DNA of 64,000 nt from Lepidurus packardi (lineage: Eukaryota > Arthropoda > Branchiopoda > Notostraca > Triopsidae), in assembly GCA_023053545.1 (NCBI GenBank), contig JAKZAN010000003.1, forward strand, positions 1,267,501 to 1,331,500, read 5' to 3'. Of the stretch, positions 1 to 64,000 are shown one piece after another. Within the stretch, counting starts at the first letter, position 1. Each line of letters starts with the position of its first letter. A program made the position numbers and the translations under genes. The notes beneath the pieces are model-generated. The model had not been told where the DNA came from and searched no databases. It saw only the letters and a program-made list of their open reading frames with translations.

Positions 1-1046
1 TAGCGCTCGCCAACACTTCATCAAGAACTTTCCTTCCCGACTATGTGAAAGTTGTCCTTGAAAGTAATGACAAGCTCATGAGAGAAGTATCCTTACTCAG
101 AGAAACCAAGACCGAACGTTTGGAGCTAGTGACGGCTCTTACTGGCAAAGTGGAACTCTTAACCACGAAAATCGACAACAAGTCAATCACCCTCCCAGTG
201 CTGCGTCTTGGTCCCAAGTGGTTGGTTAATCCTCAACAACCATTCCTAACACCCGATCGGGTAATACGCAAACCGGCACGACGAATTACCGGAAGATGTC
301 CTCTGTATTGAATTGGAAGACAACGCTAAGAGAGACGCAACCTTTTCGCGCAAAGACCTACTGGAGCTGATTGAAATACACCTATCACAAATTTGCCCTG
401 AAGCCCCTAAACAAGTCCTTGCCAATAAAACAAAGACAGGCAAAATCTTCCTGACGGTTAAGAACAAGGAAGACAAGAAAAAAGTGAAGCCCCTCTCAAA
501 TCGGCGAAACTGCCTACTCTTGGCTCTGTAAAAACCATCACACGTCAACCGAACTATGACGTAATTATACACCAGCTGCCGAAAGATCAAACTATTTCAG
601 ACATCTTGAAGCACATATCCGAAAAAAACGACTTGGTTTGGAACTTCGAGGCGGGGATAGCCAAACCGCTGAATCCAGACAGTGGCAAAGCCTACGGCTC
701 TATCATGTTCACCTGTCCCTCAATCGAGTGTAAAAAATCTTTGCTAAACCTCGGTTCACTCTACGCATATAATCGTCGAGTCCAAGTAGAAGACATCCGT
801 CGTTCCCCTGTACTCCAATGTTTCCGCTGCTAAGAATACGGACACATTGCTTTGAATTGTAAGAGCACAAGCTCGAACTGCGGCAAGTGCGCCCGAACCG
901 ATCATGAAACTAGGAGCTGCAAGTCTAAAAATCTAAAATGCTCGAACTGCAAAGGAAAACACGCAACGTATGATCTATCATGCCCCGTTCGCATTGAACA
1001 CATACGAAAAATTTCCGACCGCAACAAAACACCCCGGAGGCAATGA
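1..1046 (+). pseudogene. gag-like ORF1 remnant of LINE copy 1
   Basis: Pieces in shifting frames (45-311, 313-531, 606-833, 852-1046) follow in order the ORF1 protein encoded at 40220-41551. They give a coiled N-terminal piece, a segment with Lys-rich RKDLLELIE, an RRM-like piece ending LQCFRC, and Cys/His knuckles (CGKCARTDHETRSC, CSNCKGKHATYDLSC). A TAA follows the first knuckle Cys pair at about 831, and at least three other frame breaks are visible. The intact protein would coat the element RNA and act as a chaperone. The window edge removes the start. Confidence 0.75.
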
Positions 1047-4000
1047 CTGACGGACTCAAACTTATTATCCAAAATATCAGGAAAAGTAAAAATCAACTAG
1101 AAGAACTTACCAGAGAAGCGAACAGGAGAGCAATTGATACAATAATCGCATTCGAACCACCCCAAAATTATCAAGGCTCCACTGTTATGGGCTAATATAG
1201 TCAAAGCTGGCACGGAATACGAGGAAATAATAATCCTTAGCAAGAGGGAAAGCCCAGGATACATAATAGAAATAAAGCCGCTGTATGCTGTCTTAAGTCT
1301 TCAAAGCCCAAATATTGCCCCAGTCCTTTTTATAGCACTCTACAGAAGACACACGGAAAATATGATTGAACTCCTCCAGACATATGGGATCGCTACCATA
1401 ATCTGAGTTCTAAAGTCATCATCACAGTCGATTTTAATGCCCATCACTGGCTATGGGAGAGTAAAACACCAGATAACCCAGGCAATGAGCTGTATAACTT
1501 TGTTATGGAACACAATCTTTCACTTGTCAACACACGGAACGTACCAACATTCCTAAGTGAACGGGGTCACCGATCAACCATAGACTTAACTTGGGTCTCT
1601 TCACAACTATCCGACGTGGTAAACTGGAAAATTCTAAATGACTCACATTACTACAATGAGTCAGACCACGTGGCGATCGAACTCACCGTCGACCTCCCAT
1701 GCTCTACTAACGTGGTCACAAAATCCTGGTGGTGCTGTCAAAAAGCGAACTGGGAGAAGCTACGTTCAGACATTGTTAAGGAGCTTTCAACCCACAAGCA
1801 TTGCTTCTCTGAGCTCTCCAACTACTCTGCCTTAGATCAAGCTTTCGAGCTGCTCACGTCAACAATTCAAAATGCTATGACTGCAAATATTCCTAGGAAA
1901 TCTATTTTTAACTGGAAAAAACCATGGTGGAACAATAATCTTGGAGACCTAAGGAAACAGACAGCGAAAGCTCGAAACAACTACAGAAAGTACGGCGGTT
2001 CCGAACGTGAAAGAATTTGGAGACACTTGAGAAACTTATACAGAAGAGAAACAAGAAAATGCCGAGATCAGTTCTGGACATTACAGTTCAATACACTCAA
2101 TACTAGCATATGGACCCTAGATCGCCTGTTCCGAACTAAACAAAACTGCCGAATCGAACAACTAAAGCAAGAAGATGGTCTACCCTTTCCAAACGGAAGA
2201 TCCAAATTAAACTATGTGTCGACGAAATTACTAGAGGGGGCCCCTTACGAGGATCAAATCTCCCCCCTGACTTCTCACAATGAGTCTTATCATCTAAGAT
2301 CCCAAGACCTCTCAGCAACACAAAGTTTCTCTTTAGAAGAAATTTCTAACATTGTCAAAGAGCTTCGCCCTAATAAAGCTACTGGCCATGACGGTATACA
2401 ACCCAGGGTCCGCAAAGAGATATGGGCAGTCATTGGCGAAATTATGATTAACATAATTAACGCTTCATTCTCGATGGTATTTTACCAGTCTACCTGGAAA
2501 ATGGCTAAAGTACTTCCGTTTCCAAAGCCAGACAAACAAGATTACTCAACGATAAAAAGTTTTAGACCAATTTCTCTCTTACCTGTTTTGGGGAAAGTAA
2601 TGGAAAAAGCACTTACGTTGCGTTTGCAAACATTTCTCGAAGAAAACAATGTCCTAGCAGAAAACCAATGGGGTTTCCGTCCACATAGATCCACGACCGA
2701 CGCGCTCCTCATCCTAAGCAACGAAGTTCTTTCGAGTTTTGATAAAAACAAAGTTCACACTGCATTTTTACTGGATATAAAAGGGGCGTTCGACAATGTA
2801 GTACACAAGAAACTTGTCACCGAATTACGCCAACGAAAGATTCCGCCTAAATTAACTAATTGGATAGAAAGTTTCTTGAAAAACAGGCACGCTTTCGTTG
2901 AAAATGGAGCTGAAAGAAGTGACAATTTTAACATTTATAAAGGAGTTCCGCAAGGTTCCCCATTATCACCTATACTATTTCTGGTCTACATTAATGGGGC
3001 TCTCCAGATCATTAAAAGAAAAAGAATGTTGTCCGGGGCCTTTGCTGATTATTTACTTTTCCACGTTTCGGGACCTCCAACGAATGGAATTTTCAGTTCT
3101 TGGCAAATAACATCAGTTCCCTAGAAAAATGGGGCAAAAAGCTACACCTCGAATTTTCGAAGGAGAAGACGGAACTGATCCATTTTTCTAGGAGACGCTC
3201 ACAGGAAGACGCCCCACTTCTTTGGGGCGAAAACACGATATTCCCGAAAAAAGCAGTTAGATACTTGGGCGTCATATTCGACAGTCAGTTGAAACGGACT
3301 AGCCATACAAACTTCCTAGCAGCTCAGGAAAATTCAATCCTACAACGTCTGAAAAAACTGAGCAAATCCGCAAGAGAAATCACCTGCAAACAGCTCAGAA
3401 ATGTTGTTCAAGCCACTATACTCTCAAAACTGAGGTACGGATACGCGGCTTGGAACAACATCTCACAGACTGGTCTACTCCCATTGAATCAGCTATTCCG
3501 AAGGGCACTCCTTATTATCACAGGAGCCCTATCAACGACGCCATCAGCAGCATTAGAAGTGGAAGCGGGTCTCCCTCCGCTGGACCTTATACTCCAGAAA
3601 TCAATGCTAAGGAATTTCGCAAGACGGAATTGGAATAAATGGCCCACACAAGCAAAATACTCCAAGCATAAACGGTACCTGTCTTGTTCAGAGAGAGCTA
3701 GACTCATCACGGCTAAAGCATGGAAAACACGTCCGAAGTCCGAAAAAGAAGCCCTGGAAGAAATAGACGTAATGATAATGACCCAATGGAGGGAACGATG
3801 GCAAAACTGTACAAACCCATTGAAAGATCTCATCACTAACCCAACTCAGGATATTACATCCCTTCAAATAACCAGACCTATCTTAAGCAAGCTAATTCAA
3901 CTGAGAACGACACACTTCCCAACTAAATGCTACTTAAAACGAATTGCTAAAACGGACTCTGACATATGTGCCTGCCAAGACCGGTCCAAACAAGACCTAC

Positions 4001-4167
4001 CCCACTTATTGTTTCACTGCGGAAGAATTAATAAGGAGAGAGCCGAACTTCTACGAGAACTGAGCAAACTTAAAGTTCATTTTAGTGTAAACTCTATACT
4101 TACTACCTCGAAGGCTATTCCCGCCCTTGTCACCTTCATGCAGAAAGCTATTGATTTCAGTCGCTAA
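1043..4167 (+). pseudogene. ORF2 remnant (endonuclease + reverse transcriptase) of LINE copy 1
   Basis: The frame starts at ATG 1043, next to the end of ORF1. An AP-type endonuclease piece (IIQNIRKS, then breaks at 1195-1500, then YNESDHVAIEL) leads into an RT frame at 1505-3124. RT motifs include FRPISLLPVLGK, ENQWGFRPHRSTTDALL, LLDIKGAFDNV and GVPQGSPLSPILF. The catalytic box reads FADYLL where relatives have FADDLL, so one metal-binding Asp is gone. A frame break at about 3095 shifts into 3100-4167, which carries the thumb and the C-terminal CACQ...HLLFHC motif. It is non-functional. Confidence 0.85.
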
Positions 4168-4490
4168 TTTTAAGCCCTGTTTCACAAACCCTTTTACGTT
4201 ATTTTTTATCTCACACCCATCAACCCTAGTCGTTTCAAGTAAGTTTCCTCACTCGTGGTTTGTTCACCCAAGTTAAGAGTGGAACACAAACCCACTCATG
4301 ATGTTATGGTGATTATCGAAATCCAGATTTTAGATACCGAAAGAAAGGCAATAGGCATAAGCCTACGCCTAAATAAATTATAAAAAAAAAATCTTTTACT
4401 GACTGTCTTGAAATCATTCCCTATAGCTTATTGAAATGGCTGAGAATTTCACATTTTCAGGATCTAGGACATAGTCATGCGCAACTTTTG

Positions 4491-7105
4491 TTAGTATATC
4501 ATTGTTACTTTTGTAATATAATCTTTTTCCTTATATGCGGCTTCTAGGTTTATGGAGGAAGAGACGACTTGAACATCAGCTATTGTGGTTGCATTTCCGG
4601 TGAGTATAAGAAGGTCCGGTTTTCTCAGTCCTTCGCAGGTATTAAATCTTGGTTCTGTTAAAACTTCTTTAATCGACCTTTTCCCTGTAAGAAAACGAGA
4701 AATAGTATTCGAAATTTTGTCGTGTCGCTTGACTCTGGCGCCGTGAGTGCAATATTCCGTCGCCAACCCATGAGTTTCGAGCAGGGAAGTTATGACTGTA
4801 TGCAAGATGGTGTCCATCTGTAGACGCTGTCAGAGTTCGTCGACAATAGTTGCTTAAATCTTCTGTTGTTTCGCAGGGTTTATACAGTTTTAGCCATGAT
4901 TTTAACGTTGTAATTTCTTTTAGGCTTTCGTCTGAGTTTGCTATGCCTGCTACTATTGGATCGTCGGATTTTGAGATATTTTTTGAGGCGCTGTAGTCTT
5001 AATAGCGGGACATGAAAAGAAAGACATGGGATTCCCAGACCACCATCACGGATCTTTGTGTGAAAATAGGCAATTGGAACGTCCTTGGGGAGTCTGAGCC
5101 ATTTGCGTAAGTATGCTCGAATAGAAACGTCAAAACTTTCTAGTTCTCCTTTACGAAATCGGGAAAGCACTAAACTGTGGTAGATTCTTGGTAGTAGAAA
5201 ATTTCTTAAGATAAATAATCTTTGTTGAGTTTTGAGGGGTGCCTTCTCTAGTCGTGTTAGGAGTCCTAGTAATTCTGGGTTAAAATTCTTCATACGTCCA
5301 ACATGGCAAAAAGGGATTCCCAGATAAGTCCACATTTTATCTGGACCCAATGCGGGGATTTCAATGTTGTCAGCTTTAAATTTCAGATCTTCTCTAATAA
5401 CCAATTTCTTTATTTTCCCCACTGGTATCATGCTGATGGTCTGACACTTATCGGCATTGATCTCCAAACCCCGCATCTTAAGTAATTTAATAATGAGGTC
5501 TAGTTGGTCTTGTAAACCTCCCGGGTCGAAGCTAGTAGATTTGAGTCGTCAGCATAAGCCATGTTTTGCCGATTTTACCGAATGGGGTATTGAATCCAAT
5601 GGTCTGAGGTAGGGCTTCAAAGACTTGGTCTAGTACAGTGTTGAAGACCCAGGGAGAGAGTGGGTCTCCTTGTTTTACTACTTTCTTTATGATGATATTG
5701 GAGCAGAGGCTTATCCTATTTGAGAAGAGTGTGGTGGTGCTTGCATTGTAGTTATCGCGTAAATATTCGATTAGTTCATCAGGGGCTCCTCTGTTTTGTA
5801 TATCGGTTATCATGGCTTCATGGTTCACTGAGTCGAAAGCCTTTTTGATGTCTATAACGCCAACGAAAAGTGGTTTGAGATTTGCATTTGCGTGGCGGAG
5901 TATGTAGTCCATCAAGAAGACATTTCCGGCAATTCCATCTTCTTTCTTGAAACCTTTTTGTCTTGTCTGAAAGGGCATAAAATGGTTTAGTCTTGGGCAA
6001 TTATTTTGTGAAATTTTCTTATGAGGACCGGAGCAATTGTGATTGGTCTGAAATCTTTTGGGTCCTTTGGATTGTCTTTCTTTGGGATTAATATTGTTTT
6101 GTGCCTCTTTAAACATCTGGGGATTTTCTTTAGGAATAGGAATATGTTGAAGGTTTTGTCTAATATAGTTGCAGGTACTGATTCCAGTAGTCGTATCGAG
6201 AACCCATCTATTCCAGGTGAGGAATCTTTTGGTAGCTTGTTCGTCGTGATTTCAGTTTCAGAAATTGGAAGCCAAATTTCTTTTGTGCTTTGTATGTTCT
6301 TTCTTTTCGTGGGTTTTTGGCTTATTATGGACTCCGTACTAAAGATTTTGTTCCAAAATTATTTTGTGTCAGGAGGAATAGTGTATTCTTTTTCAGTTGT
6401 ATTGTCATCAAGGATTTTATGGGCGCAAGTTTGTCGACTCTTTTTCCAGAGTTCCTGAATGATGTGGTATTTCGATTTAATGGCTTGCTTTCTAGTCATA
6501 TGATTGGTTTGTGGTTTTTTAGGTGGATCGGAGGATTTTTCAATCGATTCGCGTTTGTTGGGCAAATTGCTTTTGATGAAATAAGTTTCTGTAATATATG
6601 AGTCAAGTTCTTCCAAGATTTCTTCTCCTTTTAGGGCCCTTTTAATTAGTTTGTTTAGGGAAACTTCGTTAAATTTATTTTCTTTTTGTGTTTTTTCTAT
6701 TTCCACCTGAAGCCATATTCGTAATTCTTCAATCGGGTTAAGATCGTTAGTGTTAACTGAGTTTGTTGAATCGGTTGTCTCTTCTGAGAGGACATTGGGA
6801 TTGTTCTTTTGTAGTTCCTTTATGAGAGCCTTGTATTCTAACTTTCGTCGTTGACATTTAATTGCCTCAGTGGAACGATGGGTAAACTTTGTTTGTAGTA
6901 AGTTGTTTGTGACTTTGATGCCCAGTTTAAGGAGATTGATTTCGGTAGTCGCTAGTCTGTTCGTTTCTTCCTCGCCCCAGTTTCGAGAGTTAATCGAGCT
7001 TTTTGGCGCGTTTGAGATTTTATGTATTCTGGACATGTGTACTAGGTGACCATTATTAGTTTTGAAACATCTTTTGAAGATGTCGCATGTGTAGGTGAGG
7101 TTATT
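4491..7105 (-). pseudogene. R2-like polyprotein: zinc finger, Myb, RT, REL endonuclease
   Basis: The minus-strand frames run 7105-6359 (zinc finger, then GEEETNRLA Myb-type helix and an ELWKKSRQTCAHKILDD segment typical of the R2 pre-RT region). Then comes 6116-5532 (RT: AFDSVNHEAM, KQGDPLSPWVFN) with YADD at about 5547-5558 in a shifted frame. Next are 5476-4880 (RT thumb) and 4817-4491 (REL endonuclease: RKPDLLIL, ADVQVV, Lys-containing KEKDYITKV). The N-terminal finger reads TCDIFKRCF, so a Cys expected in the C-x2-C pair is Phe. Frame changes at about 6250, 5540 and 4850 show this copy is dead. Confidence 0.75.
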
Positions 7106-7591
7106 TTCTTCAACCGAAGAGGAGGAGGAAAAAGATAGGATGGCATCCTGGGAAAACCCAGGATTTTCGGCTCCAACACGCCGTTCCGAGGCTTTTTGTA
7201 GATAGCTAGTACCATCCAGGAACCCAGTCAGGCCTGTCTGGGGTGGGGGGCTACCGTTGAATCGAGCAAAAGGGAAATTTCGGGCGCTGACCCCGGTGGT
7301 TTGGAATTAGGGAAGGTGGCCCTATTTTCCATCCCTTTATCCCGATATTTTTGCCTTGCGGTCCTCTGAACTTTAGCACCTACTATATTCCAGAACTAGG
7401 GGTGTGACGATGGCTCTGGTTGTTATAGGAGGAGGTACCGTCTCTCGCCGCATGCAGGCAGTCAGTAGGACCTAGGAAGGATTTCCTATTCCTCCTAGAA
7501 TTACCCCTTTCTAGTCGGAATATTCAGTCCAACCATAAGGAAGCATCACTGGGATAAGAACGGTTAAGTTGCTATTGCCCAGTCATTCAAC
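7106..7591 (-). other. Leader (5' UTR) of the R2-clade LINE
   Basis: No protein-coding signal is convincing on either strand. The stretch lies between the R2-like zinc finger and 28S rDNA and is best read as the element's 5' UTR. It contains small inverted repeats such as ATCCTGGG...CCCAGGAT near 7143-7163 and a GGAAGG/CCTTCC stem near 7470-7500. I could not fold an HDV-like ribozyme here by eye. Confidence 0.4.
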
Positions 7592-7616
7592 CCTTAAGAG
7601 AGTCGACTCTCTTACC

Positions 7617-7751
7617 CCGAAGAGCGCCGCAGGTCTGCGCCGTCCGTGGGTTCTTGCCGGCCCTTGAAAATCTGGGGGAGGGCCACGTGGACTTTCCGAC
7701 CGGACCGTACCGATATCCGCATCAGGTCTCCAAGGTGAACAGCCTCTAGTC
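7617..7751 (+). rRNA. 28S rRNA fragment, part 1 (diverged copy)
   Basis: The stretch matches the conserved 28S core upstream of the R2 site: CCGAAGAGCGCCGCAGG, then CCGTCCGTGGGTTCTTGCCG, GCCCTTGAAAATC, and GTCTCCAAGGTGAACAGCC. It stops at CTCTAGTC, where the hAT element starts, and resumes at 9969. Several substitutions against the usual eukaryotic core suggest a non-functional rDNA copy. The left limit is uncertain by about 20 bp. Confidence 0.85.
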
Positions 7752-9968
7752 CAGCGGTCCCCAAACTTTTCGATGCCACGACCCACTTTTAAACACGGAA
7801 TTTTTCTGCGACCCACACCATGCCTGAGGCTACTTGGTTTGTACAATAAAAATAAAATGCAGATATTTATGAAGTTGAGTCCGTTTATTTGCACAAAATT
7901 AAACACAGTGAAATATTTACAATGAATCAGTGTGAGCAATGAGCTAGTTTTCCTTCAAGAAGACTATCCCACCTGGGGTGATCGGTGACAAAGATACTCT
8001 AAGTGTGTTGCAAATATCCAGTCTGTTGCGTAATTTGGTTTTCGTAGCTGTCATTGTAGAAAACCCTGATTCACAGAGGTAGGAAGTTGGAAATGGTTGC
8101 AGGCTTTTCATTGCTCGTGTAGCAATCTCAGGATACTCCGGCTTTACTTTAATCCAAAATGCGTGAAGGTCTAAAGTTTTTGCAAACGTACTTTTAAGAC
8201 CACCATTGTTCACGAGTTCAAGAAGCTGCTCCTCTTCTAGCATTGTCAAACTCAATTAAGCTGGCTTATTAGCGAATGGATCGCGAATCCATTCCTTCCC
8301 AATTCGTGGATCTTGTGTTTTTGGGAAGTAGTGCTCAAATTCCTTCGAAAGCTGGCGTAGGTGACCATTTACCAGTTTAAAAAATGAAGGACTTGCCTCA
8401 GCCCCGTTCAAAACCTCTGTCAAAGTTTCAAACATGTCAAAGATTCCGATGTTAACTCGCCGCCCCCCTAAATCAAGTTTGGCTTTGAATGCAGCAACTT
8501 TATCTGCCACTTTAAAAACAGTTGCTGTTCTTCCCTGGAGCGAAAGATTGAATTCGTTCAGTACTTTGAATATATCAGACAGATAGGCAAGTTTTACGAC
8601 CCATTCGCTGTCACCGAAATGTGTCGCTAGCTGCGATCCTTTTTCGGAAAGAAATCTCTGAAGCGGCTCTCGCAACTCGAAAACTCTGGACATCGACTTA
8701 CCTTTGGATAGCCATCTCACTTCAGTGTACAAAAGCAGACGTGTATATTCTGCATCCATTTCTTCGCAGAGCTGTGCAAACAAACGGGAGTTAAGAGCAT
8801 GCGCTTTCACGTAGTTGATGATTTTAATAACTTCTTGCAAAACATCATTTAGCTCTGGGGACATTTTTCGACTAGCTAGCATTTCGCGATGTATGACGCA
8901 GTGCGTAGACACACATTCAGGAGCAACCTCCTTCACACGAATAGTGAAACCTGAAATCCTTCCTGTCATAGCAGCCGCTCCGTCCGTACAAACACCAACA
9001 CAAAATGACCAGTCCAATTTTCCCGACACGTAGTCATTCAAAGATTTGAATAGCTCCGCGGCAGTGGTGTTAGTTGGCAATGATAGTGCACACAACATAT
9101 CCTCATGCACATCTTCCTCGAAAACATACCGCATGAAAACGAGCATCACTGCCTTGTTGTCCACATCGGTGGATTCGTCAATTTGGATTGCGTACCGAGG
9201 AGACTTACTGATCCTTTCTAGCAACTGCGACTCAATATCCTCTGCTATTTCATCAATTCGTCTGGCAACGGTGGTAGCCGAAAAAGGAACACATGCGACC
9301 TTTTGAGCAGCAGCCTCTCCTAAAATTTCTCTGCAAATGTCTTTTGCAGCAGGCAATATTAAATCTTCGCCAATACTGAAGGGCTTCTTGGCTTTTGCTA
9401 TGCGATCGGCTACTAACAATGACGCTTTCAGTGCTGATACATTCAGCGTAGTTGTAGCCTTTAGTAATTTTGCGTGCTCTTGATATTCTAGTTTTTCCTT
9501 TCAAAAAACTCCAGGGGCTTATCTTTCAAGGCAGCGTGCTTTGTTTCTATGTGGTGAAGCATTTTCGAGGATTTCATTGACTCGTTTGCTAGCTGCTCGC
9601 CACATATAACACACAACGGGAATGGGCAGTGCGAATCACCCGTTGCAATGAAACCGTACTTTAAGAAAGAATCTTGATATTTTCGAATAACAACTTTCTT
9701 CTCCTTAGCAATCTTAGACTCTTCTGCTGACGCCCCATCATTGGGCCTATCCCTTTTCTTAAAAAAGTTATCCCCACGCTTTTTGTTTATCACTCATGTT
9801 GAGGTACCAGCGTGCTCATAACAACCACGGTGTGACTAAATAGCAACTACGAATAGCGCACGCACAAACCCTGGTGTGGTGTAGTTCACTGTTCCCCATC
9901 TGGATTGACCTAAACGTTGAGAGGCGCAGGAAGTGATGCTCCTCGTAAAATGCACATTCACTCCAATG
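7752..9968 (-). mobile_element. hAT transposon inserted in 28S rDNA
   Basis: The left end reads CAGCGGTCCCCAAACTTTT, a classic hAT terminal sequence. The right end ends ...CACTCCAATG. TCTAGTC occurs on both sides (7745-7751 and 9969-9975). With one extra base (C versus G) this is an 8-bp duplication of the NNNTANNN type seen in Buster-family hATs. Removing the element and one target copy rejoins 28S sequence cleanly. The terminal repeats agree only over CANNGG by eye. Confidence 0.85.
7944..9793 (-). pseudogene. hAT transposase, ZBED5-like, broken
   Basis: The N-terminal frame (9793-9488) has a BED-type zinc finger: CVICGEQLAN and HHIETKHAALKDKPLEFF. A frameshift at about 9490 leads to the frame 9419-8256. 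That frame has the catalytic-domain motifs YAIQIDESTDV, CTDGAAAMTGRISG, THCVIHREML and EVRWLSKGKSM. An in-frame TAA at 8256 separates it from the C-terminal dimerisation region (8255-7944: YLCESGFSTM, KTKLRNRLDI). The intact protein would cut and paste the element. One frameshift and one stop make this copy inactive. It resembles the ZBED5/FAM200 lineage of domesticated hATs. Confidence 0.9.
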
Positions 9969-10307
9969 TCTAGTCGATAGATGAATGTAAGTAAGGTAAA
10001 TCGGCAAATTGGATCCGTAACCTCGGGATAAGGATTGGCTCTAAGGGTCGAGGTGGTCGGGCTTGGACGCGAAGCCGGTAGTGCCCACGTGCTGGGCCTG
10101 GGCGAGGCCGTTCGCGGTCGAACCCGGTCCCTAGCCTAAGCCACCGGGGGAACGTCCTCGCAGTAGAGTAGGATAGTTTGGGCTTGACCCATTCATGCCT
10201 CTTTCTCGGCTGCCAATGAACGACCAACTCAGAACTGGCCCGATCCAGGGGTATCCGACTGTCTAATTAAAACAAAGCATTGCGGTGGCCGTAAAAGGGT
10301 GGTGACG

Positions 10308-10341
<34 letters not shown>

Positions 10342-10358
10342 AGTGAAGAAAGTCAACG

Positions 10359-10396
<38 letters not shown>
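9969..10396 (+). rRNA. 28S rRNA fragment, part 2, ending at the R2 target site
   Basis: It continues part 1 after the hAT insertion: TCGGCAAATTGGATCCGTAA, GATAAGGATTGGCTCTAAGG, TCCGACTGTCTAATTAAAAC, CAATGTGATTTCTGCCCAGT, GCGCGGGTAAACGGCGGGAG and TAACTATGACTCTCTT. It ends exactly where R2 elements cleave (…CTCTCTT|AAGG…). Differences from the conserved core (for example GAAAGTCAACGAAGCG) suggest an old, probably unexpressed copy. The downstream 28S half is not in the window. Confidence 0.93.
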
Positions 10397-10400
10397 TTTT

Positions 10401-10469
10401 GGGGTAGCAATTGATCGATTCCCGCCTCCTCATGGCGCTACCCTTTGTAATACTAAGAAGAATTGATCA
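10401..10469 (+). ncRNA. HDV-like self-cleaving ribozyme of R2
   Basis: The double-pseudoknot parts are visible. P1 is GGGTAGC (10402-10408) with GCTACCC (10437-10443). P2 is TGATCGATTC (10412-10421) with GAATTGATCA (10460-10469), ten pairs including one G-U. P3 is GCC/GGC closing a TCCTCAT loop (10427-10433). A CTAAG J4/2 segment puts the likely catalytic C at 10453. P4 seems minimal. R2 elements are known to use such a ribozyme to free their RNA from the rRNA co-transcript. Cleavage here would fall at about 10401, within five bases of the 28S junction. Confidence 0.85.
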
Positions 10470-10572
10470 CGGGAAATTTCTTTCCCTGCGATAAGACCTT
10501 CAAATCGCAGCTGCAGGAAGCCTTTTCAAAACGACATTTAGTTATCTTAGGAGCTAAATTATACGCCTTTGG

Positions 10573-11336
10573 ATGGCCGAAGGTGGCAGACTGCGCGTGA
10601 GGACCGGGTCCGATGATGGATCCGTGAACTCAACCAATAGTGACGACTCAGGTCACATTTGCTCGATTTGTGGGAAAAGTTTTAAGAGAAAGTTCGGATT
10701 ATCTCTCCATTCCAGCAAAATCCACCCAGAAGCTTATAATAAGCAAAAATGTGAAAACCAACCCATACTAAAGAAAGCGCGATGGAATGAAGATGAAACG
10801 TATCTACTAGCTAAGAAAGAAGCGGAGCATTCGTTGGGGAAAATCAAGTTTATTAACATGGAATTAGCTGAGTTCTTTCCAGAATTGACGGTCGAGTCCA
10901 TTAAAGGCCAACGACGCCCTGATAGCTACAAAAACCTAGTCATTACTATCAGAAATAAACTTTTAAACCAACCAATAATGATTTCATCCGTCACGCCTCC
11001 GTCTAAAATACATGCAAAATACATTAGTGCATGGCTTAATTTTTTACTTGCCTTACCTAAAACAAAGAAGATACAGTATAGCGAGAACGTACTGGACGGT
11101 ATCATTATAGACGCACAACACGGCCTTCCCGTGATTGATCGCTTTGACACTTATCTCAGCTCTGTGCTTGTTGGGAAACATCCTCCGCGAGCCTCCAAAG
11201 ATCAAACTATAGAGCCTGATGTTCCGGAGAATCGCCGTAAACGGCGCGATTGTGAATATGCCCGAGTCCAGAACCTTTATAAGAAACACCGCTCTGCTTG
11301 TATTAACTCTATACTTGATGGCGGAGTCCCCTGGTG
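10573..11336 (+). CDS. R2 protein, N-terminal fragment (zinc finger + Myb)
   Basis: The start is ATG 10573. A C2H2 finger (CSICGKSFKRKFGLSLHSSKIH, quoted in parts as CSICGKSF and HSSKIH) sits at about residues 31-53. A Myb-type helix region beginning ARWNEDETYLLAKKEAE follows. At about residues 235-255 is RRDCEYARVQNLYKKHRSAC, the conserved R2 segment before the RT. These domains bind the 28S target. The frame runs on to 11445, but after about residue 255 it is LINE copy A sequence, so the RT and endonuclease are missing. Confidence 0.88.
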
Positions 11337-12896
11337 GTCGACGACTAGTGAAGACGTGTCACCCATCTCTCTACTAAAAAGTCAATTTTTCACCTCAAAT
11401 CCTGTTACTTTTGTTCTGTGTTACAGTTTAAATGAAAGTGCTTAAGGCCCTTGTTCGTTTGGTGATTAAATTGAACTTATTACCTATTGCCTCCACTGAC
11501 AATTACCCCTAAAATTGACACTATGTGACACACCCTACAATCAGTTTCCTTACCGCTCCTTAAAGGGTCTGGTTCCTTACCTCGATGATAAAGTAACATT
11601 CAGTTGTCTAAACTAATAACTTCATTTCTGTTAAGTTTGTTGCTTAACGTTGTTAGAAGTGTTAGCCGCGTTAAACGTCCGTCCATATTGGTTCAGGAAT
11701 TTCCCCCCATGGAAGGTGCAGCAGCACTGCCGACTCCGAAAACTGGCCCATCCGAAAAAAGAAAAACTACTGAAAAAGACAACTCAATGGAATACACCGA
11801 TGCTTCGATTTGCACAATCTACGGAAACGAATTTGAAAATGATCAAAGCTCCTCCAATTCCTGTCCAAGCCGTCAAAATTCGTTAAAACGCGCCCGCTTA
11901 CACTCCCCCAGGGCTCAACTCTCGTTTCGAAAACGCTCCCACTCGATTAGCAGCGTAGTACCGTTTCAAACAGAAATCATAGCCTACACATTGCAAGCCA
12001 TGATGGAAACCCAAGATCTGCTCACAGAGCAAGTTAAAAATCTAACCGGAATCGTTCTCAAACTTGAAACCAAACTCGACAAGAGCTGAAGCTAGTCCTG
12101 AAAACGTACTCAATGCCACCGAGCCACGACAAGAGGAAAAAAACAGGAAGAAAATGGATGGCTGCTTGTCACCAGAAGGCGCCGACCTAAACAACCCAAG
12201 ACTCAAAACAACGGAAATGAGAATACAATCCCCTTGCCTGAAACTTCCCCAGAACAAACTCCTAACATTAGCTCAATCAACGCTGAAAAAGCCGTAACTC
12301 TTTTCATCCGTCAGCAGGACGCCGAACAACGTAAAAAGCAGTACACCAAAAGAGAGCTCCTATCCTTAATATACTCTGATATTAAAGCCTTTGATAGCCA
12401 AGCACCTCGCCCAATTTTGGTGAGAAAAAAGATGCAAGGAGATCTAATCCTCACATACAAAAAGAAAGCTGAAAAAGATGAATCCGCAAAAATTTTGGAC
12501 GGAAAATTTCTCTGTCAAATTGGAATGATCAAGGTCGTCACTATCCAACCTAAGCTAAAAGTAGCAATTCATCTGCTCCCGAAAGATGTCTCAAGAGAAG
12601 AAATTTGCGAACACCTTGAAAAGAACTCAAGTCTCAATATCACTTTTAAACCTGATCAAGTTTCATGGATCAACGAGGACAATGGCAAAAAACACGGCTC
12701 CATCCTCTATACTTGCTCGTCAGAAACGGAAAAAGACATCCTTACAAGTCGCGGAACTCTTCTTGCCTTCAACCGTACAGTACAAGTGGAAAGCTCTCGA
12801 CCGCCCTCAATCCTCCAATGCTTTAAATGCCAAAAATACGGGCACACTTCCTTCAACTGTCAAAGTATTACCTCCAAATGCGCCAAGTGTGGCTTT
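11337..12896 (+). mobile_element. LINE copy A (same family as copy E), 3'-truncated
   Basis: From CTAGTGAAGACGTGTCACCC onward it is nearly identical to 39848-41410. Both copies share the same left limit (about GTCGACG), so this looks like the true 5' end of the family. Identity stops at AAGTGTGGC (12896), inside the second zinc knuckle. There the sequence becomes an unrelated FLYWCH-type gene. LINEs normally lose their 5' ends, so this 3' loss points to a later rearrangement. Confidence 0.85.
11709..12896 (+). pseudogene. gag-like ORF1 of LINE copy A, frameshifted and truncated
   Basis: ATG 11709 opens the same protein as 40220-41551 (MEGAAALPTPKTGP). Relative to copy E it has a 2-bp loss near 12081 and a 1-bp loss near 12140, so the frame ends at 12089 and resumes in 12234-12902. 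The RRM-like part and the first CCHC knuckle (CFKCQKYGHTSFNC) are present. The second knuckle is cut at the 12896 junction. Confidence 0.85.
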
Positions 12897-14055
12897 TCTT
12901 GATTTTGACTGGTGATTTTTTATTTTGATCGGTAGTATGAACCACCCTTTAAGGAAGTCTTCCCCCACAAAATCCTGGTTGAGTACAAAGTCCAATTCCG
13001 TGGGGTGTTTCGGGCGCTTTTTCTCCCTTACGCGATTGGTCTTGCGTATCAAGGCGCGCTTGTTTGGCAATGATAAAGGCAGACCCTGTTCACCAAAGTC
13101 ATCTACAAGAACTTTGTCCGCGACGGCTTGCGCTGACATGTAATAGTCTACAATAACCAGCGTGCGTAATGTATGCAAAAATTGCAATGTAATCGTTATA
13201 TTTACCGTCTTCGGCTGCGGATTTCATTTTTTTCTCTGCCAAAGCAACCTTCAACCTGTTAGGGTCACTGGTTGGGCACGTGTGGCATCTAACAAGGACG
13301 AATGTATCGCCGGTTTGCTTAACCAGTCCACGGCAGTATGGTTTTCTAATGTTGCAGCGCCATTCGATGGCTTCAGATCCCAAGCGGCGTTTGACTGTAT
13401 TTCGTCCCGTCCGAGTCGAAAAGCGCCGTACGGTTGAAATTTGTTCCCCGCTCAACTACTGTAAAAGTTAGGGTAGGTTCACGTCCTGCAGATTGCATCG
13501 ATGAATCTTCCGAAAACGAATCTTCTTCAACAACTAGCGGCTGACGAAAGGGAATCACAGGAGGCGTGATGTTCATGTCCGCAACTGTGTCCTGTAAAAT
13601 AATACGAGTTAAATTTAAATAAGGAACCAAGCAGTTAAATAATGAAGTTCAGCTTTGCGACTACCTCGTCAGAAAAATGACCGTTATGGACATCTTCGTC
13701 GTTAGGCAATGGCGAGAATCGCGGTGCGAATTCGTCAGCCCTATCTGTGTCCTGACAACAGTAGAAAGCATTTAAATTAAACAAATAAGTCGTCTATGTG
13801 CTATTAAAAAATTAAGTATAGCGTTGTGTTTGTACCTCGTCCGAGAAATCAAAGTTGGGGGCATATTCGTCACGAAACAATGGCGAGTAGCGGGCTTCAC
13901 ATTCGACAACCTGCATAGCCTAAAATACATTACACAGGCAATTAGAAAAAGCAATATGTTACCTCGTTTTGTTCTTGTTGAACAGCCCATTCGCTATAGC
14001 CTTCATCGATAAATACTGGCTGATGCGGTGGTGAAAGCAGTTGCAGTTGTCGCAT
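12897..14055 (-). pseudogene. FLYWCH zinc-finger gene (MULE-transposase type), multi-exon, broken
   Basis: On the minus strand ATG 14055 opens exon 1 (14055-13963). It is followed by exon 2 (13919-13836), exon 3 (13751-13665) and exon 4 (from 13591), each bounded by AG/GT and all in phase 0. Exons 2 and 3 encode similar short acidic peptides (RYSPLFRDE...FSDE and RFSPLPNDE...FSDE). Exon 4 carries a FLYWCH-type finger (ERGTNFNR, then AIEWRCNIRKPYCRG, VRCHTC). A one-base insertion near 13385 breaks it. The later piece (RPKHPTELDFVLNQDFVGED) matches the linker found before MULE transposase domains in arthropod FLYWCH proteins. The gene is cut at 12897. Confidence 0.65.
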
Positions 14056-14228
14056 GGCCCAAGCCCCTCTTGCCGTGGCCTTACTTCACACTTACAGATA
14101 ACACAGAGAGTCATTTTTTTGCGATTATATCAATAGCTGACCTGATTTGAACTGATCTATAGCAATGAAAAAATTTTTTTACGCTGCTTGCAGGGTGAAA
14201 GCTTTAGTTATTTCCAATAGCACGAGAA

Positions 14229-14340
14229 AGTTGAAATGTGTATCTCAAAGAGGACACTTTTCCATAGTATATACGTATAGGTGATTTCCCTGGACAAATA
14301 ACCTTTCACATTTTACCCTTACCAAATATATGGAAACTTT
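14229..14340. repeat. Tandem repeat unit 1 (about 112 bp)
   Basis: It begins AGTTGAAATGTGTATCTCAA and ends ACCAAATATATGGAAACTTT. A second copy at 14909-15019 matches at about 90% by eye. The last nine bases (GGAAACTTT) also form the target duplication of the LINE inserted between the units. Confidence 0.8.
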
Positions 14341-14895
14341 TTTTTTTAAATTTAAATTTGGCCGCGTAGGCTTACGCCTGTTGCTGGCTTCTATTCTACT
14401 TACAGTTTTTACTAAAAGGCAGAAAGTAAACTACAGTACCAGTAGGATAGAAAACAAACAAACAACAAACAAAAAGTGTTTGGGATACATGTATATGGAT
14501 AAGGTGGTAAGGGAGTTAGTTTACATCTTGACTGCTTTCTCCATAAATGTGACTAGTGCTGCATAGATTTGTTGGTTGGTGAGGAGTTCTTGTGAGTTGA
14601 AATGCAAACGAAGTGTGCTCAGTTTCCTCAACAGGATTGCTCTCTCCTTGTTCAGGTTACGGCAGTGGAAAATAAGGTGTCTGAGATCTTGGTTTGATTG
14701 TTCGCGACAGGAACAAGACTCCGATTCCACTTTGCCGATGCGCTTTAGGTAGGATTTTGTTGGGTTATGTGTTGACCGAATTTGAATAATCTTGGAGATG
14801 ATACTTCTTCGGAGGTTGGTATCGACTATCCCTCGTTGGGAGGGGGTGATATGTAGATCTTTTAGGGGGCTTTTATTTGCTATTAAGCAAATTAA
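14341..14895 (-). mobile_element. LINE tail (copy D), severely 5'-truncated
   Basis: On the minus strand this is the last part of a LINE ORF2, ending at 14521. It includes the C-terminal motif SCSCREQSNQDLRHLIFHC, closely related to copies 1 and C. A 3' UTR and an A-tail (T-run at 14341-14347) follow. GGAAACTTT flanks it at 14332-14340 and 14896-14904, a good target-site duplication. Only about 120 codons of ORF2 remain. Confidence 0.85.
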
Positions 14896-14908
14896 GGAAA
14901 CTTTATTA

Positions 14909-15019
14909 AGTTGAAACGTGTATCTCAATAAGGGGACACTTTCCATCGTATATATATCTATAGGTGATTTCTCCAGACAATAAATAACCTTTCACACTCC
15001 TACCAAATATATGGAAATT
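14909..15019. repeat. Tandem repeat unit 2 (about 111 bp)
   Basis: It runs AGTTGAAACGTGTATCTCAA ... ACCAAATATATGGAAATTT and is the direct partner of 14229-14340. Before the LINE landed the two units lay in tandem with a period of about 113 bp. Confidence 0.8.
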
Positions 15020-15110
15020 TATTGTCTATTAAGAATTATAACTTAGCTATAAATTACATAACTATAACTTAGGCAAAGTATAAAAACTGTAACTTGACAA
15101 ACCTATGGCT

Positions 15111-15243
15111 GGGGTCTCACGGCCCGAAAAACCTTGGGAATTATACCCTTTTCCTTGGAAATCTATTGCTTTTCCTATCCCTGAGATAGCAATTTCCAAG
15201 GAAAAGGTTATAATTCCCAAGGTTTTTAGGGCAGTGAGACCCC
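15111..15243. repeat. Long hairpin / inverted repeat (MITE-like)
   Basis: Arms of about 57 bp face each other: GGGGTCTCAC...CCTTGGGAATTATA (from 15111) and its reverse complement ending GTGAGACCCC (15243). The loop is about 14 bases, and the arms match at roughly 90%. Flanks are AT-rich with no clear target duplication. It could be a foldback or MITE element, or the template of a hairpin RNA. Confidence 0.75.
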
Positions 15244-15657
15244 GCAGTCTTATAATTGGTAACTATATAACTATACCAAACTACAACTTAAAAATGGGGA
15301 TTTGCAAAGAAAAATTCTGTAAAATCGATTAAATGGTTTTGACCTAATCAAGGTCTAAGATTCGGTAGTTATAAATTTTTCAGAAATACAGCAAACATTA
15401 AGTTACTCTGATGATAAACACGAAAACAGTAAACCCTTATTGAAACACGCGAAAAAGAGCAAAGGCTTTTACATTAAATATAGTTTATTCTTCCTGTTAC
15501 AGATTAGTGTAGAATAGAAGTGCAAACGTGAAACATTTTACATTTATAGTAAGAGTAAAGCAGACATCACTAAAGATCGCCATGAGGAAAGTGGAAAATA
15601 CGGAAGTACTCAATGTTACATACGTTACAATATAATTGTTACAATGTTACATATAAT
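15244..15657. other. No recognisable gene
   Basis: This is AT-rich sequence with no convincing ORF. At 15593-15607 is the 15-mer AATACGGAAGTACTC, which recurs just beyond the other end of BEL-1 at 34990-35004. At 15613-15657 there are several short copies of TGTTACATA/ATAATTGTTACA, a local amplification of the first bases of the BEL-1 LTR. Confidence 0.6.
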
Positions 15658-16020
15658 TGTTACATACGTGTAAGTCGTACAACTTGTTTCACGTATATAG
15701 GACTTGTTCTGTATTTCACCTTATCACTCTAGACAATCAAAACCAACACCACGCAATATAAAAACGTCACTATCAATACACACGCGAACCCAACTCCCAA
15801 CTACCCACTCTGCCACCGCCCCACAGCCCACTCTCCTCGTTCATTATCAACCCCTTCTCACCTACGTCTCCAGACGTTAGGGTCCGTTTTCTGTAGTTCT
15901 AAGAAAAAAACCAAAAAACGTATACTTCCCTTGAACTAAACGTCATTTGTCCAGAGTCGTATATGTCCCAGGGATCAAGTCATTGGTCAGTCCCTTCCGG
16001 ATGCGCCTTTATCCGGAACA
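15658..16020 (-). repeat. BEL-1 LTR (3' in element orientation)
   Basis: Plus-strand TGTTACATACGTGTAAGTCG ... TTTATCCGGAACA, with TG...CA ends, pairs with 34613-34975. The polypurine tract follows at 16021. Confidence 0.93.
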
Positions 16021-16035
16021 TAGCCGGCCCTGTTT
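16021..16035 (-). promoter_or_regulatory. BEL-1 polypurine tract region
   Basis: Minus-strand AAACAGGGCCGGCTA lies directly before the 3' LTR. The same bases precede the BEL-2 3' LTR at 21407-21421, supporting a functional second-strand priming site shared by both families. Confidence 0.6.
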
Positions 16036-16050
16036 ACGAATGTAAATAAT

Positions 16051-19000
16051 CTAGTCTTCGGGCTCAGCTATTTCCATCAAACAGAGCTTGGGTACTGGCC
16101 GGACATACTCTCCATGTTTTGTTTTGACAAGTGCCGTTCTAACGAGGCCATCAGGTCCGGGGTATACCTGAATCACTCGTGCGATTGGCCAGAGGCCTCT
16201 TGGACTGTTCTCCTCGATCAACAGCACGACGTCATCAGGTTGAAGGTTGCGGTTCGGTCGAACCCATTTCCTACGTTCAATGATGGACGGCACATACTCT
16301 CGCAGCCATCGGAACCAGAATCGCTCGGTTATCGCTTGGGAAGCTCTCCAACGTTTACGAGAATTAAGATCTTCATCCGTCACGAGCCCAATCGGCAGGT
16401 TAGGGTTGGCTTGGCCCAGCAAGTAGTGATTCGGCGTCAGCGGCTCCGGATCTTCAGGATTCGTACTGAGATGCGTCAAGGGTCTACCATTCAGCAGTGA
16501 CTCCACTTCTGCCATAACGGTTGTGAAGATTTAGTCCGTTACGGTTTGATTCCGCAATGTGTATCTAAGGGCGACCTTAGCGGAGCGTACCAGACGTTCC
16601 CAGACCCCGCCAAAGTGTGGGGACGCAGGGGGGGAAAAGTGTCAACTGTTTTTTCTCTGTGCCAGCTCGTCCGCAATTCGCTTCTCGTTCCAGGCTTTCA
16701 AGTTTTGCCGGAGCTCCTTCTCACTTGCACTTAGGTTAGTTCCATTATCCCTAAAAACGCGCACCGGATCGCCGCGACGGCTGACAAATCGTCTAAAAGA
16801 CAAGATAAACGAGTCAGTATCTAGTGAGTGTGCAACTTCCAGGTGGACTGCGCGCGTGACGAGGCACGTGAAGAGGCAAACGTAACGTTTGTGTACTCTT
16901 CGATGAATTACGACCGCGAACGGTCCAAAGTAATCCACGCCAACGTTCGTGAATGGTGGGCTATACGTATCTAGTCGTTGCCGGGGTAATGCAGCCATCA
17001 ACGGGACGCACGGCTTGGCTCGATAACGGTTACAAGTGAAGCAGCCGTTTACAATCTGGTTCACAGCCGCCCGACCTCCTGTCACCCAGTACTGGAGGCG
17101 CAAATCGGCTAAAGTTCGCTCGGTTGACCCATGTGCTAGCCTTTCGTTTGTACGGCGGATTAGTAATGCCGTCAGCGGGCTATCAGGGCTCAGGAGTATA
17201 GGGTGCTTGACGTTGGACGGGACGTCGGCATGTTGGATTCTTCTGCCCACCCGCATGATACTTTGCTCGTCCAGGAAGGGAGTCAGCTTCAGGTGTTTCG
17301 AATAGCGCGGGAGCGGTTCTTTCTTCTCCAGGGCAGCATAATCCAATCCCATGAGGCGCTTCTGTTCTACCGTGATGAACTTGAGAAGGGCATCGCTGCA
17401 TTCAGCAACTGACAGGGGCCCCTTCTCCACGGAAAACTTGGACGGTCGCGCGTTCCTGGTAAAGCGAAGAGTCCAAGCCAGAATACGCTTCAAACTGTTT
17501 AGGTTAGACGTACCTCGCAGGACTTCGAGTGATTCGTCTTTGTCTACCCCAACAGAGGCAATCAGCGGTAGTAATATTTCTTGGTCAGTGTTATCGGGCT
17601 CTCTTCGGATTTGTTCAGCCGCCACTCAGAGGGCGGCTGCTGGAGGAAAGTTGGCCCGTTGAGCCATCGGTTCGGTGTGACCAGGGAAGTTGCTTCTAGC
17701 CCTCTAGAACTGTCATCGGCGGGGTTCAGCTTCCCCGGAATATGTCTCCACTGGTCGGATTCCGTAAGCTCTAGAATTTCAGTGACCCTATTCGCGACGA
17801 AGGTTTTTTACCGGCAGGTCTTTGAGCGGATCCAGTTCAAGACAGTAGTCGAGTCTGTCCACAGGTAAACTTCGTCGATCTTTAATCTAAGTTCGGAAGA
17901 AATGGTACGTGCCATCCTGGCGGCTAGTAGGGCCCCCTGTAGTTCCAGGCGAGGAATTGTCAGTTGTCGCAATGGCGCCACACGGGACTTGGGGGTAACG
18001 AAATTAATCGTAACATTGATTCGGTGGGCGACGCGTAAATAGGCGACAGCCCCAAAGGCGATTTCGGACGTGTCCGCGAAGATATGAAGTTCGACGGTCG
18101 ATGGATTAAGATCGGGTTGCAGGCATTGCGGGATCGTAATGGCTTCAAGCTTCCTGAGGTCATCCAGCCAGCAACGCCAACGTTCAGATAGGTGTTCCGG
18201 AATTGTTTCGTCCCACTGCAATTCAAGTCTCCAAAATTCTTGTAATAGGGGTTTAGCCGTTAGGGTGATGGGGACGAGGAACCCTATTGGGTCGAATACG
18301 CTTTCCACGATTCGCAATATCTCCCTCTTCGTGGGCTTGAAGAGCATTCGTTTAACGCGGAACGCGAAGCTGTCTGTTTCGGCGTTCCACCAAACGCCGA
18401 GGGTTCTTTCAACGGGCAACCGGTCCAAATCGAAGTCTGTATCCGGGATTGCGCGGTCTTCGGCCGGGAAGGAGGCAAGCACTGTGCGAGACGAGGATTT
18501 CCATGTCACCAAGGGGAATCCGCCACGAATGAGGACTTCTTTCAAATCCCGGCAAATGCTGATGGCTTCTTTCTCCGTCGGTATGGAGTCCAGATAGTCA
18601 TCCATACAGAAATTCCTCTCGACCCGTGGCTCCACGTTCGGGAATTCGTCGGATCTGTCTCGTGCTGCCTTTCGCAGTGCGTAATTGTAAATGGTCGGAG
18701 AGGATTTGGCCCCAAATATCTGAACGGTCATCTCAAACGTCTCTGGTGGAGTTTCTGCACCCGGAGCTCTCCACAGGAATCGGAGCGCTGGTATGTCACT
18801 GGGGATTACCTGCACTTGATGGAACATCGACTTGATGTCCGCAGAGACTGCTACCGGATACTCTCTGAAACGTAAAAGTACACCAAGCAGGTTATTTAGT
18901 AGGTCGGGTCCAGCTAATAATGCGCCGTTCAGAGATACGCCTCCTGTTTCTGTAGCGGCTTCAAATACCACCCTGACCTTCCCCGGCTTGTTTGGGTTGG

Positions 19001-19338
19001 TTACTGCGTGATGAGGGAGGTACCAGACACGAGGGTAAGTCTGTCTCAGTTCAGATGGGCTGAGCTTCTGGGCGTAGCCGTCCGCCACGTAAGCCTCTAT
19101 AGTTTGCACGTAGGGCACTGCAAGCTCCGGGTTCAATTTCAGCCTCCGTTCGAGCGCGAAGAACCGTCGCAGGGCGGTCTTCCTGTTGTCAGGTAGGGTC
19201 ACGGTCGACGACGACCACAGCAATCCGGCCTCGTATCGTTCACCAACAGAACGGACGGTAGCTTCGAGCGTCTTCAGTGCCAACTCGTCGGCCTCTGACA
19301 CCATCTTCCGTCTCTGGGGCTGGACTCCTAGTGACTCA
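16051..19338 (-). pseudogene. BEL-1 pol: RT, RNase H, integrase (3' part)
   Basis: The frame 19338-17808 holds RT (YLPHHAVTNPNKPGKVRVVF, SADIKSMFHQV, FCMDDYLDS catalytic box) and RNase H (HIFADTSEIAFGAVAY, YLWTDSTTVLNW). A frame break near 17800 precedes 17625-16642. This has the integrase H2C2 finger (RLAHGSTERTL...CFTCN), first catalytic Asp in VGVDYFGPF and second in FRDNGTNLS. Another break leads to 16515-16051, with the integrase C-terminus and the BEL-specific tail (NSPRGLWPIARV, RPVPKLCL). The RT box is intact but the reading frame is not. Confidence 0.9.
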
Positions 19339-20056
19339 GGGTGTGTTTCCACTGCTAACCTAACCCTGGTGTGGTGTTAACCGTAACACGTGGGGATCCA
19401 GCACGCGTTTCCACTGCTACGTAAAACAGATATCGTGTTAAGATTAATATCGAATTTCCCAACCTATTCATCATTGATATCGTCCAGTCGGATAATATTA
19501 GGTAATATTTTGCGACAATGTTTACAAACTTGCAAATACAAAACCAACTTGTAAAAAGAGACAGTGAAATACAAAATTTGCCATGCAAGAAAACTTTACG
19601 CTTTTCTTCATGTACAAACTTTTATGGGACGTGCTATCGACCTATCGTTGTAAAAAATTACATAACAATATTTTGCTTTAGCTAATAGTTATTATAAGGT
19701 CGTCCGTCAAATACAATTCTGTCAAACGTTACTCTGGATAACCTGCGCGAAAACGACGACACAGAGCTTCTCCTTATACTCCTGAATCTGAATGGAATCC
19801 GTCGCAGACGAATGACCTTCCTCGTTACTTTGGTTCGCAAAATTATGACGATTAAAGTCACCCGCAGATCAATTTGGAAATTTCCACGATCGGACACATT
19901 TTGGACTTGCATAATGACCGCGTTTGGAGTGACAAGGAATGAAAGGAGAATTTACGAGTAACGCGTAGAACCTTTAATTACCTCTGCGATCATTTAAAAG
20001 AAAAACCGACCAAGAAAACTAACACTTTCCGTATTCCTGTTTCTGGCGAAAAGCGT

Positions 20057-20917
20057 ATGGCCTTAACTTTATGGCGGCTCGGAAATAACGTCGAGTTCCG
20101 AACTCTCGGGAGTTTATTTGGCATAGGCAGGACCACCGCATGGCGTGCTTTTCACGAAACTTGCAATTGTATAGTTGTTCTTTTGGGAAACTCTATTATC
20201 AAGATCCCTGACGGCCCTAAGCGCGAAGAAAGCGTTTCAAGTTTCCAACGAAAAAATATGCCTCAATGCGTTGGAGCAATAGACGGGACCCACATCCCTA
20301 TACTGGCTCCCAGTGAATTCAAGAGCGACTATTACTGTGTACGGAAAGGGGGCTATACAGTTGTTCTTCAAGCTGTCGTCGATTTTGAAGGACGGTTCAT
20401 TAATATTAACGTTGGCTGGCCTGGCTCCGTTCACGATGCTAGGATCTTCGCGAACAGTAAGCTTTATCTGCTTGGCCAGCAGAAAAACCTATTCCCACAT
20501 CACACCAAAAGGATCCATGTTGTAAACGTTCCATATTATATAATTGGAGATGCAGCATATCCCCTCCTTCCGTGGTTAATTAAACCGTACCCAACCCACG
20601 AGATCACTGAAGAAAGAGAGCGGTTCAATACTATTTTGAGCAGTAACAGAATCCGTGTTGAGCGGGCATTTGGGAAGCTCAAGGGTCGTTGGAGGTGCCT
20701 CCTTAAGAGGAACGATACCAAAATTCACAAAATAAACCGTGTTATTTACGCATGCTGCTTTCTTCATAACATCTGTGAAGAGCAGGGTGACTTGTTTGAT
20801 TCCTGTTTCCAACTTGCACCAATAGATCCACCAAACGCGAAAGGACCCGAACCTACTGATAGGCCAGCCTTCGCTTTACCAAATCTTATTAGAGATGCTC
20901 TGTGCTCAAACATGTAA
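20057..20917 (+). pseudogene. H2 Harbinger transposase (HARBI1-like), N-terminus broken by a stop
   Basis: From ATG 20057 the frame encodes 286 residues. Motifs are LFGIGRTTAW, VGAIDGTHIPI (first Asp), GWPGSVHDARIFANS (second Asp) and RVERAFGKLKGRWRCL (catalytic Glu region). The same frame continues upstream through conserved N-terminal sequence (RRTFNYLCDHL) to a TGA at 19940-19942. Relatives have Trp at this position, so an ancestral longer protein was probably truncated by one substitution. The DDE core itself is open. The protein would move H2 together with the Myb-like partner. Confidence 0.88.
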
Positions 20918-20919
20918 TA

Positions 20920-21061
20920 CATGAGTGAATGTTTCAATAAAGAAGAGCGTAAATTGGAAAATTTTATTTTGTATTGCACTGCAAGAAAGCAACACACAAC
21001 ATCAGTTACGTTTTGCACGACCACTCTTTTTGTCACCCCTTGAATTTCCAACCATCATAGC
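20920..21061 (-). pseudogene. H2 Myb-like gene, last codons
   Basis: Removal of BEL-2 and one ATAGC copy would join the exon at 27638 to this side. There the minus frame runs about ten more codons to a TGA near 21040. The remainder is H2 3' sequence shared with the end of the transposase gene. Confidence 0.5.
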
Positions 21062-21406
21062 TGGTCCCTACTTCCCAAGTCCGTAATGATGCCACGCGTT
21101 ATGACTTGGGTGGACCGGGAATTTGTACTTGCGTTGACACAATGAATATAATGCACCGTGATGTTAGAAAACTTGAGTATATTTTGGATCAATACAAGCA
21201 ACTAACTCAGCTCCGGCTAACTCTTCGACCAAGAATGACCCCCCAGACCCTCCAGCAAGAAGAATTTAAAAAGGGTTTAGGCCTAGGAAGGGCCATAGAC
21301 TCGCTGACCTGAGGTCAGCGTGCACAAAACCGGAATGTCCTGGTCCTGCCCATCCTAGGCCTTTTTACAAGCATATTTTCCTTTCCGGACTTAGGGTCCG
21401 GAAACA
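21062..21406 (-). repeat. BEL-2 LTR (3' in element orientation)
   Basis: Plus-strand TGGTCCCTACTTCCCAAGTC ... GGGTCCGGAAACA. It contains the palindrome CTGACCTGAGGTCAGC and the pair CCGGAC...GTCCGG near its end. Confidence 0.95.
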
Positions 21407-21475
21407 TAGCCGGCCCTGTTTTTAATCTGGTTTTAAAAACACTGAAATATGAAAACTTAAACAACATAACAAATT

Positions 21476-24400
21476 TTAAGCAAGTGAATAATCATTTTCT
21501 GGATCTTCAGTGGACGTCTCAAGGAGGCACAATTTTACTGCAGGTCGCACGTACTCGCCCAACTTGGTTTTGATCCGCGCTGTTCGGATGATACCGTCTG
21601 GGCCAGGATAAACTTCAGTTATAACTCCCATTGGCCAATATCCTCTTGGGGATTGGTTGTCTATGATTAAAACCATGTCTCCCTTTTGATAGCTACGTTC
21701 TCTGGATGTCCACTTCTTTCTTTTAGCCAGATAGGGCAAGTATTCTTTGAGCCATCTTTTCCAAAAATGGTTTATCATAGCTTGTGCCATTCTCCATTTG
21801 CGACGTGAGCTTACTTCAGATGGCTCTATTACATCTGGGGGCAGGTTGGGATGGGCGTGTCCGAGGAGAAAGTGATTAGGGGTTAGGGGTTCTGCATCAG
21901 TTGGATCCACTGACAAGTGTGTTAATGGACGTCCATTTAACAGGCTTTCGATCTCGACCATTACAGTTTGGAGAACTTCTTCGTTCGTTGTTTGTTTTCC
22001 AAAAACTTTCTTTAAGGCGGATTTCGTTGATTTTACTAAACTTTCCCATGCTCCTCCAAAATGGGGTGCAGCAGGTGGGGAGAAATGCCATTTAACTTTT
22101 TTGCTGGCCAACAAACTTGTGATCTTGTCTTGATTTAACGCTTCTAACCCCAATCTTAGCTCTCGTTCTCCAGATGTTAAATTTGTTCCGTTGTCGCTGT
22201 ACATAACTGAGGGAGTTTGGCGACGGCTAACGAATCTTCTGTAGCACATTAAAAAAGAATCAGTATTCAACGTTCTTGCGATTTCAATATGAACTGCACG
22301 TGTGGTCAGGCATGTAAATAGGCAGCCCCACCGCTTTTCGTTGCTACGCTTAACTGCGACAAATAGGGGCCCGAAATAATCCACTCCAGTAAAAGTGAAA
22401 GGTGGCTCAAATGGAGTTGTTCTGCTTGTGGGAAGCGATGCCATCATTGGTGGTATAGGCTTTGGGTTACGTTGTTTACAGGCGAAGCAGCGATTAATGA
22501 CTTTGCGTATTGTAGCTCGTCCTTTCAGAACCCAATACTGACTTCTTATTTCATGCAACGTGCGTTCTATACTTGAATGGAACAGGCGTTGATGAACTTC
22601 TTGCGTTATTAACGTTGTAAGGTGGTGTTCACCGGGTAAAACAATTGGGTGTCTTGTTTCGTAACTTAGTGTGCTTTGGTCCAATCGTCCTCCAACGTGT
22701 AGAATATTCGTCTTGTCCAGAAATGGATCGAGTCCCGTCAAACGAGAACCTTTCGGTATTGCAGCTTGCTTCTGCAGATTCCGTTGGTCTTCTCCGAAAC
22801 ATTCTTGTTGACAAACTTTAATGCATGTGAGCAATGCAGATTCTAATTCGTCTGCGTCGAGCAATAATGAATTTGGTTGCGTTACCTTGCGTGTTGCGTT
22901 GACAAAACGGAGAACGTATGCGACGATTCGTTTTAGCTTGAGTATACTCGAGATTTTTTGTATCAACAAAGACACGGAGGAAGGGGATTGGTTCACAGCT
23001 CCTACCCAATTTTCAGAAATAATTTCGGCAGAAGAGTCTTTCGAAAGGCTTGTTTCCATGAATGAGGGAAATTTAATGGAAAATTTCCACAGGAAGTCTG
23101 GACCCTTAATCCATCTGCTTGAACACGTTAAACTTGTTGTACTGCTGTCTCTCGTACAGTCATCGGCAGGATTTTCTTTCCCTCGAACGTGGTGCCATTG
23201 ATTTGATTCGGTCCCTTCAAGAATTTCTCCCACACGATTTGCCACAAATACGTGAAAGCGATACTTCATGGAGTGAAGCCATTGTAGGACGGTCTGCGAA
23301 TCAGTCCAAAATATTACGTCGCGCAGGGACATTTGGATTTCGTTACAGCAGGTTTGTGCTAATCTGAGTCCAATAATGGCTCCTTGGAGTTCCAAACGAG
23401 GGATGGAAAGAGGTTTGATTGGAGCAACACGACTTTTGGCCATTACAAACCGTACGCTTATTGACTTGTCTTCGTAGGTATGACGTAAGTACGCTACAGC
23501 TCCATAACCAAGGGAGGATGCGTCGGTGAAGACATGAAGTTCGGTTTTCATTGGCATGGTTTTGTATCGAAGACATCGATTAATTTTGATATCATTTAAA
23601 GCTTGCAACTGGCCGGCCCATTTTTTCCACCGAATTAAAATGCTTTCAGGTAAAGGCTCGTCCCAGTTGCACCCAGAGCGCCATATGTCTTGAAGTAATG
23701 TTTTGTCAGAAAGCGTGACAGGACTCAAAAACCCTAAGGGATCGTAAATTGAGGCTACGGCACTTAGTATCTTTCTTTTGGTACAAACTTCGACCGGCAG
23801 GCTTATATTAAACTTGAAACAATCGATTTCACAATCCCATAATAAGCCTAAGGTACGTTCACTTGGAAGGTTTTCGAAGTCCAAATTTATGACGGGATTG
23901 CTTCTGTCTTCAACAGGAATAGCATTTAAAACGGCGCGAGATGATGTGAGCCACTTGGTAAGGCGAAAACCACCGCGCTGAAGTAAATTTCGTAGATCGT
24001 TGACAATCTTGATTGCTTCTTGTTCATCACTGACTGAATCGAGATAGTTGTCCACATAAAAACTGTTCTTGACTTTGGCACTTACGTTTCCAAACTCGGC
24101 TTCGTTATCTTTAGCAGTTTTTTGTAGTGCATATAAACAAGTCGTTGGTGACGATACCGCTCCAAAAACGTGCACAACCATCTGATACGTAAGAGGGGGT
24201 CTTTCAGATCCTGGTTTTCTCCACACGAAGCGAAAGGCTGACTGATCATCCCTTTTTACTAGTACCTGATGGTACGTCTTCTCGATGTCGGCACTTAATG
24301 GAACTGCATTCATTCTGAAACGTAGGAGGACTCCAATTGCGTTGGTAAGTAAATCGGGTCCTTTGAGTAGTGAGTCGTTCAAGCTTACCTCTCCACAGCG

Positions 24401-25173
24401 TGCCGAAGCGTCGAACACGACTCGAATCTTGTTTGATTTGTGCGGGTTAAGGACTGCGTGGTGGGGCAAGTACCATGTCTTCCGGTTGGTCCTTCTAATT
24501 CTTCGGGTAAAAGCTTCCTGGCGTGACCTAACTGGAGATATTCTTCAATAACCGCTGAATATTTCGTAGCCAAGTTATCGTCTTTCAATAATTTTCTTTC
24601 CAGAGCGAAAAGGCGTTTGAGAGCCAAAGCTCTGTTATTTGGAAGGTTGGGCTTGTCTTCTTTAAACATAAGCCCGCTTTCATATCTTCCATTGACGTTT
24701 TTCGTAGTTTCGTCCAAGATTTGCAGCGCCCTCTTATCTTCTTTATTAAGCAGTGGTTCCTTCTTTTGGATACCCATGATGTCAGTTTTCCAAAAGTTTT
24801 CAACTAACGACGCGAGTTCTCGATCAGGCTCACTTCGCAAAAAGTTTACATGACAGATTGCTTCATTATGTGCGGTTGTTGGTAACATTCCCGTCAAACA
24901 CCAGCCGAAAGGCGTTAAAGTTGCTCGAGGGCCTTTGGTTCCGGGAGGGGGTTTGCGTATGTCAAACTGTTCATGCACTTCTGGTCGATTCATTCCCAAC
25001 AGTACTGTGACGAGAGACGAATCTGTTGCAGCAATTGGTAAATCAGCCAGGTATTGCCAGTTCTTTCTTTCTTGCGGCCAATCTATCTTGCGGTAACTGA
25101 GGTTCAACGCTGGAACGGTATATGCATTTTCAATAGAGAATACGGTGTCGTTTTCTATGTTAGCAGCATCGAA
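21476..25173 (-). pseudogene. BEL-2 protease remnant, RT, RNase H, integrase
   Basis: The frame 25173-24385 carries post-protease sequence (IRKPPPGTKGPRATLTPFGW) and the start of RT. A one-base break at about 24480 leads into a 997-residue frame (24469-21476). It contains RT (SADIEKTYHQV), RNase H (HVFTDASSLGYGAVAY, WTDSQTVLQW), the integrase finger (RLFHSSIERTL...CFACKQ), integrase Asp residues in TGVDYFGP and YSDNGTNL, the Glu region PHFGGAWESLVK, and the BEL tail (SPRGYWPMGVI). The RT box reads FYVDNYLDS instead of YVDD, losing a catalytic Asp. The DSGS protease core is absent. Confidence 0.92.
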
Positions 25174-25178
25174 ACTTA

Positions 25179-27176
25179 CTAAGCGACTGGTGAAATTAGG
25201 CGACCATTTGCACGAAGCTGAATGGGAATTACGGATAGTAAGGTCACATTGGTCTCCGCAGCTGCTCCAATGTGCCCTACTTGTTTACGTTCAGGTTCTT
25301 GGGTATTACTGTATCTGATGCTTATACGGGGTGCATCGTGGAGCAAAGGATTATGCTTGCCTTTGCAGCCGGAAACTGTGCAAGTCACGTTGCGTCGGCA
25401 ATCCTTTGACAGGTGCCCAGGAATTAAGCAGCGAAAACAGCAATTAGAGTCTTTGACGATCGTGATTCTCTCTTCCTTTGGTAAGGCTTCAAATTCGGAA
25501 CAATGTTGGAGTCGGTGTTGTGCCTTGCATAATACACATTTATTGAAATTTGACGGGGCTTGGTCCTCTGACGTAGTTAATATAGTTGGTGGCTTTTCCC
25601 TGAAGTCGTTGGTTTTCCGGTAATGCTTGGTCTTGGGCTGCTTTTGGGCTTCTGAGAAAACCGAAGCAGGCTGGATCAAAGTTTCGCCCATAACCACCTT
25701 TTCTAACCACTCGTCAAAGTCCAAAAGGTTTGGCATTCTTTCAAATTCGATAAGGTGTTGACCCCACAGTCTACGAAGGTAATTAGGTAGCTTATCCCGC
25801 ACTTGATTCAAGATAGACGGAGCCAGTAGGTCTTGTTCGTATCCTGCTTCTTTCATCAGGGTTACGGCATCATGTACTTCCGCAAAGAAATCATGCAAGG
25901 CGAGAAAATCGTCACCTTTTACTGCCGGGATGTTTACAAGATTTTGAATGTAAGCGTCCGATACTAGCATTGGATGTCCATACCTCTTTTGTAACCGTTG
26001 CAACGCTCGGGGATACATGAAAGGACTCTGCAATGCCTGTGAGATAGTTTTCCGTATGTTCGGAGCTAAAAGTTCGCGGAGATACGTTAAGCGTTGGGCA
26101 TTATCGGATACGACATCATGGACCATGCTTTTAAATGAAGCAAGAAACATAGGCCACTCTTTTGGATCTCCTGAAAAGGTTCTTAGCTGTAATTTGGACA
26201 AATGGTTCGTTTGCCTTTGCGAAATTTCGTAAGCTTCGACGTTTCTTTCAATGTCATAAATCCATGCGTCTGAGTTCGGAACAAACGGTGGCGTTGCTTC
26301 TTCATTCTTGATGCTCGGCTGTCCATAGTTCACTTTACTTGGCTTGTTCCAGGAAACTTCTTTGTTCATGGGAAACGTTTCAAATTTCTTTTCGGCGATC
26401 TTTCTGTTTAACAGTTTCAGCTTTTCTTGTGCCTTCGAAATTTCCCTTAGCGTTTCTTGTTGCCAACGTCTAGGGTTTGTTGACTTTGGGTCGTTAGGAC
26501 CGAGCGTTTTCTTGTACTCAGCTTCACTCGTTCGAACCGGACATGGAGTTTCCAGGAAGTCATCGTCGAACTCCACTTCTTCTAGTAGCTTGTCTAAAAT
26601 TGTCTCTTCACAGAGGACGGTATTGACAATAGGCCATTCGTTACATAAAATGCGTCCTTCGGTTTCTTCGCATATTCTATGCTCTTCTTGTTGCTGGGTC
26701 TCGGAGTCGGCCTTTTCATGGCCAGGGCGTTTGGGGCGTCGTAATTCTGTCTGAGGAATTGATTACGCGGATTTAGCCGAAGGGGTTGATTTTATAGAGT
26801 TATCGGTTACTGACGAGGGAGTTTCGTTTGCTCGCGAGTTAAAGTAATCGTCGATTTGGTTAAGACAGATAGACACTTTTTTCGCTACTTGGGAATAGTA
26901 AACTTCGCGATTTTTACGTTGTTCGCCGATGAGCCCTTGGGCTTCGATGAATTGTTCATTGATGTTATGCAATTTGGTCAAGCCTTCTGAAAGGTGCCTT
27001 TTAAGTACTTTGAGGGCGCTTCTGCTTCCACGAATTTCTACGTGGTCTTGAATTTCATTAATTAGCTTCTCGATTGCTTGTTTAGCGTCTGTTCGGAAGC
27101 TTCGTAGGACGGCGACACCGTCTTGCGTCGTCGAATCTTGCTGTGAATCGTAGGCTCTAGCTTCAGCAGTAGCCAT
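25179..27176 (-). pseudogene. BEL-2 gag with one in-frame stop
   Basis: ATG 27176 begins MATAEARAYDSQQD. A single TAA at 26763-26765 interrupts the frame, and coding continues in the same frame to 25179. The protein has the BEL gag helical core (LRTFSGDPKEWPMFLASF, LRELLAPNIRK) and zinc knuckles (CCFRCLIPGHLSKDC and CTVSGCKGKHNPLLH). It ends abruptly at LRANGRLISPVA, just where the protease should begin. Gag forms the particle. The stop may be a mutation or, less likely, a readthrough site. Confidence 0.88.
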
Positions 27177-27263
27177 TTCTTCAGTTTTGACTTAACTTGA
27201 AGCGTAACGTGTAGGAAAATTGCAAACGTGCAATAAAACTTTACTTTTACCTTGGGGAAACGT

Positions 27264-27284
27264 CGTTTCCCGGTCGATGCACCA
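27264..27284 (-). promoter_or_regulatory. BEL-2 primer binding site (tRNA-Gly-like)
   Basis: Minus strand TGGTGCATCGACCGGGAA lies three bases inside the 5' LTR. It is complementary to a tRNA 3' end of glycine type, with about two mismatches to the usual arthropod tRNA-Gly sequence. The Gypsy element at 43593 has the same site. Confidence 0.65.
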
Positions 27285-27287
27285 AAA

Positions 27288-27632
27288 TGGTCCCTACTTC
27301 CCAAGTCCGTAATGATGCCACGCGTTATGACTTGGGTGGACCGGGAATTTGTACTTGCGTTGACACAATGAATATAATGCACCGTGATGTTAGAAAACTT
27401 GAGTATATTTTGGATCAATACAAGCAACTAGCTCAGCTCCGGCTAACTCTTCGACCAAGAATGACCCCCCAGACCCTCCAGCAAGAAGAATTTAAAAAGG
27501 GTTTAGGCCTAGGAAGGGCCATAGAATCGCTGACCTGAGGTCAGCGTGCACAAAACCGGAATGTCCTGGTCCTGCCCATCCTAGGCCTTTTTACAAGCAT
27601 ATTTTCCTTTCCGGACTTAGGGTCCGGAAACA
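27288..27632 (-). repeat. BEL-2 LTR (5' in element orientation)
   Basis: Partner of 21062-21406. Differences are only CTAGCTC for CTAACTC and AGAATC for AGACTC. Confidence 0.95.
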
Positions 27633-27637
27633 ATAGC

Positions 27638-28458
27638 CATCAACTCTAACATTCTGTCTTTTCTTTCCTCGTCTTTTCTGCTCCGCTCTTCTTCCCTTTG
27701 CAAGCTCTTCTTCTTCTTTTTGACGGCGTTCCTCTTCTCTCTGGTGACGTTCTTCCTCTTTCGCGCACAAGGCCTCGTCCTTCTCTTTCCTTTCGTTCAA
27801 GTTGAGCAAAATTTGACGCTGCAGCTCCAGATATTCTGCATCGTGCTCAAGGAAACTCGGCAGCACAGTTTCCAAGCCTTTCGTTTCCAATAGGTCCCTT
27901 CGCTTTTGTGGACGCGATGGAGTTTCTGAAAGATGCGATTGTTCGCTTGGTGTTTTTATATTTATACAAAATTAGCTTCCTATATAGTGCCTAAACTAAG
28001 TACCATCGGAATCACGGAGAAGAACTAGGACTTCTTGAAATAGTTCTTCCGAGGGAGTAGAACATGTGGCCATGGACGGAGCTGGGGACACGGAATCCAA
28101 TTGGGTTTGAAGATTGAAGGCCTCAATTGGGTTTGAAGATGGGCGTTTACCTAGCACTAGGTTCACCTCCTCAAAAAACGGGTTGTCGTAAGTATCAGCG
28201 TCGCCTGCTCCACTTGCGGAAATAATCTTAAGGGATTCTCGGTATTCCCGTTTCAAATTCCGAATTTTCTCTCGAATTTGTTCCCAAGAACGTGGGAAAT
28301 TATGCTGAGACATCTTGGTCACCAATTCTTTAAAAACGGGCTCCTATCTTGCCATCCCGTCAAACTTGGCCTGCATTTCAGTATCTCCCCAAATGCTTAT
28401 TAAAAACTTGGTCTCTTCTGCTCCCCAGTTGATCCGTCTTCGGTTTGGGTCATTCATT
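27638..28458 (-). pseudogene. H2 Myb/SANT-like DNA-binding gene
   Basis: ATG 28458 opens a trihelix/Myb-SANT-like domain: INWGAEETKFLISIWGD and, later, SWEQIREKIRNLKREYRESL. An in-frame TAG near 28350 (after GMAR) breaks it. The tail of exon 1 ends near 28000 and an intron follows. Exon 2 (to 27638) encodes a Glu/Lys-rich coiled coil (EERHQREEERRQKEEEELAK). This is the standard second Harbinger protein, which brings the transposase to the terminal repeats. BEL-2 interrupts it close to its end. Confidence 0.75.
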
Positions 28459-28810
28459 ATGAATCTATGTTTGCAGTACAGAAGTTAGAAATAGTCCTCG
28501 TAAGCATTATTTATAAATACAATAGTATATATACTTTCTATATTCTGGAAAACACTTAAGTAAAAGGGTAAGGACAGCTTCATAAAAACAGCGTTTATTT
28601 ACTATGCACGTAACCCCCTCTCATGGCGTTGCGTAGTAGCTTCGTAACACGAAACTGAGGGGTCTAACACAGAAGCAAAAAGGGGTTAGCTGGCACGACG
28701 ACTAACACGACTTGTAACACGGCTTTGCCTATGGAAACAGTCGTGTTAACTGATCGGTGCTAATTTTGGTCTTTAACACGGGTTAAGATGGCAATGGAAA
28801 CACACCCTCA

Positions 28811-30053
28811 GTCTCCCAAAAGGACTTCACGCTCTCGCTCTCGCTTCACGCTCTTCACGTGTAGATCTTCGAAAGTTATGTTCATGATATTACGCTTCCC
28901 GGGGCCCAGGGACCTCACTTGAACTGGTCCCCTCAGGCTCCATCCAAACGGAGTCAGCAGTGCGCGAGGCCCTCTTATGCCGGGAGGCGGTTTTCGTACT
29001 TCTTCGTAGTCGAGTGCTTCAGGTACATCTGTGCCTATAGAAACAGTTACCTCACCATGCTCAGCTTCGTCCAAAGGAATATCCCGCAAGTGGGGCCAGG
29101 TCTGCTGCAGATGGGAGATATTTCGCTTGCGGAAGGTCGACACCAGCTCCGGGACTGCTGTGGCTTCATCGGCTCTAAAGACATTCTTTCCATCAAGCGA
29201 CGCGATCAGGAAATACACAGTTTGGGTCATAATCTTCGGGTCACTCACTTTAAACGTCTTAAGCTCTGTCTCCTCCATTGGACCCTTCAGGCGGAATTTG
29301 CGGGCTACGTCTCGACGGAGAAGCGTCCCATTGCTCCCGGGGTCCAGAAGAGCAAATGTATTAAAGCTTCTACCGTTGGCTCGGAGCTGGACCGGTACGA
29401 CACAAAGCAGCGACACTTTGCGGCGTTTCGTCTCCGGAGAGAAATCTTCGCTCTTGTAGCAGCTAATGTTGTTCACCGCGATCGGCTCTTGGTCAGAATT
29501 CGCTGGTGTCTTGAATTCGCCTTTCTTGGAATACCTAGGTAGCCGGTGAAGTAGCGTGTGATGCTTTGCTGTACACCCAACCTCCCCACAAACGGTTTTG
29601 GTGGAGCAATCCTTGGCTAGGTGACCCCCTCCTAAGCAGCGGAAGCAGAGTACTTTGTTTTTTGCCTGACTCGCACGCTCTCCGATCGGTAGGGCTGCAA
29701 AGGACTTACAAACGGTAACGTCATGCTCAGGCTTTTTACAGTAAAGGCATTCGGGTCGGACGTCGCGGCCGGTGGCAAGTACATTAAGTTCCCTAGGCAC
29801 CCTTCTCCGTCCCTTCGGTTTAGAAGCACCGCGCTTCGTTTTCGCCTTATGATCCTTCTTGTCTTCGTCGGAGTCGTCGGTATCCGGTATCGTGCGGACA
29901 TGGCTCGCGGCGGCCACTTTGGTCTCCAACCAAGAGTCGAAGTCCAGAAGGTTTGGCGACCGGGGTTGTAACCTTTCGATCTCCTCTCTCCATTGGTTCA
30001 ACAAGGTCGACGGGAGCTTATCTTTCAGCTGTTCGATCAAAGCTGTTGACTTA
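28811..30053 (-). pseudogene. BEL-1 gag C-terminus and protease (middle part)
   Basis: The frame 30067-28808 begins within H1 terminal bases and from 30053 is BEL-1 proper. It shows the end of the gag core (LLNQWREEIERLQ), zinc knuckles (CLYCKKPEHDVTVC, CFRCLGGGHLAKDC) and a retropepsin-type protease with ALLDPGSNGTLL, the active-site Asp in a DPGS variant of DSGS. A GAGAGC-type simple repeat near 28840-28860 appears to shift the frame just before the link to RT. H2 then separates it from 19338. Confidence 0.85.
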
Positions 30054-30421
30054 GGGCCTATTCCCACTTAGCGCATAAGAGCATAACAGCTGCATAAGCG
30101 AGGCACAAGGAAGGGAAAGGTGAACTATAGACTTTCAAGGGTTTCAGCTAACTTCCATAGCTTCACCGACAGAAAGGGGTTGGGCTAAAGAAGGGGGTTG
30201 AGTAAGTTATGAAAGGTATTGTAAAGAAATACCTAATACGTGTAGCTAGTTGTGAGCAAACAACTGTAACCTTTTTCCGACTTTTAAAAAGCACAATTTT
30301 TCCAAGAAATGTTATTGTAAACAATTGACTTTCCCCAAATCCGGTTGAAGCTCAAACAAGCACGCAACGTTCATTTGGTGTTCGTCTTTTAATGGTGTAA
30401 AAACAATCGAACGGAGTGGAA

Positions 30422-31435
30422 ATGTCAAATCCAAATGTTTCGGATGAAGTTTTTATTAACGCGTATTGCAAGTACTACGTGCTTTTTAACTCGAAGGAGA
30501 AAAGCTTCAAAGACGTGAACGTACGAGAGAGCGCGCTGAAAAGTATCGCGCATGATATTGGATTAAGTAATTGTGCAAACAAAAATTTATTCTGAAAAAA
30601 ATATTAAGTCTCAAAAAGAATGGATTTGTTAATAGACGATTGCAGAATAGACGAACTGGAGCAGCGTTTCAAACGGTTGAGGTTGAAATTCGTACGTTTG
30701 TGTAAAAGAGCAGGGCTTTTACGAAGCGGATCTGCTGCCAAACCTTTCAATCCCCGAGAAAAATGGGATTTATACCCGCTTTTTGATTCCTTATTTGGAG
30801 TACATATATTATCAAGAGGGTATTGAAAATTTAAAAAAAAATTTTAATAAATTACCAGGATTTACATATGTCATAGCAAACGTAGCACTAATGTTGCCGT
30901 TCCCTTGAGTGCTGACGAGAACGAATCCAGCGAAGAAGAAATTAACATTGCAGAAGGAAACGAAGAGGTCGTGCAAAGCAAAAGAACGACGTGTATTTCT
31001 CCAGGAAACGCTTTGGAAGACAGCGACAAAGATAATACTTTTGCAACGCAGGGTTCAGATGCTACTTTTCCTTCCCTTCGTAGTCAAGGTAGAAGATTAG
31101 TCTAGAAAATTAATTATACATAAGTTTAAAACATTAGGAATAAACGTTGGTGCTTCCACCTCTCGAAGTACGATGAGTACCAAGAAGAAGCGCAAGTCGA
31201 ATGATGACTTGGAAGTTACAATGTGCGAAACTTTCGCAATTCAGTCCAGCCATATCCAATGCCAGGCAAAAGAAAATGATGAGCTTGACTTCGTCATGAA
31301 GCACTACGCAAAAAGTTAAAGCGGTTGCCGTCTAATCAATCCGAGGAGATTCTCTGGCACTTTGAAAGAATGTTGATGGAGGCAGAATTGCAGAATCGGG
31401 TAGCACTTACAGATCGTGATACCGAGAGTGACTAA
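30422..31435 (+). CDS. H1 MADF-BESS DNA-binding protein, probably spliced
   Basis: ATG 30422 begins a MADF domain (EVFINAYCKYYVLFNSKEKS), interrupted by a likely intron ending TTGCAG at about 30645. The second part gives ELEQRFKRLRLKFVRLCKRA and KWDLYPLFDSL, the MADF C-terminal half. An acidic Ser/Glu stretch follows (30905-31105). At 31290-31435 there is a BESS-like end (LDFVMKHYAK, then LPSNQSEEILWHFERMLMEAE) in shifted frames, so either more introns or small lesions are present. Harbinger elements of this type use such a protein as transposase partner. Exact splice sites are uncertain. Confidence 0.65.
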
Positions 31436-31712
31436 TGGAACCTCTATGGTTTACTTAATCATGACAATTTCTAATTTTATCCCTTTAGTCTTTGTTCTAA
31501 AATCCTATAAAATTATTTTTTCAACCCTGTGTGTTTCCATTATTAGTTTTAAATAATTGACGTCTTTTTATAACTCACGTTACTCGGAAAACATATTCTT
31601 TGTTTATTGCGTACTGCACGAAATTTATCGACGCAGAAAATAAAAATTCTAAGTAAAGTAAACTTGTACTACCCAGTCCCATATGTGAGCTTAAACTTTA
31701 TACATCATCTCT

Positions 31713-33052
31713 TCAAGAAGTTCTCTTTACGTAATCATTTTGCCATGGGACACATCCTTTATTAACAAAATACTTTGCGTAAATATTCCGAACATTTACC
31801 GCTTGAAGGAGGCTATTCTCAGGCATGGTGTTCGCATCTTCTTCAGGATAAACATCATTTTGATAATTCTGCACAACACTAGATTTGACAACTTTCGCTC
31901 CTTGCTTTGACTTCATAATATAGTTATGCAATAGCACACATGCCTTTACAAATATTACTACATATTCAGGGGTTGCGTGAATAAGAGTTGTGAGTATCCT
32001 CCAACGTTCTGACAAGATGCCAAACGCCCTCTCAACCGTTCTTCGGGCTCGAGAGAGGCGGTAGTTGAATACTATTTCTTCATGACTTAATCGGCCAGTA
32101 CCCCTACCTGGGTATGGCCGTAGAATTTGTTGGTCTAAAGGAAAGGCTTCATCGGCACAAATACATAGGGCTAGATCATTTCCGAGTTTTGAAGTTTAGC
32201 GGGTCTCGGAATGTTGAGTTTTCCTTTCCGCAGGGCTTTACGGAATATGGAAGCCTCAAATATACCCCCATCACTTTCCTTTCCAAACGCGCCGATATCC
32301 AAAATTGTAAAACAGTAGTCCGCATCGCAAGCAGCGAGCATTACAATATTAAAATAATGTTTATAATTGAAGTACAGGGATCCAGACCTAGGAGGTGCTC
32401 TTATGAGTACGTGCTTCCCATCAATAGCTCCTAGGCAGGCAGTTTGGGAAATTCCATCATTTCTCAAATCTTTGGCTTACTGATCTCCAGTTTACGCTGT
32501 CAGGACTTCGGAGGTACTCATCTAGTAAAGAATTGTAGATCGCAACCGAGACTTCCCGTATAATCTTGCACACAGTACTGTGTCCACATCGAAAAGAAAA
32601 GGCGAGGAACCTCTGTGACTCGCCTGATGCCAGATACCGTAACGTGATCGAGAGTTTCTCTCCTGTTGAGATATATTTTGCAATTAATAGTGTATTTTAG
32701 TTATTAGTTATCCATATCTTATAGAGAAATTACCAACGGAAATTGCCTTTCGAAATTTCGTGTCTGGTTTCTTGATTTTAGGACCAATTTTGTTCAGCAA
32801 GTCATCAAACATGCTCGAGCTCACTCGTAAATAAACGGTAAACATCCTTGGGTCCTTCAGTCTCAAGTTTGGTATCAAGGCATTCACTAAACTGCAGTCG
32901 GTTAGCTTCATTACAATAGGACCTAGTCCATAGCTTTTTTTCCTCCGCATAACAATAACATGTAAGCCACAGTAATAGCCCCCGGGAAAGAAGAGAAGTA
33001 AATTGCCATGTCCATGGCTGGTAAAATAGCTCACTCTTTGTTTATGGTTCAA
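31713..33052 (-). pseudogene. H1 Harbinger transposase, broken
   Basis: The N-terminal frame (33052-32708) reads RRKKSYGLGPIVMKL and RMFTVYLRVSSSMFDDLLNK, the standard start of this family. The middle frame contains CGHSTVCKIIREV, and a TGA near 32462 precedes a one-base shift into 32467-32171. That piece has GAIDGKHVLIRAP, the first Asp, and FNYKHYFNIVMLAACDADY, then GIFEASIF. The C-terminal part is 32015-31713 (ERWRILTT, VKACVLLHNYI). Stop plus frameshift make it inactive. Confidence 0.85.
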
Positions 33053-33211
33053 TAGTCCTTGTTTACTAACATTTCACCTTCCTGTCTAATTGGGCGGATC
33101 TTCGTAATTAATTTGGCTCCGCCACTGGCTCACAAATGACAACAGGTAGGCCCACGGAGGCATAGCACGATCATAAGCACAAGGCCTTATGCGCTAAGTG
33201 GGAATAGGCCT

Positions 33212-34578
33212 TTAAGCTCGTTATCGTGGCCGGAAGCTATGAGGATGTCTGCGATGTTACGAAGGTCTTCTGAGAACGCTTCGAGGGCTTCAAAATCGTG
33301 TTCCTTAAGTTTCGCGTGCTTAAGTACGCTGTGCAAGCAGGCCGTTGTAACCTTATGTGGATTGCCGTATTTGCGATGGAGCTTCTCCAAAGCTCTTCTG
33401 TAAAGCACGGGGTTGTTTAATGCTCCGGCGACGCCTTTTCGCATCTTTGGTTCGAGCAGTGTCGGAGAGCTGCCATTCGCTGGTCATCGGTATCGAGGAC
33501 GTCGTGTACCATGGATTTGAACGTTGAAATGAACAGCGGCCATTCTATAGGATTCCCGGAAAAATGCATGATATCAATCTTCTGCATTTGTGCGACTCTG
33601 CAGCCATGCGATGGCCGATTCAGTCCCGGAGTCATTCCCAGGGAATAGATCCAAGCCTCGTTCGGTGTTACGGGCGGCGGAACAATTTGGTAGTTCGAGG
33701 AAGACGGAACGCTCAGAGGAATTGACGAGGTCACGATCGGCTGCTGGCTCGTCACTGGTATACTTGAGCCTCCTCCCAGATTGCCAACAATCTGGGAATT
33801 GAGAACTGGCGGGGGGATAGACGGGTCAGGATTCAGCTGCGTATCGGGGGCGGGGTCTAAAGATGTAACGAGGATTTGTTCCTCAGTACGTTGCTTCTCG
33901 ATTAAGTCTCGTAGCTCTCGCTGCTTCCTCCTCTTGAGAACCTCCTGCCTCTATTTCAAGCTCTCGGAGCCGCTTCTCTTCGTCTGCCTCCTCTCGGGCG
34001 TTTCTCTGCAGCTGGCTCAGCTCAAGCTCGGTGAATCGCCTTTCTTGACGCACCTCCTGGAGCCTTGAGGATTGAGACGTGCGGGAACTACCTCTTGAAA
34101 CGTGCGAGCGTAAGGAGGATGCTACCGATACCACCGTGGACGCTGAACTGCAGGCCCGTTGACGAAGGTATTCGTCCATGGCTACGTAGTAGGAGTTGAC
34201 TGATGTTTCAACTTCAGCGATCCATCTAAGGTGATCTTCGGAGGATGCACCACTTTGGCTTCCTGCCCAGGCCAATTTGTCGTTGAGCTCGATGCAGTCT
34301 TGTAGCCGCTCGACGAGCTGGGATCGCAACTCTTTGACTATGGAACGGGACGATCGTGAGTCAATTGCTTTCGTAATTTTCTTTACCAGTTCAGTTGTCT
34401 GCGTTTTTGCCTGGGTTCGTAACGCCTTAATTACAGTTGGCTGGTCTTGGATAGGTTCTTCACCGACGGTGAGATAATCTTCTTGTTGACTCAGCGGCTC
34501 CTGAGAAGGACCAGCTATCTGCTTATCTCCCTCTCGCCTGGTTGCGAGGGGAGCTACAATTGCATTCTTGGAAGTCAT
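33212..34578 (-). pseudogene. BEL-1 gag, N-terminal part
   Basis: ATG 34578 opens MTSKNAIVAPLATRRE and runs through a coiled-coil, Glu/Arg-rich region to a stop at 33883. Shifted frames 33755-33417 and 33444-33187 continue the gag core (IMHFSGNPIEWPLFISTFKS, RRALEKLHRKYGNPHKVT, HDFEALEAFSEDL). H1 interrupts it at 33211. Two or more frame breaks are present. The core motif FSGNP-EWP parallels FSGDPKEWP in BEL-2. Confidence 0.85.
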
Positions 34579-34592
34579 TACTGAAGGTTTTC

Positions 34593-34610
34593 TCCCGGGT
34601 TTCGGCACCA
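34593..34610 (-). promoter_or_regulatory. BEL-1 primer binding site (tRNA-Phe)
   Basis: Minus strand TGGTGCCGAAACCCGGGA is the full complement of the conserved 3' end of eukaryotic tRNA-Phe (…UCCCGGGUUUCGGCACCA). It lies two bases inside the 5' LTR. Confidence 0.85.
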
Positions 34611-34612
34611 AA

Positions 34613-34975
34613 TGTTACATACGTGTAAGTCGTACAACTTGTTTCACGTATATAGGACTTGTTCTGTATTTCACTTTATCACTCTAGACAATCAAAACCA
34701 ACACCACGCAATATAAAAACGTCACTATCAATACACACGCGAACCCAACTCCCAACTACCCACTCTGCCACCGCCCCACAGCCCACTCTCCTCGGTCCTT
34801 ATCAACCCCTTCTAACCTACGTCTCCAGACTTCAGGGTCCGTTTTCTGTAGTTCTAAGAAAAGGACCAAAAAACGTATACTTCCCTTGAACTAAACGCCA
34901 TTTGTCCAGAGTCGTATATGTCCCAGGGGTCAAGTCATTGGTCAGTCCCTTCCAGATGCGCCTTTATCCGGAACA
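34613..34975 (-). repeat. BEL-1 LTR (5' in element orientation)
   Basis: Partner of 15658-16020. Eleven substitutions by eye and no length change. Confidence 0.93.
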
Positions 34976-35229
34976 GTAATAATGCAGAATACGGAAGTAC
35001 TCCATAGCATTTCAAAAAATTCCCAAACCAGCTATACTGTCGCATTACATAGTCATTACTGTCGCATAGTTATAGGGCAAGACTTCAAGTAGTCAAGAAG
35101 CCATTTGTACAGCTCTTTTCGGTGCACGCATTTATTAAAGCTGAAGGCAATCTGAAGCAGGTTAGTACTCGGGAAAATATCAGATGAACCACGCGTCAAT
35201 TACTTCAATTATCTTATTTTTGTAGGTAC

Positions 35230-35576
35230 CACTCATCTTCGTACTCATGTCGGGCATAGTTTGGTGAAGCTACGGACAGACAATCCGTACGAACAATGAT
35301 GTTGAATCGTGGCACGCAAGTCTGAAGAAGAAGATCCGACAGAAGGCCCCAAACCTCTATTTCTTGATTAGTATGCTTTACGACGGAAGCAAGCTTGTAG
35401 CGATTACTAGGAAGCTACTGTCTTCTCAACGTATAGCTCGCATACAGCGGTCAAAACAAAACGCCAAAGAAAAAGTATTACAAAAATTGTTTACCGAGTA
35501 CAATGACGGCACAATTAATGTGAATGGATTATTGGACAAATGTTTTTACATGTACAGTCCAGTACTTGCTGAGTGA
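35230..35576 (+). pseudogene. MULE/FLYWCH-type protein, C-terminal fragment
   Basis: After a plausible 3' splice site (TTTTTGTAG at about 35225) a frame reads RTNNDVESWHASLKKKIRQK, then APNLYFLISML and a Lys/Arg-rich tail to a TGA at about 35574. The RTNN-VE-WH motif is the conserved end of MULE-type transposase proteins in arthropods that also carry FLYWCH fingers. The catalytic middle is absent. A FLYWCH N-terminus lies at 12897-14055 in the opposite orientation. Confidence 0.55.
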
Positions 35577-35691
35577 GCTATATTTATCATATATTTATTT
35601 ATTTCATTATTCTTTGTGACGCATGTTCATTATGTTTTTGAAAGATTTTGAACATATTTTTTTATTGTTGTATATGTTTTTTGTATTATTG

Positions 35692-35732
<41 letters not shown>

Positions 35733-36044
35733 ACGGCAAGGCCCCTATAGTCAAAACAGACAAGTTTTTAAAATTATTGCTTAAATTATGCTTTATATCA
35801 CACGGTAGCAAAGCACTATACCCATTTAAAATTATTTGAGGAATATAATGAAAAAGCTATCGATGCAATAAACGGCGATTGCTATAAGGCGATGTGCTAG
35901 GGTATATATATAATATAGCCCGGTGTGATATACTTATTTATTTTTGGTATTTCTTTAACAGTGGACTATTAGAAATGCATTATTAACTATAGTTTACCCT
36001 TTTTTCTATTACATACTAGCCAAACATCTCCTTTGATCCATCCC
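35577..36044. other. No gene; T-rich low-complexity sequence
   Basis: It contains an uninterrupted run of about 32 T at 35696-35727 and AT-rich filler such as TATATATATAATATA near 35912. No coding signal was recognised. Confidence 0.6.
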
Positions 36045-36258
36045 AAACCAGCTACTGTCACATTACAGCCGCCACTTTTTATTTTAACATAGTTAGGGCA
36101 AGATTTCGCTCCTCTTCGAGTTGGATTTTTTATCGACCATTCCACGGAGAAAACAATACAAAAAACGATAAATACAGCAGGTCGATGTCAAAACTCGTAC
36201 AAAAAAGTATTGCTATAAATATTTAGTATGCTCTTGTCCAGTCTTATATAAAGTCCAT
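36045..36258. repeat. Tandem repeat unit (about 215 bp), left copy
   Basis: It starts AAACCAGCTACTGTCACATTACAG, contains ACAATACAAAAAACGATAAA and ends ATAAAGTCCAT. A second diverged copy follows at 38737, and a partial third lies at about 35022-35090 (CCAGCTATACTGTCGC). LINE copy C landed between the first two. Confidence 0.65.
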
Positions 36259-38726
36259 TCAGTTAAAAATCTAACGCAAGCACTACATAAAGCAATGGAA
36301 CTTAATATCCCCAAAACAAATCTTTCCAAAAGAAAAAATCCCTGGTGGTCCAAAGAACTAGCAAACCTCCGGAAAGAAACAGCTAAAAGCCTAAGGATTT
36401 ATAAAAATTCAAGAACTGTACGAGACCAAGCCCGATGGAAAACTATGAGAAATTTGTACACAAACAAATGCCGTGTAGCAAAAAATTTATATTGGGAACA
36501 GAAACTAAAAATTCCTGACAACAGAATACTCTGGGGATTGGATAGAGCAAACCGTGAAAAAACAATGAAAAACAGCCTGGAACAACTGTTAAATCAACAA
36601 GGGGACGTTTTCGAGGACGAAATTAACAAACTAAATTTTTTGGCGCAAAAGTTCTTCTCAGCTACTCAAACTTCGAACTATCAGAACGTAAGAAAATGCA
36701 ATTTCAGAAGACAGCAAAGATATCCAGAAATATCCTGTCGGGAGCTCAAAACACTCGTGCGAGCTTTACCTAATATTAAAGCACCAGGAGATGATGCCAT
36801 ACAGCCTATAGTGTTAAAAAACACCTGGAAAGTAATCGGAAATATAGTGGTAAATATTTTTAACGCCTCCTTAAAATACTCGTATTTTCCTACCGCCTGG
36901 AAAATCGGAAAAGTGCTCCCTGTTCCTAAACCCAAAAAGGCAGACTATAAGACACATAAGAGTTTCCGCCCCATAACCTTACTTTCTACACTAGGAAAAG
37001 TTTTAGAAAAAACGATTGCATTAAGAATATTAGATCATATGGAACAAAAATCGCTTCTCTCTGACTACCAGTGGGGTTTTCGTCCAAAAAAATCGACCAC
37101 AGATGCTATGCTTGCCCTGAGTAATCAAATCCTAAATGGATTCGACAAACATCAAACTACAACAGCTCTTCTATTGGACATTGAAGGAGCCTTTGATAAT
37201 GTTAATCATAGAAAGTTAATCCAAATACTGAAAAAGAAAAAGGTTCCAAGTTACGTCGCAGATTGGCTTCAAAACTTTTTAGCAGATCGCACAATCTACG
37301 TTCAGCATGGTAACCACAGGAGCCAAACTTTTCATGTCAGCAAAGGACTCCCTCAAGGATCACCCCTATCACCAATTTTGTTCGTCACATATATAGATGG
37401 AGCATTAAAACTTCTCAAAAGCAAACGCATCCGTGTGCAGGCTTTCGCTGATGACTTACTTTTAGCTATCAGCGGATCATCTGGGAAAGTGAATATCAGG
37501 ATGCTTCAAAATGCCCTGAAAGCACTTGAGAAATGGAGTCTTAGTGTTCATCTCACTTTCAGTCAAAGCAAGACAGAGCTGATACATTTCTCAAAGAAAA
37601 GATACCCTGACGATACGCCCCTTACATGGGGTGATATCACCATCATCCCAAGACCCCACGTTCGTTATCTTGGCCTCTTATTTGATACAAAGCTATCCTG
37701 GAAATCACATGTTAATCGACTTGCAGCCGAAGGAAATTTTATTATTCTGAAAATACGAAACTTGTCCCATAATATTCCAGCTATAAAAACTAACCAGCTG
37801 AGATCTCTGCTTTTAGCTACACTTTATTCTAAGATATTTTACGGCCTACCAGCCTGGTCAAACTTCAAGTTCGAAAAATCCCTCACTTTAAAATACCTTC
37901 ATCGCCAAGCCTTGTTAATAATATCCGGAGCATTTAAAACGTCTCCAACATCAACCCTAGAAGTAGAGACTGGAATCCCTCCACTGAAGTTGGCCGTCGA
38001 AGAAAGGCTGATTAGATTCGGTTTAACAAGAAATGCAGCAGACCTCCGAAACATGGATCCTCCTCGTCATTCCTCATACGCAACTTGCTCATATCGAATC
38101 GAACAATTGGTCTCCCAGTTTAACTGTAATCGGGAAACCCAAGAGATCCCAAAAACAGTTAAAAGTATATTCAAACAAAAATGGGTAGAAAATTGGACTA
38201 AAAAAACTTCAACATTGTTAAGTTTAGGAATTACTCCTGAATCCTCACCCATTTGTAAATTAAACTTAAACAGACACACAATTTATACCCTGATAAAACT
38301 TCGCTGTTCACACTATCCTTCATTGGCTTTTCTCCATCGTATAAAGAAGACTGACAACCCTTTCTGCCCGTGCTACGCTCAAAGTTCTCAAGACCTCAAA
38401 CACATTCTCTACCATTGCAGGTGGCTAAACAAACCAAGAGCAATCCTTCTTCAAAAACTATCGAAAGAAAAAGTTCACTTCAATATGCAAACCATTCTAA
38501 CAAACCCGAAGATCTTTGCAGCAGTTGAAAGTTTCATAAACAGCTCCCGCGAAATATACAAACAAGGGAGGGCACTACTCTAGTCATTTAGAGGAAAGCC
38601 CATTGGTTTAAAGTTTAAATAGTGATAACATTGTAAAACAAAAAATTGAAAAAAAAAAAAAAAGAAAATAAATATCGGCAAAGAGCTTTGCTCACGCTGA
38701 GATTAAATAGAAAAAAAAAAAATAAA
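36259..38726 (+). mobile_element. LINE copy C, 5'-truncated, well preserved
   Basis: It starts inside ORF2, runs through RT and the C-terminal CCHC motif, and ends in an A-rich tail (AAAAAAAAATAAATAAAG). ATAAAGTCCAT flanks it at 36248-36258 and about 38726-38736, an 11-bp target duplication. It belongs to the same superfamily as copies 1 and E but to a distinct family. Confidence 0.88.
36295..38583 (+). CDS. LINE ORF2 fragment: intact reverse transcriptase
   Basis: 762 codons are open from ATG 36295, and the frame is also open upstream to the truncation point. RT motifs are FRPITLLSTLGK, YQWGFRPKKSTTDA, LLLDIEGAFDNVNH, GLPQGSPLSPILF and the complete catalytic box AFADDLLLAI. Thumb sequences (TWGDITIIPRPHVRYLG) and the C-terminal CPCYAQSSQDLKHILYHC motif follow. 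The endonuclease and ORF1 are missing, so it cannot move alone. The open frame suggests a recent insertion. Confidence 0.92.
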   Translation: MELNIPKTNLSKRKNPWWSKELANLRKETAKSLRIYKNSRTVRDQARWKTMRNLYTNKCRVAKNLYWEQKLKIPDNRILWGLDRANREKTMKNSLEQLLNQQGDVFEDEINKLNFLAQKFFSATQTSNYQNVRKCNFRRQQRYPEISCRELKTLVRALPNIKAPGDDAIQPIVLKNTWKVIGNIVVNIFNASLKYSYFPTAWKIGKVLPVPKPKKADYKTHKSFRPITLLSTLGKVLEKTIALRILDHMEQKSLLSDYQWGFRPKKSTTDAMLALSNQILNGFDKHQTTTALLLDIEGAFDNVNHRKLIQILKKKKVPSYVADWLQNFLADRTIYVQHGNHRSQTFHVSKGLPQGSPLSPILFVTYIDGALKLLKSKRIRVQAFADDLLLAISGSSGKVNIRMLQNALKALEKWSLSVHLTFSQSKTELIHFSKKRYPDDTPLTWGDITIIPRPHVRYLGLLFDTKLSWKSHVNRLAAEGNFIILKIRNLSHNIPAIKTNQLRSLLLATLYSKIFYGLPAWSNFKFEKSLTLKYLHRQALLIISGAFKTSPTSTLEVETGIPPLKLAVEERLIRFGLTRNAADLRNMDPPRHSSYATCSYRIEQLVSQFNCNRETQEIPKTVKSIFKQKWVENWTKKTSTLLSLGITPESSPICKLNLNRHTIYTLIKLRCSHYPSLAFLHRIKKTDNPFCPCYAQSSQDLKHILYHCRWLNKPRAILLQKLSKEKVHFNMQTILTNPKIFAAVESFINSSREIYKQGRALL

Positions 38727-38736
38727 TAAAGTCCAT

Positions 38737-38882
38737 CACAATCCAGCTAACAGTCGTACTATACTTCAGTCGCCACTTCTTAGACTTAGTTTTTTAATAT
38801 AGTTTTGGGCAATACTTCCGCTTCCAGTTGATTTCTTCTGGGCCATTCTAAGTGGAAAACAATACAAAAAACGATAAATACT
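38737..38882. repeat. Tandem repeat unit (about 215 bp), right copy
   Basis: CACAATCCAGCTAACAGTCG ... AACAATACAAAAAACGATAA. Divergence from the left copy is high (about 20-25% by eye), so the tandem array is older than the LINE between its units. Confidence 0.6.
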
Positions 38883-39847
38883 TAATGACACATATGTTAC
38901 AATACAATAGATATGTTTGAAAATATTTACATGTCGTGTCTTACCCATATCGTGTGTTGTTCCCTGAGTCCGGAAAACAGCACAACAGGGTGTTTACAAT
39001 GTTTCAAAATAGTGGGCCCTTTTGGTCTGTTGAGTGGGCCCGTTTGGTTAGTGGGTGGGCCTCTTTGGCACTGGACCTGTTTGGTCAAGGTGGGCCCGTT
39101 TTGAACTGGGCCCGTTCGTCCCCTACCCCCCCAAAAGCTCTCCCATTACCATTTGTTTGTAAACATTGGGTTTTGTATCATGTTTCTTGTGCATTTTTCC
39201 ATTTTTATTTCTTGTTTAAATCGTGTATAAATCTGCAATAAATTTATTTGACTGTAATCCCTGTAAAGTGAGTAGCAAATACGAACAATGAAGAACTTCC
39301 TTTGTTTCGGAAATGTTTTGGAATACAATTGGTCATTCCAGGAAGAATAAATCACTCTTTTTAATTGATTCTCTTGTGCTTTGTTTTTTTTCTGTGAAAT
39401 TGGAATGCAAACCGAAAGCACTTCAGTCTCCCTTTTTCGTCACCATTGCAATCTCCCTAGTGAAGTGACTTGGATTAAAATTGACCTTGACTTTGCATAT
39501 TTAAAGCCAATCCACTGTTGCTAATGTGATGTTACTGTTAAAACGCTGTACTTACGTTTTAGGCTTCTGATGAGCACTAGTAACTACGATAACGCAAGAG
39601 ACTTTGAAGCTCATTCCTCAACTGTATTCTCACTGACTCAGTTCGTTACACTTGTTACATTCGCACGGACTCAGCTCGTCACACTCTGGTATCACACTGG
39701 CCGCCCGAACCACTTCCCTGCTGTCCTTTATACCTTCCGGTAACTGAACAACATGGTTGTAAAAAGTGATGGCTCTGTTGTCACTAGAAGAAAGGTCTTC
39801 TTCTTCCGTCACAACAAAGCCATAAACACTAAAGCAGTCGACGTCGG
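38883..39847. other. No recognised gene; GGGCCC/TTGG-rich stretch
   Basis: At 39018-39118 the bases GTGGGCC(C)..TTTGG recur five or six times, a short irregular repeat. An AATAAA lies near 39237. ORFs here are short, start at non-ATG codons and have no recognisable similarity. It may be unannotated host intergenic DNA or an old element remnant. Confidence 0.5.
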
Positions 39848-40219
39848 GTCGACGTCTAGTGAAGACGTGTCACCCATCTCTCTCCTAAAAAGTCAATTTT
39901 TCACCTCAAATCCTGTTACTTTTGTTCTGTGCTACAGTTTAAATGAAAGTGCTTAAAGCCCTTGTTCGTTTGATGATTAAATTGAACTTATTACCTATTG
40001 CCTCCAATGACAATTACCCTAAAAGTGACACCATGTGACACACCCTACAATCAGTTTCCTTACCGCTCCTTAAAGGGTCTGGTTCCTTACCACGACGATA
40101 AAGTAACACTCAGTTATCTAAACTAATAACTTCGTTTTTGTTAAGTTTGTTGCTTAACGTTGTGTTAAAAGTGTTAGCCACGTTAAACGTCCGTCCATAT
40201 TGGTTCAGAAATTTCCCCC

Positions 40220-41551
40220 ATGGAAGGTGCAGCAGCACTGCCGACTCCGAAAACTGGCCCAGCGGAAAAAAGAAAAACTACTGAAAAAGACAACTCAATG
40301 GAATACACCGATGCTTCGATTCGTACAATCTACGGAAACGAATTGGAAAATGATCAAAGCTCCTCGAATTCATGTCCAAGCCGTCAAACTTCGTTAAAAC
40401 GCGCCCGGTTACACTCCCCCAGGGCTCAACTCTCGTTGCGAAAACGCTCCCACTCGATTAGCAGCGTAGTACCGTCTCAAACAGAAATCATAGCCTACAC
40501 ATTGCAAGCCATGATGGAAACCCAAGTTCTGCTTACAGAGCAAGTTAAAAATCTAACCGGAATCGTTCTCAAACTTGAAACCAAACTCGAAACAAGAGCT
40601 GAAGCTAGACCTGAAAACGTACTCAATGCCACCGAGCCACGACAAGAGGAAAAAAAACAGGAAGAAAATGGATGGCTGCTTGTCACCAGAAGGCACCGAC
40701 CTAAACAACCCAGGACTCAAAACAACGGAAAGGAGAATACCATCCCCTTGCCTGAAACTTCCCCAGAACAAACTCCTAACATTAGCTCAATCAACGCTGA
40801 AAAAGCCGTGACTCTTTTCATCCGTCAGCAGGACGCCGAAAAACGTAAAAAGCAGTACACCAAAAGAGAGCTCCTTTCCATAATCGACTCTGATATTAAA
40901 GCCTTTGATAGCCAAGCACCTCGCCCAATCCTGGTGAGAAAAAAGATGCAAGGAGATCTAATCCTCACATACAAAAACAAAGCTGAAAAAGAAGAATCCG
41001 CAAAAATTTTGGACGGAAAATTTCTCTGTCAACTTGGAATGGTCAAGGTCGTCCCTACCCAACCTAAGCTAAAAATAGCAATTCATCTGCTCCCGAAAGA
41101 TGTCTCAAGAGAAGAAATTTGCGAACACCTTTCTGAAAAGAACTCAAGTCTCAATATCACTTTTAATCCTGATCAAGTTTCATGGATCAACGAGGACAGT
41201 GGCAAAAAACACAGCTCCATCCTCTATACTTGCTCGTCAGAAACGGAAAAAAACATCCTTACAAGTCGCGGAACTCTTCTTGCCTTCAACCATACAGTAC
41301 AAGTGGAAAGCTCTCGACCGCCCTCAATCCTCCAATGCTTTAAATGCCAAAAATACGGGCACACTTCCTTCAACTGTCAAAGCATTACCTCCAAATGCGC
41401 CAAGTGTGGCACAATAATACATGAAACTAAAAACTGCGACAACACCTTCTTGAAATGTGCCAACTGCGGAGGCAAACACGCAGCCTTTGATAAGAACTGC
41501 CCAACCCGAATTGCTGCCATTAAAGAAGCCCAATCCGCTAAAAAAGCATGA
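40220..41551 (+). CDS. LINE copy E ORF1, gag-like nucleic-acid-binding protein
   Basis: 443 codons are open from ATG 40220. The N-terminal third is Ser/Arg-rich and disordered. A short coiled coil follows (METQVLLTEQVKNLTGIVLK), then an RRM-like part (KLKIAIHLLPKDVSREEI). Three CCHC knuckles close the protein: CFKCQKYGHTSFNC, CAKCGTIIHETKNC and CANCGGKHAAFDKNC. It would bind element RNA. Its stop overlaps the ORF2 start (ATGA at 41548-41551), suggesting reinitiation of translation. No lesion is visible. Confidence 0.92.
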   Translation: MEGAAALPTPKTGPAEKRKTTEKDNSMEYTDASIRTIYGNELENDQSSSNSCPSRQTSLKRARLHSPRAQLSLRKRSHSISSVVPSQTEIIAYTLQAMMETQVLLTEQVKNLTGIVLKLETKLETRAEARPENVLNATEPRQEEKKQEENGWLLVTRRHRPKQPRTQNNGKENTIPLPETSPEQTPNISSINAEKAVTLFIRQQDAEKRKKQYTKRELLSIIDSDIKAFDSQAPRPILVRKKMQGDLILTYKNKAEKEESAKILDGKFLCQLGMVKVVPTQPKLKIAIHLLPKDVSREEICEHLSEKNSSLNITFNPDQVSWINEDSGKKHSSILYTCSSETEKNILTSRGTLLAFNHTVQVESSRPPSILQCFKCQKYGHTSFNCQSITSKCAKCGTIIHETKNCDNTFLKCANCGGKHAAFDKNCPTRIAAIKEAQSAKKA

Positions 41552-42929
41552 AACCGACAAGAATCTTGATCCAAAATATAAGAAAGAGCTATGACCAACT
41601 TCAAGAATTAACACGACAAGCTCAGAAAGAAGATATAGATACCGTGATAGTACTCGAACCTCCGCAAAACTTAACAATCAATCAACTTTCAGGATACTCC
41701 ATCTCTCGATCTCGGCTAGAATACCAAGGAATAGCGCTACTCACCACTCAATCAGCCTCATACCAGATACTAGAAATATCCCAATTATCCGTGGTAATAA
41801 AAATACAATCTCTCAACTCGTCACCTATACTTGTTATCGCACTTTACAGAAGATCCAATGAAAATTTAGAAACTCTGCTTCAAAACTTGTGGGAAAAATT
41901 CCATAAAACTACATCAAATATCATCATAACCGGGGACTTTAACGCTCATCATTGGTCATGGGAAGCTAAAAAATCAGACTTACCTGGAATACAACTGTAC
42001 GACTTTACGACAAAACACGGCATGGAACTGCTAAATACCTGGAACCGGCACACATTTCACAACAAACGAGGACACCAATCGACACTAGACTTAACTTATG
42101 CTTCCTTGACGCTTCTACCTCATGTTTACTTAAAAATTATTGACGACGAAGACTATTATAATGAATCCGATCACTCCGCTGTAATAATTGATCTCCCAAA
42201 TGCCAAAGCTAAATTTAACTCAACCATGTGGTCTTACTCAAAAGTCAACTGGGATAAAATCCGTTAAAAAACAAAAGAACTTCTTGACACACGCTCGTCC
42301 TGGATAAACTTGGAAAACAATGATGCTATTGACCTTGCCGTTGGCTCTTTGACATCGACTATCCAAGAAATAATATCGAAGCATGTACCTAAAAGAGTCC
42401 TGAAAAACTCAAACCCCTGGTGGAATTCAGACCTTAACTCCCTTAGAAAAGCAGCAGCTAAAGCACTTAAAAAGTTCAAAAACACTGGATTACAAGATGA
42501 AACGAATTGGAAAGTTGCAAGAAACCTATATCGCGCCAAAACAAGAAAATATAGAGAAGAGTATTGGCTAAACAAAATAAAAGAACCACACAACAAAACA
42601 TTATGGGCTTTTAATAATAACCTAAAGAACAAGGAAAAAAACTTACTCCAACACGTTTTACAAGAAGACGGGAACAACTTTCCGGATGAAATCACCAAAC
42701 TAAACTATGCGGCAGAAAAACTCTTAGGAGGCACAAGAGATTCAAACCCCTCCTCCAAATCTAAAATACGTCGAATAAATTACAACTTCGGTAAAGACGA
42801 CGAAATCACAGCAGAAGACCTCTCATCAATCATCACTGAGCTACAACCCATGAAAGCAGCTGGAAAAGACGACATTCAGCCTATAATAATAAAAGAACTA
42901 TGGAACATACTAAAAGAACCTATGATTAA
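41548..42929 (+). pseudogene. LINE copy E ORF2: endonuclease and truncated RT
   Basis: ATG 41548 opens an AP-type endonuclease: ILIQNIRKS, IITGDFNAHHWSWEA, STLDLTYAS and YNESDHSAVIIDL. A single TAA at 42265-42267 interrupts the frame, which then continues in the same register (NSDLNSLRKAAAKALKKF, RAKTRKYREEYW) into RT to residue IMIN. The Gypsy LTR begins there. Apart from that stop the segment is well preserved. Confidence 0.88.
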
Positions 42930-43592
42930 TGTTCCGGATGGAATCCGGAAGCAAGTCGGTGTCGGAGGGATGACTCCGAAACGCACGAATTGCCTTTAAA
43001 TAATCATTTTAATGTGCGACCCGCGACAGTTAGACCACTTTCCTGACTGCACGACTTACCCTTTGTTTTATGACAGTCCGTCGCTTGACCATCGAACTGG
43101 TATGCCTAAGCGGGGCCAGCTGCTGCCCGTTCTCGTGGAGGCTGGAACCAGAGGTCCAGCGACGGTCCATTATGTTGTAAAACTGGGCAGAAAATTGACT
43201 CCGACGACTGACAGTTAGGCAAGGGGTACCCTTTGCATGGAACCCCTTGAGAAGATTTGTTACCCAAAAAACCTAACTGCAGACACATGTGCGAAAGACA
43301 TTTTCCGCATGGATCTAACAGACAAAGGACTTGTGACTATTTAACAGACTGTCTTTTTCGCCCCGGCAGTCACTTTTTAGTTTTTCGTGAAAGGTGCTCT
43401 CGAACTCGAACTCGAGCTCGTACATCGCCTCGAAATTCGTCGAAGCATTGTGGCATAGAAATTTAGTGTTTTGTTAGTTTTTGTGTTTGTTCGCCTGGCA
43501 ATCGGGCAAATATAGAATTAGTCACAAACCACACCGATCTCGTTTCCTTCGTTAAAACTTCGTTCGTCCAATGCGTCGTTCCACGCATTTCA
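42930..43592 (+). repeat. Candidate Gypsy 5' LTR
   Basis: It begins TGTTCCGGATGGAATCCGG at the LINE interruption point and ends ...CGCATTTCA before the primer binding site. The TG...CA ends fit. Because no partner copy is in the window, the limits rest on these two junctions only. Confidence 0.6.
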
Positions 43593-43613
43593 TGGTGCAT
43601 CGACCGGGAAACC
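43593..43613 (+). promoter_or_regulatory. Gypsy primer binding site (tRNA-Gly-like)
   Basis: TGGTGCATCGACCGGGAA follows the LTR end directly. The same bases serve BEL-2 (27284-27264), in a different retrotransposon class. Confidence 0.65.
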
Positions 43614-43716
43614 TGTTCTGAAATTCGCACATTCGTTTTGAAATTTACAAATCCGTTCCGAAATTTGTAATTTCTCCGAATCTCGAAAACTCGAATTGTG
43701 ACAAATTTCATCGAAA

Positions 43717-44703
43717 ATGGCCAGTAGACCCGTGGAAGATATAGATGTCGACGTCTCATCCATGGATGAAGAAGACGAAACCGAAGACGTTCCCGACCCA
43801 AAATCCGCTATGAAACTCCGAACCCAATCTAAGATGAAGCTCTTAAAGTTTATCGAAGAAATTAATGATTTAATTGCAAATCGCGGCAGCCGTGGCGCTT
43901 TACGTATTTTACGACGTGAAGTTGCGGAACAGTTGAACAGCGGGGATAAGCGTAATACCTGCTTTTGTGGAGGGAAAAGTTAACGATATAACTGTACCTA
44001 GGTTTGTAGACTGTGGCTCGGCCATTACACTTGTGAAACCTTGTGTATTAAGGTTGTTTAACTCTTTACCTGGTGTACAACCGGCAGATTTGCATGTGGG
44101 AACGGTAAAAAAAGCGACAGGCTACCGTTACAAGGTAAAGTGAAGCTTACGTTTTCGCTTTTGGGAGCAACTGTTGAACACGAAGTTTACGTGAGCTCCG
44201 AAATTTTTCATGGCGTCATTATTGGGAGGGACTTCTTAAAGAGAAACCAGATGATTGTGGATTACGAGCAGATGCAGCTTAAAAAAAAATCGGTGACCAT
44301 TCCCTTAATCAGCGAATCGGAGTTTACGACGGCGGTGGTGACCGACCAACAAATCTCCATTCCGGCTTTTCATGAAATAGTTGTTGCGGTGAGAGTTCCT
44401 GAATGGAAAGGATACTCTGGTATTTTTGAAGGCGAACAGCAGACTTGGGCAAACAATGTCATGGTCGCCAAAACGTTGGTTACGCAATCTGAAGGGAAAA
44501 TACCGGTAAGAATACTCAACCCAACGCCTTATCCTGTTCGATTACCACCAAATGTGACATTGGGAAGGTTATCCATCTATTCCGAGGGCGTTAACGCTAC
44601 AGAAGGTCGTTTGGTAAATGAATCATCTGATGAAGCGACAAAAGACTCTTCCCTACTAGAGTTATTCGAAGTATCGAGGGGCTGTCTCCTGACCAGAAAA
44701 TGA
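43717..44703 (+). pseudogene. Gypsy gag remnant and protease
   Basis: ATG 43717 gives MASRPVEDIDVDVSSMDEED and a short helical part, then stops at 43983. A shifted frame provides a retropepsin segment with FVDCGSAITL, where D-C-G-S replaces the usual DTGS/DSGS. Frame 44140-44703 continues protease and linker (HGVIIGRDFLKRNQMIVDYE). The gag capsid and zinc-knuckle regions are missing between the two. The protease frame ends in an ATGA overlap with pol at 44700. Confidence 0.7.
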
Positions 44704-46211
44704 AGTTGGAAGAGCTGTTGCGGAAGCACAAGAACGTCATTTCCCTCTACAAAAAAGACCTTGGCCGTACATCGCTGTTGCGTCACGAAATCCATACGGG
44801 GTCAAATCCACCTTGGCGAGTTCACCCAAGAAGGGTTCCAGCTCATTGGAAACCACAACTAGAAGAGATGGTGAGCGACTTGCTTGACCAACAGGTAATT
44901 ACACCGTCAAATAGTCCCTGGAGTTCACCTGTGGTCATGGTGAAGAAAAAGGATGGCACTCTCCGTTTTTGTGTGGACTACAGAGGCCTGAACAATTTAA
45001 CGACGAAGGACGCATATCCGCTGCCAAGGATAGACGATACCTTCGACGCTTTGGCAGGGTCGAATTACTTTTCGACGCTTGACCTGGTGAGCGGGTATTA
45101 CCAACTTGAGTTGGAGTACATTTCGAAGGAAAAAACAGCTTTTCAAACTCCCAGTGGATTATATCAACTCAATGTAATGCCATTTGGGTTATGTAATGGC
45201 CCAAGTTCGTTTCAACGCCTTATGGAGTTGGTTCTGAAAGGCCTTCAATGGCAAATCTGCCTTGTTTACTTAGACGATGTGATTGTTTTCAGTAAGACGT
45301 TTGAGGAACATCTTGAGAGTCTTGGTGAAGGTTTCCGAAGATTCGAAGACGTCAATTTGAAGGTGAAGCCTTCTAAATGTAAATTGCTCTGTTCGTCAGT
45401 TCCGTTTTTGGGACACGTCATTAGCCAAGAAGGTGTGTGTACTGATCCTCAGAAGACCTTGGCTATTGCTGAATGGCCTCGGTCGACGTCAGGGGATGAG
45501 ACACACCGGTTTTTGGGATTAGCCTCCTATTATAGGAGGTTTGTACCTCAATTTGTGAATATTGCAAAGCCCCTATATAGACTTACGGAGAAGAATGTGG
45601 TGTTTAACTGGAACGAAGTCTGTGAAAACGCGTTTTGTCACTTAAAGAAACAGCTGACTGAAACTCCGGTTTTGGCTTATCCTGATTTGTCGAAGCCCTT
45701 TATTGTCGATACGGATGCAAGTAACAGTGGTCTTGGTGCGGTCCTGAGTCAGATTGTTGACGGAGTAGAAAAGCCAATAACTTTTGCTAGCAGGTCATTG
45801 ACGAGGCCTGAGCTTAAGTATTGTATTACAAGGAAAGAGTTATTGGCCGTAAAATTTGCTATGACGCAATTTGGCCATTACCTCTTGGGACGTTCATTTA
45901 CCTTAAGAACGGATAACAGTGCTGTGGCATGGTTGAAGACTTGCAAAAATCCAACTGGTCAGATGTTTAGATGGATTCAAGAATTGGAGAATTATCAATT
46001 TGCCATTGTACACCGTCCGGGAAAGAAGCATGCTAACGCTGATGCTTTGTCAAGAAGACCTTGTTCTCAATGTGGGAAGCTGGAAGATGAAGAGGAGGAA
46101 GAGGATGGAGAAGTACCTTGTATTTCACCAGTGGCAGATAACTATGAAGTTGCTTTTGGCGAAAGATTTGATTTTTCAAGGAGCAAACATGGATGGAGTG
46201 AACAACGGTAA
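44700..46211 (+). CDS. Gypsy pol: reverse transcriptase and RNase H
   Basis: 503 codons are open. RT motifs are VVMVKKKDGTLRFCVDYRGL, FSTLDLVSGYYQLEL, MPFGLCNGPSSFQRLM and the catalytic box VYLDDVIVFSK. RNase H has FIVDTDASNSGLGAVLSQ, RKELLAVKFA and LRTDNSAVAWL, ending GKKHANADALSRRPC. All catalytic Asp residues are visible. An acidic linker (EDEEEEEDGE) follows, and then the frame stops where the integrase should start. Confidence 0.93.
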   Translation: MKLEELLRKHKNVISLYKKDLGRTSLLRHEIHTGSNPPWRVHPRRVPAHWKPQLEEMVSDLLDQQVITPSNSPWSSPVVMVKKKDGTLRFCVDYRGLNNLTTKDAYPLPRIDDTFDALAGSNYFSTLDLVSGYYQLELEYISKEKTAFQTPSGLYQLNVMPFGLCNGPSSFQRLMELVLKGLQWQICLVYLDDVIVFSKTFEEHLESLGEGFRRFEDVNLKVKPSKCKLLCSSVPFLGHVISQEGVCTDPQKTLAIAEWPRSTSGDETHRFLGLASYYRRFVPQFVNIAKPLYRLTEKNVVFNWNEVCENAFCHLKKQLTETPVLAYPDLSKPFIVDTDASNSGLGAVLSQIVDGVEKPITFASRSLTRPELKYCITRKELLAVKFAMTQFGHYLLGRSFTLRTDNSAVAWLKTCKNPTGQMFRWIQELENYQFAIVHRPGKKHANADALSRRPCSQCGKLEDEEEEEDGEVPCISPVADNYEVAFGERFDFSRSKHGWSEQR

Positions 46212-46690
46212 AGTCCTTGGGACAGATTACGCTTCAGAGTTGCAGAAGAATCTTATCAACGTGTATAAGATGGCCCAAACAAATTTACATATTTCTTATG
46301 GAGGGCAGAAAGAACAGTATGATAAGTTAGTGCACGGAAAGCGATTTTTGTTAGGAGACAAGGTGTTACTGAAAACAGTTCCTAAAAGAGGAAAGCATGT
46401 GAAATTTCACCGTCCTCCAAAGCAAAATTTCACCAAAGCGGATCATTCTCGGGGCTTATCATGGTAGCCAAACGGCAGCTCATATGGGATTTCATAAAAC
46501 TCTTGAGCAGCTGCGAGAACGGTTTTACTGGCCAAGAATGAGAGCTGATGTAGCTGAGTGGTGCCGAACTTGTTTGATTTGCCAACAACGAAACCCGGTG
46601 CAGAAGACTAGAAGAGTCCCTCTTAAAAATCTGAAAGTTGAGCGTGAAATTTCACCAACAAAGGACACGAAACAAACGAAACACAGATAG
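46212..46690 (+). pseudogene. Gypsy integrase pieces in inverted order
   Basis: First comes a piece matching the integrase C-terminus (ASELQKNLINVYKMAQTNL, KEQYDKLVHGKRFLLGDKVL, KRGKHVKF). Only after it comes the N-terminal H2C2 zinc finger (HMGFHKTLEQLRERFYWPRM, CRTCLICQQRNP). The D,D-35-E catalytic core is absent. In normal Gypsy elements the finger precedes the core and the C-terminus. Confidence 0.8.
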
Positions 46691-47029
46691 TCTTTCCTGT
46701 CCACTACATTAATCTACTTGTTTACCTCGTGATCAGGCTATAACGACTACTCCCTTTCCTTCGCGATACCTTCGGTTCTTATACTAAATCTTGCCCTTAA
46801 CCTTGAAATACTTGTCCCTGACCTTCACCTTGCATTCTTTTCTTGCCATCAGGTCAAGAATGACGAAAACCTGTGACTAGATTAGATTTAGCTAGCGCAG
46901 AGTGCCTCGACACTTGGAGCGCAAGTGGCAAGTTCGCCCTGGGAAAACCCAAGGAGATAAAGGTATATTATTCAAAAACCCATTGATGCATTGTGAAAAG
47001 GCGGCTCCTGATGACGAATTTGGGTCAAT
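46691..47029. other. No gene recognised
   Basis: Sequence between the Gypsy integrase fragment and the minisatellite. It contains CCTTG/CCCTGACC-rich stretches but no ORF with similarity and no LTR copy. Confidence 0.5.
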
Positions 47030-47275
47030 GACCTCTACATAATCTCCAATGCCCTCAACAGCCTTTCCTGGTTCCAGATAACTTTCAATGACTTCCAAGT
47101 AACTTTCAAATGACCTCTAAATAACCTTCGATGACCTCAACAAACCTTTCCTGGCTTAGGATAACCTTCAAATGACATCAACAAACCTTTCCTGGCTTAG
47201 GATAACCTTCAAATGTCCTCTAAATAACCTTCAATGACCTCAGGGGCCTTTTTCTTGGCTTCGGGTAACCCTGAA
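47030..47275. repeat. Minisatellite, unit about 40 bp
   Basis: ATAACCTTCAAATGACxTCA followed by ACAAACCTTTCCTGGCTTAGG occurs twice almost perfectly at about 47126-47215. Shorter and degenerate units (ATAACCTTCxATGACCTC) lie on both sides. Confidence 0.8.
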
Positions 47276-47335
47276 ATGAACGTCATTTGAAACGTGTGCA
47301 ACGCAATAGACCCATGTCCTAAACGTCACATTTTT

Positions 47336-50300
47336 TCACGTCGGGGTGTTTATTGGTTGGTTGAGAAACGGGACGGTTAGGCATGACCACTGCTCCGCTA
47401 CTGGCCATCCATCGTTCACTTTTTACTACGACAAATTTTTGTTTTTGTTTGTTTACAAGGCAAGCATGCGTGGAACGAGTACATCGCACAGTTCGTACCA
47501 GACAGTGGAGCTAGACAGACGTTCCCATCAGGACGATTTCATTTTCGTGATAGACAACTCATTCCTAGCTGTTATAAGACCAGGCGTTGGCAATTGACTG
47601 CAAATATTCCTAAATTATCAGTAAATACAAAATCAGGACCCCAGAAGATAAGTGGTTGTCCGAGTAGAGCCATGAGTGGCCAGAGCAGCGGAGCGAGGAG
47701 TAGAACCATGGAAAAGGAGAAAGACGAAATAGCCACGGGCGGTCAGAGCGGTGCAGCTAAGAGTAATACCACGGAAAAGGAGAAAGACGAAACTACATCG
47801 ACTGAAATGGAGTGGAACCAGGTAACCAGGAAAAGACAAAAACAGATAGGAAGTTCCGCTGAATCCGTGGGAAAGGAAGGGAAAAGACAACACGTGGATG
47901 CAGAAGGAAAGGAAAGCGTAAACCAAGGTGTAGGTAAAGGTAAAAAACCAGTAGGTACCAAAGGGCAAAATATAATCCCTCCCTCCAAAAATCAAAGCGG
48001 GACCCCAGCGTTGAAACGAACGATTGACAATGACCACCGTGAGGAAGAAAACATACCTTCTTCGAGCAAGGAGAACAAGGAACCCGAAGAGGAGTTAGGA
48101 GTAATATTCGCAACATGGGTAGACTTAGAAGGGAATGAGCAGTCTTTCCATAACCTTGGAACTTTGGTAGTAGCTGCCAGTATTAAAGAGAGTATTGGAC
48201 AACTAATTGCGGATACCAAACTAACGAGAAACGGGGAGTTGCTCATGAAAGCTAACTCTAAGGCCAATATGGAAAAATTGTTAGCCCTAAAAAGAATAGG
48301 CGAATATAATGTCAAAATCCGGAAACAGAATTAAAAAAAAGAGCTCATGCCCTAGTAAAGGGAGTCCCGGTGGAAATCCCGGATGATTGCCTATTAGACC
48401 TGTGGGGAAGGGACGGGGTGGAATACGTGAAAAGATGTAAAAGGAAGTTGCTATATGGGTCTTACAAACCAATGGCAATGGTCCAAGTAACTTTCAATAG
48501 GCCAGACGTACACATAGAGAAACTAATGATAGAGGTGTTTTCATACCCAGTGTCCATGGTCAACCCACTCCCACCGGTATGCTTCAAATGCCAAAAAATT
48601 GGACACACAGCAAAAGTTTGTAGATCAGTAATTAATCGCTGTGGCTTCTGTTCATCTAGCGAACACCAATACGCTATGTGCCCCAAGAAGGCAAAAGAAG
48701 GGGAAAAGGCGACTTGCTACAATTGCAAAGGACAGCACACCTCAAATGCGAGCGTATGTCCCAAACTTAAGAACTTTAAAACTCAGGAGAAACCAGTAGA
48801 GATCAAAAATACCCAGGAACAATTCCCCCCATTAATCCAGGACGACACCCACGAAAAATTCCAGACCAAACCCAACAGCTGAACCGCCAAATTGGAACAA
48901 TACTTGAATCAAGAACCCAACAAACGAGGAAAACTACGTACGCAGAAAAAGTACAAACTCAGACACTAAATAAAATGGAAATAGCTAAGATAAGTGTACA
49001 GACAATTGTAATCGTACTATCAATGGACTCTCCGCAAGAAAGGAATGTAGCTTTAGCCTCACTTCTTACAGCCTCATTCGAAATCCAGATCTCAGAATAT
49101 GACATATCACTATGGACCCAAGCCTAAATCCGATACGAATTATATTTTGGAATGCCAGGAACCTAAAACAAAATAGCCAGTATCTGCTAAACTACCTAAG
49201 TGACTCACAAAAAAAACAGAAATAATTTTTATTTCAGAAACATGGCTAAAAGAAAAAGATAGATTCAGTATATTGGGGTACAACAGTATTAGGATGGACA
49301 GAATAGGAGAAAGGGGAGGAGGAATAATTTTTTTAACAAAGAAAGAAATTAACTGTAGAGAAATTATTATGGAACCTTACCTTAAGGGATCTTTGGAATC
49401 GGCGTGTATTGAAATACAAACGGGAAAAGCAAAGCAAATTACAATACTAGGCATATACAACCGAATACTTTATCCAGATAACAGACACTTACAAATTCAA
49501 GAATTAAGACATTACCAAAAATACCTAAACGGAGAGAAGTTCATTGTGGGAGATATGAATGCTAATCATAACAGCTGGTCAGAAGGATCCCCGAATAGGG
49601 AGGGATCCATCTTTTACGAATTTATTGAAATGTCGCGAGATCTAACACTACTCTCAACCCCCTACAACGCTACCCACATAAGTGACGCAACAGGGAAAGG
49701 GACTACGATCGATCTGTGCATTGGTAGTGCAAGTCTAATAACATGCACCAATATTTGGGTCGGAAATGACTTGGGTAGTGACCACCTCCCCGTAATCTTA
49801 GATATAAATCTAGAAATCGTAACTACGAATACCAAACCAAGCCGTTGGATTTTTAAAAAAGCGGATTGGAGTAACTGGAAAGAAACCCTAAAACGTACTG
49901 ACCCAACAAGGAAAGAATACAATAGCCTACAGGAGAAATACACAGATCTATGTGATACCCTAATCGATGTTAGTAAAACTTTCATTCCCAAAACAAGTAC
50001 TAATATAGTTAGCAGTAAAATCCAAAACAAGTTGAACAAACCTTGGTTTAATGGGGATTGTAAGAAAGCCATCGGTATCATGAGATACGCCTTGAGGATG
50101 CTGAAATCAAATCCAACGCCGTCAAGTTTGGAAGGTTACAAAAAAGCTAGAGCAAAAAGTACACGAGTGGTTAAAGAGTCAAAACGACAAGCGTGGAGGG
50201 AATTTACTAAAACCATAACGGATAAAACGCCATCACAAATTTTTTGGAAAAAAATAGGATGGCTGACAAATAAACCGACTTCACACATTCAAAGCTTGAA

Positions 50301-52163
50301 AGTACCGTGCTCGTCTCCCGCGGAATATACCAAAAAACTGAAAAAGAGACAGCCTCGATCTTTGCGGACTACTTCGCATCCGTCCACAACCACGACATAA
50401 AGTTTGACATACAAGAAAACGAAATCCTAAAAATTCGAGAGGAAACTAAATTCTATATAGATAAAAACAATTGCAATGCAGAAGCTAAGCTGCCAAGAGC
50501 CTTCTCGATATCAGAAATACTAGAAGCTATAAGTGCCCTAAAATAAACTAGCCATGGTGAAGACGAAATCCATAACCTAATAATTAAAACGCTCCCAGGA
50601 AATTGGTCGTTTGCCATCCTAGACATAATTAATGAGAGCTGGTTGACAGGGGAGATCCCTGAGCAATGGAAAACTGCCGTAATCCACCCCATAAATAAAC
50701 CGGGAAAGCCACCAATAGACCCGTCCTCGTACAGACCGATATAACTAGCGTCATGTGTTGCAAAATTAGCAGAGAAAATGGTAAAGAAACGACTCGTGTA
50801 TATACTAGAATCCAAAAATCTACTACCTAATTTTCAGTCAGGATTCAGGCCACGTAGATCCACTGAAGACCAACTATTGAGGATAGTAAACGCTGGAAAA
50901 GAGGCCTTACGAAAGAAAAAATCTTTAGCGGTAGCAGGCTTAGATATCGAAAAAGCTTATGATAGAGTGTGGATAGATGGCCTGTTAGTAAAGCTAGGTA
51001 GGCTAGGGATAACGGGACCCCCTCTAAAATGGCTCGGAAATTACCTAACACAAAGGAAAATCAAGGTCAGAGTCGGTAGTGTATTATCCGACGTGAGGAA
51101 GATAGAAAGAGGGTTACCTCAAGGATCAGTCTTGAGCCCGATTTTATATAACGTTATGACGTATGATTTCCCAAGATGCGAACCCATTTCACCGCCAAGC
51201 AACTTCGCGGATGACATAGGAATATTCGCTGAAGGAAATGACGCTCTGGAGGCGATTAAGAAACTACAAAAGGACATAGTCAAGATTGATCAGTGGTGTA
51301 CAAATTGGGCCCTTACAATCTCACCGGCGAAGTCAAACTATATGCTAGTCACCAGACAAAGGGATTTGCCTAACAAACACCCCCACCTCCAAAACCAAGT
51401 CCTAAACAGAGTTAAAGAACTCAAATTTCTAGGCCTAAAACTGGACCAAAGATTAACTTTTAAAAATCATATTGAACAAGTCAAATTGACGTGTAAAAAA
51501 GACTACAGGGGATCAAAATACTAGCTGGAATTAAATGGGGTGCAACTCCGAGAAGCATACTAAACCTATTTAAAGCTCTCGTAAGATCTAAAATGGAATA
51601 TGGATCGGTGGTGTACAATATAGCCTGTAAAACGATAAAATCGAAACTTGATCCTGTACAAAATGAAGCAACTAGGATAGCCCTAGGCCTATTAAAATCC
51701 TCACCAACACCAGTGATAAATTACCTCTCAGGAATGTAAACACTAGAAACAAAAGAAACTGGGCCTCGATAAAATACTACAAGAAAATAGTGGAAAGGGA
51801 AAATAATGACCCCACGAAACAGGAAGTGTACAACCGAAGATCCGTATATGTCACCATAGTTCACAAAATACTAGACCGGATGAATGTGACTCAACTGAAT
51901 AACCCCACGCCCCATGCTCACCAAAACCCCTGGGATAGGATAATTGTACTAACAAATTTTCCCAGAAGTAGAAATAGTACTGAAACCCGAACACTCTTCA
52001 ACGAGTTAGTAGCAGAGCACTATCAAAATTTCACCCAAGTCTACACTGATGGATCAAAAACAGAACACGGGTGCTCAGGAGCAGCCTGGTTCCCCACCAC
52101 AGGAAACAAAATACAGATAAAACTGGAACATCAGAACTCCATATTCATGGCAGAAGCTATAGT
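47336..52163 (+). mobile_element. I-like LINE with RNase H, decayed, 3' end cut
   Basis: The order is leader, ORF1 with three zinc knuckles, AP-type endonuclease, RT and RNase H. RNase H separates it from the Jockey/R1-like LINEs elsewhere in the window and points to the I group. Coding sequence stops in mid RNase H at 52163, where the Polinton region begins. An upstream 44-codon ORF at 47466-47597 may be leader sequence only. Confidence 0.82.
47672..48882 (+). pseudogene. I-like LINE ORF1 (gag-like), frameshifted
   Basis: ATG 47672 starts MSGQSSGARSRTMEKEKDE, and a similar unit is repeated directly after (GGQSGAAKSNTTEKEKDE), an internal duplication. A Lys/Gln-rich stretch and a helical part follow to a stop at 48334. 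The next frame (48340-48882) has the RRM-like end and knuckles CFKCQKIGHTAKVC, CGFCSSSEHQYAMC and CYNCKGQHTSNASVC. One frameshift near 48335 separates them. Confidence 0.8.
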
Positions 52164-52169
52164 AGTATA
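49112..52169 (+). pseudogene. I-like LINE ORF2: endonuclease, RT, partial RNase H
   Basis: ATG 49112 gives IRIIFWNARNLKQN, then a one-base shift in an A-run near 49210. The endonuclease follows (FIVGDMNANHNSWSEGSPN, GSDHLPVILDIN). RT spans about 50550-51520 (FQSGFRPRRSTEDQLL, GLDIEKAYDRVW, GLPQGSVLSPILYN, catalytic SNFADDIGIF), with stops at about 50546 and 50742. RNase H starts FTQVYTDGSKTEHGCSGAAW and breaks off after MAEAI, before its remaining catalytic residues. Confidence 0.85.
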
Positions 52170-52199
52170 GGTACCACCATTACTGCAACCTCCATTACT

Positions 52200-52294
52200 G
52201 CAGCACCAATAGGAAGCCTCCATTTCCCCCAAGCCCCGCCCCTTTTACGGCTGCACCAATAGGATGCCTCCATTTCTCCCCTAGTCCCCGCCCT
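52200..52294. repeat. Duplicated CCAAT/GC-box unit (about 50 bp x 2)
   Basis: GCACCAATAGGAAGCCTCCA, then CCCCAAGCCCCGCCC, and again GCACCAATAGGATGCCTCCA, then CCCCTAGTCCCCGCCC. The units carry a CCAAT box and a GC box each, like promoter elements. They lie just inside the inferred element end. Confidence 0.7.
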
Positions 52295-52423
52295 GACGCC
52301 TGCGCAGTATGGTTTGACAACACCTAGTCCCTAGCGTTTCCGCCACTTTCACGTTGGCGCTGTCCTCACAATTGAGCAGCTCTCGTGTCGACAACAGTGT
52401 CCTCCGCAAAAAACTTAATTACC

Positions 52424-52578
52424 ATTAAAGTTAAAGACACTTTTTCGGACACGACATTAAAGTTAAAGACACTTTTTCAGATTCGACATTAAAGTTAAAG
52501 ACACTTTTTCAGATTCGACATTAAAGTTAATGACACTTTTTCGGAGATAGACATTTAAGTTAAAGACACTTTTTGTAA
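52424..52578. repeat. Five tandem copies of a 32-bp repeat
   Basis: The unit ATTAAAGTTAAAGACACTTTTTC plus nine bases starts at 52424, 52456, 52488, 52520 and 52553 (period 32, once 33). The last copy is degenerate. It sits in the non-coding left arm of the Polinton-like element. Confidence 0.9.
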
Positions 52579-52811
52579 GTTTAACCTTCGAAATGTATTT
52601 TCTTTCAACAAACACAATTACAAATTTATTCAAAATAATTTTTGGTGGTTTCACTACACTGTAAGATTTTTTTTGGAGAGTGTGCCATCATGCTCATCAG
52701 GCTATCAACTGTTGCACACACACTGATAACACCAACTCACCCACTCTTGCGTTTGCACAACCCCTCTGGCTAGGATGCTTGTCAGCTCACACTCATGTGT
52801 TTGACACCCCA

Positions 52812-53245
52812 TCAAGCTGTGGCTGTTATTGAGTATTCGAGAATACCATATAGTTTTTCATTGGTGCGCACTGTCAAACGTGTCACTTTGCTTTTCAATT
52901 GACCTGACGCATTGTTATAATGTTTGTCAAAAGCATACTCGTTGGGAGAGTCTTTCATTTTTTTTATCACATCGTTTAAAAAATTTTTCTCACCAATATT
53001 TGCTTCACAGTTTTTTCCCCATTGTTTAACTGTTCCATCACAACACTTAGCACTATTTTTAACATAATGTTGGAGTGTTCTTGTCCACATTTTAATATAA
53101 CACTGAGTGCTTCACTTTTGGTATCCATAGCGAATTGTTCTATAGAGAAAAACTTTGGAACAATACAATTTATCGATGGTGAGGGGATGTAGTCGTGATC
53201 GAATGTTGGGTCGATATACAATTCTGCACGAGTTCGCACCCTCAA
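52812..53245 (-). pseudogene. Unrecognised ORF pair, probably one frameshifted gene
   Basis: Minus frames 53245-52976 (VPKFFSIEQFAMDTKSEALS) and 53090-52812 (KNFLNDVIKKMKDSPNEYAF, KSKVTRLTVRTNEKLYGILE) overlap near 53050, as one gene with a single frameshift would. No domain was recognised. It lies between the tandem repeats and another unknown ORF within the element's left arm. Confidence 0.35.
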
Positions 53246-53398
53246 ACTCTTTGTATCTAAAACGAGTTTAGATTATTTATTTGAACATAAACTTTGTGAT
53301 AATAATTACAGTTTGCCGTGATGTTGGAGTAAAGCTTATGCGAGCGTCCACAAGAACTTCATTTATTTGTTATGTAGTAATATTTATTGTTATCACGT

Positions 53399-53470
53399 GT
53401 TACTACGTTTTTGATAACCTTCACAGCAGCACTGTAAATACCAAATTTACCCAAAATGAATTTTAACGTG
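53399..53470 (-). pseudogene. Partial duplicate of the unknown ORF at 53482-53934
   Basis: TGATAACCTTCACAGCAGCA and GTAAATACCAAATTTACCCA here match TGATAACCATTTGCAGCTGC and GTAAATACGAAATTTACCCA at 53855-53900. The matching part encodes residues near the N-terminus of the 53482-53934 protein. A further copy of its start codon region lies at 52660-52700 (minus ATGATGGCACACTCTCC). Confidence 0.5.
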
Positions 53471-53481
53471 TTGAATACATT

Positions 53482-53934
53482 TCAATACATACAAACATTT
53501 ACAGAATTATCGTTGTTAAATGTGCAGGTGTACACAAACATTGGTTCTACAATTTCTGTAGAAGTCCACGTGGATTGCATATAGTCATTCCACAGGAAAT
53601 GATCGGCAACATCCATCGACCAGGTCAGTCCATCATCAAGCAGACATCCGTTAATAGATTGAATAGAAGCGGTCTCACCACCAACGAATAGGTTCACAAG
53701 CATTCTTTGTTGAGAAGGTTCTGGAATAAACCGGAAAGCACAATCTTGCGCGCAAACCCAAATTTCGTTGAAATTGTTGTGAAACACAATCGGATCTTCG
53801 TTACGTATAAATTTAATACATGCTTGACTCGAACTATCACACGTTACAAGACATTGATAACCATTTGCAGCTGCTATGTAAATACGAAATTTACCCAAAG
53901 CAGTAACAAAACTTTTTGGAGTGTGTGCCATCAT
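53482..53934 (-). CDS. Unrecognised Polinton-arm protein, 150 aa
   Basis: ATG 53934 (two ATGs in a row) opens MMAHTPKSFVTALGKFRIYI. The protein has seven Cys (CLVTCDSS, IWVCAQDC, NGCLLDD, FVYTCTF) and an even mix of beta-type segments, so a small folded domain is likely. No family was recognised. Two partial duplicates of its 5' part lie downstream, pointing to local gene duplication inside the element arm. A longer start at a GTG upstream is unlikely in an animal. Confidence 0.5.
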   Translation of the reverse strand: MMAHTPKSFVTALGKFRIYIAAANGYQCLVTCDSSSQACIKFIRNEDPIVFHNNFNEIWVCAQDCAFRFIPEPSQQRMLVNLFVGGETASIQSINGCLLDDGLTWSMDVADHFLWNDYMQSTWTSTEIVEPMFVYTCTFNNDNSVNVCMY

Positions 53935-54039
53935 GCTCGTCGAGCAGTCAACTGTCGCACACGCACACACTCTCTGATAACGCCAGTGCACTCTACACAC
54001 ACACTAGAATGTTCAACGATACCAACTCTTGCGCTTGCG

Positions 54040-54300
54040 CACCCCTCAAGCTGAGATGTTGACCAATCCCCACTCTTCCCTCAACACAACCCTCAGGTTA
54101 GTGTGTTTGACAACCCACACTGTTGCGCTCGCACACCCTCTCATGCAGGAGTGTTGACCAATCCCATTCTTCCATCGACACACCCCTCAGACTTGACTGT
54201 GTGACTACCCCCATTGTTATGCATGCACACTCTCAGGCTAGGGTGTTTGACAACCCACACTCTTGCCCCTGTGCACCCCATCACTGATAGGTCGATAAAT
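54040..54300. repeat. Irregular tandem repeats rich in GTTTGACAACCCACAC
   Basis: GTGTTTGACAACCCACACT(G/C)TTGC occurs at about 54105 and 54245, and GTTGACCAATCCC(C)A at about 54057 and 54152, each followed by CACACCCCTCA-type stretches. Similar motifs lie at 52715-52810. There is no ORF. These precede the promoter at 54354 and may be regulatory. Confidence 0.55.
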
Positions 54301-54353
54301 TCGCTATCTCGCGTCGACACAGTTTCCCCTACCCTTGCAGTCGGCCGATCTTC

Positions 54354-54390
54354 TTTATAAACAGCACACATCCTTTTAAAAGTATTCAGT
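54354..54390 (+). promoter_or_regulatory. Core promoter: TATA box and TCAGT initiator
   Basis: TTTATAAA (54354-54361) lies 32 bp upstream of the A in TTCAGTC (54386-54390 = TCAGT), the arthropod initiator consensus. The first ATG of the downstream gene is at 54413, leaving a 25-base leader. Confidence 0.75.
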
Positions 54391-54412
54391 CAGCTTTCTG
54401 AATTTGATAATA

Positions 54413-55015
54413 ATGTCAAACTCTAACAAGCAGACTGGAGCAGTCTCCAATTCCGGATTTAGAAGCGAGCGTAAATGGCAACCCGTCTACGCTGAAGAAA
54501 GCCCAACCCGTTTTCAAGAGAAGACAGTGCATGTCAAAGGACATTGGCACTGCACACTCCGGAAACCGGCAAAACGTTGGGTGGTGGCAGTAAAAGTGTT
54601 ACGAGCCACCGGAGAGCCGACAACCTATAGCGCCACATACGGTTTTCCAACCGATCATCTCGAGGATGTAATCGATGCGTTGCTAGTACTGAAAGAGTAC
54701 ATCAACAACCAAGAGGACAAGTCTGAAGACTCCGATATTGAAATAGAAGAGGTGTGCCCGCCAATTAAAGAAGACAAGAAACGTACCATTGTCAAAATGA
54801 ACGCTTCCAATACGAAAGTAAAAGAATTCAAGAAGCGCAAGATCGTCAAAATGATGGAAGATTCTGACGCTGAAGTAGAAGAGGCGACACCCACGTTTGA
54901 AGACAAGAAGCATAAACCCGCCATGGTTGAAGACTCTGATGTTGAAATAGAAGAGCATAAGTCAACCAAAGTAAAAGCTGTTGTCAATGGTCGCACTCTT
55001 CGTCCACGTTTTTAA
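54413..55015 (+). CDS. Unrecognised acidic-repeat protein of the Polinton-like element, 200 aa
   Basis: ATG 54413 (MSNSNKQTG) follows a good core promoter. Residues about 20-95 look folded (beta strands WHCTLRKPAKRWVVAVKVL, then helix LEDVIDALLVLKEYI). Residues 100-195 hold three acidic repeats (EDSDIEIEE, EDSDAEVEE, EDSDVEIEE) alternating with Lys-rich segments (KKRTIVKM, KKRKIVKMM). The last residues are RTLRPRF. It is the only plus-strand gene of the element and is convergent with the protease gene. An early, nuclear, chromatin- or DNA-binding role would fit the charge pattern, but that is inference. Confidence 0.75.
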   Translation: MSNSNKQTGAVSNSGFRSERKWQPVYAEESPTRFQEKTVHVKGHWHCTLRKPAKRWVVAVKVLRATGEPTTYSATYGFPTDHLEDVIDALLVLKEYINNQEDKSEDSDIEIEEVCPPIKEDKKRTIVKMNASNTKVKEFKKRKIVKMMEDSDAEVEEATPTFEDKKHKPAMVEDSDVEIEEHKSTKVKAVVNGRTLRPRF

Positions 55016-55113
55016 TAACGGGGTATGCAAATGTCTCTAATAACATAGAGATACACCATCTGTATTGTTTGACATTGTCAGAAATACACTATTTGTATTG
55101 AAATTTGTTTGTA

Positions 55114-55674
55114 TTATTCATCATCATCATACAAAGCTCGACAGGTTTGGTCAGTACACACAATTCGTAGGGGTTTCAATTGTAATCCATATCTTTGTTG
55201 AATTTGCTTTTCAACCCAGCGATCTTGTTGTAAAAGTCGAGTTTTACCGCTATTGCAACGAAAAGGAATTAGAATATTTTTCAAAGAATGATTTCGAGCT
55301 CGCTGTAAAGCCACATAAAGACACCATTGTCCACAAGCGCGCGATGTAGGATGTTGAAGGGTTAAAGGATGGTTTTGCCAGAGGTGCGAACCACACCATG
55401 TGGCAAAGTCCGGATGGTAGCTATGGATGCTTTGACCTAAACTATCGAAAAATTCAACTGGTTGCAGCGGGGTGACAATAGCCGGAACATAAATTAAAAG
55501 CCAATGAACACCCTCATGCTGATGAGGGTGAGTGTTGCAAATAACAAGTAAAGGTTTCCCAGAGTTGGACTTGAGACGAGTAAGATGGTCGCGAGGAATA
55601 ACCCAAGTTTCAAAACCACGTTTTTGAATAACAGGGTCATGACGCAAGATATGATAAAGCTGGCTAGTATTCAT
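55114..55674 (-). CDS. PRO: Adenovirus-type cysteine protease (maturation protease)
   Basis: ATG 55674 gives 186 residues, close to the usual size (about 200). The adenain-type catalytic elements are in order: His in GVHWLLIYV, an acidic residue in VEFFDSLG, and Gln/Cys in LQHPTSRACGQWCLYVAL. It would cleave capsid precursor proteins during virion maturation. It is the last minus-strand gene, 108 bp downstream of the capsid gene. A longer start at a TTG codon is less likely. The frame ends DDDE, like the polymerase (NEDDE). Confidence 0.92.
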   Translation of the reverse strand: MNTSQLYHILRHDPVIQKRGFETWVIPRDHLTRLKSNSGKPLLVICNTHPHQHEGVHWLLIYVPAIVTPLQPVEFFDSLGQSIHSYHPDFATWCGSHLWQNHPLTLQHPTSRACGQWCLYVALQRARNHSLKNILIPFRCNSGKTRLLQQDRWVEKQIQQRYGLQLKPLRIVCTDQTCRALYDDDE

Positions 55675-55782
55675 AGCTAAAGAAATCAAGACTTTTATCC
55701 ACTTCAAAGGTTTGGTGTGTATTGATGATTCAAAGGTTCACTGTCAACAAACATTTGAACCATGAAAACATAACTAATCAAC

Positions 55783-57075
55783 TCATTCAACGAGAATTTG
55801 ACGAGCACTATCAATTTGCAACAAAGAATCTGTTTCGCTAAAAACAATCATAGTTAAAGAATCGACTACTGCTTTAGAAAAGCGAACATCTATTTTCAAA
55901 TTCCCCTCTTTCAACATTCCAAAACCTTCGGTGACGGGAATAATTTGAAAACCGTAAAGACGATAGTACTGTTGGTAAAGTTCACGTTCAAATGATAGTT
56001 CAACCTCTGAGTTCACTAGATTGTAACAATCTAAAAGCGAGTAATAACCCAACAGGTATTCATCAGAACCAACAGGAATACTTGGAAAAGGAACTTCTTC
56101 ATTGTTGAGGGACACGCTTATGGTAGATACATTATGATGTTGAAACAGGTAAGGATTGCTGAGCCAATCACCCATGAAAGCTTTAGTAGGCAAGAAACCG
56201 ATAACTATCCGTCGAGGAACGCGACGCAGGTAGGAATCTTCCACAGTTTTTTGCATGGTGCCAGCAGGTATGGTAAAAGAGCGAACGTCAGTTTTAAGAA
56301 AAGGATATTTGGCTACATTACCCCCCAACAACATTTTCTCCAATCCTAAGCGATATTCAGAATTGAGAGTATGAACTCGCAACACCATTTGAGCTTTTTC
56401 GATAACAACTTTGTAGGAATAAGTCTGTGTTGCAGGTAACGCATTGTGGCTAATCAAGAAACTATCAGCTTGTCGATGTAACCGTAAGACGCAGCTTACA
56501 TCGGGCAGCAACAGTTTGGGACATTGGAATAAATCCACATTCAAGACGCCCATAAGTTCCACTAATTTAGATTTTTCTGTGAAAGTTTTACGCAAAAGAG
56601 ACGAACTACCGGTTTCTATAACGTCAGCATTTTCATCTTTGATGTAGAGAGCAGCAGTACCAAAACTTCGATGATATTCTTCACCATGGCGTAGCAAACA
56701 ATTTAAAAAACTTTTGTAACCGTAATTTTGCCCTGAAGAAGTGACAAGCGTATCGTTGAGATACAGATCAACTTGACTAAAGAGCGAATGAAGCAGATTG
56801 TTGACTGGAAAAACAGAATCTGAATCTGTAATATTAACCCCGTCGCTGCGTACAATTTTAACTTGCGCGTAAAGCTGGGGACGTTCCAGATCCAAAAATT
56901 GGTTGGAGTGGGTGGAAAAATTAAATTCTATAGGAGCTACATTGTCTTTGGATGACGCGCGAGTTTGAACAATAAAATCTTTAGATTGACTAATACCAGC
57001 TTCAGTATGAGGAATACTCAACAAGTCTAGTTTGTCTGAAATGAAAGGTGTGCTACCCTCGCGGATGGTATCCAT
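55783..57075 (-). CDS. MCP: Major capsid protein (Polinton type)
   Basis: ATG 57075, 430 residues, no break. Conserved features of the family are visible: LERPQLYAQVKIVRSDG, FPVNNLLHSLFSQVDLYLND, YGYKSFLNCLLRHG and, near the C-terminus, DCYNLVNSEVELSFERELY and YRLYGFQIIPVTE. Animal-genome relatives are often annotated as F54H12.2-like. Polinton capsid proteins of this set are predicted to fold as double jelly rolls and to form the hexameric capsomers. The start codon directly follows the stop codon of the upstream gene (TAGATG). Confidence 0.85.
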   Translation of the reverse strand: MDTIREGSTPFISDKLDLLSIPHTEAGISQSKDFIVQTRASSKDNVAPIEFNFSTHSNQFLDLERPQLYAQVKIVRSDGVNITDSDSVFPVNNLLHSLFSQVDLYLNDTLVTSSGQNYGYKSFLNCLLRHGEEYHRSFGTAALYIKDENADVIETGSSSLLRKTFTEKSKLVELMGVLNVDLFQCPKLLLPDVSCVLRLHRQADSFLISHNALPATQTYSYKVVIEKAQMVLRVHTLNSEYRLGLEKMLLGGNVAKYPFLKTDVRSFTIPAGTMQKTVEDSYLRRVPRRIVIGFLPTKAFMGDWLSNPYLFQHHNVSTISVSLNNEEVPFPSIPVGSDEYLLGYYSLLDCYNLVNSEVELSFERELYQQYYRLYGFQIIPVTEGFGMLKEGNLKIDVRFSKAVVDSLTMIVFSETDSLLQIDSARQILVE

Positions 57076-57639
57076 CTAACCGAATATATCGGCGGCTGTT
57101 TTTCGTTTAATTGAGCGCTTCTTGACACGAGGTTTTTTACGTTTGACTGCTGAAGATTTACGTTTACGTCCGCTACCTGTTTGATAAGGTGCCACAGCAC
57201 CCGCTAATTTTCGACGAGGACGACGACGACGACGACGAGGTGTTTTCACAACTGTGGTGCTAGACATACTGAGCTGTCGTTGAAGAGGAGTTTTGTTTAA
57301 GAATTGAATGAACCCTTGTCCAACTTGAGCTTTTGCATCGTTGGTGTTGCGTTGCAAAATTTCTTGACCCATTTGTTGTAAACTTTCCATACCTCGAGTT
57401 TTCATGGTGTCTGTCAATTTCTTACCCGATGAGACATCACGAGCCACGTTTCTAACTAGATGTCTGAGCGAGGGTGCTACTAATCCACGGAAAATTGGTA
57501 TTATGTAGCGCGAGAAAAATCCATAACCACGTTGACGGTGGTTGCCTCGATAAAAAGTTTCACCTCCACCACCTCGCTGTTGTGGGTTTAACGCCTTCAT
57601 ATAACATTCAACCGATAAACATCCCTTAAAAGGCGCCAT
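57076..57639 (-). CDS. Basic core-type virion protein (adenovirus core/minor protein-like)
   Basis: The best start is ATG 57639, giving 187 residues. The N-terminal part has a glycine run and RGNHRQRGYGFF, then FRGLVAPSLRHLVRNVARDV and GKKLTDTMKTRGMESLQQMG, a layout seen in adenovirus-like core/minor proteins. The C-terminal half is strongly basic (KTPRRRRRRPRRK, KKPRVKKRSIKRK) and ends AADIFG. DNA condensation in the particle is the likely role. The gene overlaps the penton gene by 14 bases and touches the capsid gene. Confidence 0.72.
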   Translation of the reverse strand: MAPFKGCLSVECYMKALNPQQRGGGGETFYRGNHRQRGYGFFSRYIIPIFRGLVAPSLRHLVRNVARDVSSGKKLTDTMKTRGMESLQQMGQEILQRNTNDAKAQVGQGFIQFLNKTPLQRQLSMSSTTVVKTPRRRRRRPRRKLAGAVAPYQTGSGRKRKSSAVKRKKPRVKKRSIKRKTAADIFG

Positions 57640-58495
57640 GAGAGCGAACTCGTTGTAGATGTAGTATAGCCGACACTGTCCCAGCTTGGAATAAAACAGG
57701 TAGACCAGTACCTGTCTTAATATAGATGTGAATTGTATCAATGTAACCTCGACTAAGGGGGATATAGTAATTGTGATTAAAACTAACTGAGACTAGGTCA
57801 CCCTCTCTCATTTCGGTGGAAAGAGGGATGGTGCGTAAAAGAGGAGCGCTGGTATCCCCCACGAAACTCGATTGTATAATATCACAATAAACGTATAAAT
57901 TGTGAGCACCACTTTTCAGATCTGGTGTTAGACTCGAATTACATTCCCCACGACCTTTGACCACCCGTAATTTGTCCTGATCCATGAACCCTAAGATAGC
58001 TTTAACCCGTGCCGGTAAAATAATTTCGCAAGCTTCCAAATCGGAACTCGGGGGTAGTTTCAAGCTCACTGTTTTCTTTTTGTCACGGTAAACAAATTCG
58101 ACTCTCCGAGATTTATCCAATAGAGTCGGAAACATACGGTCAAGACCACTGTTGAGATCGCTCACCAACCGATCTATAGAATCGTACACTTCCAAATTGT
58201 GTAAATTGATTTTAGTTAGCTCTTCCTTCGATGAAATTTCTACTACTTCTTTGGTTAAACCATCAGTCTGTTTTTTAGATTTGATTTCACTGTGTGCAAT
58301 CATAAAATTCTCTTCTTCGCTTAAAGTATGCATACTGTTCACAAATAGAAATTCCACCAAAGCCACCTCATACTCATCTACAGGGACATGTATTGGTTCG
58401 CACAATAGAGTTCGATAATTACTCATAGTATTATGAGGATAATGCGACATGGATGAGTTAGAAGGTAACGTGATATACTTTTCATTGTGGGTCAT
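57626..58495 (-). CDS. Penton-type minor capsid protein
   Basis: ATG 58495, 289 residues, open. Family-typical pieces are YITLPSNSSMSHYPHNTMSN, PVDEYEVALVEFLFVNSMH, PARVKAILGF, LYVYCDIIQSSFVGDTSAPL and VSFNHNYYIPLSRGYIDTIH. Such proteins form single jelly rolls at capsid vertices. The start overlaps the integrase stop (ATGA, 58492-58495), and the end overlaps the core gene. Confidence 0.83.
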   Translation of the reverse strand: MTHNEKYITLPSNSSMSHYPHNTMSNYRTLLCEPIHVPVDEYEVALVEFLFVNSMHTLSEEENFMIAHSEIKSKKQTDGLTKEVVEISSKEELTKINLHNLEVYDSIDRLVSDLNSGLDRMFPTLLDKSRRVEFVYRDKKKTVSLKLPPSSDLEACEIILPARVKAILGFMDQDKLRVVKGRGECNSSLTPDLKSGAHNLYVYCDIIQSSFVGDTSAPLLRTIPLSTEMREGDLVSVSFNHNYYIPLSRGYIDTIHIYIKTGTGLPVLFQAGTVSAILHLQRVRSHGAF

Positions 58496-59700
58496 GGTGA
58501 CTGTCGACTAGATCGCATGCGACCCGAATACAGATTGCTGGGAGGTTTTAAAGTCTTCCGTGTGCGGACAAAGTCTTGCCAGAAAGGTGTTAACTCTCGA
58601 GCGTTTACCCAAGTATTGAACTCGGTTGGCCAACCTTTCCATGTTATATAGTACTCGGTCTCACCCACCGAGTTGCAACGTTGTTTGAGCACTTTTTCGA
58701 TGGGGTACAAAGCTTTAAAGTTAGGTGGCGCCACATGGGTTAATTCAATACCGTAAAATTGACCAATAATATCTTCATTTTGGAGATCAACTAAATTGTA
58801 AGTTACAGGTTGAGTAAGATTCACCGTTTCAATCTTGTATATCTCGTATGTGTTTTGAACAATATAGCCTTTATTAAAAAATGGTTTTGTATCGTTTTTA
58901 ATCCGTACGTAATCACCTACACTGAAGGTGGGCTGACGAGTTTTAACAGCTGCACTGCGCATCTTATGAATATGTCGAGCTACCTCATCTTGGTTTTCCA
59001 CGGTGACTTCCACAGGAGCCCGACCAATGGTTCGATGGTAACTCCGATTGTAGTTATCCACTAATTGTGGCAACACATCTATGAAACGTTCGGTATGATG
59101 TTGAGTCATGTAACGCGAGATTCGCTCTAGGAGGGTGCGATGGACTCGTTCCACAATCGGTGCTTTAGTTTCTTGAGTCCGAGTTAGATAAAATTTGACA
59201 CCTACGTCTTTAAGATATTTTTGGAACGCGTGATTGAGAAATTCTGTACCCTGATCCGTGTTGAAATGTTTGGGTATTAATCTTGTGTTTGTAATATGTT
59301 GTTGTAAGGTTGCGAGTACAGTAGGTCCAGTCTTGTTGGAGATAGGATAGACCCAGAGATAACGACTATGAACATCAATAATAGTAAAAAGAAAGTTCAT
59401 TCCATTATTCATTCGACTCCAGCGTTGTACATCAACCAAATCAGCCTGCCAAAGATCATGAAGCGTAGAAGTGATTACATATCGACGTGGAAAGCGACGA
59501 GGATTGTTCCGATGTAGAGTATAACTATTAAGATAGCTCAAAGCTTGGCGGGCGGTGGTAAGGTTAATATTAGCGGCTTTCGGGTATTGCTGTTTGGCGT
59601 AACGCAACAAACGTTGTAAACCACCATAAGCACCCAAAGACGAAGGATCCGTATAGAGTTGATGCCAATCGTCTCGAGTAAGCCATGTCTTTTCTACCAT
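58492..59700 (-). CDS. INT: Retrovirus-type DDE integrase with chromodomain
   Basis: ATG 59700, 402 residues, open. The catalytic triad is D87 (WQADLVDV), D149 (FNTDQGTEF) and E184 (APIVERVHRTL), with the exact 35-residue spacing of DD35E enzymes. A C-terminal chromodomain (about residues 335-385: YPIEKVLKQR, EYYITWKGWPTEFNTW) could steer insertion to modified chromatin. The enzyme would insert the element and make 6-bp target duplications, as known for Polintons. It follows the upstream ORF by one base. Confidence 0.95.
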   Translation of the reverse strand: MVEKTWLTRDDWHQLYTDPSSLGAYGGLQRLLRYAKQQYPKAANINLTTARQALSYLNSYTLHRNNPRRFPRRYVITSTLHDLWQADLVDVQRWSRMNNGMNFLFTIIDVHSRYLWVYPISNKTGPTVLATLQQHITNTRLIPKHFNTDQGTEFLNHAFQKYLKDVGVKFYLTRTQETKAPIVERVHRTLLERISRYMTQHHTERFIDVLPQLVDNYNRSYHRTIGRAPVEVTVENQDEVARHIHKMRSAAVKTRQPTFSVGDYVRIKNDTKPFFNKGYIVQNTYEIYKIETVNLTQPVTYNLVDLQNEDIIGQFYGIELTHVAPPNFKALYPIEKVLKQRCNSVGETEYYITWKGWPTEFNTWVNARELTPFWQDFVRTRKTLKPPSNLYSGRMRSSRQSP

Positions 59701-59701
59701 T

Positions 59702-60562
59702 TCAAACTAAATTTTGCCACTGAGGACTTGATCCAGCTCGAGCGCGTTTATACGATCGGGTGACTCTAGGGCTGGGTGGAGTGATACCGCGCGAATGGAG
59801 CAGTTTCAAACGTTCAATCTCTTTTAGCCGTTTCTCTTTAACAATAAGCTGGGTGGGAAAATTAATATCGGCTAACGCGCGTGAAAAATCATCCATTCGA
59901 GGTAAAAAGCGACCCTTGTTGTGTGAAAAGAGATCTCTCATGTAATCTGACACATGGCTGTTTTCTATAGTTTCCCCATATAGTTTTAGAGTACTGTCAG
60001 GATTAACTGTAATTATGTGTGCATATTCAGGTTTTGTAAGATACTCGCTAGCTGTCAACGCTTTCTCACGATATTGGTCGTCCACTTTAACCATAAATTG
60101 GGTAACGCTGGGGGTCTCTTCAACACTTGACTGCAATGGACTATCATACATGTCGGGTTTAGAAATGTTATTAATCGGTGTTTGAAAGGGTTGTGGTGAA
60201 AAGCTGCGAGTGTGGTTTACACGTGTGGGTGTTAAATCACTCTCAACACCCTCATGTTTTAAAGATGGAACCGTGGGAACAGGGGGTAAAGAAACATGTG
60301 TTGACGATGCAGCCCTCTCATGACCTGGGTGAGCAGCCTTGTAGCGTTGAAACGTTTTTTCAAACAGGTGCAACTTATTCTCAATGCTTAATTCAGGATT
60401 ATTGAGAATATTCCGCATTTCCTCTTCCGCCCGATAAAATTCTGTTAGTTTGAAACTGGGGGGCGGTTTTATGGCAGACTGCGATTCCCGATGCAAAACT
60501 TGATCAATTTTGTTGGCTATGTCTAGCGGCACTAACCGCATGGGACGCGCTGCTTTGGCCAT
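59702..60562 (-). CDS. Unrecognised Polinton protein, 286 aa
   Basis: ATG 60562 (MAKAARPMRLVPLDIANKID). A helical region with EMRNILNNPELSIENKLHLF and KTFQRYKAAHPGH resembles a recurrent unnamed protein of Polinton-like elements. The middle is Pro/Ser-rich and disordered. The C-terminus has RMDDFSRALADINFPTQLIV, a Lys/Arg helix and a basic end. It overlaps the next upstream ORF by 59 bases in another frame. Its function is unknown. Confidence 0.75.
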   Translation of the reverse strand: MAKAARPMRLVPLDIANKIDQVLHRESQSAIKPPPSFKLTEFYRAEEEMRNILNNPELSIENKLHLFEKTFQRYKAAHPGHERAASSTHVSLPPVPTVPSLKHEGVESDLTPTRVNHTRSFSPQPFQTPINNISKPDMYDSPLQSSVEETPSVTQFMVKVDDQYREKALTASEYLTKPEYAHIITVNPDSTLKLYGETIENSHVSDYMRDLFSHNKGRFLPRMDDFSRALADINFPTQLIVKEKRLKEIERLKLLHSRGITPPSPRVTRSYKRARAGSSPQWQNLV

Positions 60563-60881
60563 GGCGACGTAAAAAAGCTAAAGCGGGGTTAAGTACGTTT
60601 AAAATAAATCCTCCACCCTTCTGTACTATTCGTTTATGACGATAGCGGAAACTCTGTTTGGATTGAGCCAAATCTCGAAGAATAGACTTGAAACGACGTA
60701 GCTTTTGTTTCTCTTTTTCCTGAAGAGGGATAACACCCTTGACTAAATTCAAGATGATTTCGCAAATAACGTTAATAAGGGGTCGGTCAGCGTTCTGAAG
60801 GATAATTTGACGGAGTTTGGGCTGACAGCGACATAAAGTTTTCAAATAAGGTTTGTATTTCTTCACCTGTTTAAGACACAT
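60504..60881 (-). CDS. Unrecognised small helical Polinton protein, 125 aa
   Basis: ATG 60881. The protein is helix-rich and basic: VKKYKPYLKTLCRCQPKLRQ, NVICEIILNLVKGVIPL, EKQKLRRFKSILRDLA, HKRIVQKGGGFILNVLNPAL. Proteins with this KR-QKGGGF ending recur beside capsid genes of Polinton-like elements. The short hydrophobic C-terminal stretch could touch a membrane. No function is assigned. Confidence 0.72.
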   Translation of the reverse strand: MCLKQVKKYKPYLKTLCRCQPKLRQIILQNADRPLINVICEIILNLVKGVIPLQEKEKQKLRRFKSILRDLAQSKQSFRYRHKRIVQKGGGFILNVLNPALAFLRRHGQSSASHAVSAARHSQQN

Positions 60882-60927
60882 CCTCTCGTTGTCTGTTTAC
60901 CTCCAAAGCCAGTGTGCGACTAAAGGT

Positions 60928-61071
60928 TTACCCACTCGAAGATCGCACTTTAAAGGCTAAAATAAGACGCGTCATAATCGACAACCATTCAGCTAGAGTT
61001 TGAAGGGTTTGCGTGGCAACCTGTCGACAGCGAGTGCGCCATTTCTTCCCAAATCTTTTATCATGAACCAT
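60928..61071 (-). CDS. Small basic ORF, 47 aa
   Basis: ATG 61071 to TAA 60928. The N-terminal half is very basic (KRFGKKWRTRCRQVATQT) and is followed by an amphipathic helix (LQTLAEWLSIMTRLILAF). It fills the gap between the polymerase and the next ORF, which is otherwise non-coding. Its position and charge suggest a real small protein, but this is inference. Confidence 0.35.
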   Translation of the reverse strand: MVHDKRFGKKWRTRCRQVATQTLQTLAEWLSIMTRLILAFKVRSSSG

Positions 61072-61132
61072 CTTGCAGCTTCAAAGGTTGAGTGACAACT
61101 AAACTAGACATGGGTTATAGACACAATTTAAA

Positions 61133-61139
61133 CTTTATT
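61133..61139 (-). promoter_or_regulatory. Polyadenylation signal overlapping the polymerase stop codon
   Basis: Minus-strand AATAAA (61139-61134) includes the TAA stop of the polymerase gene. This suggests a separate 3' end for the polymerase mRNA, upstream of the structural genes. Confidence 0.5.
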
Positions 61140-64000
61140 CATCATCTTCATTACAATATCCGTAAGCGTGACTGGTAACAAGATCTGGGAGCCAGAAACG
61201 TTTATCATCAAGAGCAGACAATGACAATTTACGAGTTTGATAAGTATAAATTTGATGGTTGAATGAGCGGAGAGTGGTATTGGTAGTATATACCTCGCTG
61301 CGCTCACCATACAACACTTGACGGTAAAGGTCTAACGATAATTCACGACGGGTGGCTTCTCGGGTAGTGCCCTTGGCCTTTCGTTGTTCTTCACCCGTGT
61401 CAAAACGTATACAATAGAGTTTGGGTCGTAAAGCTACAATTTCCACAATACGGTTTTGTCCAGCCTCGTTCTTAAACATGCCTAGACGTTTATCGTTGTC
61501 AGCATAGTAATATGGACTGGATGGATGTTGGTTGGAGGTATCAAAGTGGGTGGTTAGACGATGACACATCTCTTCCCAGAATCCGGTAGGGCTTTCCACA
61601 CTGTAGCAAAAACTGTCGGTATCGGTAAAAACCAAGCGGCAGCGCGAACCAAAATGTGGGCGAATAATGTTGTAGTGGAAATCGTACATATGCATTTTGG
61701 CTAATTCCAATATTGCAAAACCTACAAGAATTGGTTTGTTATAAAAAACGTCGGTTTTTCTCATCTGGATGAGTGCTAAATCATTCGAAATGCGTCGTGC
61801 ATGGCTGAAGGCTGGACTGGCTGTTAAACTCACAAGAGTTTTCTCGTTGTTTATTACGTAGATGTTGACTCGGTTGTCTACGTTTTCTACAGTTTTACCT
61901 GAAATGTTAACCGAAGGTTAGTCAAAAGTATGAGTTTAAGTTAGAATGATTTTACCAAAGATGGAATTATTCATCAGTTTGAACGATTCACGATCAGCGT
62001 CATTGGTGGCGGCAGCTCGCAAAGCGGTGTTGCATTCGATGTAGGGCTGAAACAGCGTTGTCTGACGAAATCTGATACCACCATGCATTCGGGTCACTAA
62101 CAATCCGTGACTTAAAGCCAGCTGCAACATTCTGTAATGAATCAGATATTTTTCTTTAGCGTTTAAGGTGACACATAGTTTTTCAACACGAGAGGGAAAT
62201 GTTTTCCCATCCTTCAGATAATGCTCTTGGATTGCGGGGCTTAGCATATCCCATGTTATTTGTTCTTTGCGGGGGAGAAAGGGAAAATCGTCGTGTTCTT
62301 CGTGTAAATGGGCAGGATATTCCATGTCGACTAGTAGGGCATAACCATAGAGCGAATCTGGGGTTAACGAGAGGATTTCGTTCAAACTGGGGCATTCTTT
62401 GGTTGATAACCAGCAAATTCCATCGGTGGGTAAAGCTTGAACCATCGCCCATCCATACAAGTTGTTAGCATCGATATATTCGATGGAGCTATTAGGGCGT
62501 GTAGGATCATAATGTGGCAAGTCTGGTAAATTGGCTACAGCATGACGTTGGGACACCATGGTTAGCCCCCCTCGCACGTTTTGTTTAACCATACTATGCA
62601 TGGTTACATCGGTCATAAGTTCCATCGTCACCCCCGTTGTGTACAAACAGGCGTTCCAGCTAAAATGCGAAATGCTGTAAAAATGGGCTACATCCAAACC
62701 CGAATGGTGATAGGTTGTTTGACGTAAGGTGGAAAAGCAGTCGGCTAGAATGCGGACATCGCACTCTAAATACAAGTTGTGATAGTCGCGTAATGTGCGA
62801 CATTGGAAAGTATCCCAAACGTTTTGTGCATGAATGTAATCCTCATCTGAAACTGAGCAACCAGTTAGGGTGGAGAAAAAGGCCAGTTGGGATGGTAAAT
62901 GTGGTAAATCGAGAGCTGTCAGACTAGTCATGAACTCGTAGGGAAATATCCCTTTGCGCGCTAAGAGTTTGAGTTTCTCTTGATTCCCCGCTACCGCAGC
63001 CGCACGGTTCAAACATTGAAAGGAGTGGAGCCCCTTTTTCAAGAGAACTTGAGCCCAACGTTCCAAACTAGTGTTCATAAATTGAAGACTGTCCAGAAAG
63101 CGAACGTTATCAACTTTAAAAGTCAAGAACTTTTCCATGGATTTGGGGATAATGTCAATGTCTTGCCCGTAATGCTCCAATGCTTGACAGATGAAATGTC
63201 CATCGTAATTCCTAGAAACAACAGATTATTTGGATTCGGTTTATCGGTTTTCACAGATACTTACTGTAAATTGTGGAAGTAGACAGGTAATTCGTAGTTT
63301 TCCAATTTACAATGGAGATTACAACCTCGGTGAGCAATACCCCGGAAAGAACCGTCAAAATGATCATGATCTATCATACGCTCGGACAAATCTTGGGGTA
63401 AGGGTTTCTTGCAGTGTACGCATATAGTAGCTGTATGTCGGGCTCTTATTGCCATTGACACATCTTTTTCATTGAGGGGAAAATTTGTTGAGCGCACCAC
63501 TTGTTCAAGATTTGCTGCTGTTTCTAAGATGTTTTGTAGGAAAATCTGACCTGCATTAGGGCCAACATAGCGCTGGTATGCCACTTCACTCCCCTGCAGG
63601 TCGAGCACCAAATAACAAAAAGATAGAGCTTCGTGACGATGAAGCTTTTGATTGACGGGAGAGTGTTCTTCATCAGTTGGATCATAAGAAACTAAAAGAG
63701 ATTCAAAATCGGCAAAAGCTATGTAAGGGGCACGTTGTGCTGCATTAAAACATCGCATCTGAACAAAATCGTTCTTCCCAGGAGTGGGGAGTCGAACTGC
63801 TTTTTGTTTGTTTTCCAAACAGTACATTTTATGAGCATCTAGGGACCGGGAACTTTTAAACGCGTTTAGACATTTGAGACAATAATGATCCTTATGTAGT
63901 TGATCTTTACCCAACAAACGATTTGGTGAAAGAATAGGCCAGAAATGTCCTTGTCCCGGACCGGTGCATGTATACAAAAGATTAACCGGTTCTTGGCAGA
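61135..64000 (-). CDS. POLB: Protein-primed DNA polymerase B, three exons seen, N-terminus outside window
   Basis: Exons are >64000-63265, 63211-61956 and 61898-61135. They are separated by GT-AG introns of 53 bp (63264-63212) and 57 bp (61955-61899) that each rejoin the frame. The first exon has a C2H2-like finger (CLKCLNAFKSSRSLDAHKMYC), ExoI motif AFADFESLL, and an HNH/treble-clef-like insert (CVHCKKP, MIDHDHFDGSFRGIAHRGC). The second has polymerase motif A (YIDANNLYGWAM) and most of motif B. The third completes motif B and has motif C (VFTDTDSF, 61613-61630). It replicates linear protein-primed genomes. No stop lies within the exons. Confidence 0.92.

What the first reader, a model, noticed from the sequence alone, without database searches (positions are those of the whole stretch)
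52164..64000. Apparently intact Polinton/adintovirus-like element with virus-like gene packing
Capsid, penton-type, core-type, protease, integrase and protein-primed polymerase genes all lie on one strand with open frames. Spacing is extreme for an animal genome: integrase and penton overlap by ATGA, penton and core overlap by 14 bases, the core stop is immediately followed by the capsid ATG, the 286-aa ORF and integrase are one base apart, and the two small ORFs overlap by 59 bases. This implies polycistronic or reinitiated translation from a shared mRNA. The open frames suggest recent activity or selection, possibly an integrated virus.
Basis: partly seen in the sequence, partly recalled or inferred. 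Interest (0 to 1): 0.88.

Follow-up and report, generated by a model that had tools for sequence, protein, structure and literature searches.

The report
Recently spread, capsid-coding Polinton family
This is a complete virus-like jumping element (a Polinton, also called Maverick or adintovirus) that has spread recently to dozens of places in an animal genome, with the main genes still open in most copies; the kind is known, but its DNA polymerase gene appears to carry two introns, which the relatives described in the papers consulted here lack.

Summary
The element runs from window 52161 past the window end to C16:1336438 (16,778 bp), with inverted termini AGTAGT//ACTACT, a perfect 6-bp target duplication inside a LINE, and the missing packaging ATPase beyond 64000. 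The capsid model is a double jelly-roll like those of Sputnik, mavirus and PBCV-1; the penton model resembles mavirus penton. The integrase ends in a chromodomain with an HP1-like aromatic cage. A 601-bp probe finds 35 places, 98-100% identical, and capsid, integrase and ATPase genes are open in most copies: a recent burst. One correction: the polymerase is not a single open frame. Its two breaks have the features of short GT-AG introns (53 and 57 nt); 30 of 39 genome matches carry the whole two-intron stretch, 99-100% identical. 17 of 35 copies lie on one repeat-rich contig holding 1.9% of the genome; other integrases are enriched there too, but less (5 of 44). Selection on capsid genes between copies is weak, so a virus life cycle is suggested, not shown. 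The gene order is usual for the family; whether the overlaps are could not be tested. A new member of a known kind; the novel part is the spliced polymerase.

The parts
52155..52160 (.). left 6-bp target-site duplication AGCTAT, inside a LINE; partner at C16:1336439-1336444 (beyond the window)
   Evidence: LINE reverse transcriptase to the left (RVT_1 4.1e-33), zf-RVT 1.1e-4 and RNase H 3.5e-4 to the right, both under their curated cut-offs
52161..52577 (.). left terminal inverted repeat: AGTAGT end, about 262 bp, then 32-bp tandem repeats whose number differs between copies; right partner ends at C16:1336438
52795..54926 (.). variable accessory block (172-aa ORF 53482-54000 minus, and most of the plus-strand ORF); absent from some copies, where only about 65 bp lie between terminal repeat and sequence from 54927 on
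   Evidence: L050, L059, L060, L061 in the part of the output shown; output was cut
54413..55015 (+). 200-aa ORF on the opposite strand with acidic repeats, no family
55114..55674 (-). adenain-type cysteine protease candidate (186 aa from the first ATG); H, D and C motif by eye and recall only
   Evidence: no Pfam, PDB-sequence or PHROG match
55783..57075 (-). major capsid protein, double jelly-roll, 430 aa
57076..57639 (-). core/PW-position protein, 187 aa, basic by eye
57626..58495 (-). penton (minor capsid), 289 aa
58492..59700 (-). rve integrase, 402 aa, with C-terminal chromodomain (residues 334-378)
   Evidence: Pfam rve 1e-16, Chromo 7e-8; PFV integrase and HP1/CDYL matches
59702..60562 (-). 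286-aa ORF, no relatives found
60504..60881 (-). 125-aa ORF, no family
61135..61898 (-). polB exon 3
61899..61955 (-). polB intron 2, 57 nt, GT...TTTCAG
   Evidence: present in 8 of 8 copies read, the window's own included
61956..63211 (-). polB exon 2 (Pfam DNA_pol_B_2)
   Evidence: PF03175 2.1e-11
63212..63264 (-). polB intron 1, 53 nt, GTAAGT...TTTCTAG
   Evidence: read in the window copy only, other copies by match span
63265..64000 (-). polB exon 1, 3' part (endonuclease VII-like region); its ATG lies at C16:1332695 (window-equivalent 65195). The ATPase lies beyond, plus strand, C16:1332792-1333415

Best explanation
A complete, recently amplified Polinton/Maverick (adintovirus-like) element. 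Inferred cycle: the polB and ATPase transcripts start from the 96-bp region between the two divergent genes, and polB mRNA is spliced. The protein-primed family-B polymerase copies the linear DNA from its inverted ends. The rve integrase inserts it with a 6-bp target duplication, and its HP1-like chromodomain steers it to silent, repeat-rich chromatin. Capsid, penton, core and protease genes form the tightly packed virion module, expressed from shared or overlapping minus-strand transcripts. Shown: anatomy, both ends, target duplications, capsid and penton folds (as models), copy number, open genes, intron anatomy. Inferred: priming, splicing, heterochromatin targeting, protease identity, virions.
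Against: No transcript, particle or extrachromosomal DNA was examined. Selection on virion genes between copies is weak: P 0.016 pooled over eight genes, MCP 0.026, but penton 0.23, core 0.45, protease 0.67, integrase 0.64; variants shared by several copies are no more constrained than single ones. By the DNA criterion the penton is open in 24 and the protease in 23 of 30 loci. The protease rests on a motif seen by eye. Other integrase-type elements are also enriched on C16 (5 of 44), so part of the skew is a general property of that contig.
Confidence: 0.87

Rival explanations
1. A transposon that moves inside the germline and no longer needs virions; the capsid genes are open only because the burst is young.
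For: Copies differ by under 2.2% in the four virion genes, so unused genes would still look open; weak selection signal, none in protease or integrase; no gap between shared and single variants.
Against: MCP and penton show the lowest pairwise pN/pS (0.45 and 0.32) and MCP variants lean to synonymous (P 0.026). Mavericks of cyprinid fish show strong purifying selection on core genes (PMC8097293, passages).
Confidence: 0.4
2. The polymerase breaks are lesions in a founder, and the family now spreads on polymerase supplied by another copy or element.
For: No version without the breaks was seen among the 39 matches (judged by spans and identity, not by reading each).
Against: Both stretches have GT-AG ends with pyrimidine-rich acceptors; exon lengths add to 3,951 bases, a multiple of 3; the residues on either side meet in contiguous polymerase motifs, judged by eye and recall.
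Confidence: 0.06
3. Polycistronic mRNAs with termination-reinitiation express the late module.
For: ATGA, stop-ATG abutment and 14-base overlap; core and MCP starts lack a purine at -3, as reinitiating ORFs may.
Against: No RNA data. The 125-aa, 286-aa, integrase, penton and protease starts have a purine at -3, so each could be the first ATG of its own transcript; alternative splicing or nested promoters fit as well.
Confidence: 0.35
4. Enrichment on C16 is not targeting but survival in gene-poor DNA, or local duplication.
For: The C16 window is dense in mobile elements by eye; 5 of 44 distant integrase-type matches also lie on C16, about sixfold over its share; some C16 copies sit in duplicated or inverted segments.
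Against: Several C16 junctions have different flanks, i.e. are separate insertions. Polinton copies exceed the other integrase elements (16 of 34 against 5 of 44, Fisher P 0.0007); two neighbouring TE families have no other match on C16 (0 of 8 LINE, 0 of 39 Gypsy-like), though close copies are few.
Confidence: 0.4

Closest known systems
Vertebrate Mavericks (PMC8097293; passages, section 7)
   Same: Order integrase - minor capsid - PW - MCP - protease; 12.7-24.6 kb, mean 16.9 kb (here 16.8); terminal repeats in the same size range; ends of the (AGT)2//(ACT)2 type; 6-bp TSD; accessory regions outside the core.
   Different: There polymerase, ATPase and PZ form a module usually on the other strand, and intact elements have no introns; here polB is on the same strand as the virion module, only the ATPase is divergent, and polB has two intron-like breaks.
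Sf Maverick 1 and 2 of Spodoptera (PMC5803895, section 11 part 1 of 2)
   Same: A32-like ATPase, rve integrase with chromodomain, PolB with endonuclease VII-like region; about nine ORFs, eight in tandem.
   Different: Their POLB is a single large ORF of about 3.5 kb (1162 aa aligned); here 1316 aa predicted from three exons.
Adintoviruses as defined in PMC11071296 (passages)
   Same: rve integrase with C-terminal chromodomain; PolB with a long N-terminal extension; hexon and penton. Penton model matches a Drosophila-associated adintovirus 2 protein (4.9e-10).
   Different: OTU-like N-terminal domain of PolB not recognised by the libraries used; no reference hexon was compared.
Mavirus virophage (solved MCP and penton)
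   Same: MCP and penton folds.
   Different: Sequence identity only about 10% in the structural alignments; mavirus depends on a giant virus of a flagellate (recalled).

Membership tests
Polinton/Maverick | retrovirus-like rve integrase | tested here: met
   PF00665 1e-16; PFV integrase
Polinton/Maverick | family-B polymerase of the protein-primed (B2) type | tested here: met
   PF03175 2.1e-11 on exon 2; priming itself untested
Polinton/Maverick | long terminal inverted repeats | tested here: met
Polinton/Maverick | 6-bp target-site duplication | tested here: met
   6 of 7 elements with both ends fetched, the window's included; the seventh has inverted identical flanks
Polinton/Maverick | A32/FtsK-like packaging ATPase | tested here: met
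   PF04665 1.9e-6, 28.0 bits against a cut-off of 22.8
Polinton/Maverick | double jelly-roll major capsid protein | tested here: met
   model and fold matches
Polinton/Maverick | single jelly-roll penton | tested here: met
   model matches mavirus and adenovirus penton
Polinton/Maverick | adenovirus-type cysteine protease | tested here: inconclusive
   right place and a motif by eye; no Pfam or PDB-sequence match
Adintovirus | integrase with C-terminal chromodomain | tested here: met
Adintovirus | PolB with N-terminal OTU-like domain | tested here: inconclusive
   433-aa first-exon piece has no Pfam or convincing PDB-sequence match
Adintovirus | hexon reciprocally recognisable with adintovirus hexons by BLASTP | not tested
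   no named adintovirus hexon was in hand; relatives at up to 33% identity over full length are mostly unnamed
Adintovirus | virions | not testable with these tools
   needs microscopy or particle sequencing

The most novel reading that the evidence does not exclude
The element places its polymerase under control of the host spliceosome. Reading through intron 2 ends the protein a few residues after a conserved polymerase motif, so cell-type-specific splicing could limit replication to certain tissues, as P-element splicing does in Drosophila (recalled). Together with a heterochromatin-reading integrase this would be a DNA virus-like element with a built-in germline or tissue switch and a homing preference that has loaded half of its copies onto one 2-Mb block.
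Probability: 0.12. Interest if true: 0.75.

Novelty: new member of a known kind. Interest (0 to 1): 0.45.

Why it matters
Whether Polintons are viruses or transposons is a standing question; a young, many-copy family with most core genes open in a small animal genome is a good place to ask it by looking for particles, extrachromosomal linear DNA and spliced transcripts. Introns in a Polinton polymerase, if confirmed by RNA, would show dependence on host splicing and give a simple RNA marker of activity. The chromodomain plus the skewed copy map makes insertion targeting testable.

Tried and rejected
Relatives in IMG/VR: four scans (MCP; MCP alignment; a metagenome MCP; polB exon 2) found none, so conservation of the ORF overlaps in relatives could not be tested. 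The 286-aa ORF gave no relative. PHROGs gave one weak unknown hit, for penton. Sequence searches of PDB for MCP, protease, polB exon 1 and 2 pieces and ATPase gave nothing useful. Host identity: one COX1-like nuclear copy reads under table 5 with one stop; I judged it crustacean-like from memory only and do not rely on it. Idea that the polB breaks were lesions: held less likely than introns. Idea that shared variants would be more constrained than single ones: not borne out. Idea that C16 is not a general sink for mobile elements: only partly right, since other integrase-type matches are enriched there too (5 of 44). Literature on introns in Polinton polymerases: searches (listings), and passages of PMC12721341, PMC12220804, PMC6431247 and PMC3671162, showed no report of spliceosomal introns in an animal Polinton polB. 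Other listings (one search found no paper) were not read through. The 2021 adintovirus paper is not held, and the nematode Maverick paper was not seen, only a meeting note about it, so such introns may already be known.
Full report
What is there. The element begins at 52161, where AGTAGT follows the 6-bp sequence AGCTAT, and ends beyond the window at C16:1336438, where ACTACT is followed by AGCTAT again. Its length is 16,778 bp. Both flanks look like parts of one LINE: reverse transcriptase on the left (RVT_1 4.1e-33), zf-RVT and RNase H on the right (1.1e-4 and 3.5e-4, both under their curated cut-offs), so the insertion split a retrotransposon.

Gene content. On the minus strand, in order of transcription, lie polB, a 125-aa ORF, a 286-aa ORF, integrase, penton, core, capsid and protease. 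On the plus strand, with 96 bp between the two starts, lies the ATPase. Pfam supports integrase (1e-16), chromodomain (7e-8), polymerase (2.1e-11), an endonuclease VII-like region (8.9e-5, just under its cut-off) and the A32-like ATPase (1.9e-6). The capsid protein had no Pfam or PDB-sequence match but has 40 relatives at E up to 1e-3, best 33% identity over its full length, mostly metagenomic with a few from animals. A model built on 32 sequences (pLDDT 82.7) matches double jelly-roll capsids of iridovirus, Sputnik, PBCV-1 and mavirus. The penton has 48 relatives, and its model (34 sequences, pLDDT 88.1) matches mavirus and adenovirus penton and a Drosophila-associated adintovirus 2 protein. 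In Patella caerulea the penton and capsid relatives carry neighbouring protein numbers (SNE40_021173 and SNE40_021174), which fits a conserved module. That Polintons code for both capsid proteins is known (PMC4028283, abstract and passages).

The polymerase is split, and the splits look like introns. The polB frame breaks twice. At 63264-63212 there is GTAAGT...TTTCTAG (53 nt), and at 61955-61899 GTAAAA...TTTCAG (57 nt). The three exons sum to 3,951 bases, 1,316 codons plus stop. By eye, the residues on either side meet in polymerase motifs. Intron 2 is present in 8 of 8 copies read, the window's own included. Of 39 genome matches to the 1,541-bp two-intron stretch, 30 cover it whole at 99-100% identity. 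Since an intron is kept in all copies read, spread was through DNA. [quoted passage not shown] My literature searches found no report of such introns, but they were not exhaustive.

Copies. A 601-bp probe finds 35 places, 32 of them over the whole probe, all 98-100% identical. The capsid search gives 42 matches, of which 27 span all 430 residues without a stop; a few fragments are more diverged (identities of 62-97%). In the 30 loci fetched around capsid matches, capsid is open in 28, core in 28, penton in 24 (found in 28) and protease in 23. Integrase has 41 matches of at least 93% identity, 29 full length, 27 of these without a stop; the other 44 of 85 listed are distant elements at 30% identity or less, and only 103 of 334 candidates were scored. 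ATPase has 33 matches, 26 full length, 25 of these without a stop. The terminal repeat gave 68 candidates; 40 were scored and all 40 matched. Among 30 fetched ends, seven pairs could be taken as the two ends of one element: six have perfect 6-bp duplications and the seventh is flanked by inverted identical DNA. Pairs far apart or with two copies between them were not counted. C8 and C46 probably hold the same region twice, so the copy number is inflated by about two.

Selection. Pairwise pN/pS is 0.45 for capsid, 0.32 for penton, 0.76 for core and 0.80 for protease. Against a neutral expectation built from the observed mutation spectrum, P is 0.026 for capsid, 0.23 penton, 0.45 core, 0.67 protease; with 8 copies each, 0.64 integrase, 0.37 the 286-aa ORF, 0.33 the 125-aa ORF and 0.10 polB exon 3; all eight together 0.016. 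After leaving out the two C46 duplicates, variants shared by two or more copies (35 nonsynonymous, 17 synonymous) are not more constrained than single ones (54 and 32). This weak signal fits recent virion-dependent spread but does not prove it.

Where it sits. 17 of 35 copies lie on C16, 2.05 Mb of a 108.6-Mb assembly; without the window's own copy, 16 of 34 against 0.64 expected. Controls: two neighbouring mobile elements have no other match there (0 of 8; 0 of 39), though only 2 LINE and 5 Gypsy-like matches among these are close and near full length. But 5 of 44 distant integrase-type matches do lie on C16, about six times its share, so the contig is a general sink to some degree. The Polinton still exceeds that (16 of 34 against 5 of 44, Fisher P 0.0007), and its excess survives an assumed tenfold density (P 0.0002). 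The chromodomain aligns with HP1, CBX7 and CDYL, with aromatic residues at the three cage positions (which positions form the cage is recalled). Heterochromatin targeting by chromodomain integrases is known for retrotransposons (title in the reference list of PMC5803895; not read). Targeting here is an inference; retention in gene-poor DNA is not excluded.

Expression. The order of the virion module is the one reported for vertebrate Mavericks; whether its overlaps are typical was not testable here. The core and capsid starts lack a purine at -3, while the 125-aa, 286-aa, integrase, penton and protease starts have one, so reinitiation at the first two is possible. Without RNA this stays open.

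Variation. Copies differ in the outer regions. In at least four ends (L050, L059, L060, L061) the block 52795-54926 is missing (the output was cut). The number of 32-bp repeats in the terminal repeat also differs.

Verdict. A recently active Polinton/adintovirus-type family with most core genes open in most copies: a new member of a known kind, with an intron-bearing polymerase as its distinctive point and a copy map that makes targeting testable.

Noticed in passing
C16:455918-470846 (G000; L070, L071, L078-L083): One element copy is flanked on both sides by the same DNA in inverted orientation: 1.45 kb compared from each junction with 2 mismatches, and identical 401-base samples about 3, 8 and 20 kb out. 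Either a real palindrome formed through the inverted termini or a misassembly joining two haplotypes.
   Followed up: partly
C16:1603392-1632107 (L076, L077): Two element copies in the same orientation within 28.7 kb, with identical inverted flanks over the 1.45 kb compared.
   Followed up: partly
C1:11430572 and C1:11652047 (L068, L067): Two terminal repeats 221 kb apart with identical inverted flanks over the 1.45 kb compared.
   Followed up: no
C16:1677449 (L062): An element end lies inside what looks like the ATPase gene of another copy (the ATPase match C16:1676962-1677492 breaks there).
   Followed up: partly
C16:1695187-1702468: Two integrase copies in head-to-head symmetric positions around one capsid gene, an inverted-dimer-like arrangement.
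   Followed up: no
C8:54317-63492 and C46:136294-143590: In both contigs the polB match is split at query position 58, i.e. at the 5' end of intron 1, by 9.1 and 7.2 kb of other DNA; an insertion at the splice donor.
   Followed up: no
C8:66155-146469 and C46:146252-208218: These contigs carry matching element copies, one pair with the same 1.45-kb flank (1 mismatch), so they are probably alternative haplotypes of one region.
   Followed up: partly
C52:160321, C43:162713, C214:60865 (L009-L011): COX1-type genes open under the standard code, probably bacterial contigs in the assembly.
   Followed up: no
C6:697216-698424 and other COX1 matches: 38 of 41 COX1 matches carry standard-code stops; the one translated reads under invertebrate mitochondrial code 5 with one stop: probably nuclear copies of mitochondrial DNA.
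   Followed up: partly
window 1-52000: Dense mobile-element remains with long open frames (LINE-, BEL/Pao-, Gypsy- and DNA-transposon-like by eye).
   Followed up: no
L017:2853-3233 (+), L017:3498-3941 (-): Two accessory ORFs of 126 and 147 aa between ATPase and right terminal repeat, no family in Pfam or PHROGs.
   Followed up: partly
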